From positions 1 to 43,767 of the IMG/VR virus record IMGVR_UViG_3300035670_000433: 43,767 nt of DNA; one strand, 5' to 3'. This stretch comes from a virus. Positions 1 through 43,767 of this stretch are shown piece by piece. Made by a program: the position numbers and the translations under genes. The stretch's first letter is position 1, and every line of letters begins with the position of its first letter. The notes beneath the pieces are model-generated. The model ran no database searches, was not told the origin of the DNA, and was given only the letters and a program-made list of their open reading frames with translations.

Positions 1-198
1 TTCCAAGTAATAGTGCGTTTGATGGTGTGTAAGCAGCATCTGAACCTGCAAAAGCGTCATCATAAGAAGTTCCATCATAAGAACGGATTAAGTAAACTGA
101 AACATAACCTGTTGCAGATGTACTTGCCGCTGCTGATTTGATTTTAAGTCCAATATCTGCTGAGATGTATTTGTTTGTTGAGTTGTCTATTGCAGTAC
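1..198. repeat. Left copy of 198-bp terminal direct repeat
   Basis: Bases 1-198 match 43570-43767 except at one site (C at 128, T at 43697). The repeat lies inside a gene that reads through it, so it most likely marks the closure of a circular or circularly permuted genome rather than a mobile element. Confidence 0.93.
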
Positions 199-283
199 AT
201 GCTCTCCCTGAACCATTGGCAAGGGAAGCTATCGTAATGGTAGCTGTTCCAGATGTTGCGTACTCGTTTTTAATATTTGCCAT
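1..283 (-). CDS. Fibre/virion-associated protein, 5' part (gene continues at the right end)
   Basis: This is the N-terminal part of a gene cut by the window end. Read across the 198-bp overlap, it continues at 43569 and stops at 43391, giving 153 residues in total. It starts at the ATG at 283-281 (MANIKNEYATSG) and is rich in Ala, Ser, Thr and Gly, as in small beta-rich phage fibre or decoration proteins. It lies between a 155-aa fibre-like gene upstream and the LamG-domain gene downstream, which supports a structural role at the virion surface. No catalytic motif is visible. The family is recognised only by general resemblance to phage tail-associated proteins, so the function is inferred. 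Confidence 0.75.
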   Translation of the reverse strand, partial: MANIKNEYATSGTATITIASLANGSGRACTAIDNSTNKYISADIGLKIKSAAASTSATGYVSVYLIRSYDGTSYDDAFAGSDAAYTPSNALLLG

Positions 284-301
284 AATGCTATTTTTGTGTT
301 A

Positions 302-769
302 TTATGCGAACTTTAATGTATATGTTCCAGTGAGTGTTTCTCCTGATGAAATTGCTTTACTTGTAGTCAATGCTCGTGACAACATTGTTCCTGCTGAAGC
401 ATCATTGAATACTCCAACTTCTTCAATAGTTTTAGAACCTGTTGCAGTCCAAGTATATGTAATCTTGTAAGTATCGTTTGCTCCTGTTGTTGTTATTCGT
501 GAAACTGTTCCTGCTGCTCTTTCAAGTCCTGAGTCTACAATTTCTGCTACTAGGGCTGTTTGTGCGATTGATACTGCTGTTGCATCTGTTCCAACTGCTA
601 GGTATGTGAAAGGTACTGCACTTGCATCTCCACAAAGAAGTGCTAATTGTGCAAACCCTACTGTCATAACTGCGTTATCTACTTTCCAACTGTCTTTAAT
701 GTTTCCGTCTACATCTTTTATTTCAAAGTTGTATGTTCCTTTTAGTTTTACTGTGTTATTTGTGTCCAT
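302..769 (-). CDS. Phage fibre/tail-associated structural protein (155 aa)
   Basis: This 155-residue protein has no signal peptide or membrane segment. Its composition is Thr/Ala/Ser-rich and beta-prone, with a stretch around residues 100-125 (YKITYTWTATGSKTIEEVGV) typical of small phage tail-fibre or collar-associated proteins. It lies 28 bp after the adaptor-like gene and 18 bp before the gene that crosses the genome join, in the same orientation, so it is probably co-transcribed with virion genes. No enzymatic motif is seen. It could be a fibre base or a decoration protein. Confidence 0.7.
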   Translation of the reverse strand: MDTNNTVKLKGTYNFEIKDVDGNIKDSWKVDNAVMTVGFAQLALLCGDASAVPFTYLAVGTDATAVSIAQTALVAEIVDSGLERAAGTVSRITTTGANDTYKITYTWTATGSKTIEEVGVFNDASAGTMLSRALTTSKAISSGETLTGTYTLKFA

Positions 770-797
770 AATGTTGTTAATTAAAATTAATAAAAAT

Positions 798-1517
798 CTA
801 ATAAAAATCCGTTAAATCATACTGTCCAGCAAATGAGATGTTTCCATCTATTTGCTTTCGAGAGTATTGTCTTCGAAGTCTTGTTTCGTAATCCTCGATT
901 TCATTCATTACTCTTTGGAGTTTATTTCCTGCAATGTTTTGTTCAAAGAATCTTTGTTGTGTTGCGAGGAGAATCACCATATAATGGAATGCTCTGTCGA
1001 TTCCAAGAACCTTTGTTCCTGTTGTGAGTTCTGCTGATGTAATAGGTGTTACATTTCGAGTTGTTCGTACTAGAACTTCTCCTGTGTCGGTTGCTGATGG
1101 TCGTGGATAAATCATTACGGAAGAACCTTCAATATCATAAGCAGGAGATTCTTTAGAATAATTAGAATCCAATAGGGTATCATTTCCAGTTGCATAAGGT
1201 ATTAGACTTCGGTCAAGTCTTTGACATTTATAATAAGTTGTTCCGTCCCATGAAACCTCAACTTCTTTGTATTGCAAAACATCATCTCCGATTGAAAATG
1301 TATAGTCTCTTTGTCCTGAAACTAGTGGAGTTGTAAAGATGGGAAAGTCTGTGTGGTTTGGGTCATCATAGTCAGCATCATCTTGGGAGTCGATAATCAT
1401 TGTAACCACCTTGTCGAGTGCGATTGTTAAATCAACAGCTCGTTGGGCATTAGTGTAACGAGTTGTATTCTCACCAGTTAATCTGGTAAGTTTTTCATTT
1501 ACTTCTGATAGTATCAT
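798..1517 (-). CDS. Head-tail adaptor / tail tubular protein A-like
   Basis: This 239-residue protein begins with a helical segment (ILSEVNEKLTRLTGENTTRY). A beta-rich middle with the pattern VSGQRDYTF-IGDDVLQYKEVEV is followed by a C-terminal helix with many Arg and Glu residues (about 180-215). This layout and length match the adaptor or tail-tube A proteins of podoviruses (T7 gp11, P22 gp4-like), which sit under the portal and start the tail. It follows the glycosyltransferase block and precedes fibre genes. A perfect TATAAT lies exactly 6 nt upstream of the ATG and no Shine-Dalgarno site is seen, which suggests a leaderless mRNA. Confidence 0.65.
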   Translation of the reverse strand: MILSEVNEKLTRLTGENTTRYTNAQRAVDLTIALDKVVTMIIDSQDDADYDDPNHTDFPIFTTPLVSGQRDYTFSIGDDVLQYKEVEVSWDGTTYYKCQRLDRSLIPYATGNDTLLDSNYSKESPAYDIEGSSVMIYPRPSATDTGEVLVRTTRNVTPITSAELTTGTKVLGIDRAFHYMVILLATQQRFFEQNIAGNKLQRVMNEIEDYETRLRRQYSRKQIDGNISFAGQYDLTDFY

Positions 1518-1523
1518 AGTTTA

Positions 1524-1529
1524 ATTATA
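1524..1529 (-). promoter_or_regulatory. -10 TATAAT 6 nt before ATG (leaderless type)
   Basis: On the minus strand TATAAT is followed by TTAAAC-type sequence and then the ATG of the adaptor-like gene at 1517. The 6-nt gap would place the transcript start on or next to the A of the start codon. The same 15-base block (TATAATTAAACTATG) occurs before the genes starting at 39252 and 41488. No clear -35 is visible. Confidence 0.5.
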
Positions 1530-1543
1530 CGATACTCTTTTAT

Positions 1544-2167
1544 TTAAATTAGATGGTCCATCTTCCAGTTTCCTTTTGCAATTTCATCCTCGGTGTAAGC
1601 AATTCTCCACTTATTAGATATAAGTTTTCTTCTAAAAGGGTGTTCTTCAATAGCATCGTGGTCTATGGCAGTTCCTATTAAATGAGGGTTACACATGAAA
1701 CTATATCCTGCTGCTTTGGCTCTGAGTGCAATCTCTACATTGTCATAACTCCAACCACCACAGTAAGTCTGGTCAAATCCACCAACATCTTTAAACATTT
1801 GAAGTGGAGCACAGGCAAGGTCTATCTCCCAGCATTCAGGAATAACTTCTCCCTCCTTATGAAGTCTCCAATCTCCTGCTGTTCCTTCTTTAACGACTGG
1901 AAATGTCCACGCTTTTGTAAGGTCTAGTTTCAAGAGGTCTTCTAAGAAGGTTGGTGGTAGTGAAATACAATCCTGAAGTGAAACTATGATGTCTCCCTTT
2001 GCTTGGGCTAACATCTCGTTCATATCTTTTGGGAGAGTGAATCCGTCTTCTATTTTGCCCTCGGCTATAAGCCATTCAAAATCCTGAAAGGTTTGATTCT
2101 TTAATGTTTCTTCTGTTATATGTAAATATTTACTTCGTATAGTCGGCGTTGTTATTGAGAACTTCAT
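1544..2167 (-). CDS. GT-A fold glycosyltransferase (family 2-like)
   Basis: This 207-residue protein begins MKFSITTPTIRS, the short strand that opens GT2 nucleotide-sugar-binding domains. It has an acidic loop and an aspartate strand (GDIIVSLQDCISLP, about 78-92) where GT-A enzymes carry the metal-binding DxD-like site. A later GGFDQTYCGGWSYDNVEIALRA region resembles the GGFDE...WGxED motif of GT2 acceptor sites. It overlaps the preceding GT-B gene by 38 bp, so the two are probably translationally coupled. The canonical DxD is degenerate (QDC), so metal dependence is unsure. The likely target is a virion protein or host surface glycan. Confidence 0.75.
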   Translation of the reverse strand: MKFSITTPTIRSKYLHITEETLKNQTFQDFEWLIAEGKIEDGFTLPKDMNEMLAQAKGDIIVSLQDCISLPPTFLEDLLKLDLTKAWTFPVVKEGTAGDWRLHKEGEVIPECWEIDLACAPLQMFKDVGGFDQTYCGGWSYDNVEIALRAKAAGYSFMCNPHLIGTAIDHDAIEEHPFRRKLISNKWRIAYTEDEIAKGNWKMDHLI

Positions 2168-3056
2168 AGATTGCTTTTTTTAGATTATTACAATAATGCA
2201 AACCAGTCCACTTACTTTCGATGTAATCTCGGCCAATTTTGGGGCTTAGGGGGGCATCTAGGAGGGTGTTTACTGCGTGTCTGATTGATGCGATGTCTGG
2301 TTCTGCCACAAGGCCAAATCCAGATTCTTCCACATATTCTCGGTTCTTTGGTGAGTCTGACATACATACTACTGGAATACCTGCAGCCATAGATTCTAAG
2401 GTTGTGCGTTGTCCTCCACCCCAGTAATCTGCAAGTTGCAAACATACATGAGATTGATTTACAAGTTCAACCAAATCTTCTGGTAAATGTTCTCCTAATA
2501 CTGTTGCTCCAAGTTCTCTGCATCTATCAAATGGCATTGGGTCTGAGTCTTGTCCTCTGCCAACCACCAAAGCATCTTTACCAAATGCTTCACCTGCTAA
2601 CCATTGACGCTTCCATGAGGAACACGTGCCCACAGTAGAAGTTTTCCATTTCTTTTCTACATCCATTGGTTTAAAAATGTCAGCATTAATTCCAAATGCA
2701 GTTGAACAAGGTAAACCCAACATCTCACATTCATCTAAATTTATTTTACTCTCTACACAGATGTGGTCAAACTTATCCATCCATTCAGTCTTAATTGGAC
2801 CACCAGCAAATAGAAGTATTTTTTTATTAGGGAGATTACATACTCTTTGGTAGTGAATACCATTTACTCCTTGAAATGTTACGGGAGCCTCCCAATATAG
2901 AACAAGAGAATCTTCTCGTATTTCATCCCAGGGATTTTTATAAACAACATCAAATTCTTTTTCTAGAATTTGCATAGCCTGATACAAACCATCTTTCCAG
3001 AGTCCATATCTTCCATCAAATCCTTGCCAGATGAAATCTATCTTTTGCTTATACAT
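2130..3056 (-). CDS. GT-B fold glycosyltransferase (group 1/GT4-like)
   Basis: This 308-residue protein has a C-terminal half typical of group 1 glycosyltransferases: a strand-loop with HVCLQLADYWGGGQRTTLES, then MAAGIPVVCMSDSPKNREYV and ESGFGLVAEPD. The first corresponds to the E-x7-E-like donor-binding segment, and the last to the glycine-rich end of the sugar-nucleotide site. The N-terminal half is shorter than in full-length cellular enzymes (about 350-400 aa). It sits between a small ORF and the GT-A gene in the late block, between the capsid and adaptor genes. The donor sugar and acceptor are unknown. Confidence 0.82.
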   Translation of the reverse strand: MYKQKIDFIWQGFDGRYGLWKDGLYQAMQILEKEFDVVYKNPWDEIREDSLVLYWEAPVTFQGVNGIHYQRVCNLPNKKILLFAGGPIKTEWMDKFDHICVESKINLDECEMLGLPCSTAFGINADIFKPMDVEKKWKTSTVGTCSSWKRQWLAGEAFGKDALVVGRGQDSDPMPFDRCRELGATVLGEHLPEDLVELVNQSHVCLQLADYWGGGQRTTLESMAAGIPVVCMSDSPKNREYVEESGFGLVAEPDIASIRHAVNTLLDAPLSPKIGRDYIESKWTGLHYCNNLKKAIYEVLNNNADYTK

Positions 3057-3186
3057 AATAAATAGTTAAATAGTTTAATATTAATGCACCCATGTTGTTT
3101 TGGTGTGTCTTTCCATAGAGAAATTCTAAAACCAAACAACTGAATACTCCCCTTCCACTTCCACTCTTTTTTGGATTTGAGGTCAT
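3049..3186 (-). CDS. Possible small protein (45 aa)
   Basis: This short reading frame fills the only gap in the glycosyltransferase block. Its ATG overlaps the stop codon of the 126-aa gene (ATGA) and its own stop overlaps the start of the GT-B gene by 8 bp, a layout consistent with translational coupling. The product starts MTSNPKKSGSGRG and ends in a hydrophobic stretch (ALILNYLTIYYV). No family is recognised. It may be chance coding in a short spacer, hence the low confidence. Confidence 0.33.
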   Translation of the reverse strand: MTSNPKKSGSGRGVFSCLVLEFLYGKTHQNNMGALILNYLTIYYV

Positions 3187-3563
3187 TTTTCATAAGTGTC
3201 TATTGTTGATTGAATATCATTAATGTCTCGGTCTATTCCTTGAAGTTCTTCAAAGTAAAGTTCATCTCCCGTTTTTGTCCACTGTTCTTCAATAAGTGAT
3301 TTCTGCATAACTGCTTGTTCAAGATTTAATCGGTGATTGCAGTATTCGTAAAAGAAATCCATCTTGTCGATATTCGCTTGTCCTGCTTTAGAAAGCCTAG
3401 TGAAGAATCTATCCTTGTTGGGGATGTCCTTAATAAACTCTGCAATAAATTTAAACTTTTGAAATCTATGTGGGTTTTTAAGTTCGGTTGAGGACACATT
3501 AAGATGCCCCATTATTTCTGCTACCTCTGTTATGGGTAGATTGATGTTAGATAGCTCGTTCAT
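3183..3563 (-). CDS. Hypothetical protein in glycosyltransferase block (126 aa)
   Basis: This 126-residue, mostly helical, charged protein has no signal peptide or membrane segment. Its C-terminal third (EEQWTKTGDELYFEELQGID) is likely a coiled coil. The start overlaps the end of the upstream GT2-TPR-GT4 fusion gene by 17 bp, so it is probably translated with it. No family is recognised. Its place between glycosyltransferase genes suggests an accessory role in the same modification pathway or a small virion part, but nothing in the sequence decides this. Confidence 0.65.
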   Translation of the reverse strand: MNELSNINLPITEVAEIMGHLNVSSTELKNPHRFQKFKFIAEFIKDIPNKDRFFTRLSKAGQANIDKMDFFYEYCNHRLNLEQAVMQKSLIEEQWTKTGDELYFEELQGIDRDINDIQSTIDTYEK

Positions 3564-5853
3564 ATAGGTCTGTTATTTTATCCCAGTTGTAATTTTCATA
3601 TGCCCAGTCAATCATTTCTTTATTCTCCTTGTAAGGTGTTTTGAGGATTTTAACTACTTCATCTACCCATGCATCTTTAGATTCTTCGGTATCTAGTCCA
3701 AAAGCAAATTTTCCATATTGGTAACCTTGGGTGGTCTCCACAGGAACCATCTTTCCCCATTTGTTTTTTTCTTTGAACACTCCAAAGTCAGAGGTTACAG
3801 GTACTGCTCCACCTGCTTGTGCTTTCGTAAGTGAGATACAGCAAATTTCAGGGAACACAGATGGATAAGCGAAGATTCGTGCTTGTTTGTATAGTTTACT
3901 TACTTCTTTTTGAGATAGTCTTCCAAGGTTCTCAATTCCAGCCTCTTCCATCTTCTTGACAGTTTCTTCTTTCCATTTCATCATTTGTTCGTTACCTGAG
4001 TGAGCGTTGTCAAAGATTTCCCATCCATACGCCCACTTTAACTTCGCTTCTGGTATTTCCTTTTTAACTCGTGCGAATAGTTCGGGGAGTACATCTAGTG
4101 AACGGTCTGGTGATGAGGTATTGATGAGTAGCATTGGGTCACGAATTTCTTCTTCTTTAGAGAGTTCAAATCCATTAGGAACCACAGCAATCTTTTCATC
4201 AGGAATATTAGGAAATAGACTTCGATGGTATTGAGATTTAACCATAACCTTATGAATCTTTGAAAGTCGTTCCTTAGTGAATTCACCTGGTTGCATAACA
4301 TCATGCATATCAACTATCACCTTCTTAGCTCCAAGCTCGTAGTCGGTCAATTTTGGGCTTCTCCAGAGGTATAGGATGTCTATTTTATCTTTGAAGTTAA
4401 ACTTCCAGAAAGGTTTCCAATGAACACCATCTTCGATAATATCGTTTCTTCCGATGTTTGCGTAGACTTCAACATTGTATCCTTTCTTAGCGAATCGTTT
4501 AGATAGGTGAATTACAGATTCCTCAGAACCACCAACTCCTTTAGTTTTGAACATGATTGGATTCCATTCGTGAGTTGTCATTCCACAGTAGAACACGATG
4601 TCCTTACCTGATGATTCTGTTTTTACGAAGTGATTGTTTCTGAGAATACAAACCTTTGGGTGATTCTCAACCTCCTTTGGAATAGCGAGTATTGCTTTCT
4701 TTCTTTCCTCAACATCTTTAATCTCCATGATTTTATTCACGAGGTCTGTTACTGAGTTAGCTTCTTTGTATTCTGCATCTAGTTCTTTTACAAGTCCATT
4801 GATGTATTCACTTTTAGGAACAATCTTTTGAACTTGTTTGAGCATTGATAGGGCGGTTTCGTACTTACCTTTTTTATAGTAAGACTTAGCGAGAAGAAGG
4901 AGTGGATTGTAATCGTAATCTCGGGGGTTAAATACCACTATTGAATCTGTTGGTGGTTTTAACATCAAGGCATTACCTGTATAGAAGATTGCTTCATCTA
5001 GTTGATTCTTATCGTAGTGAAGTTGACCTAATCGCAAGTAAGCATCTGGATAGTTTGGTTTAAGTCCAATTGCGATTCGTAAGTTTTTAATTGCATTCTT
5101 AGAATCAGCCATAGCCAAGTAAGCCTCTGACATTCGAAGGTAAGCCAAGTACTCTTCTTCTGTTGAACCAGTTTCTTCTGTGAACTTAGAGAACACCTCA
5201 ATTGCTTCTTTAGCCTTACCTACCCCAATAAGTGAGTTACCATAGTTCCAGGCAGTTCGTGGGTCTAGAAAGTTTCTTTCATATTCTTCCTTAGAAATAA
5301 GTTCGTTTCTTGCTTGTGCTTCTTGTGCATGTCCCTCGTTTGGTCGGTGAATACGTTTAATTTCAGTTGCGAGTGCAATATTTAAATCTCTTTTAGGAAT
5401 AAGTTCCTCATGGAGTGAACCAACCCATTCACATGAGTCTCGTTTAACCACCATTGTTTTTTTGTGAGCAACTGTACAGTTTCCGTATTCGTCATGGTCG
5501 TATGCGTAGAATACTCCCAGTCCATCTAGGTTGTGTTCTTTGAGAGTTTCCTTAATAGCAGTTGCATTTAACCAAACATCATCTGCATCTGACCACAGAA
5601 TAAAATCGAAATCCTCTGGAACTTGGGAGAAGTTGAAGTTACGTGCCTTAGCGAAGTCATTTACCCATTTAAAGTTTGAAAGTGTTACTTGATATTTAAT
5701 CTTTGCTACTGGCGGTTTATCATCTGTAACAGTAATAAATGCTTCATCGTAAGAACCTTGTAAACTTTCTAAACATCTATTAAGGAGTTTGATTTCCTCT
5801 TTAGTGTTTTTAATAATCATTGCTAGTGCAAGTTTTGGAGTTTTTAATTTCAT
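3547..5853 (-). CDS. GT2-TPR-GT4 fusion glycosyltransferase
   Basis: I use the ATG at 5853 (MKLKTPKLALAMIIKN), which opens a GT2 domain; this gives 768 residues. Domain order: (1) a GT-A domain at about 1-185 with FDFILWSDADDVW near residue 90, carrying the acidic metal site, and an SLHEELIP motif after it; (2) tetratricopeptide-like repeats at about 200-360 with the A/Y/L/P pattern (AYLRMSEAYLAMADSKNAI, DAYLRLGQLHYDKNQLDEAI); (3) a GT-B, GT4-like domain at about 420-768 with KGVGGSEESVIHLSKRF and FAYPSVFPEICCISLTKAQA followed by GGAVPVTSDFG. The protein could build a disaccharide or modify a protein held by the TPRs. Its setting next to the capsid gene favours virion glycosylation over host-wall modification. 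Confidence 0.85.
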   Translation of the reverse strand: MKLKTPKLALAMIIKNTKEEIKLLNRCLESLQGSYDEAFITVTDDKPPVAKIKYQVTLSNFKWVNDFAKARNFNFSQVPEDFDFILWSDADDVWLNATAIKETLKEHNLDGLGVFYAYDHDEYGNCTVAHKKTMVVKRDSCEWVGSLHEELIPKRDLNIALATEIKRIHRPNEGHAQEAQARNELISKEEYERNFLDPRTAWNYGNSLIGVGKAKEAIEVFSKFTEETGSTEEEYLAYLRMSEAYLAMADSKNAIKNLRIAIGLKPNYPDAYLRLGQLHYDKNQLDEAIFYTGNALMLKPPTDSIVVFNPRDYDYNPLLLLAKSYYKKGKYETALSMLKQVQKIVPKSEYINGLVKELDAEYKEANSVTDLVNKIMEIKDVEERKKAILAIPKEVENHPKVCILRNNHFVKTESSGKDIVFYCGMTTHEWNPIMFKTKGVGGSEESVIHLSKRFAKKGYNVEVYANIGRNDIIEDGVHWKPFWKFNFKDKIDILYLWRSPKLTDYELGAKKVIVDMHDVMQPGEFTKERLSKIHKVMVKSQYHRSLFPNIPDEKIAVVPNGFELSKEEEIRDPMLLINTSSPDRSLDVLPELFARVKKEIPEAKLKWAYGWEIFDNAHSGNEQMMKWKEETVKKMEEAGIENLGRLSQKEVSKLYKQARIFAYPSVFPEICCISLTKAQAGGAVPVTSDFGVFKEKNKWGKMVPVETTQGYQYGKFAFGLDTEESKDAWVDEVVKILKTPYKENKEMIDWAYENYNWDKITDLYERAI

Positions 5854-5860
5854 ACAGTGA

Positions 5861-6145
5861 TTATACTTCGTCAGGTAATCTAAATTGTGGAAAAGTATTA
5901 GCAAACCACTTTCGATGTTCTAGTCGTGTAAATTCTTGTCGTTCTTCTGGGGAGAGTGTGTTGTTAATTGAAGTATGAATAGACTCAGGCAACTCATAGA
6001 GTGCTGAATATCCAGCTTCACCTTGACCAAATCTTTGGTCTTTTAATGCTTTTCTTCGTTGGTCAATTTGCTCAATAACACGAGCGTATTCTTCGGGTTT
6101 CTTTTTGATATAGTCTTCAACTATTTGTGTGATTTTTTCGTACAT
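5861..6145 (-). CDS. Hypothetical small protein downstream of capsid gene (94 aa)
   Basis: This is a charged 94-residue helical protein (MYEKITQIVEDYIKKKPEEY; later EERQEFTRLEHRKWF). There is no signal peptide, membrane segment or Cys/His cluster. It lies between the major capsid gene and the fusion glycosyltransferase, in the same direction, 7 bp before the latter's chosen start. No family is recognised. Its position is compatible with a small head or head-completion protein. Confidence 0.65.
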   Translation of the reverse strand: MYEKITQIVEDYIKKKPEEYARVIEQIDQRRKALKDQRFGQGEAGYSALYELPESIHTSINNTLSPEERQEFTRLEHRKWFANTFPQFRLPDEV

Positions 6146-6191
6146 GATATTAGATTAGTATCATGTCAGTGCAAACCCATTACTTTCTCTT

Positions 6192-6228
6192 TTACTGGGT
6201 AGCCTCAAAGAGAAGTGGTACCCAGTAA
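6192..6228 (-). terminator. Hairpin downstream of capsid gene
   Basis: A perfect 10-bp inverted repeat (TTACTGGGTA / TACCCAGTAA) with a 17-nt loop lies in the 115-bp gap after the capsid gene. No U-run follows it on the minus strand, so it may be a partial terminator or a 3' stabiliser that raises capsid mRNA relative to downstream genes. A smaller hairpin (AATAATC / GATTATT) sits at the capsid stop codon. Confidence 0.5.
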
Positions 6229-6260
6229 GCAATGGTTATTTTATTCCAAATAATCAGAGA

Positions 6261-7181
6261 TTATTTTAGAAATCCAGTTGCGAAGAAGTTTGAATCTTGG
6301 TTTCGTACTTCCAATGTGAATGAACCGTAACATGCTCGAGGTTCGTATGCCCCTGCTTTTGCTAGGTCTGTCATAATCATTGGTTTTGTAAGGAACGCTG
6401 TCTTCAATTTCTCAGGTCGGATTGCAAGAACTCGTGCGTTAGCATCAGCTGCTTGTTGTACATATCGGTGTGTTGAAATATCGATAGTTCCAAATGCTGT
6501 TGCGTAAGTTGTAACAGTTCGAACGATTGTTGAGATGTCAGGTGAGTTAACAACTACATTTGATTTTTGTACAAATGTGTCGATAGTTTGTCTGATACCT
6601 GCTCCTACGTAAAGGTCTGTTGGTACATCTCCGTTTGAGTTTGTCCATGCATTTGCCATGAGCCCATCAAGGATAGAAGCTGAGAATACAGTTCCAGATG
6701 TTTGTACAGTTGTGTTAGTTGATTTACTAATTGCTGCGATGATTCCATTCATCTTTGCTGTTGTTCCTGATGCTCCTGAAACTAGTGTACTTCGAACAAG
6801 GTCAAATTCTGCTGAGTTAGCCCAGTCTTTAAGAGCCTTTGTTGTTTGTCGTTCTAGTTCGTTTTGTCCGTGATAGTGTTCTACTGCATTTTGTTTAGTT
6901 GATACAGCGAATTTCTTTGCAATTTCTTGCACGATGTTTGTCAATCGTGTAGGAGTTGTAAGAGCTGCGTTACTAAAGTCTGCACCTTGTGCGTATGCAA
7001 GTGTGCCTGGTGTGTCAAGAGTATCTACTAAGAATGAGTGTACTTCGTCGATAGCTACTGTTCGTCCAAGCTTGTTGAAAATTTGATTTTCTTGAGCTGT
7101 AAGAATTTCGATAGCGTTGAGTACGACATCTTCTTTTCGTGATACGTCTCCGTATGTTAGTTCTGTGTTTGCTACTGCCAT
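6261..7181 (-). CDS. Major capsid protein (SU10-like, HK97 fold)
   Basis: This 306-residue protein starts MAVANTELTYGDVSRKEDVV. It matches the SU10-type major capsid family (DUF5309-like): an N-terminal arm with KEDVVLNAIEILTAQENQIFNKLG, then PTRLTNIVQEIAKKFAVS and EFDLVRSTLVSGASGTTAKM, with an NGI turn and a C-terminal ISTHRYV...RVLAIRPEKL region typical of the HK97 A domain. Length is normal for the family. It follows the scaffold gene by 37 bp, as expected for head genes. No Shine-Dalgarno site precedes the ATG; the leader is A/T-rich. It forms the icosahedral shell. Confidence 0.88.
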   Translation of the reverse strand: MAVANTELTYGDVSRKEDVVLNAIEILTAQENQIFNKLGRTVAIDEVHSFLVDTLDTPGTLAYAQGADFSNAALTTPTRLTNIVQEIAKKFAVSTKQNAVEHYHGQNELERQTTKALKDWANSAEFDLVRSTLVSGASGTTAKMNGIIAAISKSTNTTVQTSGTVFSASILDGLMANAWTNSNGDVPTDLYVGAGIRQTIDTFVQKSNVVVNSPDISTIVRTVTTYATAFGTIDISTHRYVQQAADANARVLAIRPEKLKTAFLTKPMIMTDLAKAGAYEPRACYGSFTLEVRNQDSNFFATGFLK

Positions 7182-7218
7182 ATTTGATAAATTGGTTAAT
7201 GTTTATTTAAGTAATAAT

Positions 7219-7803
7219 TTACTTTTCATAAGCATCCAACACGGCTTTTGCGACAAGCGAATCTCTTTGGTCTGTCGCTCTTGACATTGCAAGGTCTCTT
7301 GCTTTGTCTAGGCTTGAACGTGAGGCAACCAATCGAGGATTTGATTCAATCACTGATTGATTACTTTCATAAGAGTCTGCTTTTTGTGCTTTAGCTAAGA
7401 GATTGCTTAAAGCTTCTGATTTAACAGCTTCTTTTGGTGAGATTCCAAATTTGTTTGCATATGCATCTATGATGTCCTTATGTGCATTGAATTCTGGGTT
7501 ATCTCGATAGAACAAAACTTCTTCAAGTTCTCGCTTAGAAATGAAACCATTGTTTTTAAGTTCTGATTCCACTTGTTCTACTTTCTTACCTACGTAAGAG
7601 AAGGTGTCTTTGATGGCTTTAATCGCACTATCCTTATCTTTAAACTGTTTACCGAGTGTTTCATTGAGTTCATCAAGTGAAAGTCCTCTAAGTTGAGCAT
7701 CGGAGAGTGGTGTCTCTTCAGGTGTAACAGTTTCAGATGCGGATGGTGAATTCAATTGAGATTCATCATCTAGTGCCTCTAAAGTAATGTTTTCTTCTGG
7801 CAT
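7219..7803 (-). CDS. Scaffolding protein
   Basis: This acidic, helix-rich protein of 194 residues is Glu/Asp/Ser-rich at the N terminus (MPEENITLEALDDESQLNS). It has a coiled-coil middle (about 60-110; KQFKDKDSAIKAIKDTFSYV) and a Lys/Ala-rich C terminus (VAKAVLDAYEK). Composition, length and position directly before the capsid gene are those of phage scaffolds, which guide procapsid assembly and then leave. No protease motif is visible, so I do not call it a fused protease-scaffold. The call rests on context and composition. Confidence 0.75.
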   Translation of the reverse strand: MPEENITLEALDDESQLNSPSASETVTPEETPLSDAQLRGLSLDELNETLGKQFKDKDSAIKAIKDTFSYVGKKVEQVESELKNNGFISKRELEEVLFYRDNPEFNAHKDIIDAYANKFGISPKEAVKSEALSNLLAKAQKADSYESNQSVIESNPRLVASRSSLDKARDLAMSRATDQRDSLVAKAVLDAYEK

Positions 7804-7833
7804 GTTGTGTGTTATTTAGTTGTAATGTTGATG

Positions 7834-8139
7834 TTATTCACCTGTAAAATCGTCAGCCCCATAGATACGAATCTGGTCAGTAGTTTGAGAGTCGTGAAAC
7901 TCTACTTCTGCTGTAACCTGATTTAAGATTTCTGTGAGTCGCTGTGCAACTTCAATATGAATAGTCATCATTTTGAGTTTATCTTCGTCTTTATAAGAGA
8001 CTAAGGATTCGATATTTTTGAGTTCCGCTATTTTGGTTGAAAACATATCTTGGATATGCTTCCAGCCTTCATGGCGGGTACACTCATATATTTCTTTAAG
8101 GCGTGTTTCCACAGCCTTGTCTTCCTTGACATTACTCAT
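7834..8139 (-). CDS. Hypothetical head-region protein (101 aa)
   Basis: This 101-residue helical, charged protein (MSNVKEDKAVETRLKEIYEC) ends DQIRIYGADDFTGE. It has no membrane segment or recognised domain. It lies between portal and scaffold, the position where many podoviruses encode a small head protein. A strong terminator at the end of the portal gene precedes it, and an extended -10 (TGTTAGAAT) lies exactly 6 nt upstream of its ATG, so it seems to start its own transcript with scaffold and capsid downstream. That would allow more scaffold and capsid than portal. Confidence 0.65.
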   Translation of the reverse strand: MSNVKEDKAVETRLKEIYECTRHEGWKHIQDMFSTKIAELKNIESLVSYKDEDKLKMMTIHIEVAQRLTEILNQVTAEVEFHDSQTTDQIRIYGADDFTGE

Positions 8140-8145
8140 AACTAT

Positions 8146-8154
8146 ATTCTAACA
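8146..8154 (-). promoter_or_regulatory. Extended -10 promoter TGTTAGAAT, 6 nt before ATG
   Basis: Minus strand TGTTAGAAT, then 6 nt, then the ATG at 8139. The TG element fits an extended -10 promoter, which would make up for the missing -35 (that place is taken by the portal terminator). It would drive a leaderless mRNA for the 101-aa protein, scaffold and capsid. Confidence 0.5.
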
Positions 8155-8157
8155 CCA

Positions 8158-8182
8158 ATTAAAAAACCACCCGAAGGTGGTC
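8158..8182 (-). terminator. Intrinsic terminator after portal gene
   Basis: Minus strand: ACCACC-TTCG-GGTGGT hairpin followed directly by TTTTTT, with the very stable UUCG loop. It lies 7 bp after the portal stop codon and would cut the portal transcript off from the scaffold/capsid genes. Confidence 0.85.
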
Positions 8183-8188
8183 TCTTAG

Positions 8189-10042
8189 TTATGCTCGATT
8201 TGCCAATTGCCCCGTAAGAGCATCAGTTGTTTGTTGTACTTCACCTTGAACTGGTGGCATTCCCATCTGTTCCATTTGTTCTTGAGCAAGTTCTTGTTGT
8301 GCTTGTCCTTGTTCAACGAGAGTCTTATTCATTCCAGGGTCTGCTAAGTCCTTGTAAAGTTCTGAAGGGATAGCGAGTCCGAGTACATTGAAGAGTTGTT
8401 TGATAAGGTGTCCTTTGAATTCTGGAGCGAGTTGAAGTACTGAGATAAGTTTGTCTGAGATAACTGCGTTGTCTAGGTCTTCATTTGATACTTGAACTCG
8501 AGTATCTACTGCTGAGATTGCAAGGTCTTTTAATTCAGTGATGAATAGGTTCCCATTCTTTCGATATGAGTCCTTGAGACCTTCTACTGCTGCAATAACC
8601 GCCTCCTCAGTTGGGATTTTGTTACTTGCATACATTGCATCTCGTACTTGTGATACTGCTACCCGTTCGATAAGTGCTTCAAACTTATCATCTGAACCTA
8701 ATAGGTTAATGAGTTGTTTAGTATCCCAGTGTTTTGCGAGTCGTGGTACCACTTGTCGGTCAACCCATCTTTGGATGTACATTGCATTTCTGTTTGTGAT
8801 GTTTGTGAATGTACCCATTGCTCCTTTAGATGCGAGTACTGCGTTAGTTGCTGGTGTACTTGCTGGGAGATTTTCTCCAGTAACAACTTCGAATGCTGAT
8901 GTGAGTCGTTGTGCAATGTTTCGGATATTGTCCTCGTCTTGATATGAGGCTTGTGAGGCTTCTTGTACGATAAGTTGTTCAATGTCATCCATTGAGTTCA
9001 CTGATACTGCTCCATTTACCCCGAGTTTAGAGATTTGAGATGATGTGATGTTACTTCCTCGTCTGATTTTAAAGATACCTAGTTGAGATAGAGTTGCTCG
9101 TGTGATTCGGATGTTCACGATAAGGTTCATCCATACTTGGAGTGCGATAAGTTTTTCAGCCACACCTTTTCCATACCATCTTCCTGGAACACGGATATAC
9201 CATCCTTCTTCGTAAGGTTTAATCACATTACCCATCTTGTCCTTGTTTGTGTTTCGTTCAAGGATGTGTACAAGTGGTCTACCTGCTTCTAAGCCAGAGG
9301 CGATGATGTGTCCATCGATATCGTCTTGGTCATTAGTGTCTCCCGTGATTAAATATTCTGGAATTTTTCCATAAAGTTCCCAAATGTCTACTTGGGGTGA
9401 ACCTGTTGCTGCTGAGTTTTTATATTGAGAGTCAATTCGTGGAACTTGGTCGGAAGCCTTAACCTCTGAAGTGTTTCTCCAGCCTGTTTTCTTGAGTTCA
9501 TCTGCAAACATCACACCACGTTCGGTGAATCGGTATGCGTCTTGAATAGATTTTGCTGTTGGGTCGATATATACGTTTAAGAGGTCAACGTTTCTGGTAC
9601 AAATCTTTCCACCTTTTGTCCAGGTCTTTCGTACCACTGTTCCGTCGACGACAAGATTAGCAGAATCTTCGTCCTGCATTTCTCCCACATAGTTATCCCG
9701 AAGGAATTTTCGTACTGAAAGTCGAAGAATCTCGGCTGTTATATAGCCATCTTCGTTTGTTGCGGTGAAATCAACATTTTTAGTTTGAATTCCAACCTTA
9801 GGAGCGATTGAGTCGCAAAGTTCTTCCGTGAGTGGGTAGAATATTCGCTTTCGTCCCGTGATTGGGTCTACTGGACTGTCAAATATTCCATAATAGTTCT
9901 TTCGACAGGTTCTGATAAGGTCTCTAATTCTAAATCGTACCCTCTCGGTTACCTGTGTTTCTGCATCTTCCCACTTGTCACGTTCTCCTTTAATAATATT
10001 TAACGCTTCCTGCTCGATAGCGTCTTTGTTTAATTTAGCCAT
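8189..10042 (-). CDS. Portal protein
   Basis: This 617-residue protein forms the dodecameric DNA gate at one capsid vertex. Evidence: position directly after the large terminase and before scaffold and capsid; length in the range of podovirus portals; an N-terminal charged helix (WEDAETQVTERVRFRIRDLI); a central region with PYEEGWYIRVPGRWYGKGVAE, the 'G.PRWYGKG' pattern of portals that bind head-tail partners; and a Gln/Met-rich C-terminal tail (EQGQAQQELAQEQMEQMGMP), common in portal barrels. TATAAT lies 6 nt before its ATG. I do not assign a finer subfamily. Confidence 0.87.
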   Translation of the reverse strand: MAKLNKDAIEQEALNIIKGERDKWEDAETQVTERVRFRIRDLIRTCRKNYYGIFDSPVDPITGRKRIFYPLTEELCDSIAPKVGIQTKNVDFTATNEDGYITAEILRLSVRKFLRDNYVGEMQDEDSANLVVDGTVVRKTWTKGGKICTRNVDLLNVYIDPTAKSIQDAYRFTERGVMFADELKKTGWRNTSEVKASDQVPRIDSQYKNSAATGSPQVDIWELYGKIPEYLITGDTNDQDDIDGHIIASGLEAGRPLVHILERNTNKDKMGNVIKPYEEGWYIRVPGRWYGKGVAEKLIALQVWMNLIVNIRITRATLSQLGIFKIRRGSNITSSQISKLGVNGAVSVNSMDDIEQLIVQEASQASYQDEDNIRNIAQRLTSAFEVVTGENLPASTPATNAVLASKGAMGTFTNITNRNAMYIQRWVDRQVVPRLAKHWDTKQLINLLGSDDKFEALIERVAVSQVRDAMYASNKIPTEEAVIAAVEGLKDSYRKNGNLFITELKDLAISAVDTRVQVSNEDLDNAVISDKLISVLQLAPEFKGHLIKQLFNVLGLAIPSELYKDLADPGMNKTLVEQGQAQQELAQEQMEQMGMPPVQGEVQQTTDALTGQLANRA

Positions 10043-10048
10043 AATTTA

Positions 10049-10054
10049 ATTATA
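10049..10054 (-). promoter_or_regulatory. -10 TATAAT 6 nt before portal ATG
   Basis: Minus strand TATAATTAAATTATG: a perfect -10 with 6 nt to the portal start codon, the same layout as before several other genes. A pair of imperfect repeats (TCTAATAAGAATCT, at 10080-10112) lies just upstream, around the terminase stop codon. Confidence 0.5.
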
Positions 10055-10101
10055 AACTAGCCTATAAGGTCTTTTTGATTCTAATAAGAATCTTTATGAC
10101 T

Positions 10102-11562
10102 CTAATAAGAATCTCCATACAGACAGAACTCCTCTTCATCTTCTTGGGTGAAAGATTTTGGCTCAACATTTAAATATGCAAGCATAGTACCCATAACACA
10201 GTCGTCATGATATGGATTTGGACAAGATGCTCCATATTTTTTAGCTTCGTTCGTGTACACGAACATCTGGAATTCTGATATTGCGTCTCTATCTGAAATC
10301 TTTGGGAAGCCGTAGGTCATAAGTTTTTGCATTGAGGAGATAAGTTGTGCTTTGTTGGCAAAACTTGTGTACCATCCAAGCTTGTCTGTTCTCTTCTGGT
10401 CTCGTTTTGAGAATACCTCTCGGGTATAAATATTTCCCCAGAAGCGTTTGAAGCCTTCTATGAACGCCTGTCCCACTCCGTTAACCTCGGGAATGGCGAG
10501 AACATCGCTATGGAGGGAGTAATACACACACATGCGGTGTGCTGCCTCTATTTGAGCTTGTACTGGTACTAGAGCGTGGAATGACGCTACCTGCTTACCT
10601 GACTCCACATCGACCATACACATGTAACAAGGGTCTCCATCTCCTGTTGAGGGGTCGATTCCAAGTTGGTACCGAGTGTTTCGGGGTTCTTCGTATATCC
10701 GAATACCATTGAGTTCCTTAATTGGAGCCTTTACCCAGGATTGGTTGATGAAGTCCTCGGGGAATACACGTCCTTCCTCGATAAGCGTTGGGTCCCAGAC
10801 CCCCTTAACGAATCTATCAACATAAGATTTAGGCTTGGACATCTGCGATTCGATGAATCCTTCGGGTAGGTTTTCCCGATTGTCCTCCATACCTGTTTCT
10901 ATAAGGTGGGTTCCCTTTCTTGGATTTGCTTTGAAGTAATCATATGCCCAGAAGTTTGCTGGGTTGGTTGTTCCAAAGATTGGTCGATAGGGAATTCGAT
11001 AGGTCAAACGTCCTGAAACTTGCTCGTACATAGAGAAGTCAATCTCTTCTAACTGGTCCAACGCCACACCTCCTAGGGTCATACCTTTAATCTTTTGAGA
11101 TGCCTTCTTGGTGTCGTCTCCAGAAACAGATGTGTCTAGTCCACGACAGTGAATTTGGGAGCCATTAGGGAAATAGATGATTCCAGGACCCACTTTGTAC
11201 TCATACGTACCCGAAGGGAAGAATTCAAATAAGGTTGGAATGGTTGTACTGTCCAAGTCTGAGCGGGCTTTTCTACCCAATAGAATCTGGTTACCAGGAA
11301 ACCACATACAGAGAAGCCATAACTTTATAGCGAGACCCACTGTTTTTCCACACCGATATCCCCCCGAAACTAGTATTTCAGATGATTTATCGTTAACAAA
11401 TAATCGTTGCTTGGGGGTTAGTTTGATTCCATTGAATTCTTTGATTTCAATCTTGCCGTCCATCCAGTCTATTCCCATCTGTATATATGGGTCCTTTGTT
11501 CCTTGGTGAAGGTCTTTCCAGCGTTGGAGCTCTTTTTGGTTTATTCCTGTTTCTATGTTCAT
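10102..11562 (-). CDS. terL: Terminase large subunit
   Basis: This 486-residue packaging motor ATPase/nuclease carries a Walker A motif, SGGYRCGKTVGLA, at about residues 66-78 and a Walker B-like GGVALDQLEEIDF at about 163-175. The C-terminal RNase H-like nuclease shows its metal-binding acidic residues in LGIDPSTGDGDPCYM, LAIPEVNGVGQ and the late HDDCVMGTMLAY. Length is normal for phage TerL. It stands between the small terminase and the portal, as usual. No Shine-Dalgarno site precedes the ATG (AATAAAATAATG). It pumps DNA through the portal and cuts concatemers. Confidence 0.95.
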   Translation of the reverse strand: MNIETGINQKELQRWKDLHQGTKDPYIQMGIDWMDGKIEIKEFNGIKLTPKQRLFVNDKSSEILVSGGYRCGKTVGLAIKLWLLCMWFPGNQILLGRKARSDLDSTTIPTLFEFFPSGTYEYKVGPGIIYFPNGSQIHCRGLDTSVSGDDTKKASQKIKGMTLGGVALDQLEEIDFSMYEQVSGRLTYRIPYRPIFGTTNPANFWAYDYFKANPRKGTHLIETGMEDNRENLPEGFIESQMSKPKSYVDRFVKGVWDPTLIEEGRVFPEDFINQSWVKAPIKELNGIRIYEEPRNTRYQLGIDPSTGDGDPCYMCMVDVESGKQVASFHALVPVQAQIEAAHRMCVYYSLHSDVLAIPEVNGVGQAFIEGFKRFWGNIYTREVFSKRDQKRTDKLGWYTSFANKAQLISSMQKLMTYGFPKISDRDAISEFQMFVYTNEAKKYGASCPNPYHDDCVMGTMLAYLNVEPKSFTQEDEEEFCLYGDSY

Positions 11563-11802
11563 TATTTTATTGGTTTACTTGACATTGTTTATAAAGTGTG
11601 GTCTGTATTTTCAATGATTCTGTGGTGACAGTATATGGGTCCCTAGACGCTTGACATCACAATGCCGACTCCCCCCCCCAGTCTATTTGCTCTCAAAACA
11701 TTGATATACAAGGCTTTTCTAGTACATAGAGGGCTTGTTTACATAGCCTATTGAAACGGGATAACATGTCGCACAATATATGTTGTGGACACTTGTACCA
11801 AT
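11563..11802. other. Non-coding gap between terS and terL with nine-C tract
   Basis: These 240 bp hold no convincing gene. A run of nine C (11671-11679) is flanked by the inverted tetramers GACT and AGTC. Several TTGACA-like hexamers (11579, 11651) occur without clear partners. The place between the terminase genes fits a packaging (cos/pac) site, but nothing in the sequence proves it. Confidence 0.4.
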
Positions 11803-12288
11803 CTAGCCTTTGTTTTCAACGTTTATTGCTTCAATAGTATCCTGATTATCATAGTTATTATGTACTTCATCAACCTTGATGACAACTTGTGGGGCTTTTT
11901 GCTCTTCTTTTTCATCCCATTTGATACCCTCTTGACGTACAAAAGGTTCAAGAGCACGAAGCTTTACAGCATAGTTTAAGTCCTGTTTTATTATCTTAAC
12001 CAACTCATTTAACACATCTTGTTTACTCAAACCAATGACATCGTATAGAGTTTGTGCCACCTCTTTATTATTGTTAGCATCATCTAGTTGAAGGCTTTGT
12101 TTTATTCTATCTGAGCATGCATCTATCGTATATCTTGCATTTGCTTTTGCATATTGTTCGCTATAACCGTGTTTAATAAGTGTTTGATAAGCATTGTATC
12201 CATTGTTTTGGTAGTCTGTCATTATCTTTACAGCCTTTGTTAGACTTATTCTTCTATTGTCTTTTCCTTTTACTCTCTCTTTATTCAT
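11803..12288 (-). CDS. terS: Terminase small subunit (probable)
   Basis: This 161-residue protein has an N-terminal DNA-binding helical region (NRRISLTKAVKIMTDYQNNG then YNAYQTLIKHGYSEQYAKAN), resembling the helix-turn-helix of TerS proteins that recognise packaging sites. A helical core (about 85-125) is followed by a polar tail (about 135-161) that would contact TerL. It lies directly upstream of terL. TATAAT lies exactly 6 nt before the ATG, and a second promoter (TTGACA-17-TACAAA) is further upstream. The call rests on context and architecture. Confidence 0.75.
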   Translation of the reverse strand: MNKERVKGKDNRRISLTKAVKIMTDYQNNGYNAYQTLIKHGYSEQYAKANARYTIDACSDRIKQSLQLDDANNNKEVAQTLYDVIGLSKQDVLNELVKIIKQDLNYAVKLRALEPFVRQEGIKWDEKEEQKAPQVVIKVDEVHNNYDNQDTIEAINVENKG

Positions 12289-12294
12289 GTCTTT

Positions 12295-12300
12295 ATTATA
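12295..12300 (-). promoter_or_regulatory. -10 TATAAT 6 nt before terS ATG
   Basis: Minus strand TATAATAAAGACATG, the leaderless layout. No good -35 is visible, so it may serve late in infection with another factor. Confidence 0.45.
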
Positions 12301-12354
12301 CTTCTTTCTATTGTAGGAATGTGGAAACTCTTTTTAATTGCTTTTGGGGGACTT

Positions 12355-12383
12355 TTTGTACAATAGTTTACTATATTTGTCAA
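12355..12383 (-). promoter_or_regulatory. Sigma70-like promoter for the late operon
   Basis: Minus strand TTGACA (12383-12378), 17-bp spacer, TACAAA (12360-12355). It faces terS and the late genes and is divergent from the promoter at 12450-12478. Confidence 0.65.
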
Positions 12384-12424
12384 CTAACTATATATATCAA
12401 TACGCTTTTAATACCTTGCATAAG

Positions 12425-12478
12425 TTATCCACATACCTTTTATTTATACTTGACATTATTCCTTTATGGGTATATACT
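12425..12478 (+). promoter_or_regulatory. DnaA-box-like element plus strong promoter
   Basis: TTATCCACA (12425-12433) lies 16 bp before TTGACA (12450-12455), then a 17-bp spacer and TATACT (12473-12478). This drives the plus-strand operon starting at 12516. The promoter is near-consensus. Confidence 0.8.
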
Positions 12479-12515
12479 CAATCTATTACAAATAACACAT
12501 AATCAATAAAACATT

Positions 12516-12665
12516 ATGAAATCAAATTATAGAAAACAACAAGAAGCAAAGAAGTTACTAGGTGTATATATCCTTTTGGCACTCTTTGGGATATCTTTTT
12601 GGTTTTTTGCGGGGAAAGTGCAACAAAACTGCATAGAGGGCAACAATATAACCTTGTGCGATTAA
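12516..12665 (+). CDS. Small single-pass membrane protein (49 aa)
   Basis: First gene behind the strong promoter at 12450-12478. The 49-residue product has a basic N terminus (MKSNYRKQQEAKK), one hydrophobic segment at about 15-33 (LLGVYILLALFGISFWFFA) and a short C-terminal tail with two cysteines (NCIEGNNITLC). By the positive-inside rule the N terminus faces the cytoplasm. The leading position suggests early expression, perhaps an effector at the host membrane, but no family is recognised. No Shine-Dalgarno site is seen. Confidence 0.6.
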   Translation: MKSNYRKQQEAKKLLGVYILLALFGISFWFFAGKVQQNCIEGNNITLCD

Positions 12666-12751
12666 TTGTATCCAGTGAGAGAGTGTAATATATTTATACT
12701 CTCTACACTGTCAGCAATGACAGATGAACATTAACAATTAAATAAAACAAT

Positions 12752-13033
12752 ATGGAAAAACACAACGGCTGGACTAATTACGCCACATGGCGAGTAAATT
12801 TAGAGATAATTGACGGCATAAACTTTGTAAAGGAGGATTTTGTTACAGATGAAAACACTTTAACACTATCAGACCTTGCAGAACACTTAAAATCAATCGC
12901 AGAAGATGTGGTTACAGAACAAGACACATTGCAAGGACTGGCAGTTGATTATGCTCTTGCGTTCATGAGTGACGTTAATTGGTACGAGATTGCGGAAGCA
13001 TTATCAGAAAGCAATCCAGATTTATTAAAATAA
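12752..13033 (+). CDS. DUF7249-like phage protein (NGWTNYATW motif)
   Basis: This 93-residue protein starts MEKHNGWTNYATWRVNLEII. The HNGWTNYATW opening marks a small family common in phages and their hosts (NGWTNxATW proteins, DUF7249-like), whose function I do not know. The rest is acidic and helical (LSDLAEHLKSIAEDVVTEQD). It is the second gene of the plus-strand operon and stops 1 bp before the next start. A hairpin (AGAGAGTGTAA / TTATACTCTCT) lies in the 86-bp leader. Probably an early accessory gene. Confidence 0.75.
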   Translation: MEKHNGWTNYATWRVNLEIIDGINFVKEDFVTDENTLTLSDLAEHLKSIAEDVVTEQDTLQGLAVDYALAFMSDVNWYEIAEALSESNPDLLK

Positions 13034-13034
13034 T

Positions 13035-13235
13035 ATGGATTACTCAAAAATAACCCTCGGCGAGCTCTTATCCTCACCCGATGACATAATCAAGCGTAAT
13101 GCGGTTAGTATCTTGAAAAGGTATCAGAACATGAATAAACCCATGATAAGATGTCAAAAATGCGTGTCGTTTCACAACGATATATGCGTAAAATGTTTTA
13201 ATCATAAAAAACCAGTTTCACCCTTTAAAGTCTAA
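13035..13235 (+). CDS. Zinc-ribbon-like small protein (66 aa)
   Basis: This 66-residue protein has a helical N-terminal half (ITLGELLSSPDDIIKRNAVS) and four cysteines in two CxxC pairs (CQKC at about 39-42 and CVKC at about 51-54), a likely zinc site. It starts 1 bp after the upstream gene, so the two are probably coupled. A strong terminator follows at 13248. No specific family is recognised. A DNA-, RNA- or protein-binding role is possible. Confidence 0.65.
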   Translation: MDYSKITLGELLSSPDDIIKRNAVSILKRYQNMNKPMIRCQKCVSFHNDICVKCFNHKKPVSPFKV

Positions 13236-13247
13236 TAACCTTTAAAG

Positions 13248-13283
13248 CAACAAAACACTATCAAAAAAGATAGTGTTTTGTTG
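13248..13283. terminator. Strong bidirectional terminator hairpin
   Basis: A perfect 15-bp stem (CAACAAAACACTATC / GATAGTGTTTTGTTG) with an A6 loop, followed on the plus strand by TGTTTATT. It ends the plus-strand operon 12516-13235. Confidence 0.85.
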
Positions 13284-13546
13284 TGTTTATTGCGGGGATT
13301 ATTGCCTTGTTACACTGTATATATGCCCTTGTAAGGCTCAAAATTGGCTCAGGTTGATATTAAATAGTAAACAGGTATCAGACTACCTCTATGTGATTTT
13401 ACAACAATGCTGGTCAACATAGAGGGTAAGTATAAGTATCCGAAGAAAGCCAACAGAACACAGTTTCAATTCAAATTAAAAACAGACATTCTTTAGTTTT
13501 TCCGAAAGTTCGCGTGCGAGAGCCCTATACAACTGGGGCATTTTTT
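13284..13546 (+). other. Non-coding region with hairpins and a weak terminator
   Basis: No convincing gene lies in this gap between convergent genes. It holds a 9-bp hairpin (CCTCTATGT 13386-13394 / ACATAGAGG 13417-13425), a small hairpin (TCGC-GT-GCGA near 13510), and GCCC...GGGC (13522-13525 / 13536-13539) followed by TTTTTT, a plausible plus-strand terminator. A TATATA near 13318 could be a -10. A short plus-strand RNA is possible. Confidence 0.35.
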
Positions 13547-13727
13547 ATTTCTGAATCTGGTCGTCTTTTTTTATCTGCACTTTTTGTTTTTTGAGGTATG
13601 AAATCAATTCATCTAATTCATTGGTGTGTATTACAATACTTGTCATGGTATCGTAATTGAATATTTCTAAGGTATCTTGACCACCATCAACATTTACTTT
13701 TGCTCTTATTCTTTGGAATATAGCCAT
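13545..13727 (-). CDS. Hypothetical small protein downstream of groEL (60 aa)
   Basis: This 60-residue protein starts MAIFQRIRAKVNVDGGQDTL. Two beta-prone segments (AKVNVDGGQDTLEIFNYD, MTSIVIHTNELDELI) are followed by a basic tail. The start lies 1 bp after the chaperonin stop codon, so it is probably co-translated with it. No family is recognised and no Cys/His or membrane segment is present. Its tight link to groES-groEL makes a chaperonin cofactor or client worth considering, though this is context only. Confidence 0.6.
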   Translation of the reverse strand: MAIFQRIRAKVNVDGGQDTLEIFNYDTMTSIVIHTNELDELISYLKKQKVQIKKDDQIQK

Positions 13728-13728
13728 A

Positions 13729-15418
<1,690 letters not shown>

Positions 15419-15544
15419 TTAATTTATCTGTTAAATCTGCTATTGGTTCACTCAGACCTTCAATTGGAAATGGAGTGTGGTCTTGAAAGAACTCCATAAT
15501 TGCTTGGAAGAAAGCATTCCTTAATTTTATTTCTTCAGATTCTG

Positions 15545-15844
15545 TCATATTCTGTCATATTTTTTTAATGTTCCATCTGGAAACTTCTTATAATCCACAC
15601 CATCTATATTCCATTTCTCAATCTCAAGGTCTCTGAGTTGGTATAGAAGAAGAATGTCTGATTCTCGTTCTATTATTAAACCTCTTGCTACCTTGTTTGC
15701 CCTTGAATTACATTCTGGACAAGCATTCCCAAGGTGTTCTTTGTCAATCAGATTGAGTTTCTTATGACAAATAAAGCAATGAGACTTCGTGATTCTGTGG
15801 TCTGTATCGATGAATAAGTCGTTGATATGATTTAAAGTGCCCAT
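15545..15844 (-). CDS. Zinc-finger protein (99 aa)
   Basis: This 99-residue protein contains CFICHKK at about 23-29 and CPECNSR at about 38-44, a CxxC-x12-CxxC zinc ribbon, followed by a basic stretch (RANKVARGLIIERE) and a C-terminal acidic/aromatic region. It overlaps the end of the nuclease gene upstream by 13 bp and the next gene by 4 bp. A nucleic-acid-binding role is likely but unproven; no named family is recognised. Confidence 0.65.
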   Translation of the reverse strand: MGTLNHINDLFIDTDHRITKSHCFICHKKLNLIDKEHLGNACPECNSRANKVARGLIIERESDILLLYQLRDLEIEKWNIDGVDYKKFPDGTLKKYDRI

Positions 15845-16629
15845 AGTTGGTCATTTATTAATCTGTAAATATAGATACAAGCCCGAAATGCTCTTCGATA
15901 GTGGTCTGTATTCTCCTTGATGTGGACTTTACAACTTCCTTTTCGTGGTAGGTGAATCACTATAAACCCATCAACAGCAAAGTCTTGTATATAACCTCTC
16001 TCCATCATTTCTTCTAGTTGAATATCATATCCACCCATTTGAATAAACTGTGAAGGATAAACTCCAGAAGAAGTCTTAAAGTCTGTTAGGTAAATCTTTC
16101 CATTTATCTCTAGGACTAAGTCAAATATTCCACCTATATGATGAGTTTCTGAAAATACATTTTGTTCAACGTAGAGGACTTTAGCACCGACCTTATTGAA
16201 CCACTCTATGTATTGAGAGATGAGTTTATCTCCTTTCTTGAGTTCTTTTTCGGTGAAGGTTTGAGCAAGAGACTGAACTTTCTCATCCAGTTCCAAACTA
16301 TTACAAGGTAAAACCACTCCTGTTTTATTAAAGTGTTCTGCGACAGCATGTACCACAGTTCCAAAACTTCCAGCGGTTGTTTTCTTTTGAAATGGGGCTT
16401 TCTTTGCTTCATCTATGTTTTCTTTAGTAAGTGGTCCATCACCAGTAATCTCAACCAATTTTTCCATTGAAACTTTAACAGCCCATGGCATTAAAGCAGG
16501 TTTGTCTATCACTCCACAGATTGTGGTGGTACCAGTAACTTCATTACCATTAATGTAATGCTTATGTCTGGTTTCGTCAAACTTATATTTGTCGCAGTTG
16601 ATGTCTAGCTTTAGCTCTTTTAACTTCAT
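15832..16629 (-). CDS. PD-(D/E)XK nuclease (RecB/Cas4-like fold)
   Basis: I choose the ATG at 16629, which overlaps the stop of the NinG-like gene (ATGA); this gives 265 residues. The middle holds the nuclease core: GTVVHAVAEHF at about 89-99 (N-terminal helix with His), then IGGIFDLVLEINGKIYLTDF (conserved Asp of motif II and the second acidic residue), followed by KTSSGVYPSQFIQMGGYDIQ, which supplies the catalytic Lys and the Gln/Tyr motif of RecB-type nucleases. No Cys cluster for an iron-sulphur site is seen, unlike typical Cas4. With NinG and an SSB-like protein it suggests a recombination or DNA-processing module. Confidence 0.85.
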   Translation of the reverse strand: MKLKELKLDINCDKYKFDETRHKHYINGNEVTGTTTICGVIDKPALMPWAVKVSMEKLVEITGDGPLTKENIDEAKKAPFQKKTTAGSFGTVVHAVAEHFNKTGVVLPCNSLELDEKVQSLAQTFTEKELKKGDKLISQYIEWFNKVGAKVLYVEQNVFSETHHIGGIFDLVLEINGKIYLTDFKTSSGVYPSQFIQMGGYDIQLEEMMERGYIQDFAVDGFIVIHLPRKGSCKVHIKENTDHYRRAFRACIYIYRLINDQLWAL

Positions 16630-17000
16630 AGATTTTTTAGTTTTTCCTTGTAATATTCGATGAGTCCTTTCCAATCCTTGACGGGGTCGACCTTGTATCT
16701 ACGGGACTTAAGTTCTTCTAGTTTTTTCTTTCCATACTTTCGTTGGATATAACCTGCCATAAGTTCCTGTTCCCCAAGTCCTGGACCATTACATCGAGCA
16801 CACTGACAGTGAACATTAAACTCATCCCAGGACAACTTGTTGTTTGAGCCAGTATGACCCATTGGATACAGGTGCCCCGCTTGCATTTGAAATCCATCGG
16901 CTTTAGAACGACCACAAGTTACACAAACATATCCGTCTCTCTCGTAGACATATTGTCTGAGTGCATCCCAAGCCTTTCCTTTATCGCCTTTGTATCTCAT
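16626..17000 (-). CDS. ninG: NinG/Rap-like recombination protein
   Basis: This 124-residue protein resembles the lambda NinG (Rap) family: a CVTCGRSKADGFQMQAGHLYP block (CxxC then a QAGH motif) at about 26-46, a WDEFNVHCQCARCNGPGLGE block with a second zinc-binding CxxC, then YIQRKYGKKKLEELK. Rap is a branched-DNA (Holliday/D-loop) structure-specific endonuclease with HNH-like metal binding. Length is shorter than lambda NinG (about 200 aa), with the N terminus trimmed. It is coupled to the downstream PD-(D/E)XK nuclease by an ATGA overlap. Confidence 0.8.
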   Translation of the reverse strand: MRYKGDKGKAWDALRQYVYERDGYVCVTCGRSKADGFQMQAGHLYPMGHTGSNNKLSWDEFNVHCQCARCNGPGLGEQELMAGYIQRKYGKKKLEELKSRRYKVDPVKDWKGLIEYYKEKLKNL

Positions 17001-17001
17001 G

Positions 17002-17328
17002 CTAATATTTCATCTCAGTATCTGCTAAAGTTGCTCGTTTCTTAGCTAATCTTACATACTCTTCAATCAATTTAAGTGTTCCTTCTTGCTTCTTATAATC
17101 CTTAAAACAGGGCAAGGTTCGTTTGTAACTCTCTGCTTCTGCATCTGAGCAACTGTGTTCCTTCTTATAATTCCACTTAGCGATTGCGACCTCTTGTTCT
17201 AGTTCTGCGAGCAAATCAGACGCCTCTCCCATTGCACTGAGCAACTTCAAAGCCTCGTCAACCCACACTCCTGGAGCAATTGGCACACCACTAGAAACCC
17301 ACGATTGTATTTGCTTGATAGATTCCAT
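17002..17328 (-). CDS. Hypothetical protein (108 aa)
   Basis: This 108-residue soluble helical protein (MESIKQIQSWVSSGVPIAPG) has a Glu/Leu-rich middle (ASDLLAELEQEVAIAKWNYK), likely a coiled coil. It stops 1 bp before the NinG-like gene, so it probably leads the ninG-nuclease-groES-groEL transcript. TATAAT lies 6 nt before its ATG and a TTATCCACA element is further upstream. No family is recognised; a DNA-metabolism role is only suggested by context. Confidence 0.65.
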   Translation of the reverse strand: MESIKQIQSWVSSGVPIAPGVWVDEALKLLSAMGEASDLLAELEQEVAIAKWNYKKEHSCSDAEAESYKRTLPCFKDYKKQEGTLKLIEEYVRLAKKRATLADTEMKY

Positions 17329-17334
17329 TCATTA

Positions 17335-17340
17335 ATTATA
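17335..17340 (-). promoter_or_regulatory. -10 TATAAT 6 nt before ATG of the 108-aa gene
   Basis: Minus strand TATAATTAATGAATG: the perfect -10 is 6 nt before the ATG at 17328. TTGACT (17368-17363) and TTATCCACA (17380-17372) lie upstream, though the spacing of TTGACT to this -10 (22 bp) is long. Confidence 0.5.
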
Positions 17341-17352
17341 TAAAAATAACAC

Positions 17353-17381
17353 TTGACACGATAGTCAAATGTGTGGATAAT
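17353..17381 (+). promoter_or_regulatory. Plus-strand promoter overlapping a DnaA-box-like site
   Basis: TTGACA (17353-17358), 17-bp spacer, GATAAT (17376-17381). The -10 overlaps TGTGGATAA (17372-17380, TTATCCACA on the minus strand), so a protein bound there would block this promoter. A second candidate, the extended -10 TGGTATTAT (17421-17429), lies downstream. Both point at the RNA described next. Confidence 0.65.
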
Positions 17382-17387
17382 GATTTA

Positions 17388-17543
17388 TTAGCAACTTATT
17401 TTACAAGTTGTCAAATAATATGGTATTATAAAAATATGTGCCCACTTAGGTATGGTGGGATACCTCACAAAGGCTATCGGCTAGTCCGATTGAAGCGTGA
17501 TTCGTAGAATAATCATAAAAAGACCTCAAACTGGGGTCTTTTT
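17388..17543 (+). ncRNA. Candidate small structured RNA with its own promoter and terminator
   Basis: Between minus-strand genes, the plus strand has a promoter, a run of short hairpins and a terminator, but only a 23-codon frame (from 17435, MCPLRYGGIPHKG...). Hairpins: CCCAC/GTGGG with nested GGTAT/ATACC (17440-17466), ATCGG-CTAGT-CCGAT (17477-17491), GTGATT/AATCA (17497-17515), then the terminator. The 5' end is either about 17388 or about 17436, depending on the promoter. An sRNA or a tiny leader peptide are both possible. Confidence 0.5.
17517..17543. terminator. Bidirectional intrinsic terminator
   Basis: AAAAAGACC...GGTCTTTTT with a short loop: A-tract on the left and T-tract on the right, so it works in either direction. 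It ends the plus-strand RNA and could also stop transcripts from the 38-aa gene on the minus strand. Confidence 0.8.
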
Positions 17544-17658
17544 ATTTATTCCGAGCAATTATCTCACCCAATTCAAGAATCTTATCTTGTAAAGCCTGAG
17601 CAAGGTCAAATATTTCTTCAAATTTCTTTGTTGTTTCGTTTAGTTCTTTATCGGTCAT
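17542..17658 (-). CDS. Small helical protein (38 aa)
   Basis: This 38-residue frame (MTDKELNETTKKFEEIFDLA) continues as one amphipathic helix (LQDKILELGEIIARNK) and likely forms a coiled coil. No Shine-Dalgarno site is visible and the stop lies in the terminator stem. It could be a small regulator or a chance frame. Confidence 0.4.
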   Translation of the reverse strand: MTDKELNETTKKFEEIFDLAQALQDKILELGEIIARNK

Positions 17659-17701
17659 TAGTTAAGTATGTGTCTAGATTTGAAATGTGTCAACTAGTCT
17701 A

Positions 17702-18091
17702 CTATTTACTTAATATGTTTAAAAATTCTTTTTTATCTGCTTCTGTGATGATTTTGTTATAAAACCAAGGTCGCCATAATTTTAATTCCTCTCTAATTTT
17801 ACTTCGTTGTTCTTTTAGTTTTTGGGAGATGAAGGATTTTATTTCGTCCCAACCTTGAAAAGTTAGACCATATTCACCAGCACTATTATCTATACCCCAA
17901 GGTATATCAAACTTCTCTTCAAACTCCTTCTCCCACTCTTGTATCTCTTGTGTGTTCATAGGTTTATTTGTCATTTTATTATATTTTTCAATTACTAATT
18001 CACAATCATATGTGTGTCCAGTTTCGCCGAATAAAATCTCTCCTAAGAGGAAAATCCAACCTCTGGGGTGACAAGTGCATTGTTTCTTCAT
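17702..18091 (-). CDS. Hypothetical protein with N-terminal CxC/H motif (129 aa)
   Basis: This 129-residue protein begins MKKQCTCHPRGWIFLLGEIL and has a further DCELV at about 29, giving a possible metal site (Cys5, Cys7, His8, His27, Cys30). The later part is acidic and helical (WEKEFEEKFDIPWGI, QGWDEIKSFISQKLK). The EEKFxxxxR segment also appears in the next upstream gene (EEFEEKFIKHRV), so the two may share a small domain. Function unknown. Confidence 0.65.
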   Translation of the reverse strand: MKKQCTCHPRGWIFLLGEILFGETGHTYDCELVIEKYNKMTNKPMNTQEIQEWEKEFEEKFDIPWGIDNSAGEYGLTFQGWDEIKSFISQKLKEQRSKIREELKLWRPWFYNKIITEADKKEFLNILSK

Positions 18092-18097
18092 ATATCT

Positions 18098-18391
18098 TTA
18101 TGTATTATCTTTTAATGATTCCAATATGCTGTTTAATTTTTCAATATCGTTTGGGTATACCTTTTTCAATTCTTCCATCAAAGTTACAAAGTGTGGTGTT
18201 ATCTCCTCCACCTTATCTTTTGCTCCTTGTTGGTATGCTTGGTCTAGTTTGTTGAGTATAAAGTCTACGATTTCATTAGAGGTTTCTATGCTCTCTAATC
18301 TTGGGTATCTATCTCCTCCGTGTAAGACTCTGTGTTTTATAAACTTTTCTTCAAACTCCTCTCGTATAGTATCTTTTTGTTCTTGGTTCAT
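18098..18391 (-). CDS. Hypothetical helical protein (97 aa)
   Basis: This 97-residue acidic, fully helical protein starts MNQEQKDTIREEFEEKFIKH and has further helices at about 36-60 and 65-95. It shares the short EEFEEKF element with the neighbouring 129-aa protein. It begins 1 bp after the methyltransferase gene stops and ends 6 bp before the next start, so it is in the same operon. Function unknown. Confidence 0.62.
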   Translation of the reverse strand: MNQEQKDTIREEFEEKFIKHRVLHGGDRYPRLESIETSNEIVDFILNKLDQAYQQGAKDKVEEITPHFVTLMEELKKVYPNDIEKLNSILESLKDNT

Positions 18392-18392
18392 A

Positions 18393-19160
18393 CTAGTTTA
18401 ATCTTTTACTTATAATATCTACATATTGTTTTTCTTTTTCAATAAGAATAAAATTACGATTTGTATTTTGACAAGCCTTTCCAACAGTTCCACTTCCAGC
18501 AAAACAATCTAACACAATATCCCCCTCATCTGAATATGTTTTTATTAAGTATTCCATAAGACCTACTGGTTTCTGGGTTGGGTGGAGTTTCTCTTTATCT
18601 CTATTAAACTTTATTAAGTTTTTAGGGTATCGTTTTCCATTAGATACAGTTTTAAATCCACCAACATCTTCTCTACCACCTTTTCCACCTCGCACAACAG
18701 CACTATTGCTCTTTTGTTGTCCTGATTTTATGGTATATGGTTTTCCCTCAGTAAATTGTGGGTTATATTTCATTGTAATCCCATTTTTTACAAAACTACT
18801 TGCTCCCCTTGAAAATATACATATATCTTCTGTTATCTTCAATGGTTGAAACTTACTGTTTAGAAAGTTAGTTCCATTATCTTTTTCCCATATCCAGTTG
18901 TATTTGTATTCTTTCAAATTACTTGCAATCAGTAGAGATGTAAATGGTTGTTGTGCTGTTATAACTATTGCACCATCATCTTTTATGATTCTTCTAAAAT
19001 GTTTCCACATTTCTTCAAAGTTTATTTTGCAATCCCAACTTGCAGGTGTAGTTCCATAAGGTGGGTCAATAAGAATTAATTGGATACTTTTATTTGGAAT
19101 ATCTGACATAAATTCTTCATAAGAACCTAACCATATTACATTGTATAAAAATTTGTTCAT
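18393..19160 (-). CDS. DNA methyltransferase (N6-adenine/N4-cytosine type, DPPY)
   Basis: This 255-residue AdoMet-dependent DNA amino-methyltransferase has the catalytic motif IV LILIDPPYGTTPASWD at about 29-44 and the AdoMet-binding motif I VLDCFAGSGTVGKACQ at about 218-233. This order (IV before I) marks the beta-class. A target-recognition stretch of about 110 residues lies between them with HPTQKPVGLMEYLI (motif X region) just before motif I. Length is complete for the family. No cognate restriction enzyme is adjacent, so it probably protects phage DNA against host restriction. Confidence 0.92.
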   Translation of the reverse strand: MNKFLYNVIWLGSYEEFMSDIPNKSIQLILIDPPYGTTPASWDCKINFEEMWKHFRRIIKDDGAIVITAQQPFTSLLIASNLKEYKYNWIWEKDNGTNFLNSKFQPLKITEDICIFSRGASSFVKNGITMKYNPQFTEGKPYTIKSGQQKSNSAVVRGGKGGREDVGGFKTVSNGKRYPKNLIKFNRDKEKLHPTQKPVGLMEYLIKTYSDEGDIVLDCFAGSGTVGKACQNTNRNFILIEKEKQYVDIISKRLN

Positions 19161-19162
19161 AC

Positions 19163-19438
19163 TTATTTCTTTAAAATGTGAATAATGTAATCAAGTGCTC
19201 GTAAATATTCTTCATTAGCAAACATCTGAGGAATAAGTGCGTTGAAAGTATAATACTTTTGTTCTTTCTTTATCTCACCAACCACCATATCAACTATCTC
19301 TTGTGCGAGTTGTGGGCTTCTTGTACGGAGGTCCTCTCCATCACACACATAATCATCACATTCATCATCTGCCATATAAACTCTGATTGAATTTTCTCTT
19401 ACCCAATCTACTATCTTTTGTTGTATTTGTTCTTTCAT
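19163..19438 (-). CDS. Hypothetical protein (91 aa)
   Basis: This 91-residue protein (MKEQIQQKIVDWVRENSIRV) has an acidic patch DDECDDYVCDGEDL at about 24-37 with two Cys, then helices (QLAQEIVDMVVGEIKKEQ). It stops 2 bp before the methyltransferase start. Just upstream lies the long structured RNA element, so that element may be the 5' leader of this operon. No family is recognised. Confidence 0.62.
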   Translation of the reverse strand: MKEQIQQKIVDWVRENSIRVYMADDECDDYVCDGEDLRTRSPQLAQEIVDMVVGEIKKEQKYYTFNALIPQMFANEEYLRALDYIIHILKK

Positions 19439-19452
19439 ATGTATTGTTATGT

Positions 19453-19645
19453 GAGAAGTGCCAACAGGGGCACGCAGGTTTTCACTGATATTGTAATCTT
19501 TCGGATATCACTCCAGACTACTCAAATGCGGAATGTTCACTACCCTTGCTTTCTGGTGTTAAATCGCAGAGACCACGTGTTTCTCCACTAACCTACTCGC
19601 TAATCTCATTTTTCACCGCATTACGTGCCCCTGTAGACACTCCTC
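19453..19645 (-). ncRNA. Large structured RNA element closed by an 18-bp split helix
   Basis: The two ends pair over 8 bp (GAGGAGTG / CACTTCTC) and then 10 bp (CAGGGGCACG / CGTGCCCCTG), separated by a small internal loop. Directly inside, AATGCGG pairs with CCGCATT (plus coordinates 19615-19621 and 19525-19531). The enclosed part has further hairpins (GATAT...ATATC near 19490-19512; GGAGA...TCTCT near 19568-19586). On the minus strand unpaired bases are A/G-rich (GAAA, GTGAAAA), as in folded RNAs, and that is also the direction of the flanking genes. It contains no gene. I do not recognise the family; a riboswitch-like leader of the methyltransferase operon or a free ncRNA are the options. 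Confidence 0.75.
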
Positions 19646-19653
19646 GTTAATAA

Positions 19654-19830
19654 TTATTTAATGGATTCTAAAAGAGCTTTTAATGTTTCAATATCTTGTT
19701 TATATATTTTAAATGTATATTCTAATTCCTTTCCGTTTGATGAATATACTTCAAAATGATACTCATTTTTGTTAGTATTCCCGTCTAACACTTCCATATA
19801 ATGCCTCATTATTATTTTGCTTTTGAACAT
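19654..19830 (-). CDS. Small hypothetical protein (58 aa)
   Basis: This 58-residue frame starts MFKSKIIMRHYMEVLDGNTN. It has a beta-prone middle (EYHFEVYSSNGKELEYTFKI) and a C-terminal helix (DIETLKALLESIK). The stop lies 9 bp from the edge of the structured RNA. The pattern resembles small phage beta-hairpin/helix proteins but no family is recognised. Confidence 0.55.
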   Translation of the reverse strand: MFKSKIIMRHYMEVLDGNTNKNEYHFEVYSSNGKELEYTFKIYKQDIETLKALLESIK

Positions 19831-19831
19831 A

Positions 19832-19897
19832 TTATTTATTCTTAATTATTAGTGCGTATAATCCTACTACTATCCATGCGATTGTTATGTACCACAT
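19832..19897 (-). CDS. Possible 21-aa membrane peptide
   Basis: A 21-residue frame, almost entirely one hydrophobic helix (WYITIAWIVVGLYALII) ending KNK. Its ATG follows the stop of the acidic 91-aa gene by 1 bp (TAATATG), and it ends 1 bp before the 58-aa gene. The regular spacing supports translation; the short length keeps confidence low. Confidence 0.42.
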   Translation of the reverse strand: MWYITIAWIVVGLYALIIKNK

Positions 19898-19898
19898 A

Positions 19899-20174
19899 TT
19901 AGTAATCGTAACCTTCTGGGTAACTATCGTCACCTGTTTCTAATTCAATCTCACTATCATCATCCATAAGTGCTTCCATATCTTCGTCTTCATCTTCTTG
20001 TAATTTTGTTTCTCTTTCGAGGATTGCTTTGTTTCTAAGTTGTGCTTCTGCTTCTACTAATTCGTTTTCTTCTCTATATGTTTCTATCATTTTAATTGGT
20101 AAGTTATGTATAAATTTTGCGAGGTTTTCTGATAATGGATTACCTAGAACCGTTGGTTTAATTTTGATGTGCAT
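19899..20174 (-). CDS. Acidic hypothetical protein (91 aa)
   Basis: The N-terminal half (MHIKIKPTVLGNPLSENLAK) is mixed and the C-terminal half is strongly acidic (EDEDEDMEALMDDDSEIELE). Such acidic tails suit DNA mimicry or binding to basic proteins. It overlaps the 43-aa upstream frame by 17 bp. No family is recognised. Confidence 0.6.
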   Translation of the reverse strand: MHIKIKPTVLGNPLSENLAKFIHNLPIKMIETYREENELVEAEAQLRNKAILERETKLQEDEDEDMEALMDDDSEIELETGDDSYPEGYDY

Positions 20175-20289
20175 TTTTTAAATGAATTATAAGTAACATT
20201 TTTTTAATTGCTTCAAAGTGTGAGTTTCCATAAGTTGTATAATCATGGAACTTTGCTTGATAACGATTGTTTATTTTTTGTATTATCAT
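20158..20289 (-). CDS. Small hypothetical protein (43 aa)
   Basis: This 43-residue frame starts MIIQKINNRYQAKFHDYTTY, has a middle GNSHFEAIKKM and a basic end. The layout (strand, then HFEAIKKML helix) resembles small dsRBD- or HicA-like fragments, but that is not enough to name it. It overlaps the next gene by 17 bp. Confidence 0.45.
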   Translation of the reverse strand: MIIQKINNRYQAKFHDYTTYGNSHFEAIKKMLLIIHLKNAHQN

Positions 20290-20309
20290 TTTATTTTAAT
20301 GTGAAATCT

Positions 20310-20474
20310 CTATGAGATTTTTATTAATATTAATCTTTCAAACCTTACTACCTCATGGGGGAAGTATTTACTCTCCACCCTTTTTCTTGCTCCACGTTTG
20401 CTAATGTTATGCTCTAAGGCATATTGTTCAATGGTTTGATACTCACCATTTAATTTTATTTTCATATCTGTCAT
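20310..20474 (-). CDS. Small helix-turn-helix DNA-binding protein (54 aa)
   Basis: This 54-residue protein contains YQTIEQYALEHNISKRGARK at about 12-31, the pattern of a helix-turn-helix in which NISKRGARKRV is the recognition helix, followed by a short strand (EVVRFERLILIKI) like the wing of excisionase/MerR-type proteins. The promoter in front of it is covered by a perfect 10-bp inverted repeat, so it probably represses itself. Family-level naming (Cro-like, excisionase-like) is not justified. Confidence 0.62.
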   Translation of the reverse strand: MTDMKIKLNGEYQTIEQYALEHNISKRGARKRVESKYFPHEVVRFERLILIKIS

Positions 20475-20480
20475 AACTAA

Positions 20481-20537
20481 AGCATACTACCTTTTGGGGT
20501 AGTATGCAAGTGTCAACATGTGGTTACCTGTGGATAA
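20481..20537 (-). promoter_or_regulatory. Promoter, operator-like inverted repeat and DnaA-box-like site
   Basis: On the minus strand: TTATCCACA (20537-20529), TTGACA (20516-20511), then TTGCAT (20509-20504), 17-bp spacer, TATGCT (20486-20481) and 6 nt to the ATG at 20474. The perfect inverted repeat GCATACTACC / GGTAGTATGC (20482-20491, 20498-20507) covers both promoter hexamers. It could also fold as a hairpin, but its fit to the promoter favours an operator. Confidence 0.6.
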
Positions 20538-20539
20538 CT

Positions 20540-21202
20540 TTAAAAAGGAATCTGTTCATCAATATCTTCACCAGGAAGAGCGTTGTATGCAGTTTCAGCG
20601 TTATCAACTTCTTCTCCAAATCCTTTCTTCTCTCCTAATTTAGGAATGAGTTTATCTTGAATGTATTTGATTGTGAATTTTCGGTGTTGGGCATAGTACA
20701 TCTTCCAATCTTCTGAATCCATTTCATCAACATTTTCTGGTGATGGTGCTCCATTGATTTGTTTCTTCGCTTCCTTATCGTAAAAGAAATTTTCAAGTTT
20801 CTTTCCGTCTTGGTAAATTGTTACACCACGTCTTCGCTTTCCTTTGTCATCTGCGAAGTCATAAGGATTAAGAGTAAGTGTTGTGTTTAAATTAACAGCA
20901 GGAAGTTTTTTCATAATGTCTTCGGCGAATGCTGTAGCTACTCCCATTGACACACCATATTCTTCTTCTCCATCTTGAAAGAAGATTGTGATGTTCTTTC
21001 CAAATTCTCCATCGTGGAAATTGATTCCAGTAATTTTACCTGTAAGAGATTCATATGATTTCTCCCACTTTGTTTTCTTAGAACCATCTTTTAATTCATA
21101 TTCTCGTTTCTTTGCACCTTCTGTTCCTTCTGAAACAGTCTTTCGAAATTCTCCACCAATGATTGATAGATATGTTCCTTTGTTTTGTTTTTCTTGTAAC
21201 AT
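20540..21202 (-). CDS. Single-stranded DNA-binding-like protein
   Basis: This 220-residue protein has an OB-fold-like N-terminal region: GTYLSIIGGEFRKTV, then YESLTGKITGINFHDGEFGK and ITIFFQDGEEEYGVSMGVAT, and a linker. It ends in an acidic tail DIDEQIPF, the hallmark of bacterial-type SSB C-termini that recruit replication and repair partners. No polymerase is encoded nearby, so the tail may recruit host proteins. The promoter is TAGACA-17-TATTAT. Other phage ssDNA-binding families fit equally well. Confidence 0.75.
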   Translation of the reverse strand: MLQEKQNKGTYLSIIGGEFRKTVSEGTEGAKKREYELKDGSKKTKWEKSYESLTGKITGINFHDGEFGKNITIFFQDGEEEYGVSMGVATAFAEDIMKKLPAVNLNTTLTLNPYDFADDKGKRRRGVTIYQDGKKLENFFYDKEAKKQINGAPSPENVDEMDSEDWKMYYAQHRKFTIKYIQDKLIPKLGEKKGFGEEVDNAETAYNALPGEDIDEQIPF

Positions 21203-21230
21203 AAAAATTAAATTATTTTTTAATATACTA

Positions 21231-21273
21231 ATAATAAGACCTTTTAAGGTATTTGTCTATGGGGTTATCCACA
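21231..21273 (-). promoter_or_regulatory. Promoter of SSB-like gene with inverted DnaA-box-like site
   Basis: Minus strand TAGACA (21259-21254), 17-bp spacer, TATTAT (21236-21231). TTATCCACA (21265-21273) lies 5 bp upstream on the plus strand, the only copy clearly opposed to its promoter. Confidence 0.6.
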
Positions 21274-21293
21274 ATTAAACTCTACCTGAGGCG

Positions 21294-21485
21294 TTAGCCT
21301 CTTCCTTCTACACCATGCTTTGCTATCCATTCTGGGTCTGGAACAACCACAAACTTTCCACATTTCTTACATCGTTTATAAATGATTTTAATTTCGTCTA
21401 ATTCATGACCTTCTTTTTCACAAGGTTTATGAAGGAGTTTATTTTCTATGTTGTTTTTCAATATGTCTTCGTAGTTCATTGACAT
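21294..21485 (-). CDS. Zinc-ribbon-like small protein (63 aa)
   Basis: The open frame extends to a GTG at 21497, but the ATG at 21485 (MSMNYEDILKNN) is the likelier start. Cysteines: one CEKEGH at about 23, then CKKCGKF at about 40-46, a possible zinc site with His. The tail VVVPDPEWIAKHG is short. It lies upstream of the SSB-like gene on the same strand. No family is recognised. Confidence 0.6.
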   Translation of the reverse strand: MSMNYEDILKNNIENKLLHKPCEKEGHELDEIKIIYKRCKKCGKFVVVPDPEWIAKHGVEGRG

Positions 21486-21512
21486 TAAATGTATCACATT
21501 GGATAACTATCC

Positions 21513-21521
21513 TGTGGATAA
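21513..21521 (-). promoter_or_regulatory. DnaA-box-like site TTATCCACA
   Basis: Minus-strand TTATCCACA 28 bp upstream of the 63-aa gene. A degenerate second copy (TTATCCAAT) follows at 21507-21499. It lies in the divergent region with the plus-strand lysozyme operon. Confidence 0.7.
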
Positions 21522-21622
21522 AAAACTGTACTTTTCATGAGATAATGAATATATTGAGACAGTAACGATAGAAAGGCTGTGGGTTTACCGAATATCAGAC
21601 ACGGCTCCAGAGAGGACAATAA

Positions 21623-22006
21623 ATGAAATTAACACTTCTAACACTTACATTTGCTTTTGCACTTACTCAGACAACCTTAGCAGAAGCACCCATAACAGAA
21701 TTACCAGAAGTCAATAAGATTGATTATTACAAGGATATGATTCGTTCCTATGATTGGAATGATGATATTGCTATTGCAATTATGATGGCAGAAAGTTCAG
21801 GAAAAGAAGATGTGGTTAATTGGGGAGATAATCATAATGGTTGTATTGGTAGTGCAGGATTATTTCAAATTGGTTGTGTAAACGCACCAATAGAAGAAAT
21901 GAAAGACCCTAAAAAGAATATAGAAAAAGCATATCAATTATATTCAGAAAGAGGTTGGAAACCTTGGGGGGCATATACGAATAAATCATACTTAAAATTT
22001 CTATGA
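21623..22006 (+). CDS. Secreted lysozyme/transglycosylase-like protein
   Basis: This 127-residue protein begins with a signal peptide (MKLTLLTLTFAFALTQTTLA, then EAP). The mature part has IAIAIMMAESSGKEDVVNWG with the catalytic-type Glu of goose-type/SLT lysozymes (A-x-M-x-ESSG), NGCIGSAGLFQIGCVN (the GxxGLxQI motif, with Cys on both sides) and a final AYQLYSERGWKPWGAYTN that matches the lysozyme-like end. A strong Shine-Dalgarno site (GAGAGGA) precedes the ATG, unlike most genes here. It overlaps a small membrane peptide gene. It cuts peptidoglycan in the periplasm or cell wall, in lysis or entry. Confidence 0.85.
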   Translation: MKLTLLTLTFAFALTQTTLAEAPITELPEVNKIDYYKDMIRSYDWNDDIAIAIMMAESSGKEDVVNWGDNHNGCIGSAGLFQIGCVNAPIEEMKDPKKNIEKAYQLYSERGWKPWGAYTNKSYLKFL

Positions 22007-22119
22007 AAGAGTTTTTAAGAGTAGCATTGTTCATAATACTTGCACCACTCTTTTTAGGTATTGCTTTATTTATGCACATGTTCTACCAAAAATGGTTGGA
22101 CTTAGGAAACTTCTCCTGA
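22003..22119 (+). CDS. Small membrane protein, possible holin-like (38 aa)
   Basis: A 38-residue frame overlapping the lysozyme-like stop codon (ATGA). It has one hydrophobic helix (LRVALFIILAPLFLGIALFM) and a short polar tail (YQKWLDLGNFS). Pairing with a lysozyme-like gene suggests a holin- or pinholin-like role; size is at the low end. A terminator follows after 12 bp. Confidence 0.55.
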   Translation: MKEFLRVALFIILAPLFLGIALFMHMFYQKWLDLGNFS

Positions 22120-22131
22120 TAGAATATAAGT

Positions 22132-22163
22132 GTTGGGTTTTTATTATTTTCCCCAACTTTTTT
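22132..22163 (+). terminator. Intrinsic terminator of the lysozyme operon
   Basis: GTTGGG (22132-22137) and CCCAAC (22152-22157) followed by TTTTTT. Confidence 0.75.
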
Positions 22164-22182
22164 ACGACTATTCGACTTACTT

Positions 22183-22208
22183 AACACCCTATACCCTGGG
22201 GTGTTTTG
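22183..22208 (+). terminator. Second hairpin/terminator
   Basis: AACACCC (22183-22189) and GGGTGTT (22199-22205) followed by TTGTG; probably backs up the preceding terminator. Confidence 0.55.
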
Positions 22209-22271
22209 TGTTAATAAGTCTATATACACATTTTTATAACAGGAGTAGAATTAAGTAAGGAGCACCTTGAT

Positions 22272-22367
22272 ATGAAAACAATACGCAATATCTACGAATG
22301 TGTTGTGGTTGTTTTGATACTACTTGTTGCTATCATCTCAATCATCATCAAACCAAACAACAAATGA
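22272..22367 (+). CDS. Small membrane peptide (31 aa)
   Basis: A 31-residue frame with one hydrophobic helix (VVVVLILLVAIISIII) after MKTIRNIYEC and a basic end (KPNNK). AAGGAG lies about 10 nt before the ATG, and the stop overlaps the ATG of the HNH-like gene, so it is probably translated. Confidence 0.55.
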   Translation: MKTIRNIYECVVVVLILLVAIISIIIKPNNK

Positions 22368-22618
22368 AAATATGTCAACACTGTGGTACTAATCAACATA
22401 TTACAGAACACCACATATACCCCAGATGTTTTTGGGGTAGGGCAAACAATCGGAAAACTGTTCCGTTTTGTATGTCTTGTCATCGTACACTCGAAATTGG
22501 GATTCTATTTTTGGAATCTCGAATTGGAGGAGTAAAGTATGGAAATCGTTTTAGACTTCATCAGTCTGAATACGATGAGATAGTCAGACAATTCTCGAAA
22601 AAGAAATTCTGTCAATGA
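22364..22618 (+). CDS. HNH-like zinc-finger protein (84 aa)
   Basis: This 84-residue protein has CQHCGTNQHITEHHIYPRCF at about 4-23 and CMSCHRTLEI at about 37-46: two CxxC zinc knuckles around an HH-I-P segment, the layout of small HNH nucleases. The last third is basic (EIVRQFSKKKFCQ). It overlaps its neighbours by ATGA on both sides. HNH proteins next to terminases help packaging, but this one is far from them; a DNA-cleaving or homing role is only possible. Confidence 0.7.
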   Translation: MKICQHCGTNQHITEHHIYPRCFWGRANNRKTVPFCMSCHRTLEIGILFLESRIGGVKYGNRFRLHQSEYDEIVRQFSKKKFCQ

Positions 22619-23115
22619 AACCATTCCACCTAAAACAAATTCGCACCTACTTACCTCCTTATTCAAAGGAATTACAGGAGATGCTGAATATCACCAAAGA
22701 GAGGACAGTAGTCTTTGAAACTGGTGTACGAGGTTTTATTTTAGGGAATCATGTACTTGCACCCCACTGTCACAAGGAAGATGCAATCGCAGAAAAAGAT
22801 GGACAAGATATTCCACTTATGTTTGAAAAAACTTGTAAGTATGGAATCTCTCGCTTTCTTCTACCCTATGATATGCCTGTCGAACCTCTGTCATTTAGAC
22901 AAAGGGCAATCCTGAAAGATACATTTCTGTTTAGAGTGTTTAATCAGATTCATCTCTGTTCTAAATTTACAGTTACGACTGGAAAAGGAATATATGGACT
23001 TGATTCACTCGACCAATTCTGTCCCGTGTTTGATAGACACGCACACTTAATTGGTATGAACAGTGGTATCTTTTGTAAGAAACTCATCTGTATACCCGTA
23101 GAACATCTTGTATGA
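22615..23115 (+). CDS. Hypothetical protein (166 aa)
   Basis: This 166-residue soluble protein starts MKPFHLKQIRTYLPPYSKEL and has six Cys and several His (APHCHKED, KTCKYG, HLCSKF, DQFCPVFDRHAH, GIFCKKLICIP) that could bind metal. It starts in an ATGA overlap with the HNH-like gene and ends in one with the 42-aa gene, so it belongs to this plus-strand operon. No family is recognised. Confidence 0.62.
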   Translation: MKPFHLKQIRTYLPPYSKELQEMLNITKERTVVFETGVRGFILGNHVLAPHCHKEDAIAEKDGQDIPLMFEKTCKYGISRFLLPYDMPVEPLSFRQRAILKDTFLFRVFNQIHLCSKFTVTTGKGIYGLDSLDQFCPVFDRHAHLIGMNSGIFCKKLICIPVEHLV

Positions 23116-23240
23116 GCTATCAACGATACTTATTTGTAGAAGTGCATGGTCGCTGGTTTTACTGGCATCAACACAAAAAAATGATGGAGGATATTGCTAA
23201 TACTGTTTACCCAGAGTTAGATTCCAAATTCATTCATTAA
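23112..23240 (+). CDS. Small hypothetical protein (42 aa)
   Basis: This 42-residue frame (MSYQRYLFVEVHGRWFYWHQ) has an aromatic and His-rich N-terminal half and a helical C-terminal half. Its ATG overlaps the preceding stop (ATGA), which supports translation. It is the last gene of the operon before a strong terminator. No family is recognised. Confidence 0.5.
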   Translation: MSYQRYLFVEVHGRWFYWHQHKKMMEDIANTVYPELDSKFIH

Positions 23241-23259
23241 ACTGTCGTCAGACAAACAA

Positions 23260-23287
23260 AAAACCCCTCTTTAATCGGAGGGGTTTT
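23260..23287. terminator. Bidirectional terminator between convergent genes
   Basis: A perfect 10-bp stem AAAACCCCTC / GAGGGGTTTT, with A- and T-tracts on the two sides. Confidence 0.88.
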
Positions 23288-23290
23288 CTT

Positions 23291-23668
23291 TTATTCTTTA
23301 CCTATATATTTTCCATCAACCCATAATGAATCTTTTTCTATATGTAATTGAAGTTCTGCTAAAATTCTCCAAGCTGCCTTTGAGAGGTGATAACACCCAT
23401 CATCATCCATCACATTACCCTTTAAATGGTCTGTAATGTGTCGTAGTGCTGCATCAAGTTGGTCAGTTGACTTCTCTCTTGCCCAGTGTAGAGGTTCTCC
23501 AAAGTTATGTTGAGAATTACCAACCCAAGATGTGTGGGCTACTTCAAGTAAGGCATCTGGGAAATACGCCAAAACACCAGTCGCAAGGGGTCGTTCCTTA
23601 CGCCATTGTTTTTTATCAACTCCAAATTCTTTTAATACTTCTTGTTGTGGTATTAGTTTCTTTTTCAT
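23291..23668 (-). CDS. DUF5664-like dATP/dGTP diphosphohydrolase N-terminal domain protein
   Basis: This 125-residue protein carries the DUF5664 signature: LLEVAHTSWVGNSQHNFGEP then LHWAREKSTDQLDAALRHIT, and GCYHLSKAAWRILAELQLHI. Conserved His residues (HNFGEPLHWAR, RHITDH, HLSKAAW) probably form the metal-binding site. Related proteins hydrolyse deoxynucleotides or support modified-base (2-aminoadenine) synthesis in some phages, but no PurZ homologue is seen here. TAAAAT lies exactly 6 nt before the ATG. It may shift the dNTP pool or lower host dATP. Confidence 0.8.
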   Translation of the reverse strand: MKKKLIPQQEVLKEFGVDKKQWRKERPLATGVLAYFPDALLEVAHTSWVGNSQHNFGEPLHWAREKSTDQLDAALRHITDHLKGNVMDDDGCYHLSKAAWRILAELQLHIEKDSLWVDGKYIGKE

Positions 23669-23674
23669 ACTATT

Positions 23675-23680
23675 ATTTTA
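23675..23680 (-). promoter_or_regulatory. -10 TAAAAT 6 nt before ATG
   Basis: Minus strand TAAAAT, 6 nt, then the ATG at 23668. It overlaps the end of the cytosine methyltransferase-like gene. Confidence 0.4.
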
Positions 23681-23682
23681 AG

Positions 23683-24270
23683 TTATTTAATCTGATTAAA
23701 AATGTACAGACCGACTTCTGGTTCAACACAATTTCTCAATATTTTGTCCTTTCTAATTCCTATTTTGAAACCAGAGATGTCAAATCCTTTTACTTCTTGC
23801 AAGTCACTTTGCTTATCTAAATGGTTTCGACCAGTAAATTTTTTATCTTCTATGTGTTTGTTTGACCAGAATAGGTGTCTTCCAACTTTATTTGCTTTAA
23901 TTAGTGGCTCATACCATGGAATAACATTTTCAACTACCCAATTACCTTTAAAATAACCTTGCAAAAATAATATCTCTTCATATAGTTTCATATCTGGGTA
24001 TACTGCTTTATTTTGTCCCCTTCCAACCGCTGTATGTTTTCGTATTCTTGAATGGCTTGGACAGGGAGGAGAACTCCAAATAAAATCAAACTCTTGATAG
24101 TGGTCTAACAAATATTGATGAGCATCAGCAACAACAACTCTATCATTTGGAAAAAAATGCTTATAAACTTCTGCAATCTTTGGTTCATATTCAACCGCCA
24201 CAACCTCATGCTCATCTCCCCATAGTTTTCTATTACCCCCTATTCCTGCATATAAATTTAATATTTTCAT
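23683..24270 (-). CDS. Short C5-cytosine methyltransferase-like protein
   Basis: This 195-residue protein is recognisable by motif I LNLYAGIGGNRKLW (about 4-17), the acidic end of motif II (VAVEYEP), motif IV WSSPPCPSHSR with the catalytic Cys, and motif VI VVENVIPWYEP with the catalytic-type ENV. The long target-recognition domain and motifs IX-X of full Dcm enzymes (over 300 aa) are missing, as in several phage versions. The leader is a structured element with a tRNA-like T-arm. It probably protects phage DNA; activity without a standard target-recognition domain is uncertain. Confidence 0.82.
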   Translation of the reverse strand: MKILNLYAGIGGNRKLWGDEHEVVAVEYEPKIAEVYKHFFPNDRVVVADAHQYLLDHYQEFDFIWSSPPCPSHSRIRKHTAVGRGQNKAVYPDMKLYEEILFLQGYFKGNWVVENVIPWYEPLIKANKVGRHLFWSNKHIEDKKFTGRNHLDKQSDLQEVKGFDISGFKIGIRKDKILRNCVEPEVGLYIFNQIK

Positions 24271-24284
24271 ATATTTTTTTAATT

Positions 24285-24372
24285 GAAGTGCAGGTGCAGT
24301 GCTAGACCACTTAAACCTACTCGTCAGTTGGGTATTAAAGGAATCGAACCTCCCACACCACATCTGCACTCC
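24285..24372 (-). ncRNA. Structured leader with tRNA-like T-arm in front of methyltransferase gene
   Basis: The ends pair over 8 bp (GGAGTGCA / TGCACTTC). Inside are two hairpins: TGGG-AGG-TTCGATT-CCT...CCCA, whose GGTTCGATTCC equals the T-arm of the tRNA-Gln at 26813, and GGT...AGTG-GTCTAG-CACT...ACC, which looks like a D-arm. The T-arm precedes the D-arm, the reverse of a normal tRNA. The promoter TTGAGA-16-TATAAT (24409-24404, 24387-24382) starts RNA near 24375, and the start codon is 15 nt past the element. A riboswitch-like leader, decayed tRNA or permuted tRNA are all possible. Confidence 0.55.
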
Positions 24373-24381
24373 ACTGTTACT

Positions 24382-24409
24382 ATTATATTTAATTTAATAA
24401 AAATCTCAA
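24382..24409 (-). promoter_or_regulatory. Promoter of methyltransferase gene
   Basis: Minus strand TTGAGA, 16-bp spacer, TATAAT. The -35 lies inside the terminator hairpin of the upstream gene. Confidence 0.6.
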
Positions 24410-24433
24410 CCCATTTATTAACAGGTTGAGATT
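24396..24433 (-). terminator. Intrinsic terminator of the phosphoesterase gene
   Basis: Minus strand AATCTCAACC / GGTTGAGATT, 10-bp stem with a 12-nt loop, followed by TTTTATT. It starts inside the stop codon of the gene at 24432-25733. Confidence 0.82.
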
Positions 24434-25733
24434 AGATTACAAACGGCAACAGACCATACTTTCCATCTGCGTATAGAATACCGTTAGCGTGAGCATGATT
24501 ACTTGGACCATGCATATACCTTTGTCGAAGTATTGTGTTTGTTCCAACTGTCATACTATTTGCAAACACCATTGGTCCATGTGTGTGAGCACCAATCTGT
24601 TTTAGATTTAAGTTACTAAATGATAGTGCTGTTCCTCGTGAACCATTTGGTCCTCTATGTTGATGGGCTGCAAGATTAACTCCACGAACTCGGTATTCTT
24701 CATCTTCTTTTGCAAAGTAGAAATTGCTTGGAAGTTTTCCGAATAGTTCAAGTCCAATTTGGAGTGTTGGCTTTTCACCCTTCATCATTTCAGGAATCAT
24801 TTTGATTACATGAAGAAAATTCTGTGGACTATCCATAAACAGTTTGTCATCAATATATCTCTGTAAGAAGATGTCATGATTACTTTCTGATACTAGGAAC
24901 TTTATGTTTGGAAATGTTTTAGCGAAGAATTGAACTTCATCATACACATCTCTAAGTTCCTTATCCAAAGAATCTCTCTTTGTAGCAAAATCATTTAATG
25001 CTTCAAGTAATTGACCTCGTTTATGTGGATTGATTGAGTTTCCATCAAACAAGTCATGGAAGACAGCAACTTTTGGTTTGAGTTGTTTCAATGTTTCGAT
25101 TGAATGTGCTCGTGCCTTTTTGTCTGTTACTCCCAAGTGCCAATCTCCTAAAATAATTGCTTCTGGTTGTACGATAGTCTTAACTCCATCACAGTATCTT
25201 TCATTCATGTAATAGAAATCTCCATTCTTTGTTGCTTCAACTTGGTAAGTAGTGAAGATACGATTATTTTTAATTTCTACAAACACGAATCCATATTGAT
25301 GTTGTTCGCTTGCCTTTCTTCCTTGTGCTGTGTGCATTTTATAATTGGGTTTCGTAAGATTCCCAGTAGTCATAAAAGCACGAGGTTTGTTAGATGTGTT
25401 AGCAACCGAGATATAACGAATCTTGGCACTAGGCATAATGTACGAATAATCTCGTGAGAGTTTAGTCGTCATTCCTGTCATGGGATTGATTTGTTGTGCA
25501 AGTATTTTCATATCTTGCAAACGAAGATTCGAGTTTAGGGTTTGCGATTCAATAGTCGCAAATCCACCTTCAAAAATTCTTTTATCAATCACATCGTCTT
25601 CTTTATACTGTCCGTTTTGAACGAAAGTTAAAAGATTTGTAACTCCATGAATCTTAGCAAATGCTTTGATATTTTTCAGGAAGTTTACATTTACGAGTGC
25701 ATTATATTGCACATTTGTAATGATGTATTTCAT
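24432..25733 (-). CDS. Calcineurin-like metallophosphoesterase
   Basis: This 433-residue protein has metallophosphoesterase metal-binding motifs in the C-terminal two thirds: IILGDWHLGV at about 192-201 (D-x-H), FHDLFDGNSIN at about 223-233 (GDxxD-like), SESNHDIF at about 279-286 (GNH-E-like) and AHQHRG followed by GAHTHGP (GHTH). The N-terminal 190 residues (YNALVNVNFLKNIKAFAKIH; PSAKIRYISVANTSNKPRAF) are an additional region without a recognised fold. The arrangement recalls phage T5 A1-like phosphoesterases, which act in host takeover or DNA degradation, but a DNA-repair nuclease role (Mre11/SbcD-like) is also open. AAGGAG precedes the ATG. Confidence 0.82.
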   Translation of the reverse strand: MKYIITNVQYNALVNVNFLKNIKAFAKIHGVTNLLTFVQNGQYKEDDVIDKRIFEGGFATIESQTLNSNLRLQDMKILAQQINPMTGMTTKLSRDYSYIMPSAKIRYISVANTSNKPRAFMTTGNLTKPNYKMHTAQGRKASEQHQYGFVFVEIKNNRIFTTYQVEATKNGDFYYMNERYCDGVKTIVQPEAIILGDWHLGVTDKKARAHSIETLKQLKPKVAVFHDLFDGNSINPHKRGQLLEALNDFATKRDSLDKELRDVYDEVQFFAKTFPNIKFLVSESNHDIFLQRYIDDKLFMDSPQNFLHVIKMIPEMMKGEKPTLQIGLELFGKLPSNFYFAKEDEEYRVRGVNLAAHQHRGPNGSRGTALSFSNLNLKQIGAHTHGPMVFANSMTVGTNTILRQRYMHGPSNHAHANGILYADGKYGLLPFVI

Positions 25734-25818
25734 TTTAAGGTACTCCTTACTTTAATAATATTCCATTGACTTTTCATAGAATAATTATCTCGTGGATTGA
25801 CATATTTGAAAAGGAGTT

Positions 25819-25839
25819 TTACAAGAAAGGTGTGGATAA
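25819..25839 (-). promoter_or_regulatory. DnaA-box-like site with TTGTAA
   Basis: Minus strand TTATCCACA (25839-25831), 6 nt, then TTGTAA (25824-25819). No good -10 lies at 17 bp. It is about 100 bp upstream of the phosphoesterase gene. Confidence 0.55.
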
Positions 25840-25844
25840 GTTTT

Positions 25845-26162
25845 TTATTTAATAATTTGTCCTGGGTCTCTTTTAGGTTTAACTATCCACCAAAAAAACC
25901 ACGCTCCTTTACTTCTCACATCATCTCTAAACTTTCTAAGGTCAGTTGCTCCACCTTTAGTCCAGATGTAAGACACAAGCATTGCCACTCGTTTAGATTC
26001 AAGTGGTGGATAAGGACCACCTTTACGTTCTTCATTTAAAAATTCAGTTAACTCACCAACTATATCTTGCCACTCTGAATTAGTACCACTATGTTCTTCT
26101 GCCTTTTGAGCGGATAACTTTTTTAACTTATCAACATATGATTCTACAAAGAGTGGGTCCAT
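25845..26162 (-). CDS. Hypothetical protein (105 aa)
   Basis: This 105-residue soluble protein starts MDPLFVESYVDKLKKLSAQK. A middle SEWQDIVGELTEFLNEERKG is followed by YIWTKGGATDLRKFRDDVRS and a Trp/aromatic-rich end (GAWFFWWIVKPKRD). No membrane segment of full length or metal motif is seen. A TTATCCACA site lies just past its 3' end. No family is recognised. Confidence 0.62.
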   Translation of the reverse strand: MDPLFVESYVDKLKKLSAQKAEEHSGTNSEWQDIVGELTEFLNEERKGGPYPPLESKRVAMLVSYIWTKGGATDLRKFRDDVRSKGAWFFWWIVKPKRDPGQIIK

Positions 26163-26179
26163 ATTGAAAATAAATAATA

Positions 26180-26377
26180 TTAAATATTGTTAACTAAAGT
26201 TACAGCATCTAAATAAGGAACTTGTTTCATAAATCTTTTTCCATTTTCATCTTCATAATAAAAGTAAATATGTTTTGCTGTTTTATCTTCAAGTTCTTTG
26301 AGATAGTATTCCTTGATTGTTAAACCAAGATATTCGTATGGTTGGACTAAGGTTAGTTTTGGTTGAATTACATTCAT
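26180..26377 (-). CDS. Small hypothetical protein (65 aa)
   Basis: This 65-residue protein starts at 26377 (MNVIQPKLTLVQPYEYLGLT). I prefer this start because the promoter TTGTAA-17-TACAAT lies exactly 6 nt before it, and because the longer open frame would run into the tRNA-Leu gene. It has a central YYLKELEDKTAKHIYFYYED and a final QVPYLDAVTLVNN. No family is recognised. Confidence 0.6.
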   Translation of the reverse strand: MNVIQPKLTLVQPYEYLGLTIKEYYLKELEDKTAKHIYFYYEDENGKRFMKQVPYLDAVTLVNNI

Positions 26378-26383
26378 ATTTAT

Positions 26384-26430
26384 ATTGTAAGTCCATATGT
26401 TTTGATTACAAAGGAAAGGGTGTGGATAAC
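26384..26430 (-). promoter_or_regulatory. DnaA-box-like site plus leaderless promoter
   Basis: Minus strand TTATCCACA (26430-26422), 9 nt, TTGTAA (26412-26407), 17-bp spacer, TACAAT (26389-26384), 6 nt, ATG at 26377. Confidence 0.68.
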
Positions 26431-26436
26431 TGTAGT

Positions 26437-26517
26437 GCAAATAACAGGAGTCGAACCTGAAACCCCGAAGGGACTAGTTTCTAAAACTAGCGTGTATACC
26501 AATTCCACCATATTTGC
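26437..26517 (-). tRNA. tRNA-Leu (anticodon UAG)
   Basis: 81 nt. Acceptor GCAAATA/TATTTGC, T8-G9, D-arm, anticodon stem CTAGT/ACTAG with loop TTTAGAA (anticodon TAG), long variable arm with CCC-TTCG-GGG as in class II tRNA-Leu, and T-arm with TTCGACT. The discriminator is A. CCA is not encoded. Confidence 0.9.
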
Positions 26518-26520
26518 AGG

Positions 26521-26591
26521 TGTTCCTTGTAAGAATCGAACTTACATATTCTGGGCTTCAACCAGACGCTTTACCACTAAGCTAAAGGGAC
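26521..26591 (-). tRNA. tRNA-Phe (anticodon GAA)
   Basis: 71 nt. Anticodon stem TCTGG/CCAGA with loop TTGAAGC (GAA), T-arm GTAAG-TTCGATT-CTTAC perfect, T8-A9 present, discriminator A. One C-A mismatch in the acceptor stem (third pair). CCA is not encoded. Confidence 0.85.
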
Positions 26592-26596
26592 ATTTG

Positions 26597-26667
26597 TCAG
26601 AATACTTGGAGTCGAACCAAGGCTACAAGCTCCCAAAGCCTGCATGCTACCGTAACATCTTATTCTG
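26597..26667 (-). tRNA. tRNA-Pro (anticodon UGG)
   Basis: 71 nt. Acceptor CAGAATA/TATTCTG perfect, anticodon stem CAGGC/GCTTG with loop TTTGGGA (TGG, with G37 as in tRNA-Pro), T-arm CTTGG-TTCGACT-CCAAG, discriminator A. Confidence 0.88.
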
Positions 26668-26668
26668 G

Positions 26669-26736
26669 TCGCTTGACTAGGATTCGAACCTAGGACATCT
26701 TGCTTCGAAGGCATGATTGCATCCACTGCCCAAGCG
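26669..26736 (-). tRNA. tRNA-Arg-like (anticodon UCG), shortened
   Basis: About 68 nt, shorter than normal. Acceptor CGCTTGG/TCAAGCG and T-arm CTAGG-TTCGAAT-CCTAG are good. Anticodon loop CTTCGAA gives TCG. The D-arm is reduced (GCA/TGC) and the anticodon stem has an A-A mismatch. It may be a minimal but working tRNA, or decaying. Confidence 0.6.
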
Positions 26737-26739
26737 TGG

Positions 26740-26810
26740 TCGGGAGTACGCTTTCGAGGTCGTACCTTCGTCTTCACAGGACGATATGCTTACAATTACA
26801 CCAACTCCCG
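26740..26810 (-). tRNA. tRNA-His-like (anticodon GUG), unusual T-arm
   Basis: 71 nt. Acceptor CGGGAGT/ACTCCCG and anticodon stem TCGTC/GACGA with loop CTGTGAA (GTG) are perfect. The T-arm does not fold as the normal 5-bp stem and 7-nt TTCRANN loop (GTACG/CGTAC with a 10-nt loop instead). The G-1 typical of tRNA-His is not encoded (A there). Confidence 0.62.
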
Positions 26811-26812
26811 TG

Positions 26813-26883
26813 CTGGGTCTGATGGAATCGAACCACCATTCACAGGTTCAAAACCTGCTGTCCTACCATTAGACGAAGACCCA
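26813..26883 (-). tRNA. tRNA-Gln (anticodon UUG)
   Basis: 71 nt. Acceptor TGGGTCT/AGACCCA with U1-A72 and discriminator G73, as in tRNA-Gln. Anticodon stem GCAGG/CCTGT, loop TTTTGAA (TTG), T-arm with GGTTCGATTCC. It is the first tRNA after rtcB in the direction of transcription. Confidence 0.9.
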
Positions 26884-26956
26884 AGTACCCCCAACTAAGT
26901 TGTACACCTTGTTGGGCATTCCGTTTCAGCATCTTAACGGACAAACTGTTTACTTA
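26884..26956 (-). other. Spacer between rtcB and tRNAs with hairpins
   Basis: Minus strand CCGTT/AACGG and CCCAAC-AAG...CTT-GTTGGG hairpins separate the ligase gene from the tRNA-Gln. They may guide processing of a joint transcript. There is no U-run, so they are not a clear terminator. Confidence 0.4.
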
Positions 26957-28177
26957 TTAATCTTTGTATGGGTCAAAAGTTTCTTCCCCAGCCATACACA
27001 CAATTAATGGAGTAAGAGTATGTAGAATTTGTATGGTTCCTTCATGTAATTTTAACACTTCATCAAGTTTTTTGTAAACTTCTGGGGCTTCGTCTGCTCC
27101 TGCACCTCGTAAAATTACACCGTTAGAGACCATCCTTTCTTTGACCGAATTGAAATCTACTAAACCTTTTGAAACAACAGTCTTCTCTTTGAACATGTAA
27201 GGTGTTCCATCTGGTTTAAATCTTTCAGTCTTTACAAATTTTGTTTTTCCTGTTGCTTGAGTTCTCGACATTATTCTTCCAGCCCCATGAACTGTTGAAT
27301 AAAATGACTCTCTTGATTTTTCTGAATCTATACCTTTAAGTATTACTGATGTTCCTTCCATTGAAGAACCAACAAATCCTCTTTGTCCTGGAAAAGCAGG
27401 TGTTGCACCTTTTCTCACTACCCAATAGTCTTCTCCGTTATGATTTTCTTTCCATGCAAAGTTGTGGTGGTTGTGGACTTCATCAATAATATCTGCACCG
27501 ATTATTTCGGCAACAGTTTTACAAACCCAATCTCTGCCAGCATAAGCATATTTTCCTGCTAAGTGCATTGCTCTTAAGTAATCTTGTCCTTCTTTTGAAT
27601 TTGTGCTGAGTGTATGTGGGGTTTCATCCATAATGTTTACATTGTCTCCAGCCAACTTCATAAAATGAGATGCTATAGTGTGCCCAAGACCTCGAGAACC
27701 AAAGTGTACACCAACCCAAATAAAATCTTCTTCATCTTTAAACACATCTATGTAGTGGTTTCCCGAACCAATAGTTCCAAGTTGTGCTTGTGCTTTTTTC
27801 TTTAGTTCTGGATTTGATAAGAAAAATTCATCTTCCCACGCAGTATCTTCAAACAAAGGGTGCCCAACTTTTACATCATTCTTTTGACCAATACCAAAAG
27901 ATAATGTTTGCCAAATTTTATCAGCAATACTTGGTAGGTAGTCTTTTACTTCTGAATATTTAATATCTAATTTAACAGCCTTGTTTCCACAGGCAATATC
28001 AAAACCAACACCAGCTGGACTTATTTTATCTTTATAAACAGCAACACCTCCAACAGGCATTCCATATCCTTTATGGTTGTCTCCCATTAATGCAATAAAC
28101 TCTGCTTCTTCTAAACAGTTCTTTGCTTGTTCTAAAGCTCCATCTTCGACAGGACCAAATGTGATTACTTTTTTCAT
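26957..28177 (-). CDS. rtcB: RNA ligase RtcB
   Basis: This 406-residue protein, full length for the family, joins 2',3'-cyclic phosphate or 3'-phosphate RNA ends to 5'-OH using GTP and Mn. Recognisable blocks: SPAGVGFDIACGNKAV at about 52-67 (metal-binding Asp and Cys), GSGNHYIDVF near 137, VHFGSRGLGH (metal His) at about 155-164, VHNHHNFAW near 234 (metal His) and HGAGRIMSRTQA at about 295-306, whose His receives GMP. It ends ACMAGEETFDPYKD-like (VCMAGEETF). TTATCCACA, TTGACC-17-TACAAT and a 6-nt gap to the ATG give a leaderless promoter. Downstream are six tRNAs. RtcB probably repairs tRNAs cut by host anticodon nucleases; no archease is seen. Confidence 0.96.
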   Translation of the reverse strand: MKKVITFGPVEDGALEQAKNCLEEAEFIALMGDNHKGYGMPVGGVAVYKDKISPAGVGFDIACGNKAVKLDIKYSEVKDYLPSIADKIWQTLSFGIGQKNDVKVGHPLFEDTAWEDEFFLSNPELKKKAQAQLGTIGSGNHYIDVFKDEEDFIWVGVHFGSRGLGHTIASHFMKLAGDNVNIMDETPHTLSTNSKEGQDYLRAMHLAGKYAYAGRDWVCKTVAEIIGADIIDEVHNHHNFAWKENHNGEDYWVVRKGATPAFPGQRGFVGSSMEGTSVILKGIDSEKSRESFYSTVHGAGRIMSRTQATGKTKFVKTERFKPDGTPYMFKEKTVVSKGLVDFNSVKERMVSNGVILRGAGADEAPEVYKKLDEVLKLHEGTIQILHTLTPLIVCMAGEETFDPYKD

Positions 28178-28183
28178 ATATAT

Positions 28184-28229
28184 ATTGTAAATTAAATATT
28201 TGTATTGGTCAACAGTTATGTGTGGATAA
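28184..28229 (-). promoter_or_regulatory. DnaA-box-like site plus leaderless promoter of rtcB
   Basis: Minus strand TTATCCACA (28229-28221), 8 nt, TTGACC (28212-28207), 17-bp spacer, TACAAT (28189-28184), 6 nt (ATATAT), ATG at 28177. Confidence 0.75.
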
Positions 28230-28376
28230 GTTTTTAAATAAAAGATAAAGAACAGAAGTGGAGTAAGAACGATAAGAATTAAAAGAAAGAAAAGAAAAAG
28301 TCCCCCAGAAAAACCAGCGTCTTCCCCCTATTAAGAAATAGGGAAATGGTATCTCATTTAGGAGACCATTCATTTG

Positions 28377-28447
28377 TTACGAGTATCAGAATCGAACTGA
28401 TGTCTTAGGATTATGAGTCCTGCGTGGTACCATTCCACTAACTCGTA
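28377..28447 (-). tRNA. tRNA with anticodon CAU (Met, or Ile after modification)
   Basis: 71 nt. Acceptor TACGAGT/ACTCGTA, T8-A9, D-arm GTGG/CCAC, anticodon stem CAGGA/TCCTA with loop CTCATAA (CAT), T-arm ATCAG-TTCGATT-CTGAT perfect, discriminator A. The three G-C pairs of initiator tRNA are absent, so it is elongator Met or Ile2 (CAU read as AUA after lysidine). Confidence 0.9.
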
Positions 28448-28457
28448 AATATTTAAC

Positions 28458-28493
28458 AAAAAAACCCACCTTATTCAGGAAGGTAGGTTTTTC
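28458..28493 (-). terminator. Terminator/attenuator between promoter and tRNA-CAU
   Basis: Minus strand ACCTT/AAGGT-centred stem with CC/GG extension and a run of seven T. It lies between the promoter at 28533-28560 and the tRNA. The loop TCCTGAATA can pair with TATTCAGGA upstream in the same RNA (plus coordinates 28472-28480 and 28505-28513), which would break the terminator. Confidence 0.65.
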
Positions 28494-28532
28494 TGACCAC
28501 AAACTCCTGAATAGTTTATGACTCACATATAA

Positions 28533-28578
28533 ATTATACAACATACATTTTTTAATCAAACTATTTACCTGTGGATAA
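28533..28578 (-). promoter_or_regulatory. DnaA-box-like site plus promoter for tRNA-CAU
   Basis: Minus strand TTATCCACA (28578-28570), 9 nt, TTTGAT (28560-28555), 16-bp spacer, TATAAT (28538-28533). The site overlaps the 3' end of the 51-aa zinc-ribbon gene. Confidence 0.62.
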
Positions 28579-28716
28579 CTTCTTACTCTGGTACGCTTTC
28601 TTACTTCTTGCTTTCCATCTTTCTTGTTTACATTTCATACACACTGAAATTGGTTGAGCAACTTTTCTCTCAACAACCTCTCCACACTTATCATAGTTTT
28701 TACAATAAAAATACAT
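28561..28716 (-). CDS. Zinc-ribbon small protein (51 aa)
   Basis: This 51-residue frame starts MYFYCKNYDKCGEVVERKVA. Four cysteines in two pairs (C5-x5-C11 and C26MKC29) can hold a zinc ion, and the C-terminal half is basic (RWKARSKKAYQSKKLSTGK), as in small nucleic-acid-binding ribbons. TAAAAT lies exactly 6 nt before the ATG. The TTATCCACA of the next promoter is inside its last codons. Confidence 0.6.
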   Translation of the reverse strand: MYFYCKNYDKCGEVVERKVAQPISVCMKCKQERWKARSKKAYQSKKLSTGK

Positions 28717-28722
28717 ATCCTA

Positions 28723-28728
28723 ATTTTA
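28723..28728 (-). promoter_or_regulatory. -10 TAAAAT 6 nt before ATG
   Basis: Minus strand TAAAAT, TAGGAT, ATG at 28716. The spacer also holds an AGGA that could act as a weak Shine-Dalgarno site, so this one is ambiguous. Confidence 0.35.
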
Positions 28729-28767
28729 TACACACCTCACAAATAGTCAATGATATTATGCACATAT

Positions 28768-29247
28768 ATGAAAAATCTAAAGGAACTCAAGAAATTTATA
28801 AACACTGCAATAGATTGTTTTGATGTTGGAATCTGGGAAAAGGAAATCAACTTTACCAAACGACCTGGGAATGCTGATATGGAAGTTAACCACCGATATA
28901 AAACTTTCACAATGAACATTCATCAGAACTTCTTTGACCAAGATAAAACCTACCAAGCCAATACTATTATTCATGAGTTCTGTCATTTATTTAATCTACC
29001 TGTGGCTAATCTGGTGGGGGATTGTAAAAATGGAAACCTGATAACTTCCCAACATTTAGATGATGTTTTAGAAAATGCAAATGTACACGCTGAAAAGGTG
29101 GTAGTTAATTTACTATTTGATGATACTTTGGCAAAAGCCTATAAAGAGTATGTGAGACCAAAACAAACTAAAAATAGACTGAGGAGCGTGAAATCAAGCC
29201 CAAAATTGACCAAAAAACAACCAAAAAAGAAAACAGGTACTAGATGA
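28768..29247 (+). CDS. Zinc metallopeptidase-like protein (HExxH, SprT-like size)
   Basis: I use the ATG at 28768 (MKNLKELKKFINTAIDC), giving 159 residues. ANTIIHEFCHLFNLPVANLV at about 74-93 holds the zinc-binding and catalytic HEFCH (HExxH) motif; the third ligand may be the later His in SQHLDDVLENANVHAEK. The C terminus (about 130-159) is strongly basic (KSSPKLTKKQPKKKTGTR), suggesting nucleic-acid contact, as in SprT/Wss1-type DNA-protein crosslink peptidases. The TATTAT at 28754-28759 lies 8 nt before the ATG. A role in proteolysis of host DNA-bound proteins is an inference. Confidence 0.72.
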   Translation: MKNLKELKKFINTAIDCFDVGIWEKEINFTKRPGNADMEVNHRYKTFTMNIHQNFFDQDKTYQANTIIHEFCHLFNLPVANLVGDCKNGNLITSQHLDDVLENANVHAEKVVVNLLFDDTLAKAYKEYVRPKQTKNRLRSVKSSPKLTKKQPKKKTGTR

Positions 29248-29323
29248 CCTGTTTGGGGTTTACTCTCAATGGTGGGCAGTTTTGAGCCTTCTAGGGGTAT
29301 ATCAGAGTGTACTTAGACTGTAA

Positions 29324-29554
29324 TCAAACTATATCTCCCCACTTCTTCCTTGCTTCTCTCATCAATCTCTGAACTGACTTCTTTTGGAGAAAGAATCTAC
29401 CTTTTTCTATAGTGAGGAACTTATCTGCTACTAGGTTATTTTGACGAAACTCTTTTCGTCTTTGCTTTTCATCACGCTTTCTTTGAACTTCTTCTTGAAA
29501 GGCTCGTTTCTCCTTTTCAATAAGATATTTATAGTTTTTAAGTTCATTACTCAT
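29324..29554 (-). CDS. Basic coiled-coil protein (76 aa)
   Basis: This 76-residue helical protein is rich in Lys, Arg and Glu (EKEKRAFQEEVQRKRDEKQR), with a basic C terminus (SVQRLMREARKKWGDIV). It is the last minus-strand gene after the endolysin. TTTACT-17-GATAAT lies exactly 6 nt before the ATG, with TTATCCACA 8 nt further up, so it has its own promoter and is not simply late. No family is recognised; binding to nucleic acid is possible. Confidence 0.62.
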   Translation of the reverse strand: MSNELKNYKYLIEKEKRAFQEEVQRKRDEKQRRKEFRQNNLVADKFLTIEKGRFFLQKKSVQRLMREARKKWGDIV

Positions 29555-29560
29555 GTACTA

Positions 29561-29606
29561 ATTATCTCCTCTTGACTTTTAAAAGTAAAGGCGATAGTGT
29601 GGATAA
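29561..29606 (-). promoter_or_regulatory. DnaA-box-like site plus leaderless promoter
   Basis: Minus strand TTATCCACA (29606-29598), 8 nt, TTTACT (29589-29584), 17-bp spacer, GATAAT (29566-29561), 6 nt, ATG at 29554. On the plus strand TTGACT-17-TAGTGT overlaps it and points to the 48-aa gene. Confidence 0.68.
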
Positions 29607-29610
29607 CCTT

Positions 29611-29757
29611 ATGAAAAAAATAAATAAAGAATTTAAAGCATTCGTTTACATAGGAGGTAAACAATACGAAATTAAAGATGAACGAATATACCACCACTAT
29701 GAAAGGGCTAAGAGATTAGTTACTCATAGACGAGAGATTATTGGATATAAGAGTTAA
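29611..29757 (+). CDS. Small hypothetical protein (48 aa)
   Basis: This 48-residue frame starts MKKINKEFKAFVYIGGKQYE and has a basic helical end (HYERAKRLVTHRREIIGYKS). The open frame extends upstream, but that part overlaps the promoter, so I take the ATG at 29611. The end overlaps the endolysin gene by 20 bp in convergent orientation. No family is recognised. Confidence 0.5.
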   Translation: MKKINKEFKAFVYIGGKQYEIKDERIYHHYERAKRLVTHRREIIGYKS

Positions 29758-30757
29758 GAACTGCTCTTGATGATTTACCAAAATAACCTGTTGGTAGTTT
29801 TAATCCTATTTTCCATAGGATAGATTCTTCATGTTTCTTTTGGAAGTCCTTAACTGCTTGACGAGTGATTCCACCAAAGTAACCCGTGGCAGATATGTTA
29901 ATTGGAAATAGTCCTAAGTCTTGGAGTGTTTCTTGAAGGACAATTACATCTTGACCTGAATCACCGAACTGTAAATCACGAGTGAATACAAATCCTTTGT
30001 GTCTGAATTTTGTTTGTTCTTCAACGAATAAGTCTTGTTGATAGAGTCCTGTGTAGATTCGTTTGTTAATCCAATCTTCGTCTAAGTGTCTGATGTTTTC
30101 TCTACCAAACCAAGAAGAATCTTGAATGATTACATATTTCTTTTTCTTATAAATATAGGCACTATTAGGTAGAACTGTTACATAGTGTCTATATTGGGCA
30201 TTTATATTAGTAAGTTCTCCTTCTGCTTTTGGGTAATCACTTGACCATTCTTTACCATTCCAAAATACGAACAGAATGAGGGGTCGTTTTAGGTCATTCA
30301 CTATATATGCTATGTCGTCAATGGTGAATTTATTATCTTCGAGAACCACGAAAGACTTGCCTTTAAAATGAGATGCAATAGTATAGTGAAGGTCTGATGG
30401 AGAATAAGCATTATAATCTTTCTCTGTTTTAGTGATTTTTAAATCTTCAACACATCCCTGTTTTAAAAGTATTTCTCCAATGTCATAGTGATACATTCCT
30501 TCTGCTGGATAGTTCTTTCTAAGTCTATATAAAAATGCTGGTTCGTGTTTAAATCCAGTGTCTATTGATAAGGCAAGTTCTCCTGCGTGAGCACCACAAC
30601 TAGATGTGCTTTTCTGGTCACGCTTTTCATAGAGTTTTTCTACCTTTCTTGCTTTTGCTCTTGAAAGATAAGTTGGAATAGAAGAACGACCAATCTCTAA
30701 ATGAGAGTAATCTTTCTTTACCTTTCTATTATCTATGAGTCCTCCTGTGTACTCCAT
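29738..30757 (-). CDS. Endolysin: papain-like peptidase plus peptidoglycan-binding domain
   Basis: I use the ATG at 30757, 1 bp after the holin stop, giving 339 residues. The N-terminal domain (about 30-240) looks like a C1-type cysteine peptidase: KSTSSCGAHAGELALS carries the catalytic Cys (about 52), QYRHYVTVLPNSAY the His (about 176), and IIQDSSWFGREN the Asp/Asn position. The C-terminal domain (about 255-325; FGDSGQDVIVLQETLQDLGL) is PG_binding_1-like, with a TGYFGGITRQAVKDFQKKHE motif. No signal peptide is present; two holin-like genes precede it. It would cleave peptide cross-bridges in host peptidoglycan. Cysteine peptidase endolysins of this build are less common than amidases or muramidases. 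Confidence 0.8.
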   Translation of the reverse strand: MEYTGGLIDNRKVKKDYSHLEIGRSSIPTYLSRAKARKVEKLYEKRDQKSTSSCGAHAGELALSIDTGFKHEPAFLYRLRKNYPAEGMYHYDIGEILLKQGCVEDLKITKTEKDYNAYSPSDLHYTIASHFKGKSFVVLEDNKFTIDDIAYIVNDLKRPLILFVFWNGKEWSSDYPKAEGELTNINAQYRHYVTVLPNSAYIYKKKKYVIIQDSSWFGRENIRHLDEDWINKRIYTGLYQQDLFVEEQTKFRHKGFVFTRDLQFGDSGQDVIVLQETLQDLGLFPINISATGYFGGITRQAVKDFQKKHEESILWKIGLKLPTGYFGKSSRAVLNSYIQ

Positions 30758-30758
30758 A

Positions 30759-30953
30759 TTATTTAACCTTAGGTAGTTGTTCTGCAAGTGCCTTTAACCC
30801 TGCTCGTGTTGCAGTAATTAGAGAACTGACAATCAAACTTGAAGTGATAAAGTCTGCATCCCAGTTTCCCATTTGTACTGATAGGGCAGTTAGGAATACT
30901 GTAAGGAAAGTGATTCCTGATGATATTAAATATCGTTTAAGTGTTTTATTCAT
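30759..30953 (-). CDS. Holin-like membrane protein (64 aa)
   Basis: I take the ATG at 30953 (MNKTLKRYLISSGITFLTVF), just after the stop of the preceding gene. The 64-residue protein has a basic N terminus, a first hydrophobic helix at about 9-27 (LISSGITFLTVFLTALSVQ), a second at about 35-52 (ITSSLIVSSLITATRAG) and a charged end. Size, two helices and position directly before the endolysin support a class II holin that makes the inner-membrane hole at lysis. Confidence 0.75.
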   Translation of the reverse strand: MNKTLKRYLISSGITFLTVFLTALSVQMGNWDADFITSSLIVSSLITATRAGLKALAEQLPKVK

Positions 30954-30954
30954 A

Positions 30955-31179
30955 TTATTTATCTTTAAAGTGAATTTGTAATGAGGTTTCAATTCGTGCA
31001 AGTCTTTCTTTAATCTCTTGCCAGATTGGGTTCATTTCTTTGATTTCTTTCTCCATATTAGTTACTCGGTGTCTTAGTTCCTTTACTGAGGTATTTACTT
31101 TGGTATAACTAACCACAAGACCGATAAGTGTTACAACGAGTGTCCAATATTTAGTTAATAATTCTAATAATTCTTCCAT
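30955..31179 (-). CDS. Membrane-anchored coiled-coil protein, holin/haemolysin XhlA-like (74 aa)
   Basis: This 74-residue protein has one N-terminal hydrophobic helix (YWTLVVTLIGLVVSY, about 11-25) and a C-terminal coiled coil (VKELRHRVTNMEKEIKEMNP, then LARIETSLQIHF). Its stop is 1 bp before the next ATG. Small proteins of this type (XhlA-like) act with holins. TAGAAT lies exactly 6 nt before the ATG, so the lysis genes have their own promoter. Confidence 0.65.
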   Translation of the reverse strand: MEELLELLTKYWTLVVTLIGLVVSYTKVNTSVKELRHRVTNMEKEIKEMNPIWQEIKERLARIETSLQIHFKDK

Positions 31180-31185
31180 GTTTAT

Positions 31186-31191
31186 ATTCTA
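31186..31191 (-). promoter_or_regulatory. -10 TAGAAT 6 nt before lysis genes
   Basis: Minus strand TAGAAT, ATAAAC, ATG at 31179. Upstream A/T-rich sequence has another TATAAT (near 31193-31198). Confidence 0.45.
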
Positions 31192-31200
31192 ATTATACAA

Positions 31201-31470
31201 TTATATTTCATCTGTAACAACGGTACTTGTAGAAATCATTGTCTTGATTGCTTCGGTTTGTGCTTGTCGTTCTACTTCTAATGCTCGGTTTACTTCATTG
31301 ATTAAAGGTTGAGCAAACCAAGAGTCTGCCATCTTCTTAAACTCTGATTCTATGAAGTCCATTTTACTTTCTAATGTATCTCCTACTTGTGGTTGATACC
31401 CATAGAAATTAGCAAGTAAAGTAATTTGTTCTTCTGTGTATTGTGTTGTGTCTATTTTATATGTTTTCAT
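31201..31470 (-). CDS. Small phage structural protein (89 aa)
   Basis: I take the ATG at 31470 (MKTYKIDTTQYTEEQITLLA), 1 bp after the stop of the preceding gene. The 89-residue helical protein (MDFIESEFKKMADSWFAQPL) has no membrane segment. It sits between fibre-like and lysis genes, where many phages have small tail or chaperone proteins. No family is recognised. Confidence 0.62.
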   Translation of the reverse strand: MKTYKIDTTQYTEEQITLLANFYGYQPQVGDTLESKMDFIESEFKKMADSWFAQPLINEVNRALEVERQAQTEAIKTMISTSTVVTDEI

Positions 31471-31471
31471 A

Positions 31472-31753
31472 TTATGCAATTAGGGCTATTAACTTGTCGT
31501 ATAAATCTGAATTACTTGTGGGAGCAACTCCATCTACACTGTCTATTTGCATACCATTGTTGCCATCATAACTTACTTGCCATTCATTTTCTCCAAGATT
31601 GGTGATTTTAACAAAGGCATCTGATGGTAGAAGTTCAATTTTAATTATCTTATCTTTTTCCCAAGCACCTTTTTTAGGTAGGTTTCCTGTTCCAAGTACA
31701 CCGAAGTCTACTTTAATTGAGTTTGTTGTTGATGTTATTACTATGTTTGCCAT
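31472..31753 (-). CDS. Small beta-rich structural protein (93 aa)
   Basis: I take the ATG at 31753 (MANIVITSTTNSIKVDFGVL). The 93-residue protein has beta-strands in the first 70 residues (DKIIKIELLPSDAFVKITNL, EWQVSYDGNNGMQI) and a short C-terminal helix (LYDKLIALIA). This pattern is common in small phage head or tail decoration proteins next to fibre genes. No enzyme motif is present. Confidence 0.65.
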   Translation of the reverse strand: MANIVITSTTNSIKVDFGVLGTGNLPKKGAWEKDKIIKIELLPSDAFVKITNLGENEWQVSYDGNNGMQIDSVDGVAPTSNSDLYDKLIALIA

Positions 31754-31757
31754 ATAC

Positions 31758-32981
31758 TTATCGGACTTCTGTCCAGTTAATTGCACCTTCTACTAATGAT
31801 GTTCCACCAAGTCCTTCTACCAGAACTGTTACTCTACCTAAATCTCTCACATTGCCTGCCACATCAAGTGTTATAGGGTATTTCATAACAACATTTTGAG
31901 AGATAGCACCCCTTGAACTCGCCGATGCTGGTATGTGTCCCGTATACATTGTGATAGCAGGAGTTCCTGATGTTGTACCTGCTGTGTTGTATTGAGTTGC
32001 TGAATAGGTAGTATTTACATCATTAAAGGTTGTTGTTCCTGTGAGTACATCTCCTAATACGATTGCATAGTGTACTGGGTTAATTCCTCTCACAATTAAG
32101 TCTATTGAATCAATAATGATTTTAGTTCTGTTAGTGATTGAGTTGAATGTGGTTTTGGGTTGAATTGAGATAAGATGAGTAAGAGTTCCATTTCCTGCTG
32201 TTACTTCTGCATCTTGTGAGAAGTGAAAACCCTCTCTTGAACTCTCTCCATTTTCTGATTGAACAGTACAACAGATAAAGTTCATTGTTGTTGATACAGT
32301 ACCTGTTGAAGTCATACCACATCTAATAGGTAGGTTGGCTGATTGGAAGTAAGGATAAGCATCTTCATTAGCGTGTGTGAATTGGTGTGCCCATACTACC
32401 ATACCATTTATATCAAATCCTACTCGTACTCTACCCACATATAATGCTTGAAAGTCTATTACAAGGATTTGTGTTTTAGTTATATCAAGTGTAAGTCCTG
32501 ATGCTCCTGTTCCATCTAACTTGTCCAAGTTCCAGTTAGTTTGAGTTACAGTTTCATCTCCTGTTGTTGTATCAGAGTAGATTGTGAATTGTTTAGTTGT
32601 TCCATTTAATTGAAATTCAATACCATTTGAACCATCAGAATATCCTGCAAACTTCATAGTGTTTGCTACCCCTTCAATCATATTAAAGGTTACATAAATA
32701 AGTTGTGAGTGTCCTGCTCGGTATCGGAAGTATTCATAACTCTGCATAAATGCTTTACCACCTGTTGGAGTAGATGAAAAAGTCATCAAAGCCATACGAT
32801 TAGTACTATCGTGAGTTACTGTTGCACCAGAACCATTAGTTACTTGTTCAAACAGTAAAGGTTGTAAGTCGTATGTAAGTTGTGCATCAAATAAAGAAGT
32901 AGGTGAAGATACACGAAGTCTTCCGAAGGCATCTCCTACTGGGTTATTTGAATTGATTTTTATGTTGTTAAATTGTGTCAT
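31758..32981 (-). CDS. Fibre/structural protein (407 aa)
   Basis: This 407-residue beta-rich protein opens with NPVGDAFGRLRVSSPTSLFD, a sequence typical of a widespread group of phage minor structural proteins. A large jelly-roll-like part follows (SQLIYVTFNMIEGVANTMKF, VRVGFDINGMVVWAHQFTHA). No catalytic motif is seen. With the 480-aa gene it probably builds fibres or baseplate parts for host binding. Confidence 0.68.
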   Translation of the reverse strand: MTQFNNIKINSNNPVGDAFGRLRVSSPTSLFDAQLTYDLQPLLFEQVTNGSGATVTHDSTNRMALMTFSSTPTGGKAFMQSYEYFRYRAGHSQLIYVTFNMIEGVANTMKFAGYSDGSNGIEFQLNGTTKQFTIYSDTTTGDETVTQTNWNLDKLDGTGASGLTLDITKTQILVIDFQALYVGRVRVGFDINGMVVWAHQFTHANEDAYPYFQSANLPIRCGMTSTGTVSTTMNFICCTVQSENGESSREGFHFSQDAEVTAGNGTLTHLISIQPKTTFNSITNRTKIIIDSIDLIVRGINPVHYAIVLGDVLTGTTTFNDVNTTYSATQYNTAGTTSGTPAITMYTGHIPASASSRGAISQNVVMKYPITLDVAGNVRDLGRVTVLVEGLGGTSLVEGAINWTEVR

Positions 32982-32991
32982 ATTATTATTG

Positions 32992-34434
32992 TTAATGTAT
33001 TAAAATCCAATTTGAACCTGTACTTTGAACTGTAATTTGTTCGTGTTGTGATAGTGTTTGTGTTAAATCACCATTGATAGTTTCAGTTCCATTTGCATCA
33101 ACTGTGATAGTACCAGTTCCACTATTATTTATTTGGTATATTCTTCCTGTAATACCAACTGCTGTTGGGAGAGTTACTGTGAAAGAGTTTGCTGTACAAT
33201 CAACTGTATAATCTGTTGCATCTAGTGTTCGTAATGCTGTGATTGCTCGGTATGGTAAAGTGAAACTTGCGTTTGCTTTAACCCCACCATCATTTAAAGT
33301 AAGTCTATCTGTAAGAGTATCATTTACTCGTGTTTGAAATATTAAAGAACCATCACTAGAACCATCAGTTAGGTCGGTAATACCTGTTCTTACTCGTGCC
33401 ATTACATCTCCATCTACTGCTGAACCAGAATCTTTTAAGTTAAAATCTAGTCTAACTTCTGTTGATAGGTTTGCAGTACCCAAGTTACTTAATGAGAGTG
33501 CTGTTCTTTGAGAACCTGTTGAACCTTGGTCATTGATTGCTAACTTACCAACATTGGTCATTGATGAAAATTGAGAACCCATACCTACTCCCATTACCCC
33601 AGTATTACGAATTTCAAAAGCGTTCACATTGTCTGTTTCATTTCTATATGTAAAAGAGCCTGATGAAGTAGAGGTGATTCTCCATTGTTTTACACCATTC
33701 ATATAGATAGTTGCATTGTTTGCACCACCAATATAAATACCTCTACCTGTTCCTGTAATAGGTGTTGGGTTAGTTGCACCAAAAGATGCGTTTCCTAATT
33801 CATCTACTTCTGCCAATATGGTTCCTGTGTTGTTTTGCCATTCTTGGAGACTTGCTGTTTGTCCTGATACTCCTTTAACTAATAATCCCAAGTCTGTTGT
33901 ATTTACTGTATTGATATGGAGTTTTGCTAATGGTGAAGTAACTCCAATACCCACATTCCCCACATAAGTACCAGCATAAGGAATTGTTATAACATCTGTA
34001 TAAATTGTATTTAATGCTCTTTGTATCTTAAAAATATTATTTGTACCATCTGTATATAATCTCCCACCGTGCTTACCACTTGGAGTTTCTTCTACTAATT
34101 CAAGAGAAGTGTCTAGGTTAACCCCAGTATTGTAACTTACTGATACATTACTTGATGCATTATATACATGCAAATTACTTTGTGGATTATTTGTCCCAAT
34201 CCCTAATCTATTATTAGTATCATCATAAAAGAAGTTAGCATTATCTTGTGAAATAAGACCAGACACACCAGCAAAGAGTACAGAACCTGCTGTTTTAGAT
34301 GTATCTGTGATACCACCAACTGTGATTGATTTATTAGTTATTGCACCAATATCTGTAATTGATTGCAGTGTTGGCTTGTTCACAAAAGGAACCATTGATG
34401 GGTTCTGGTTTGGTTGCATTGAGAATTCAATCAT
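32992..34434 (-). CDS. Tail-fibre-like protein (480 aa)
   Basis: This 480-residue protein is rich in Asn, Thr, Gly and Ser. It contains NNRLGIGTNNPQSNLHVYNA and VGIGVTSPLAKLHINTVN, the 'GIGTxxPxxKLHV' repeats of phage tail-fibre proteins, and ends in a beta-helix-like part (TGTITVDANGTETINGDLTQ). The first residues (MQPNQNPSMVPFVNKPT) are probably an attachment segment. No chaperone (S74-like) domain is present. It likely recognises the host surface. Confidence 0.75.
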   Translation of the reverse strand: MIEFSMQPNQNPSMVPFVNKPTLQSITDIGAITNKSITVGGITDTSKTAGSVLFAGVSGLISQDNANFFYDDTNNRLGIGTNNPQSNLHVYNASSNVSVSYNTGVNLDTSLELVEETPSGKHGGRLYTDGTNNIFKIQRALNTIYTDVITIPYAGTYVGNVGIGVTSPLAKLHINTVNTTDLGLLVKGVSGQTASLQEWQNNTGTILAEVDELGNASFGATNPTPITGTGRGIYIGGANNATIYMNGVKQWRITSTSSGSFTYRNETDNVNAFEIRNTGVMGVGMGSQFSSMTNVGKLAINDQGSTGSQRTALSLSNLGTANLSTEVRLDFNLKDSGSAVDGDVMARVRTGITDLTDGSSDGSLIFQTRVNDTLTDRLTLNDGGVKANASFTLPYRAITALRTLDATDYTVDCTANSFTVTLPTAVGITGRIYQINNSGTGTITVDANGTETINGDLTQTLSQHEQITVQSTGSNWILIH

Positions 34435-34466
34435 AGTTTAAGTTTAGCATTTAGGTGCGTTTAGCA

Positions 34467-37400
34467 TTATTCCGCTTGTTTCAATTTAAGTAACTGTTTG
34501 AGGACTTCTTTATCTATTAATCCTTTTGCGGCGTATTCTTTTAGAATTTGTTTTTGAGTTTCTGTTGATTCTCCCTTAAGGACTTCTTTATAAATAAACT
34601 CTGCTCTTGCTCCGTTCTTAATGTTAAGTTCCTTAATCTTTCTTTGTGAGTATGTTAATCCAGCGTTTTTATCAGTCACAATATCTTTGAATTTTTCATA
34701 TACTTCAGGTTTTTGTTCTTGAATTTGCTTAAGATATGCTGCACGTTCTTCATTTGTTTGAAGAACAGATAGGTGGTCTGCAACACCTTCTGCCTCCTGC
34801 TTAATATAAAACTTATCTCGAGATTGTTCAGTAAGTGCGGTTTCGAGTTTGTCATAGAATGTACTTGCTGTTTGTACCTTTTCTTCTGATTTGGTTCTAA
34901 TAAATCGTCTAACTATAGGTGTTTTATTTATATCTATCTTTCCGTCTTTTAATCCAACCAATGTGTCAAATAGGTTACTTACATCCTTACCAGCACTACC
35001 AATCACACTTTCATAGGCATACACAACATCCTCTGGACTTAATTCAATTCCAAGTTTAGAGAGTGCTTGTGTTGCAAGAATGGCACCACGCCCTGTTGCT
35101 GTGTCTTTAAGGTCTTTAAAGTATTTAACACTGTTTGGAGCATTAGGGTCATATTCTGGTCTAATCATTCCACCGTGCCATGCTTTGTTTCGTGCCATAT
35201 CAAATACTGGAATAACTTCTGCAACTGTGGGTGTAATTGCCTGTAAGAAGTCTATTCCTCCAACTGGGTTGTAAGAGTTAATCACTGATGTTGTAACATT
35301 TTTAATTGCTTCTCCTATATTTAAATCACCAGTGATTACATCATCACCAGAATCAAACATTGCTTTAATTGGAATAAGACCATAACCAACTGGGATTGTA
35401 AAGTATGCAAATGAACCATCTTTTTTAGGAATGACAATATTTAATCCTTTTGTTCTATCCCATTTAGTAACTTTCTTTTTCCAGTCTGGGTCTATAGAAC
35501 TGTTGTATTGATTTACTGCTACCACTGATGCTCCGATTGCTGTTATTAGTTTTGCCGCAGTCTTTGGATTTTTGAGTGCTTTAAGCATTTTAGTGTTACC
35601 TTGAATTGCTGCGTTTGCGAACATATACAAACCATTAACCACAGGACCAGCCTTACCTATCTTATTGAAGTTAACTGAAGCCTCTTTAGCAATAACTGCT
35701 GCTTCTTCCATTGATTTACCAGCCTCTTTAGCCATACGATAAATTGTGAATCGTGTAGAGTTTTCTGCAACTTCTCCCCAGAAGTCAATAGCTTTGAGTG
35801 CCTTTTGTGCAAATTGTCTTGGTTTAGATGATTGAGTTTTAAGGGCTTTCTCCCATTCAAATGCAATCTCTCCTTTAGCCATGGATGACATACCACCAGT
35901 TGTTGCTCCTGATTTTAGAAATTCGTCATACTCTTTTTGAAGTGGCTTGCTTAAGTCTTTGTTTCGAAGATATGATTGAATTGTTGCCATACTTTCTGCA
36001 TCTTTTTTAACTGCTTTAACTAGATTATATTTACCACCATTAGTTGATGAATAATATACAAGTGCTTCTTGAAGGTCTCTAATTTTGTTAGGAGCCATAA
36101 ATGATGGTGCAAATCTTGTTTGTAGTTGTGAATAGAGTCTAGTTATCTTTGGAATGAATTGTAAGAAGGCTGGAAGTTTTTGATAACTAACTCCAGACAC
36201 AATATCAGCAATACCCTCATCTTTAAATTTAAGGTATTTCTTTTTACCATCTTGAAAAAAAGGAATAGCCCCACCATCTTTTTCAAGCTTCTTTACTTCC
36301 ACAGGACTCATTACAGGATTACCATCTCGTAGCACAACGGACCCATCTTTATTTAAGAGTGGTTTCGGTGACACTACTTCTAGTAAGTCTGCTTTATATT
36401 TAGTTTCAAAATCTGCAAGTGCTTTCATTACTGTGTTCTTTTCTGCAGCAACATAAGCCCGAGATAAGTTAAAAACTTGATTAGCAACTATGTCGTCGAT
36501 TTCTAGTTGAGAACCCTTTGCTCGTAACAGGGTTGATGACTTAACATCAAATCCCCTACTGAAAGAGCCGACCAAATCATCATCACTAAGTACCCGTTGA
36601 AATGATACATAGTTAGGATATAGTGCTTCAAGTTCTTCTCGTGAAGTTTTAGAGATAATTCCAGCCGATTCAAGTACATCTAGTTTTTCTTTTCCAAGGT
36701 CTTGAACTAGTTTTGCTTTAGCTTCAATTTCATTGAAATAAGGTTTTGCTTGTAACTCGTCTAGTTTTTTAATTGCGTCTTCTGTGAGAACTCCTGATGC
36801 ACCATCTCCCAATTTAGCGTTTCTTTCTGGAGCATGTTTATACCAAAGATATGCATTTACATCATCTCGAAATTGATTAATTGGTACATTTAATTCTTTT
36901 GATACTCTTTCATAGTCTTGTGCTAGTGATTGCATAAATTCACTCAGCTCTCTGTTTCTGCCTTCTACCTTTCCAGAACTTCTAATATATTCTGCATATG
37001 GACTTCCTTTAGCCTTATCATCTAGCCCATACTTTGCTTGCTCTTGTTTAATTCGAATCCATGAGTCTTGGAAGTATTCCCTAAGACCTGTCATTTTTGT
37101 ATTTAAAAATTTCTTTGCCGATTCAAAGTTACCAACATCTGCAATAGACCCATCAGTAAATGGTTCTTTTAGACTTGACACTTCTGGCTGTTTTGATATA
37201 TCATTAAGAGATGTATCTAGGAGATTCACCTGAGGATTGGTTATATTATCTGACGTACGTTCTAGTTGTTGTAGCACTTCTGCTGTTTGCAATTTATTAG
37301 AAGGGTCAGAAAAATCTGGAGTATCTATATCTGCAGTAATTTTTGCATTACCACCAAAGTAATCCATAACCTCTTCCATTGTATTCTTTTCAACGAGGTC

Positions 37401-38009
37401 TTTTGAAACTCTATTTAAAGTTTTTGGTGAAATACCAGGAGAATTTTCTTTTATTAATTCTCGAATTACATTTTGGTTTTTACTTTTAGCAATAAATTCC
37501 ATTGATTCAACTGGAATCTTTAAAGATTTAACTGGTAAGTTTAGTGGGTTTTCCATAAACACATAACCCAACGTACCAGCAATAGGAAGAAAACCTCTTT
37601 CAATAGGTGAACCCTGCTTGTCAGCAACAAACTTATTAATATTGTCATAAACTTGTTGTGGTGTCTTGGTTGTTCTACCAAATAGTTTTTGTTCTATTGG
37701 ACCAGTTGCTGTTCGAATCTTTTCTTTTTGTTCTGGAGTTGCTCGTACTGCCAACCCTTCAGCGACACCCTTTAAAAGAGATGTTGCCCCAGCTCCAGTT
37801 TCTCTTATCATGGTAATAGCTGCATCAGATGCCTTCTCTGAAAAATCACTTCTAATTTTTTCAGCTACTTCTGATGGTTTCTTTTGACCCGTTTGAACAT
37901 CATTAAAATTATCCTTAAAATAGTTAAGTGTATTTTTAGTTACATTATATAAGCCTTGTCCTGCAGATTTTGCAAAACCACTTAAGATTTGTTTTGTTAA
38001 ATCAAACAT
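34467..38009 (-). CDS. Large internal virion/DNA-ejection protein with LPD38-like region (1180 aa)
   Basis: This 1180-residue protein is the largest here. The middle/late part (about 730-810; KALKAIDFWGEVAENSTRFT, YRMAKEAGKSMEEAAVIAKE, NGLYMFANAAIQGNTKMLKA) resembles LPD38-type regions of podovirus internal core proteins (T7 gp16-like), which leave the capsid and form the ejection channel. The rest is mostly helical and charged, with RWKxxT-like segments and IKELNIKNGARAEFIY near the end. No lysozyme motif was found. It could be partly exposed as an effector. Confidence 0.72.
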   Translation of the reverse strand: MFDLTKQILSGFAKSAGQGLYNVTKNTLNYFKDNFNDVQTGQKKPSEVAEKIRSDFSEKASDAAITMIRETGAGATSLLKGVAEGLAVRATPEQKEKIRTATGPIEQKLFGRTTKTPQQVYDNINKFVADKQGSPIERGFLPIAGTLGYVFMENPLNLPVKSLKIPVESMEFIAKSKNQNVIRELIKENSPGISPKTLNRVSKDLVEKNTMEEVMDYFGGNAKITADIDTPDFSDPSNKLQTAEVLQQLERTSDNITNPQVNLLDTSLNDISKQPEVSSLKEPFTDGSIADVGNFESAKKFLNTKMTGLREYFQDSWIRIKQEQAKYGLDDKAKGSPYAEYIRSSGKVEGRNRELSEFMQSLAQDYERVSKELNVPINQFRDDVNAYLWYKHAPERNAKLGDGASGVLTEDAIKKLDELQAKPYFNEIEAKAKLVQDLGKEKLDVLESAGIISKTSREELEALYPNYVSFQRVLSDDDLVGSFSRGFDVKSSTLLRAKGSQLEIDDIVANQVFNLSRAYVAAEKNTVMKALADFETKYKADLLEVVSPKPLLNKDGSVVLRDGNPVMSPVEVKKLEKDGGAIPFFQDGKKKYLKFKDEGIADIVSGVSYQKLPAFLQFIPKITRLYSQLQTRFAPSFMAPNKIRDLQEALVYYSSTNGGKYNLVKAVKKDAESMATIQSYLRNKDLSKPLQKEYDEFLKSGATTGGMSSMAKGEIAFEWEKALKTQSSKPRQFAQKALKAIDFWGEVAENSTRFTIYRMAKEAGKSMEEAAVIAKEASVNFNKIGKAGPVVNGLYMFANAAIQGNTKMLKALKNPKTAAKLITAIGASVVAVNQYNSSIDPDWKKKVTKWDRTKGLNIVIPKKDGSFAYFTIPVGYGLIPIKAMFDSGDDVITGDLNIGEAIKNVTTSVINSYNPVGGIDFLQAITPTVAEVIPVFDMARNKAWHGGMIRPEYDPNAPNSVKYFKDLKDTATGRGAILATQALSKLGIELSPEDVVYAYESVIGSAGKDVSNLFDTLVGLKDGKIDINKTPIVRRFIRTKSEEKVQTASTFYDKLETALTEQSRDKFYIKQEAEGVADHLSVLQTNEERAAYLKQIQEQKPEVYEKFKDIVTDKNAGLTYSQRKIKELNIKNGARAEFIYKEVLKGESTETQKQILKEYAAKGLIDKEVLKQLLKLKQAE

Positions 38010-38013
38010 ATGT

Positions 38014-39252
38014 TTATTCAGTTGTTCCCCATTGGTCGAGTAAACTCATCAATTCATCATCTCCACCTTTTCCATAAAGGAAATTGATTTGTTCATTTAA
38101 GTCAGCACCAATTAATCCTGCTGCAGATAGTTTTCCAATCTCTGATTTAGAGAATTTATTTGCAAGTGTTTGATTAATTACTGAGGTATATAGTTGTTCG
38201 TATTCTTTTTTCAAAGCTTCTCGTCCTTCTGGTGCCAAGTTCATTTGAAGTTGTTGTTCTCGTTGTGCTAAGAATGTATTAAAGTCTGGGATTTGTGCCA
38301 TCTGATTTGTAATAGATGTTGAACCACTACCACTTGCTCCAAGGTCTTTAACAATGTTTAGATTTTCATCTAAAGCCACAACGCGTCCATCAATAGTTCG
38401 AATGTCGTAATTTGGTTTGATACTTGTTTGACCAACTACTTCTTGTCTCATTTCTCCTGTTTCTGGGTTTCTAAAGAATGCAGAGATTTGTCCTGTTACT
38501 GGGTCTGTTTGAAGTGAACCAACCATATCATCTTGTGTAAGTGCTGTGATTTCTTTAATGTTCTTTAATAGGTCATTTTGTTGGTCTTTCTCCAAGTTAA
38601 CAATTCCAAGAGCAATACCTTCTCGTATTGCAATTTTAGCAAGTTGGTCATTTTGTCTTTCTTTAACATCCCTTAATTGGGCATTTAGGTTACCAGATAG
38701 TTTACCTTCTGGGTTTGCTTTTAGTGCTTTATATTCTTCGGCATATTGTTCTTCCATGTCTGCTCGTTCATTTTGAATTTCTGCAAGTTTCTTTAGATTG
38801 TCTGATGGTGTAAGACCTTCAACAAATCTTTTTTCCATTTCTTTTCTGGCTTGCATCAATGAAGACATTGTGTTTTCTGGTGCCAATTTGTCTGCGGTGA
38901 CAGTTCGTTTTGGTTCAACCCTTACTGTATCTGTCATTTTTGAATTAACTCTTGCCTGTGTAATTTGGTCTTGAGAATATGAATTTACTTTAGCTGGTTG
39001 TGTAATTGGTTGACCTGGTTGGACATTAGGAATGACTGGGCTACTTACTTTAGTTGCCTGTGACATAACGGGGGGTGCAGCATAACGAGGTCCACTTGCA
39101 GTACTCATGTTTGGTGTTGGTTGTTTGGTTACTTTTGGGGGTGGATTATAAGCTGGACCTGTTGTGGTACTGGTATTAGGTTTAAAAATACTGCTTGTTA
39201 TGTTTTTAGCAGTAGTAAATGCGTCTTTGACGAAATTAGATAGTCCGAACAT
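38014..39252 (-). CDS. Virion structural protein (412 aa)
   Basis: This 412-residue protein has a Pro/Thr/Ser-rich N-terminal quarter (KPNTSTTTGPAYNPPPKVTK) with two partial copies of a 'TSTxxGPxYxxPPxV' motif (near 28-42 and 52-66). A helical middle follows (MEKRFVEGLTPSDNLKKLAE, LKKEYEQLYTSVINQTLANK). It lies next to the LPD38-like ejection protein and is probably an ejection or internal core partner. A TATAAT 6 nt before the ATG repeats the block seen at 1524 and 41495. Confidence 0.6.
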   Translation of the reverse strand: MFGLSNFVKDAFTTAKNITSSIFKPNTSTTTGPAYNPPPKVTKQPTPNMSTASGPRYAAPPVMSQATKVSSPVIPNVQPGQPITQPAKVNSYSQDQITQARVNSKMTDTVRVEPKRTVTADKLAPENTMSSLMQARKEMEKRFVEGLTPSDNLKKLAEIQNERADMEEQYAEEYKALKANPEGKLSGNLNAQLRDVKERQNDQLAKIAIREGIALGIVNLEKDQQNDLLKNIKEITALTQDDMVGSLQTDPVTGQISAFFRNPETGEMRQEVVGQTSIKPNYDIRTIDGRVVALDENLNIVKDLGASGSGSTSITNQMAQIPDFNTFLAQREQQLQMNLAPEGREALKKEYEQLYTSVINQTLANKFSKSEIGKLSAAGLIGADLNEQINFLYGKGGDDELMSLLDQWGTTE

Positions 39253-39255
39253 AGT

Positions 39256-41319
39256 TTAATTATATAATGAGGTGTATTTATTCCCCTGGTTAGATACTTG
39301 TAATTCTTCGATTGTCACTTCAATTCCCCGCATCTCAATTTTGAACTGAATGAACTTTGAACTGATTGGTAATGCATCATTATCAGTAATAGGACATTCA
39401 ATATATCCTTCTGCATTTGTAGAGTGAGATGCTGTGAATGTTCCTAATTTAATCCATTTATCACACATAAAATACATTTGGTCGTTTGCTACTGCAAATG
39501 GGAAAGCTTCGTCTAGATTGACCGTATAAGTCCCAGAATTGACCGAGATTGAACTGATATGAGCAATATGACCTGCACCTACCCCTGAGATGATTTCTAT
39601 TTCATCTCCAGCCACAGCATCTGATAAATCTAATTGAGTTGTAAATGTGTCTGTATCTGTCCATGTACCAACCCAAGCAGAAGTTGGGTTTTGCTGGTCT
39701 CCAACCACTGATGTTTTAGGATAACCAATTGCATCTTTTACTTTACACTTGATTATAATTGTGTCATCATTTTTAAGTGGTTTATGATTTACATACACTC
39801 GTTGCCATGTATCATCTATATAATTTGATTCAATTTTTGGAGTAATATAATATCCACGATTTGGAATAAATGGAACTATTGCAGTAATAGAAGCAACACC
39901 AGTTGTAATAGCCTGTTTTGCATTTAAGTCATTTGACATAACAATCCTTCCAAAAAGCGAAGTATCATATAGTGTGTTATTCATTACAGCCATACACATT
40001 CTATTGTTTTTGTGGAAGTACCAACCATAATCATTTGTTTTGAAAATGTAGAATTTTTGTGAGTTGTTTCCTGTTCCAGTAATATCTATTGCAGTTCCAG
40101 CAATTGCATCTGCATATGTTTCGGCAAGTTTGAAAGTAGTGGAAGAAACTTTAATAATAAAATATGGTGTTGAGCGTCTAAGTTCTGGTATAGAAGTACT
40201 ACTTTCATCATCATATAGTGATGGCATACCAGTAACAACATCATTTAAGTTACCAGAACCAAGGGTAAACACGTTAGTAGTTGTATCAACATTTGCTGTT
40301 GTAATGGTTACCCCTTGTACTTTTGTTAGACTTGGTGAGTATCTATGATAAAAAGAACCACTTGTGTCGTCATAGCACCATACTCCAGATGGAAAATTTG
40401 GTAGCATTTGAACTAACCCATCATCTATATCTGAGTTTAAGTTTATATATACTAAATCTCCATCAACAAACAATGAACGATTTGAAGCATTAGCATAATC
40501 ATTTAAAGCATCACCCCATTGGTACCTAGTTGCATATACAGGTAAAGATGCAAGTTCTTTAAAACCCCCTCCAGTAAAGGCAACAAGTTGTCCAAGAGAT
40601 GTCAGACCAACTATAGATGATTTAAATGGTTTGATAGTTGGTAATTCATATGCACCACAACCATATGCATTATCTGCTGCTGTGGCAATAGTATTCACTG
40701 TAAATAGTTTTGCTTCTGCACCAGATTTAGAACGAGTAGCAATATATAGGGTACTTCCAACTGAAGTCATAGAAGAAACTTGATATTCACTAGGAAGTGT
40801 AAGAACTGTTGCACTTACTGCCCATGAGGTATCAACAAATTTAACCTTGTTATTGTTACCAACAGCCAGTACATTTTCTGCACCCCATACAGCCATAGCG
40901 GTTGGAACAGTAGTTGTGAATCCAGTCATTGAAATAGCAGTCCATGTTGTACTTGCTGAACGATAGTAGATTGATGCCCCATCTGATACAACTTCTGTTG
41001 CATTAAAATATATAACATCTTCTTCGACCCCAGGACTTGGAGAACCAGTATCTGTAGAACGATTGGTTAGAGAAAATGAATCATTTAATGTACCAGAGAA
41101 CACTTCATCTCCGTTAATGAACAATGCCCCATCACTTGGAAACATTGCATCCGCTGGGTCTAAGTCAGCATTATTATCTTGAGTAAAATATGCAATTGGT
41201 GTTTCTGATAGTTTAATATATCCTTCTTCATCTAGGTTTATGTTTTTTGAAGCATAAATACTGCCAGAAAATTCTCCCTTGTTTGTTTGAATGTGTTTTT
41301 TATTTTGGGGTATTTTCAT
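39256..41319 (-). CDS. Large beta-rich virion protein (687 aa)
   Basis: I take the ATG at 41319 (MKIPQNKKHIQTNKGEFSGS), close to the upstream stop, giving 687 residues. The middle has propeller-like repeats (IYYRSASTTWTAISMTGF, MAVWGAENVLAVGNNNKVKF, SSMTSVGSTLYIATRSKSGA), which resemble tail tubular protein B or beta-propeller tail proteins of podoviruses. The C-terminal part is a beta-sandwich-like region with KIEMRGIEVTIEELQVSN. No enzyme motif is seen. Confidence 0.68.
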   Translation of the reverse strand: MKIPQNKKHIQTNKGEFSGSIYASKNINLDEEGYIKLSETPIAYFTQDNNADLDPADAMFPSDGALFINGDEVFSGTLNDSFSLTNRSTDTGSPSPGVEEDVIYFNATEVVSDGASIYYRSASTTWTAISMTGFTTTVPTAMAVWGAENVLAVGNNNKVKFVDTSWAVSATVLTLPSEYQVSSMTSVGSTLYIATRSKSGAEAKLFTVNTIATAADNAYGCGAYELPTIKPFKSSIVGLTSLGQLVAFTGGGFKELASLPVYATRYQWGDALNDYANASNRSLFVDGDLVYINLNSDIDDGLVQMLPNFPSGVWCYDDTSGSFYHRYSPSLTKVQGVTITTANVDTTTNVFTLGSGNLNDVVTGMPSLYDDESSTSIPELRRSTPYFIIKVSSTTFKLAETYADAIAGTAIDITGTGNNSQKFYIFKTNDYGWYFHKNNRMCMAVMNNTLYDTSLFGRIVMSNDLNAKQAITTGVASITAIVPFIPNRGYYITPKIESNYIDDTWQRVYVNHKPLKNDDTIIIKCKVKDAIGYPKTSVVGDQQNPTSAWVGTWTDTDTFTTQLDLSDAVAGDEIEIISGVGAGHIAHISSISVNSGTYTVNLDEAFPFAVANDQMYFMCDKWIKLGTFTASHSTNAEGYIECPITDNDALPISSKFIQFKIEMRGIEVTIEELQVSNQGNKYTSLYN
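39259..39264 (-). promoter_or_regulatory. -10 TATAAT 6 nt before ATG
   Basis: Minus strand TATAATTAAACTATG, ATG at 39252, identical over 15 bases to the sites at 1515-1529 and 41486-41500. Confidence 0.5.
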
Positions 41320-41320
41320 A

Positions 41321-41488
41321 TTATGTAATGATATAACCAGCGTCTTGTAATGCTCGAGCAACAACTTTAATTGATGCTGGGTCTAGGGGTAGGGAGATTT
41401 GTTGAACCCTCTTTTCATTGAGTTCTTTTTCGAGTTCTTCTACTCGTCTTTTAAGGTCTTCTAATAGTTGAATTTGTTCAGGTGTCAT
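41321..41488 (-). CDS. Small coiled-coil protein (55 aa)
   Basis: A 55-residue frame (MTPEQIQLLEDLKRRVEELE) forms one coiled-coil helix followed by a short folded end (SIKVVARALQDAGYIIT). It is preceded by TATAAT exactly 6 nt before the ATG and ends 1 bp before the 687-aa gene start. Position and coiled coil suggest a small tail or assembly protein. No family is recognised. Confidence 0.6.
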   Translation of the reverse strand: MTPEQIQLLEDLKRRVEELEKELNEKRVQQISLPLDPASIKVVARALQDAGYIIT

Positions 41489-41494
41489 AGTTTA

Positions 41495-41500
41495 ATTATA
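41495..41500 (-). promoter_or_regulatory. -10 TATAAT 6 nt before ATG
   Basis: Minus strand TATAATTAAACTATG with the ATG at 41488; part of the recurring leaderless-type block. Confidence 0.5.
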
Positions 41501-41502
41501 TT

Positions 41503-43380
41503 CTATGCCTTATCTTTTGGTGTCCATGTACTTGAATTCTTTGAACCTTTTGTCCAAGTAGAGATACTCTTAGTTATGTTGTTCCACTTCTTAGCAACAC
41601 TTGCTTGTATCTCACTAATACTCAATGTTTCTTGCACATTGATTATAAAGGTTCTTACATATGAATATCCTTCTGTTAGGTTAAGTGATTCTGATATGTT
41701 TATAAAGAGTGATTTTACTGCTGTTACTGCTTCAATAAGTCCAAGTGTTTCTGCTGTTGTGAATAGTCTTGCTCGTAATGCAGATACATTTTCTGATAGG
41801 TTGAGTGAGTCTAATACTGTGAAAGCCCATGTTCTTGTAGAGTTAAATGTTTCTACTAATCCAAGAGAGTCTGCAACTGTAAATGCTTTACCCATAAGAG
41901 TACTCCATACTTCTGATAGAGAGAGAGTTTCTGTGGTGGTAAATGCTCTTGCTCGTAAGTTAGAGATTGATTCTGTAAGGGAGAGTGTTTCTTCTACGAG
42001 GAAAGCAAGAAGTGCTTGTGCAAATGTTCTTTGTTTATAATTCAACATACTCTTTCTATAATATGTTTCTACTTCTTTTGCTGTCCAAGCACGAGATTCT
42101 ATGATTACTTCGTCTATGAGGCCGTTGAAATATCTGTCTGGACCAAAACCATTGTTTCTATAACCCATATTAAATGCTCTTGTATTATCTGTAATTGATG
42201 CTGAAATACTTGTCGTTGATATTGCTTCTAACACACCGTCTACATAAACTCTTATTGAGGTAGATGGAGTATATACACCAACCACATTATGCCATTTATT
42301 ATCATTAAACTTTTTTGTTGTCGTTGCTGTTGGATAACCAGAGTTATTACCAACAGACATTGATAATGTACCATCTGAACCCATGTATATGTTATAACCT
42401 CTTCTATTAAAACCTGACTCATCATCTTTTTCTACAATATGTCCGAGTGAAGTTGTTGTTGTCTTTATCAAACAAGATATTGTTAGTTGCCCCGTAATAC
42501 TTAAAGATACACTATCTGGTGCGGTTATATAACTACTACTCCCATTAAACTTCGCCGCCTGTCCAAATCTTCCTTGTGGGTAGGTGATTGCTGTGTCTGT
42601 ACCTGTATTTGTATTACCTGAAAAGTCACGAGAATTTCCATTAAGTGGGTAGTATGCTTTGGTAGTGTTGGGTATGATATTAACTTGTCTACCATTTCCA
42701 TTTGAATAGAGAATTGATATTTCGTCTGTTGTTAATGCACGATTCCAAATACCAACTTCATCTGCATATATTGATGCAAAAGACGAAGCTTCATAGGAAG
42801 CGATTGTTGTTTCTGGCGTTGTAACGAAATTGTTTGTAATATTGGCAGTTGCAGTTCCTTGTGAAACACCATTTACATAGGCAGTAATAGTTCCAGCTGT
42901 TCCGCCAGAATAAGTTATCGTTAGATGATAAAAATCACTTGTTCCCAAAGTTATATTATATGTAACTGTAGCGACAGTTTGACTATGAACAATAAAAGCA
43001 AGTCTTCGTGTTCCTGCATTATATTGATATTCAATTCTTCTACCAGCCCACGGACTACCACTTGTTTTTAAACTAAATAACCCATAAGTACCAGATGATA
43101 TTTCAGTTCTTAATTTAACCCAACCAGATATTGAGAAGGCACTAGTTGATGTAATTCCTATTGAGTCTGCTCGTGTTAATCTTTTATTTGTATTCGAAGT
43201 ACCAAAATCAGCACCGTTGTTTATGAGTGCTGCAGCGTATCCTACTGTGTTTGTGTTAGTAAGATTATTAACACCCATTAAATCGACAGCATCTCCTGAT
43301 GATTCATCAAGTTTCCAATAAGAAACTAGCCCATTTAATAAAGTTTCAGTTTTAGGTTGAAATGCTGATGTATTTCTCAT
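41503..43380 (-). CDS. Two-LamG-domain virion protein with C-terminal 20-residue repeats (625 aa)
   Basis: This 625-residue protein has two concanavalin-like LamG domains at about 15-230 and 240-445. Landmarks: SYWKLDESSGDAVDLMGVNN, FSISGWVKLR and DEVGIWNRALTTDEI in the first; YYPLNGNSRDFSGNTNTGTD, QLTISCLIKTT, KWHNVVGVYT and IDEVIIESRAWTAKEV in the second. These probably bind glycans. About 455-595 hold seven repeats of roughly 20 residues with core [E/D]-[ST]-L-x-L-[ST]-E (ETLSLTES, ETLSLSEV, DSLGLVET, DSLNLSEN, ETLGLIEA, ESLNLTEG, ETLSISEI). A Trp/Lys/Ser tail ends the protein. It is likely an adhesion spike. Confidence 0.82.
   Translation of the reverse strand: MRNTSAFQPKTETLLNGLVSYWKLDESSGDAVDLMGVNNLTNTNTVGYAAALINNGADFGTSNTNKRLTRADSIGITSTSAFSISGWVKLRTEISSGTYGLFSLKTSGSPWAGRRIEYQYNAGTRRLAFIVHSQTVATVTYNITLGTSDFYHLTITYSGGTAGTITAYVNGVSQGTATANITNNFVTTPETTIASYEASSFASIYADEVGIWNRALTTDEISILYSNGNGRQVNIIPNTTKAYYPLNGNSRDFSGNTNTGTDTAITYPQGRFGQAAKFNGSSSYITAPDSVSLSITGQLTISCLIKTTTTSLGHIVEKDDESGFNRRGYNIYMGSDGTLSMSVGNNSGYPTATTTKKFNDNKWHNVVGVYTPSTSIRVYVDGVLEAISTTSISASITDNTRAFNMGYRNNGFGPDRYFNGLIDEVIIESRAWTAKEVETYYRKSMLNYKQRTFAQALLAFLVEETLSLTESISNLRARAFTTTETLSLSEVWSTLMGKAFTVADSLGLVETFNSTRTWAFTVLDSLNLSENVSALRARLFTTAETLGLIEAVTAVKSLFINISESLNLTEGYSYVRTFIINVQETLSISEIQASVAKKWNNITKSISTWTKGSKNSSTWTPKDKA
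41615..42037 (-). repeat. Seven ~60-bp coding repeats in the LamG protein
   Basis: DNA encoding seven imperfect 20-residue repeats with the pattern AFTxxETLSLSE. The copies differ at many codons, so they are old, not recently copied. Confidence 0.75.
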
Positions 43381-43390
43381 AGCATTTTAA

Positions 43391-43767
43391 TTAAGAAATT
43401 ACGTAGAATTTTTCTGTGTACTTCAATTCGTGGTTTCCTGCTGTTGAATCTAGTGCTGCTCCTGATGAGTTCACTATACCAATAGCCCATTTCTTTGGAA
43501 GTGTAAGACCAAGTTCTGCTGTATCGAATGTTTTATAGTATGTAGTTGCGTTTGCAGTAACATTGATTGTTCCAAGTAATAGTGCGTTTGATGGTGTGTA
43601 AGCAGCATCTGAACCTGCAAAAGCGTCATCATAAGAAGTTCCATCATAAGAACGGATTAAGTAAACTGAAACATAACCTGTTGCAGATGTACTTGCTGCT
43701 GCTGATTTGATTTTAAGTCCAATATCTGCTGAGATGTATTTGTTTGTTGAGTTGTCTATTGCAGTAC
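43391..43767 (-). CDS. Fibre/virion-associated protein, 3' part (gene starts at 283 across the join)
   Basis: This is the C-terminal part of the gene that begins at 283-281; the last 198 bases repeat the sequence at 1-198. The tail of the protein (TINVTANATTYYKTFDTAEL, GLTLPKKWAIGIVNSSGAAL, HELKYTEKFYVIS) is beta-rich and typical of small phage fibre-associated proteins. The stop (TAA at 43391-43393) lies 10 bp before the LamG-domain gene, so the two are co-transcribed. Confidence 0.75.
   Translation of the reverse strand, partial: TAIDNSTNKYISADIGLKIKSAAASTSATGYVSVYLIRSYDGTSYDDAFAGSDAAYTPSNALLLGTINVTANATTYYKTFDTAELGLTLPKKWAIGIVNSSGAALDSTAGNHELKYTEKFYVIS
43570..43767. repeat. Right copy of 198-bp terminal direct repeat
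   Basis: Equals bases 1-198 except T at 43697 against C at 128. The difference falls on the third base of an Ala codon (GCA against GCG) in the gene crossing the join, so it is silent. Confidence 0.93.

Follow-up and report, generated by a model that had tools for sequence, protein, structure and literature searches.

A helix with compensating base changes at a phage gene junction: a possible transferable, cis-acting RNA module

Within the 43,767-nt viral DNA analysed here (IMG/VR record IMGVR_UViG_3300035670_000433, positions 1 to 43,767; hereafter the window), the gap between two co-directional minus-strand genes is filled by an element whose two ends pair into a long, slightly irregular helix. 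Compensating base-pair changes in relatives show that this closing helix at the gene junction is real. We tentatively read the element as a cis-acting, intercistronic and transferable RNA module, most likely a site of double-strand (RNase III-type) processing or of insulation, and give this reading a little less than an even chance. The features of the locus are as follows.

19654..19830 (-): upstream 58-aa ORF, with its stop codon 8 nt ahead of the element
19646..19656 (-): conserved 5' flank TAATTATTAAC, identical in L010, L139 and L117
19453..19645 (-): whole element, 193 nt, closed by a helix of 10 bp, a 1x1 mismatch and 13 bp
19622..19645 (-): 5' arm of the closing helix, GAGGAGUGUC-U-ACAGGGGCACGUA, its first 7 nt the same in all four homologs
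19635..19635 (-): mismatched U (1x1, U.U), 11 nt up from the base of the helix and facing its partner at 19463
19477..19621 (-): variable interior, 145 nt, without significant structure of its own (z -0.38)
19453..19476 (-): 3' arm of the closing helix, UGCGUGCCCCUGU-U-GGCACUUCUC, covarying with the 5' arm
19439..19452 (-): conserved 3' flank ACATAACAATACAT, directly abutting the start codon, identical in L010, L139 and L117
19163..19438 (-): downstream 91-aa ORF, with a homolog behind the L010 element (41% identity)
18393..19160 (-): N6/N4 DNA methyltransferase, the next gene of the operon (Pfam PF01555, E value 1.2e-35)

The 58-aa ORF terminates at the TAA within TAATTATTAAC, so that the junction runs from stop codon through 8 nt, the element and 14 nt to the start codon of the 91-aa ORF, which is followed by the PF01555 gene. 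This agrees with an earlier, sequence-only reading that had placed the element between two minus-strand genes ahead of a methyltransferase. That reading had, however, taken the element on the plus strand, which proved wrong. The minus-strand fold has a minimum free energy of -71.0 kcal/mol (z -5.3, with none of 200 shuffles as good; z -5.65 with 500 shuffles), while the plus-strand fold is weaker (z -3.3 with 200 shuffles and -3.36 with 500), i.e., about -5.5 against about -3.3. The element was assigned to the minus strand because of this better z value and the strand of the neighbouring genes. A scan of positions 19300-19950 for a short GC-rich hairpin followed by a T run found no terminator-like site at the element, nor was a sigma-70-like promoter present there; the consensus used was that of sigma-70, and the promoters of the host may differ. 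Shine-Dalgarno sites are rare, being found at 4 of the 44 genes in the window, and a Shine-Dalgarno role for the GAGGAG of the 5' arm was rejected on that ground.

The ends of the element (19453-19474 and 19624-19645) are complementary. With G.U pairs allowed, the minus-strand reading gives 10 bp, the U.U mismatch, and then up to 13 bp, and a scan of the intergenic stretches of eight related phage genomes showed no closing helix more stable than this one. The split 18-bp helix first described for these ends thus stood as far as the pairing is concerned, with 8 + 10 bp on the plus strand, but the minus-strand helix is the stronger one.

Including the window, four true homologs are available (window, L010, L139 and L117), one of which, L117, has no interior; all were located via neighbouring genes or flanking sequence, and the helix was not used. 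L010, a syntenic 17.6-kb contig reached by synteny after terminase and nuclease searches, shares with the window a nuclease (82% identity), a 108-aa protein (92%) and the 91-aa ORF (41%). Its junction has the flanks and stem base of the window element and a different interior. A pattern search with the 3' flank returned 41 hits, among them L139 and L117, and the 5' flank, scanned for independently (67 hits), was again accompanied by the 3' flank only in L010, L139 and L117. Exact identity in all four extends over 18 nt on the 5' side (TAATTATTAAC-GAGGAGT) and 22 nt on the 3' side (CACTTCTC-ACATAACAATACAT). The genes on either side differ among the four homologs, save for the 91-aa ORF common to the window and L010. 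The downstream genes in L139 and L117 are other than those of the window and L010, and the same cassette thus precedes unrelated genes in different phages.

Other searches were less productive. Scans of a collection of genome contigs, by nuclease or by 3' flank, found no relative, and a blastn search among named phages gave no match to the element. The named-phage collection held no close relative of the terminase, the nuclease or a 161-aa protein, while a terminase search over 396 genomes of one phylum gave no hint of the host. Unfiltered scans with the closing helix were unspecific. A terminal-helix pattern with a gap found a single match in the viral contig collection, L002, which is unrelated and GC-rich and was set aside as chance. 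A tie between the element and the methyltransferase was also considered and rejected, given that among the closest methyltransferase relatives an analogous element lies upstream in L003/G001, but none in L004, L006 or L007. The methyltransferase itself (18393-19160) is 78% identical to L003:4007-4765. The two phages otherwise share one weak homolog only, and such identity between dissimilar phages may be taken as a sign of gene transfer.

No gaps are needed to align the 18-nt arms of the window, L010 and L139. The sequence of the helix varies while its pairing is kept, with five pairs changed on both sides and 91.9% of the cells paired, figures that come from a modest number of sequences (four), though from homologs picked independently of the helix. 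None of 500 shuffles matched the observed pairing or covariation score, shifting the partners abolished the signal, and exchanging the 3' arms between homologs lowered the pairing from 50/54 to 40-46. Covariation, which the sequence-only reading had proposed as a test, is therefore present in the closing helix.

The interior behaves differently. Its length is 145 nt in the window and 63 and 53 nt in L010 and L139, whose interiors also differ in sequence from that of the window. At the L117 junction there is only a 17-nt hairpin, GAGGAGTAACACTTCTC, with flanks and stem base kept. When folded on their own, the interiors of five elements (those of the window, L010 and L139 and two of G001) do no better than their shuffles (z -0.49 to +0.64). 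Hairpin-loop pseudoknots show no excess in the window's interior, 62 of 150 shuffles being as good. Pseudoknot potential lay above that of shuffles in L010, G001 (twice) and G002, and not in the others; a conserved pseudoknot was rejected on this weak overall signal (combined p 0.02) and its absence from the window. Since the interior is variable and folds like shuffled sequence, the inner 7-bp helix (AATGCGG/CCGCATT) and the further internal hairpins that had been described lose their support: by our estimate the former is at about chance level for 145 nt, and it has no counterpart in relatives. The idea of one large folded RNA fares no better, the signal being confined to the closing helix, and the label "large structured RNA" is only partly supported. 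To judge from these comparisons, the interior appears to be a tolerant, variable and dispensable filling of the module.

Further junction elements with the same plan were found in a wider set drawn from eight related phage genomes. All 12 listed elements end 3-27 nt ahead of a same-strand start codon, ten of them between co-directional genes and two at divergent genes. Nine could be aligned in one register, and all nine show a 1x1 mismatch at a distance of 11-13 nt from the base. Seven of these mismatches are A.C, that of the window is U.U and that of L013 is A.A, so that A.C mostly occupies the place equivalent to the window's U.U (19635/19463). L139 and the G008 element at 22668 have one additional mispair each. 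Among single-mismatch helices from unrelated loci, A.C was found in 6 of 79; the P values for its enrichment (4.6e-7 and 1.3e-4) are a guide only, the comparison having been made after the pattern was seen. The elements of the wider set were mostly found by their helix, and several genomes were fetched as carriers, so that only mismatch, strand and position count as independent properties. Helices with 18-nt arms and a start codon within 40 nt number 12 in 264 kb of the group and 12 (some of them duplicates) in about 1.7 Mb of other loci, a comparison in which the group genomes were partly selected for carrying elements. One closed-stem element stands at the start of a GC-rich block of small genes (L023:6439-7570, in G001) within an AT-rich genome, and the block ends in a structured stretch and a terminator-like hairpin.

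Outside the recurrent mismatch, almost every irregular pair is a G.U when read on the mRNA strand and would be an A.C on the opposite one, and pairing in RNA rather than in DNA is favoured for this reason. The closing helix is, however, slightly more stable antisense in four elements (L139, G001 44039, G008 22668 and G002 38317), and the strand argument thus lends support to, but does not prove, the suggestion that the pairing acts in mRNA.

Comparison with known RNA classes gave no assignment. In a search of the whole window against Rfam 15, nothing but tRNAs reached the gathering score, and at the element no credible match was seen up to E 10, which bears out the claim that it is a non-coding structured RNA outside known families. 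Neither ARAGORN nor the Rfam models match a tmRNA or tRNA at the element. An intercistronic module that closes 14 nt ahead of a start codon, and whose interior can be dispensed with, is unlike elaborate RNAs such as tmRNA and 6S. The L013 element (L013:1908-2096, minus strand), which lies ahead of a methyltransferase-like gene, holds a T-arm-like hairpin, GGGTTCAACTCCC, and ACCA; the tRNA-like RNA that this brought to mind found no support from ARAGORN or Rfam. An integron attC site was rejected as well, AAC being present at the 5' end but GTT missing at the 3' end. GOLLD and ROOL are likewise phage-encoded RNAs of unknown function, and a tRNA cluster is found in this phage too; unlike them, the element has no Rfam match, is far smaller, has no conserved inner fold and is not adjacent to tRNAs.

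In the mechanism we propose for the polycistronic phage mRNA, a stop codon would be followed after 8 nt by a helix of two turns, interrupted by a mismatch roughly one turn from its base, and the next start codon would come 14 nt beyond the helix. The double-stranded stem would separate the two cistrons at the mRNA level, and a double-strand-specific nuclease, e.g., RNase III, would probably cut it near the mismatch. RNase III requires about two turns of helix. Provided that transcription runs through the junction, as we infer, the downstream message would gain by such a cut a defined 5' end near its start codon, the upstream message would gain a protected 3' end, and expression would be affected. 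The module may be swapped between phages as a unit and set before different genes. Against this reading, a filling of 145 nt is superfluous for an RNase III site, and the mismatch in the window is U.U, not A.C.

Several known systems resemble the proposed module in part. In precursor rRNA, as in the element, a long stem, there cut by RNase III, closes off a large stretch of RNA; in the element, however, that stretch lacks conservation and may be absent. T4-type phages reportedly possess mobile regulatory cassettes (PeSL, said to have been described by Arbiol et al. in 2010), short intergenic stretches with a stem that lie before different genes in related phages. The element is likewise a stem-bearing intergenic cassette ahead of different genes; it differs in having no early promoter-like or terminator-like site and in being joined straight to the start codon. 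In phage T7, RNase III sites lie at early gene junctions, among them R1.1 between genes 1.0 and 1.1, which contains an internal loop and whose cut leaves 13 nt (PMC6121014). Like these sites, the element is an irregular double-stranded stem, here of 23 bp and a single mismatch, where two co-directional phage genes meet in what would be a polycistronic mRNA, and the mismatch lies 11-13 nt from the base in this and the related elements. It departs from R1.1 in having a 1x1 mismatch in place of an asymmetric 4/5-nt internal loop, and from the T7 sites in general in its variable interior of 40-150 nt, as against their short loops.

The main rival to cis processing or insulation is translational control by an uncut leader, in which a protein of phage or host would bind the helix, or the helix would do no more than keep ribosomes arriving from upstream off the start codon, the expression of the accessory gene being set in this way. 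We consider this possible, if rather unlikely. The base of the helix lies within the short distance from a start codon noted above in every listed element, and with so few Shine-Dalgarno sites, structure near the start could weigh more. There is also precedent in genes 32 and 43 of T4, which are regulated by leader structures (PMC3014915). The gene 32 leader pseudoknot is, like the element, a phage mRNA structure 5' of a start codon (PMC3014915), but here no pseudoknot is conserved and the downstream genes are unrelated. The latter fits poorly with autoregulation by the gene product, and the interior has no conserved loop or binding sequence.

A trans-acting small RNA is distinctly improbable. 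The interior would then be a payload freed by processing of the closing stem and changing fast as a decoy or antisense RNA, as the strongly differing interiors between identical flanks, and the loop-strand pseudoknots possible in L010, G001 and G002, might suggest; yet L117 keeps flanks and stem base without any interior, and the interiors give no structural signal beyond the combined pseudoknot p value above, to which the window does not contribute. About as improbable is an inverted repeat acting at the DNA level, with RNA pairing incidental; it might be a segment that inverts, an element resembling a transposon, or a hot spot of recombination for gene exchange. Identical flanks before different genes do suggest exchange at the site, and L117 resembles an empty one. 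Against this, the arms are conserved in pairing and not in sequence, so that the near-perfect, sequence-conserved repeats of invertible segments were not found, wobbles are kept on the mRNA-sense strand, and the interiors have no common sequence. A functionless chance hairpin in the intergenic gap is very improbable, for although the interior is unremarkable and long stems do arise by chance in phage DNA, the covariation, the flanks conserved in four genomes and a z value of about -5.5 all disfavour it.

A bolder extension of the preferred cis-acting module, and a doubtful one, is that of a class of phage RNA modules over several uncultured lineages, in which a two-turn helix with A.C one turn up would release a hypervariable RNA payload and free the downstream start codon. 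If the preferred module holds, it would be a recurring, transferable RNA part at junctions between genes in phages with very few Shine-Dalgarno sites, and could be searched for and tested by its clear signature, made up of the stem base, the A.C mismatch at 11-13 and a tolerant interior. Such a part would reveal how these phages keep the genes of an operon apart or tune them, and how accessory genes, e.g., DNA methyltransferases, are slotted into operons.

Some other features of the window may be recorded. A non-coding stretch (17564-17633) inside a 373-nt intergenic region is 83% identical to L010:2803-2872 and is possibly a second conserved RNA. A second DNA methyltransferase is encoded at 23683-24363 on the minus strand (PHROG 363, E value 3e-15). 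The product of the minus-strand gene at 13729-15198 is a chaperonin of the GroEL/Cpn60 type, and L117 also has chaperonin-like and GroES-like ORFs. An RNA ligase of the RtcB type (26957-28177, minus strand; Pfam E value 1.8e-69) adjoins the tRNA gene cluster at 26435-28447.
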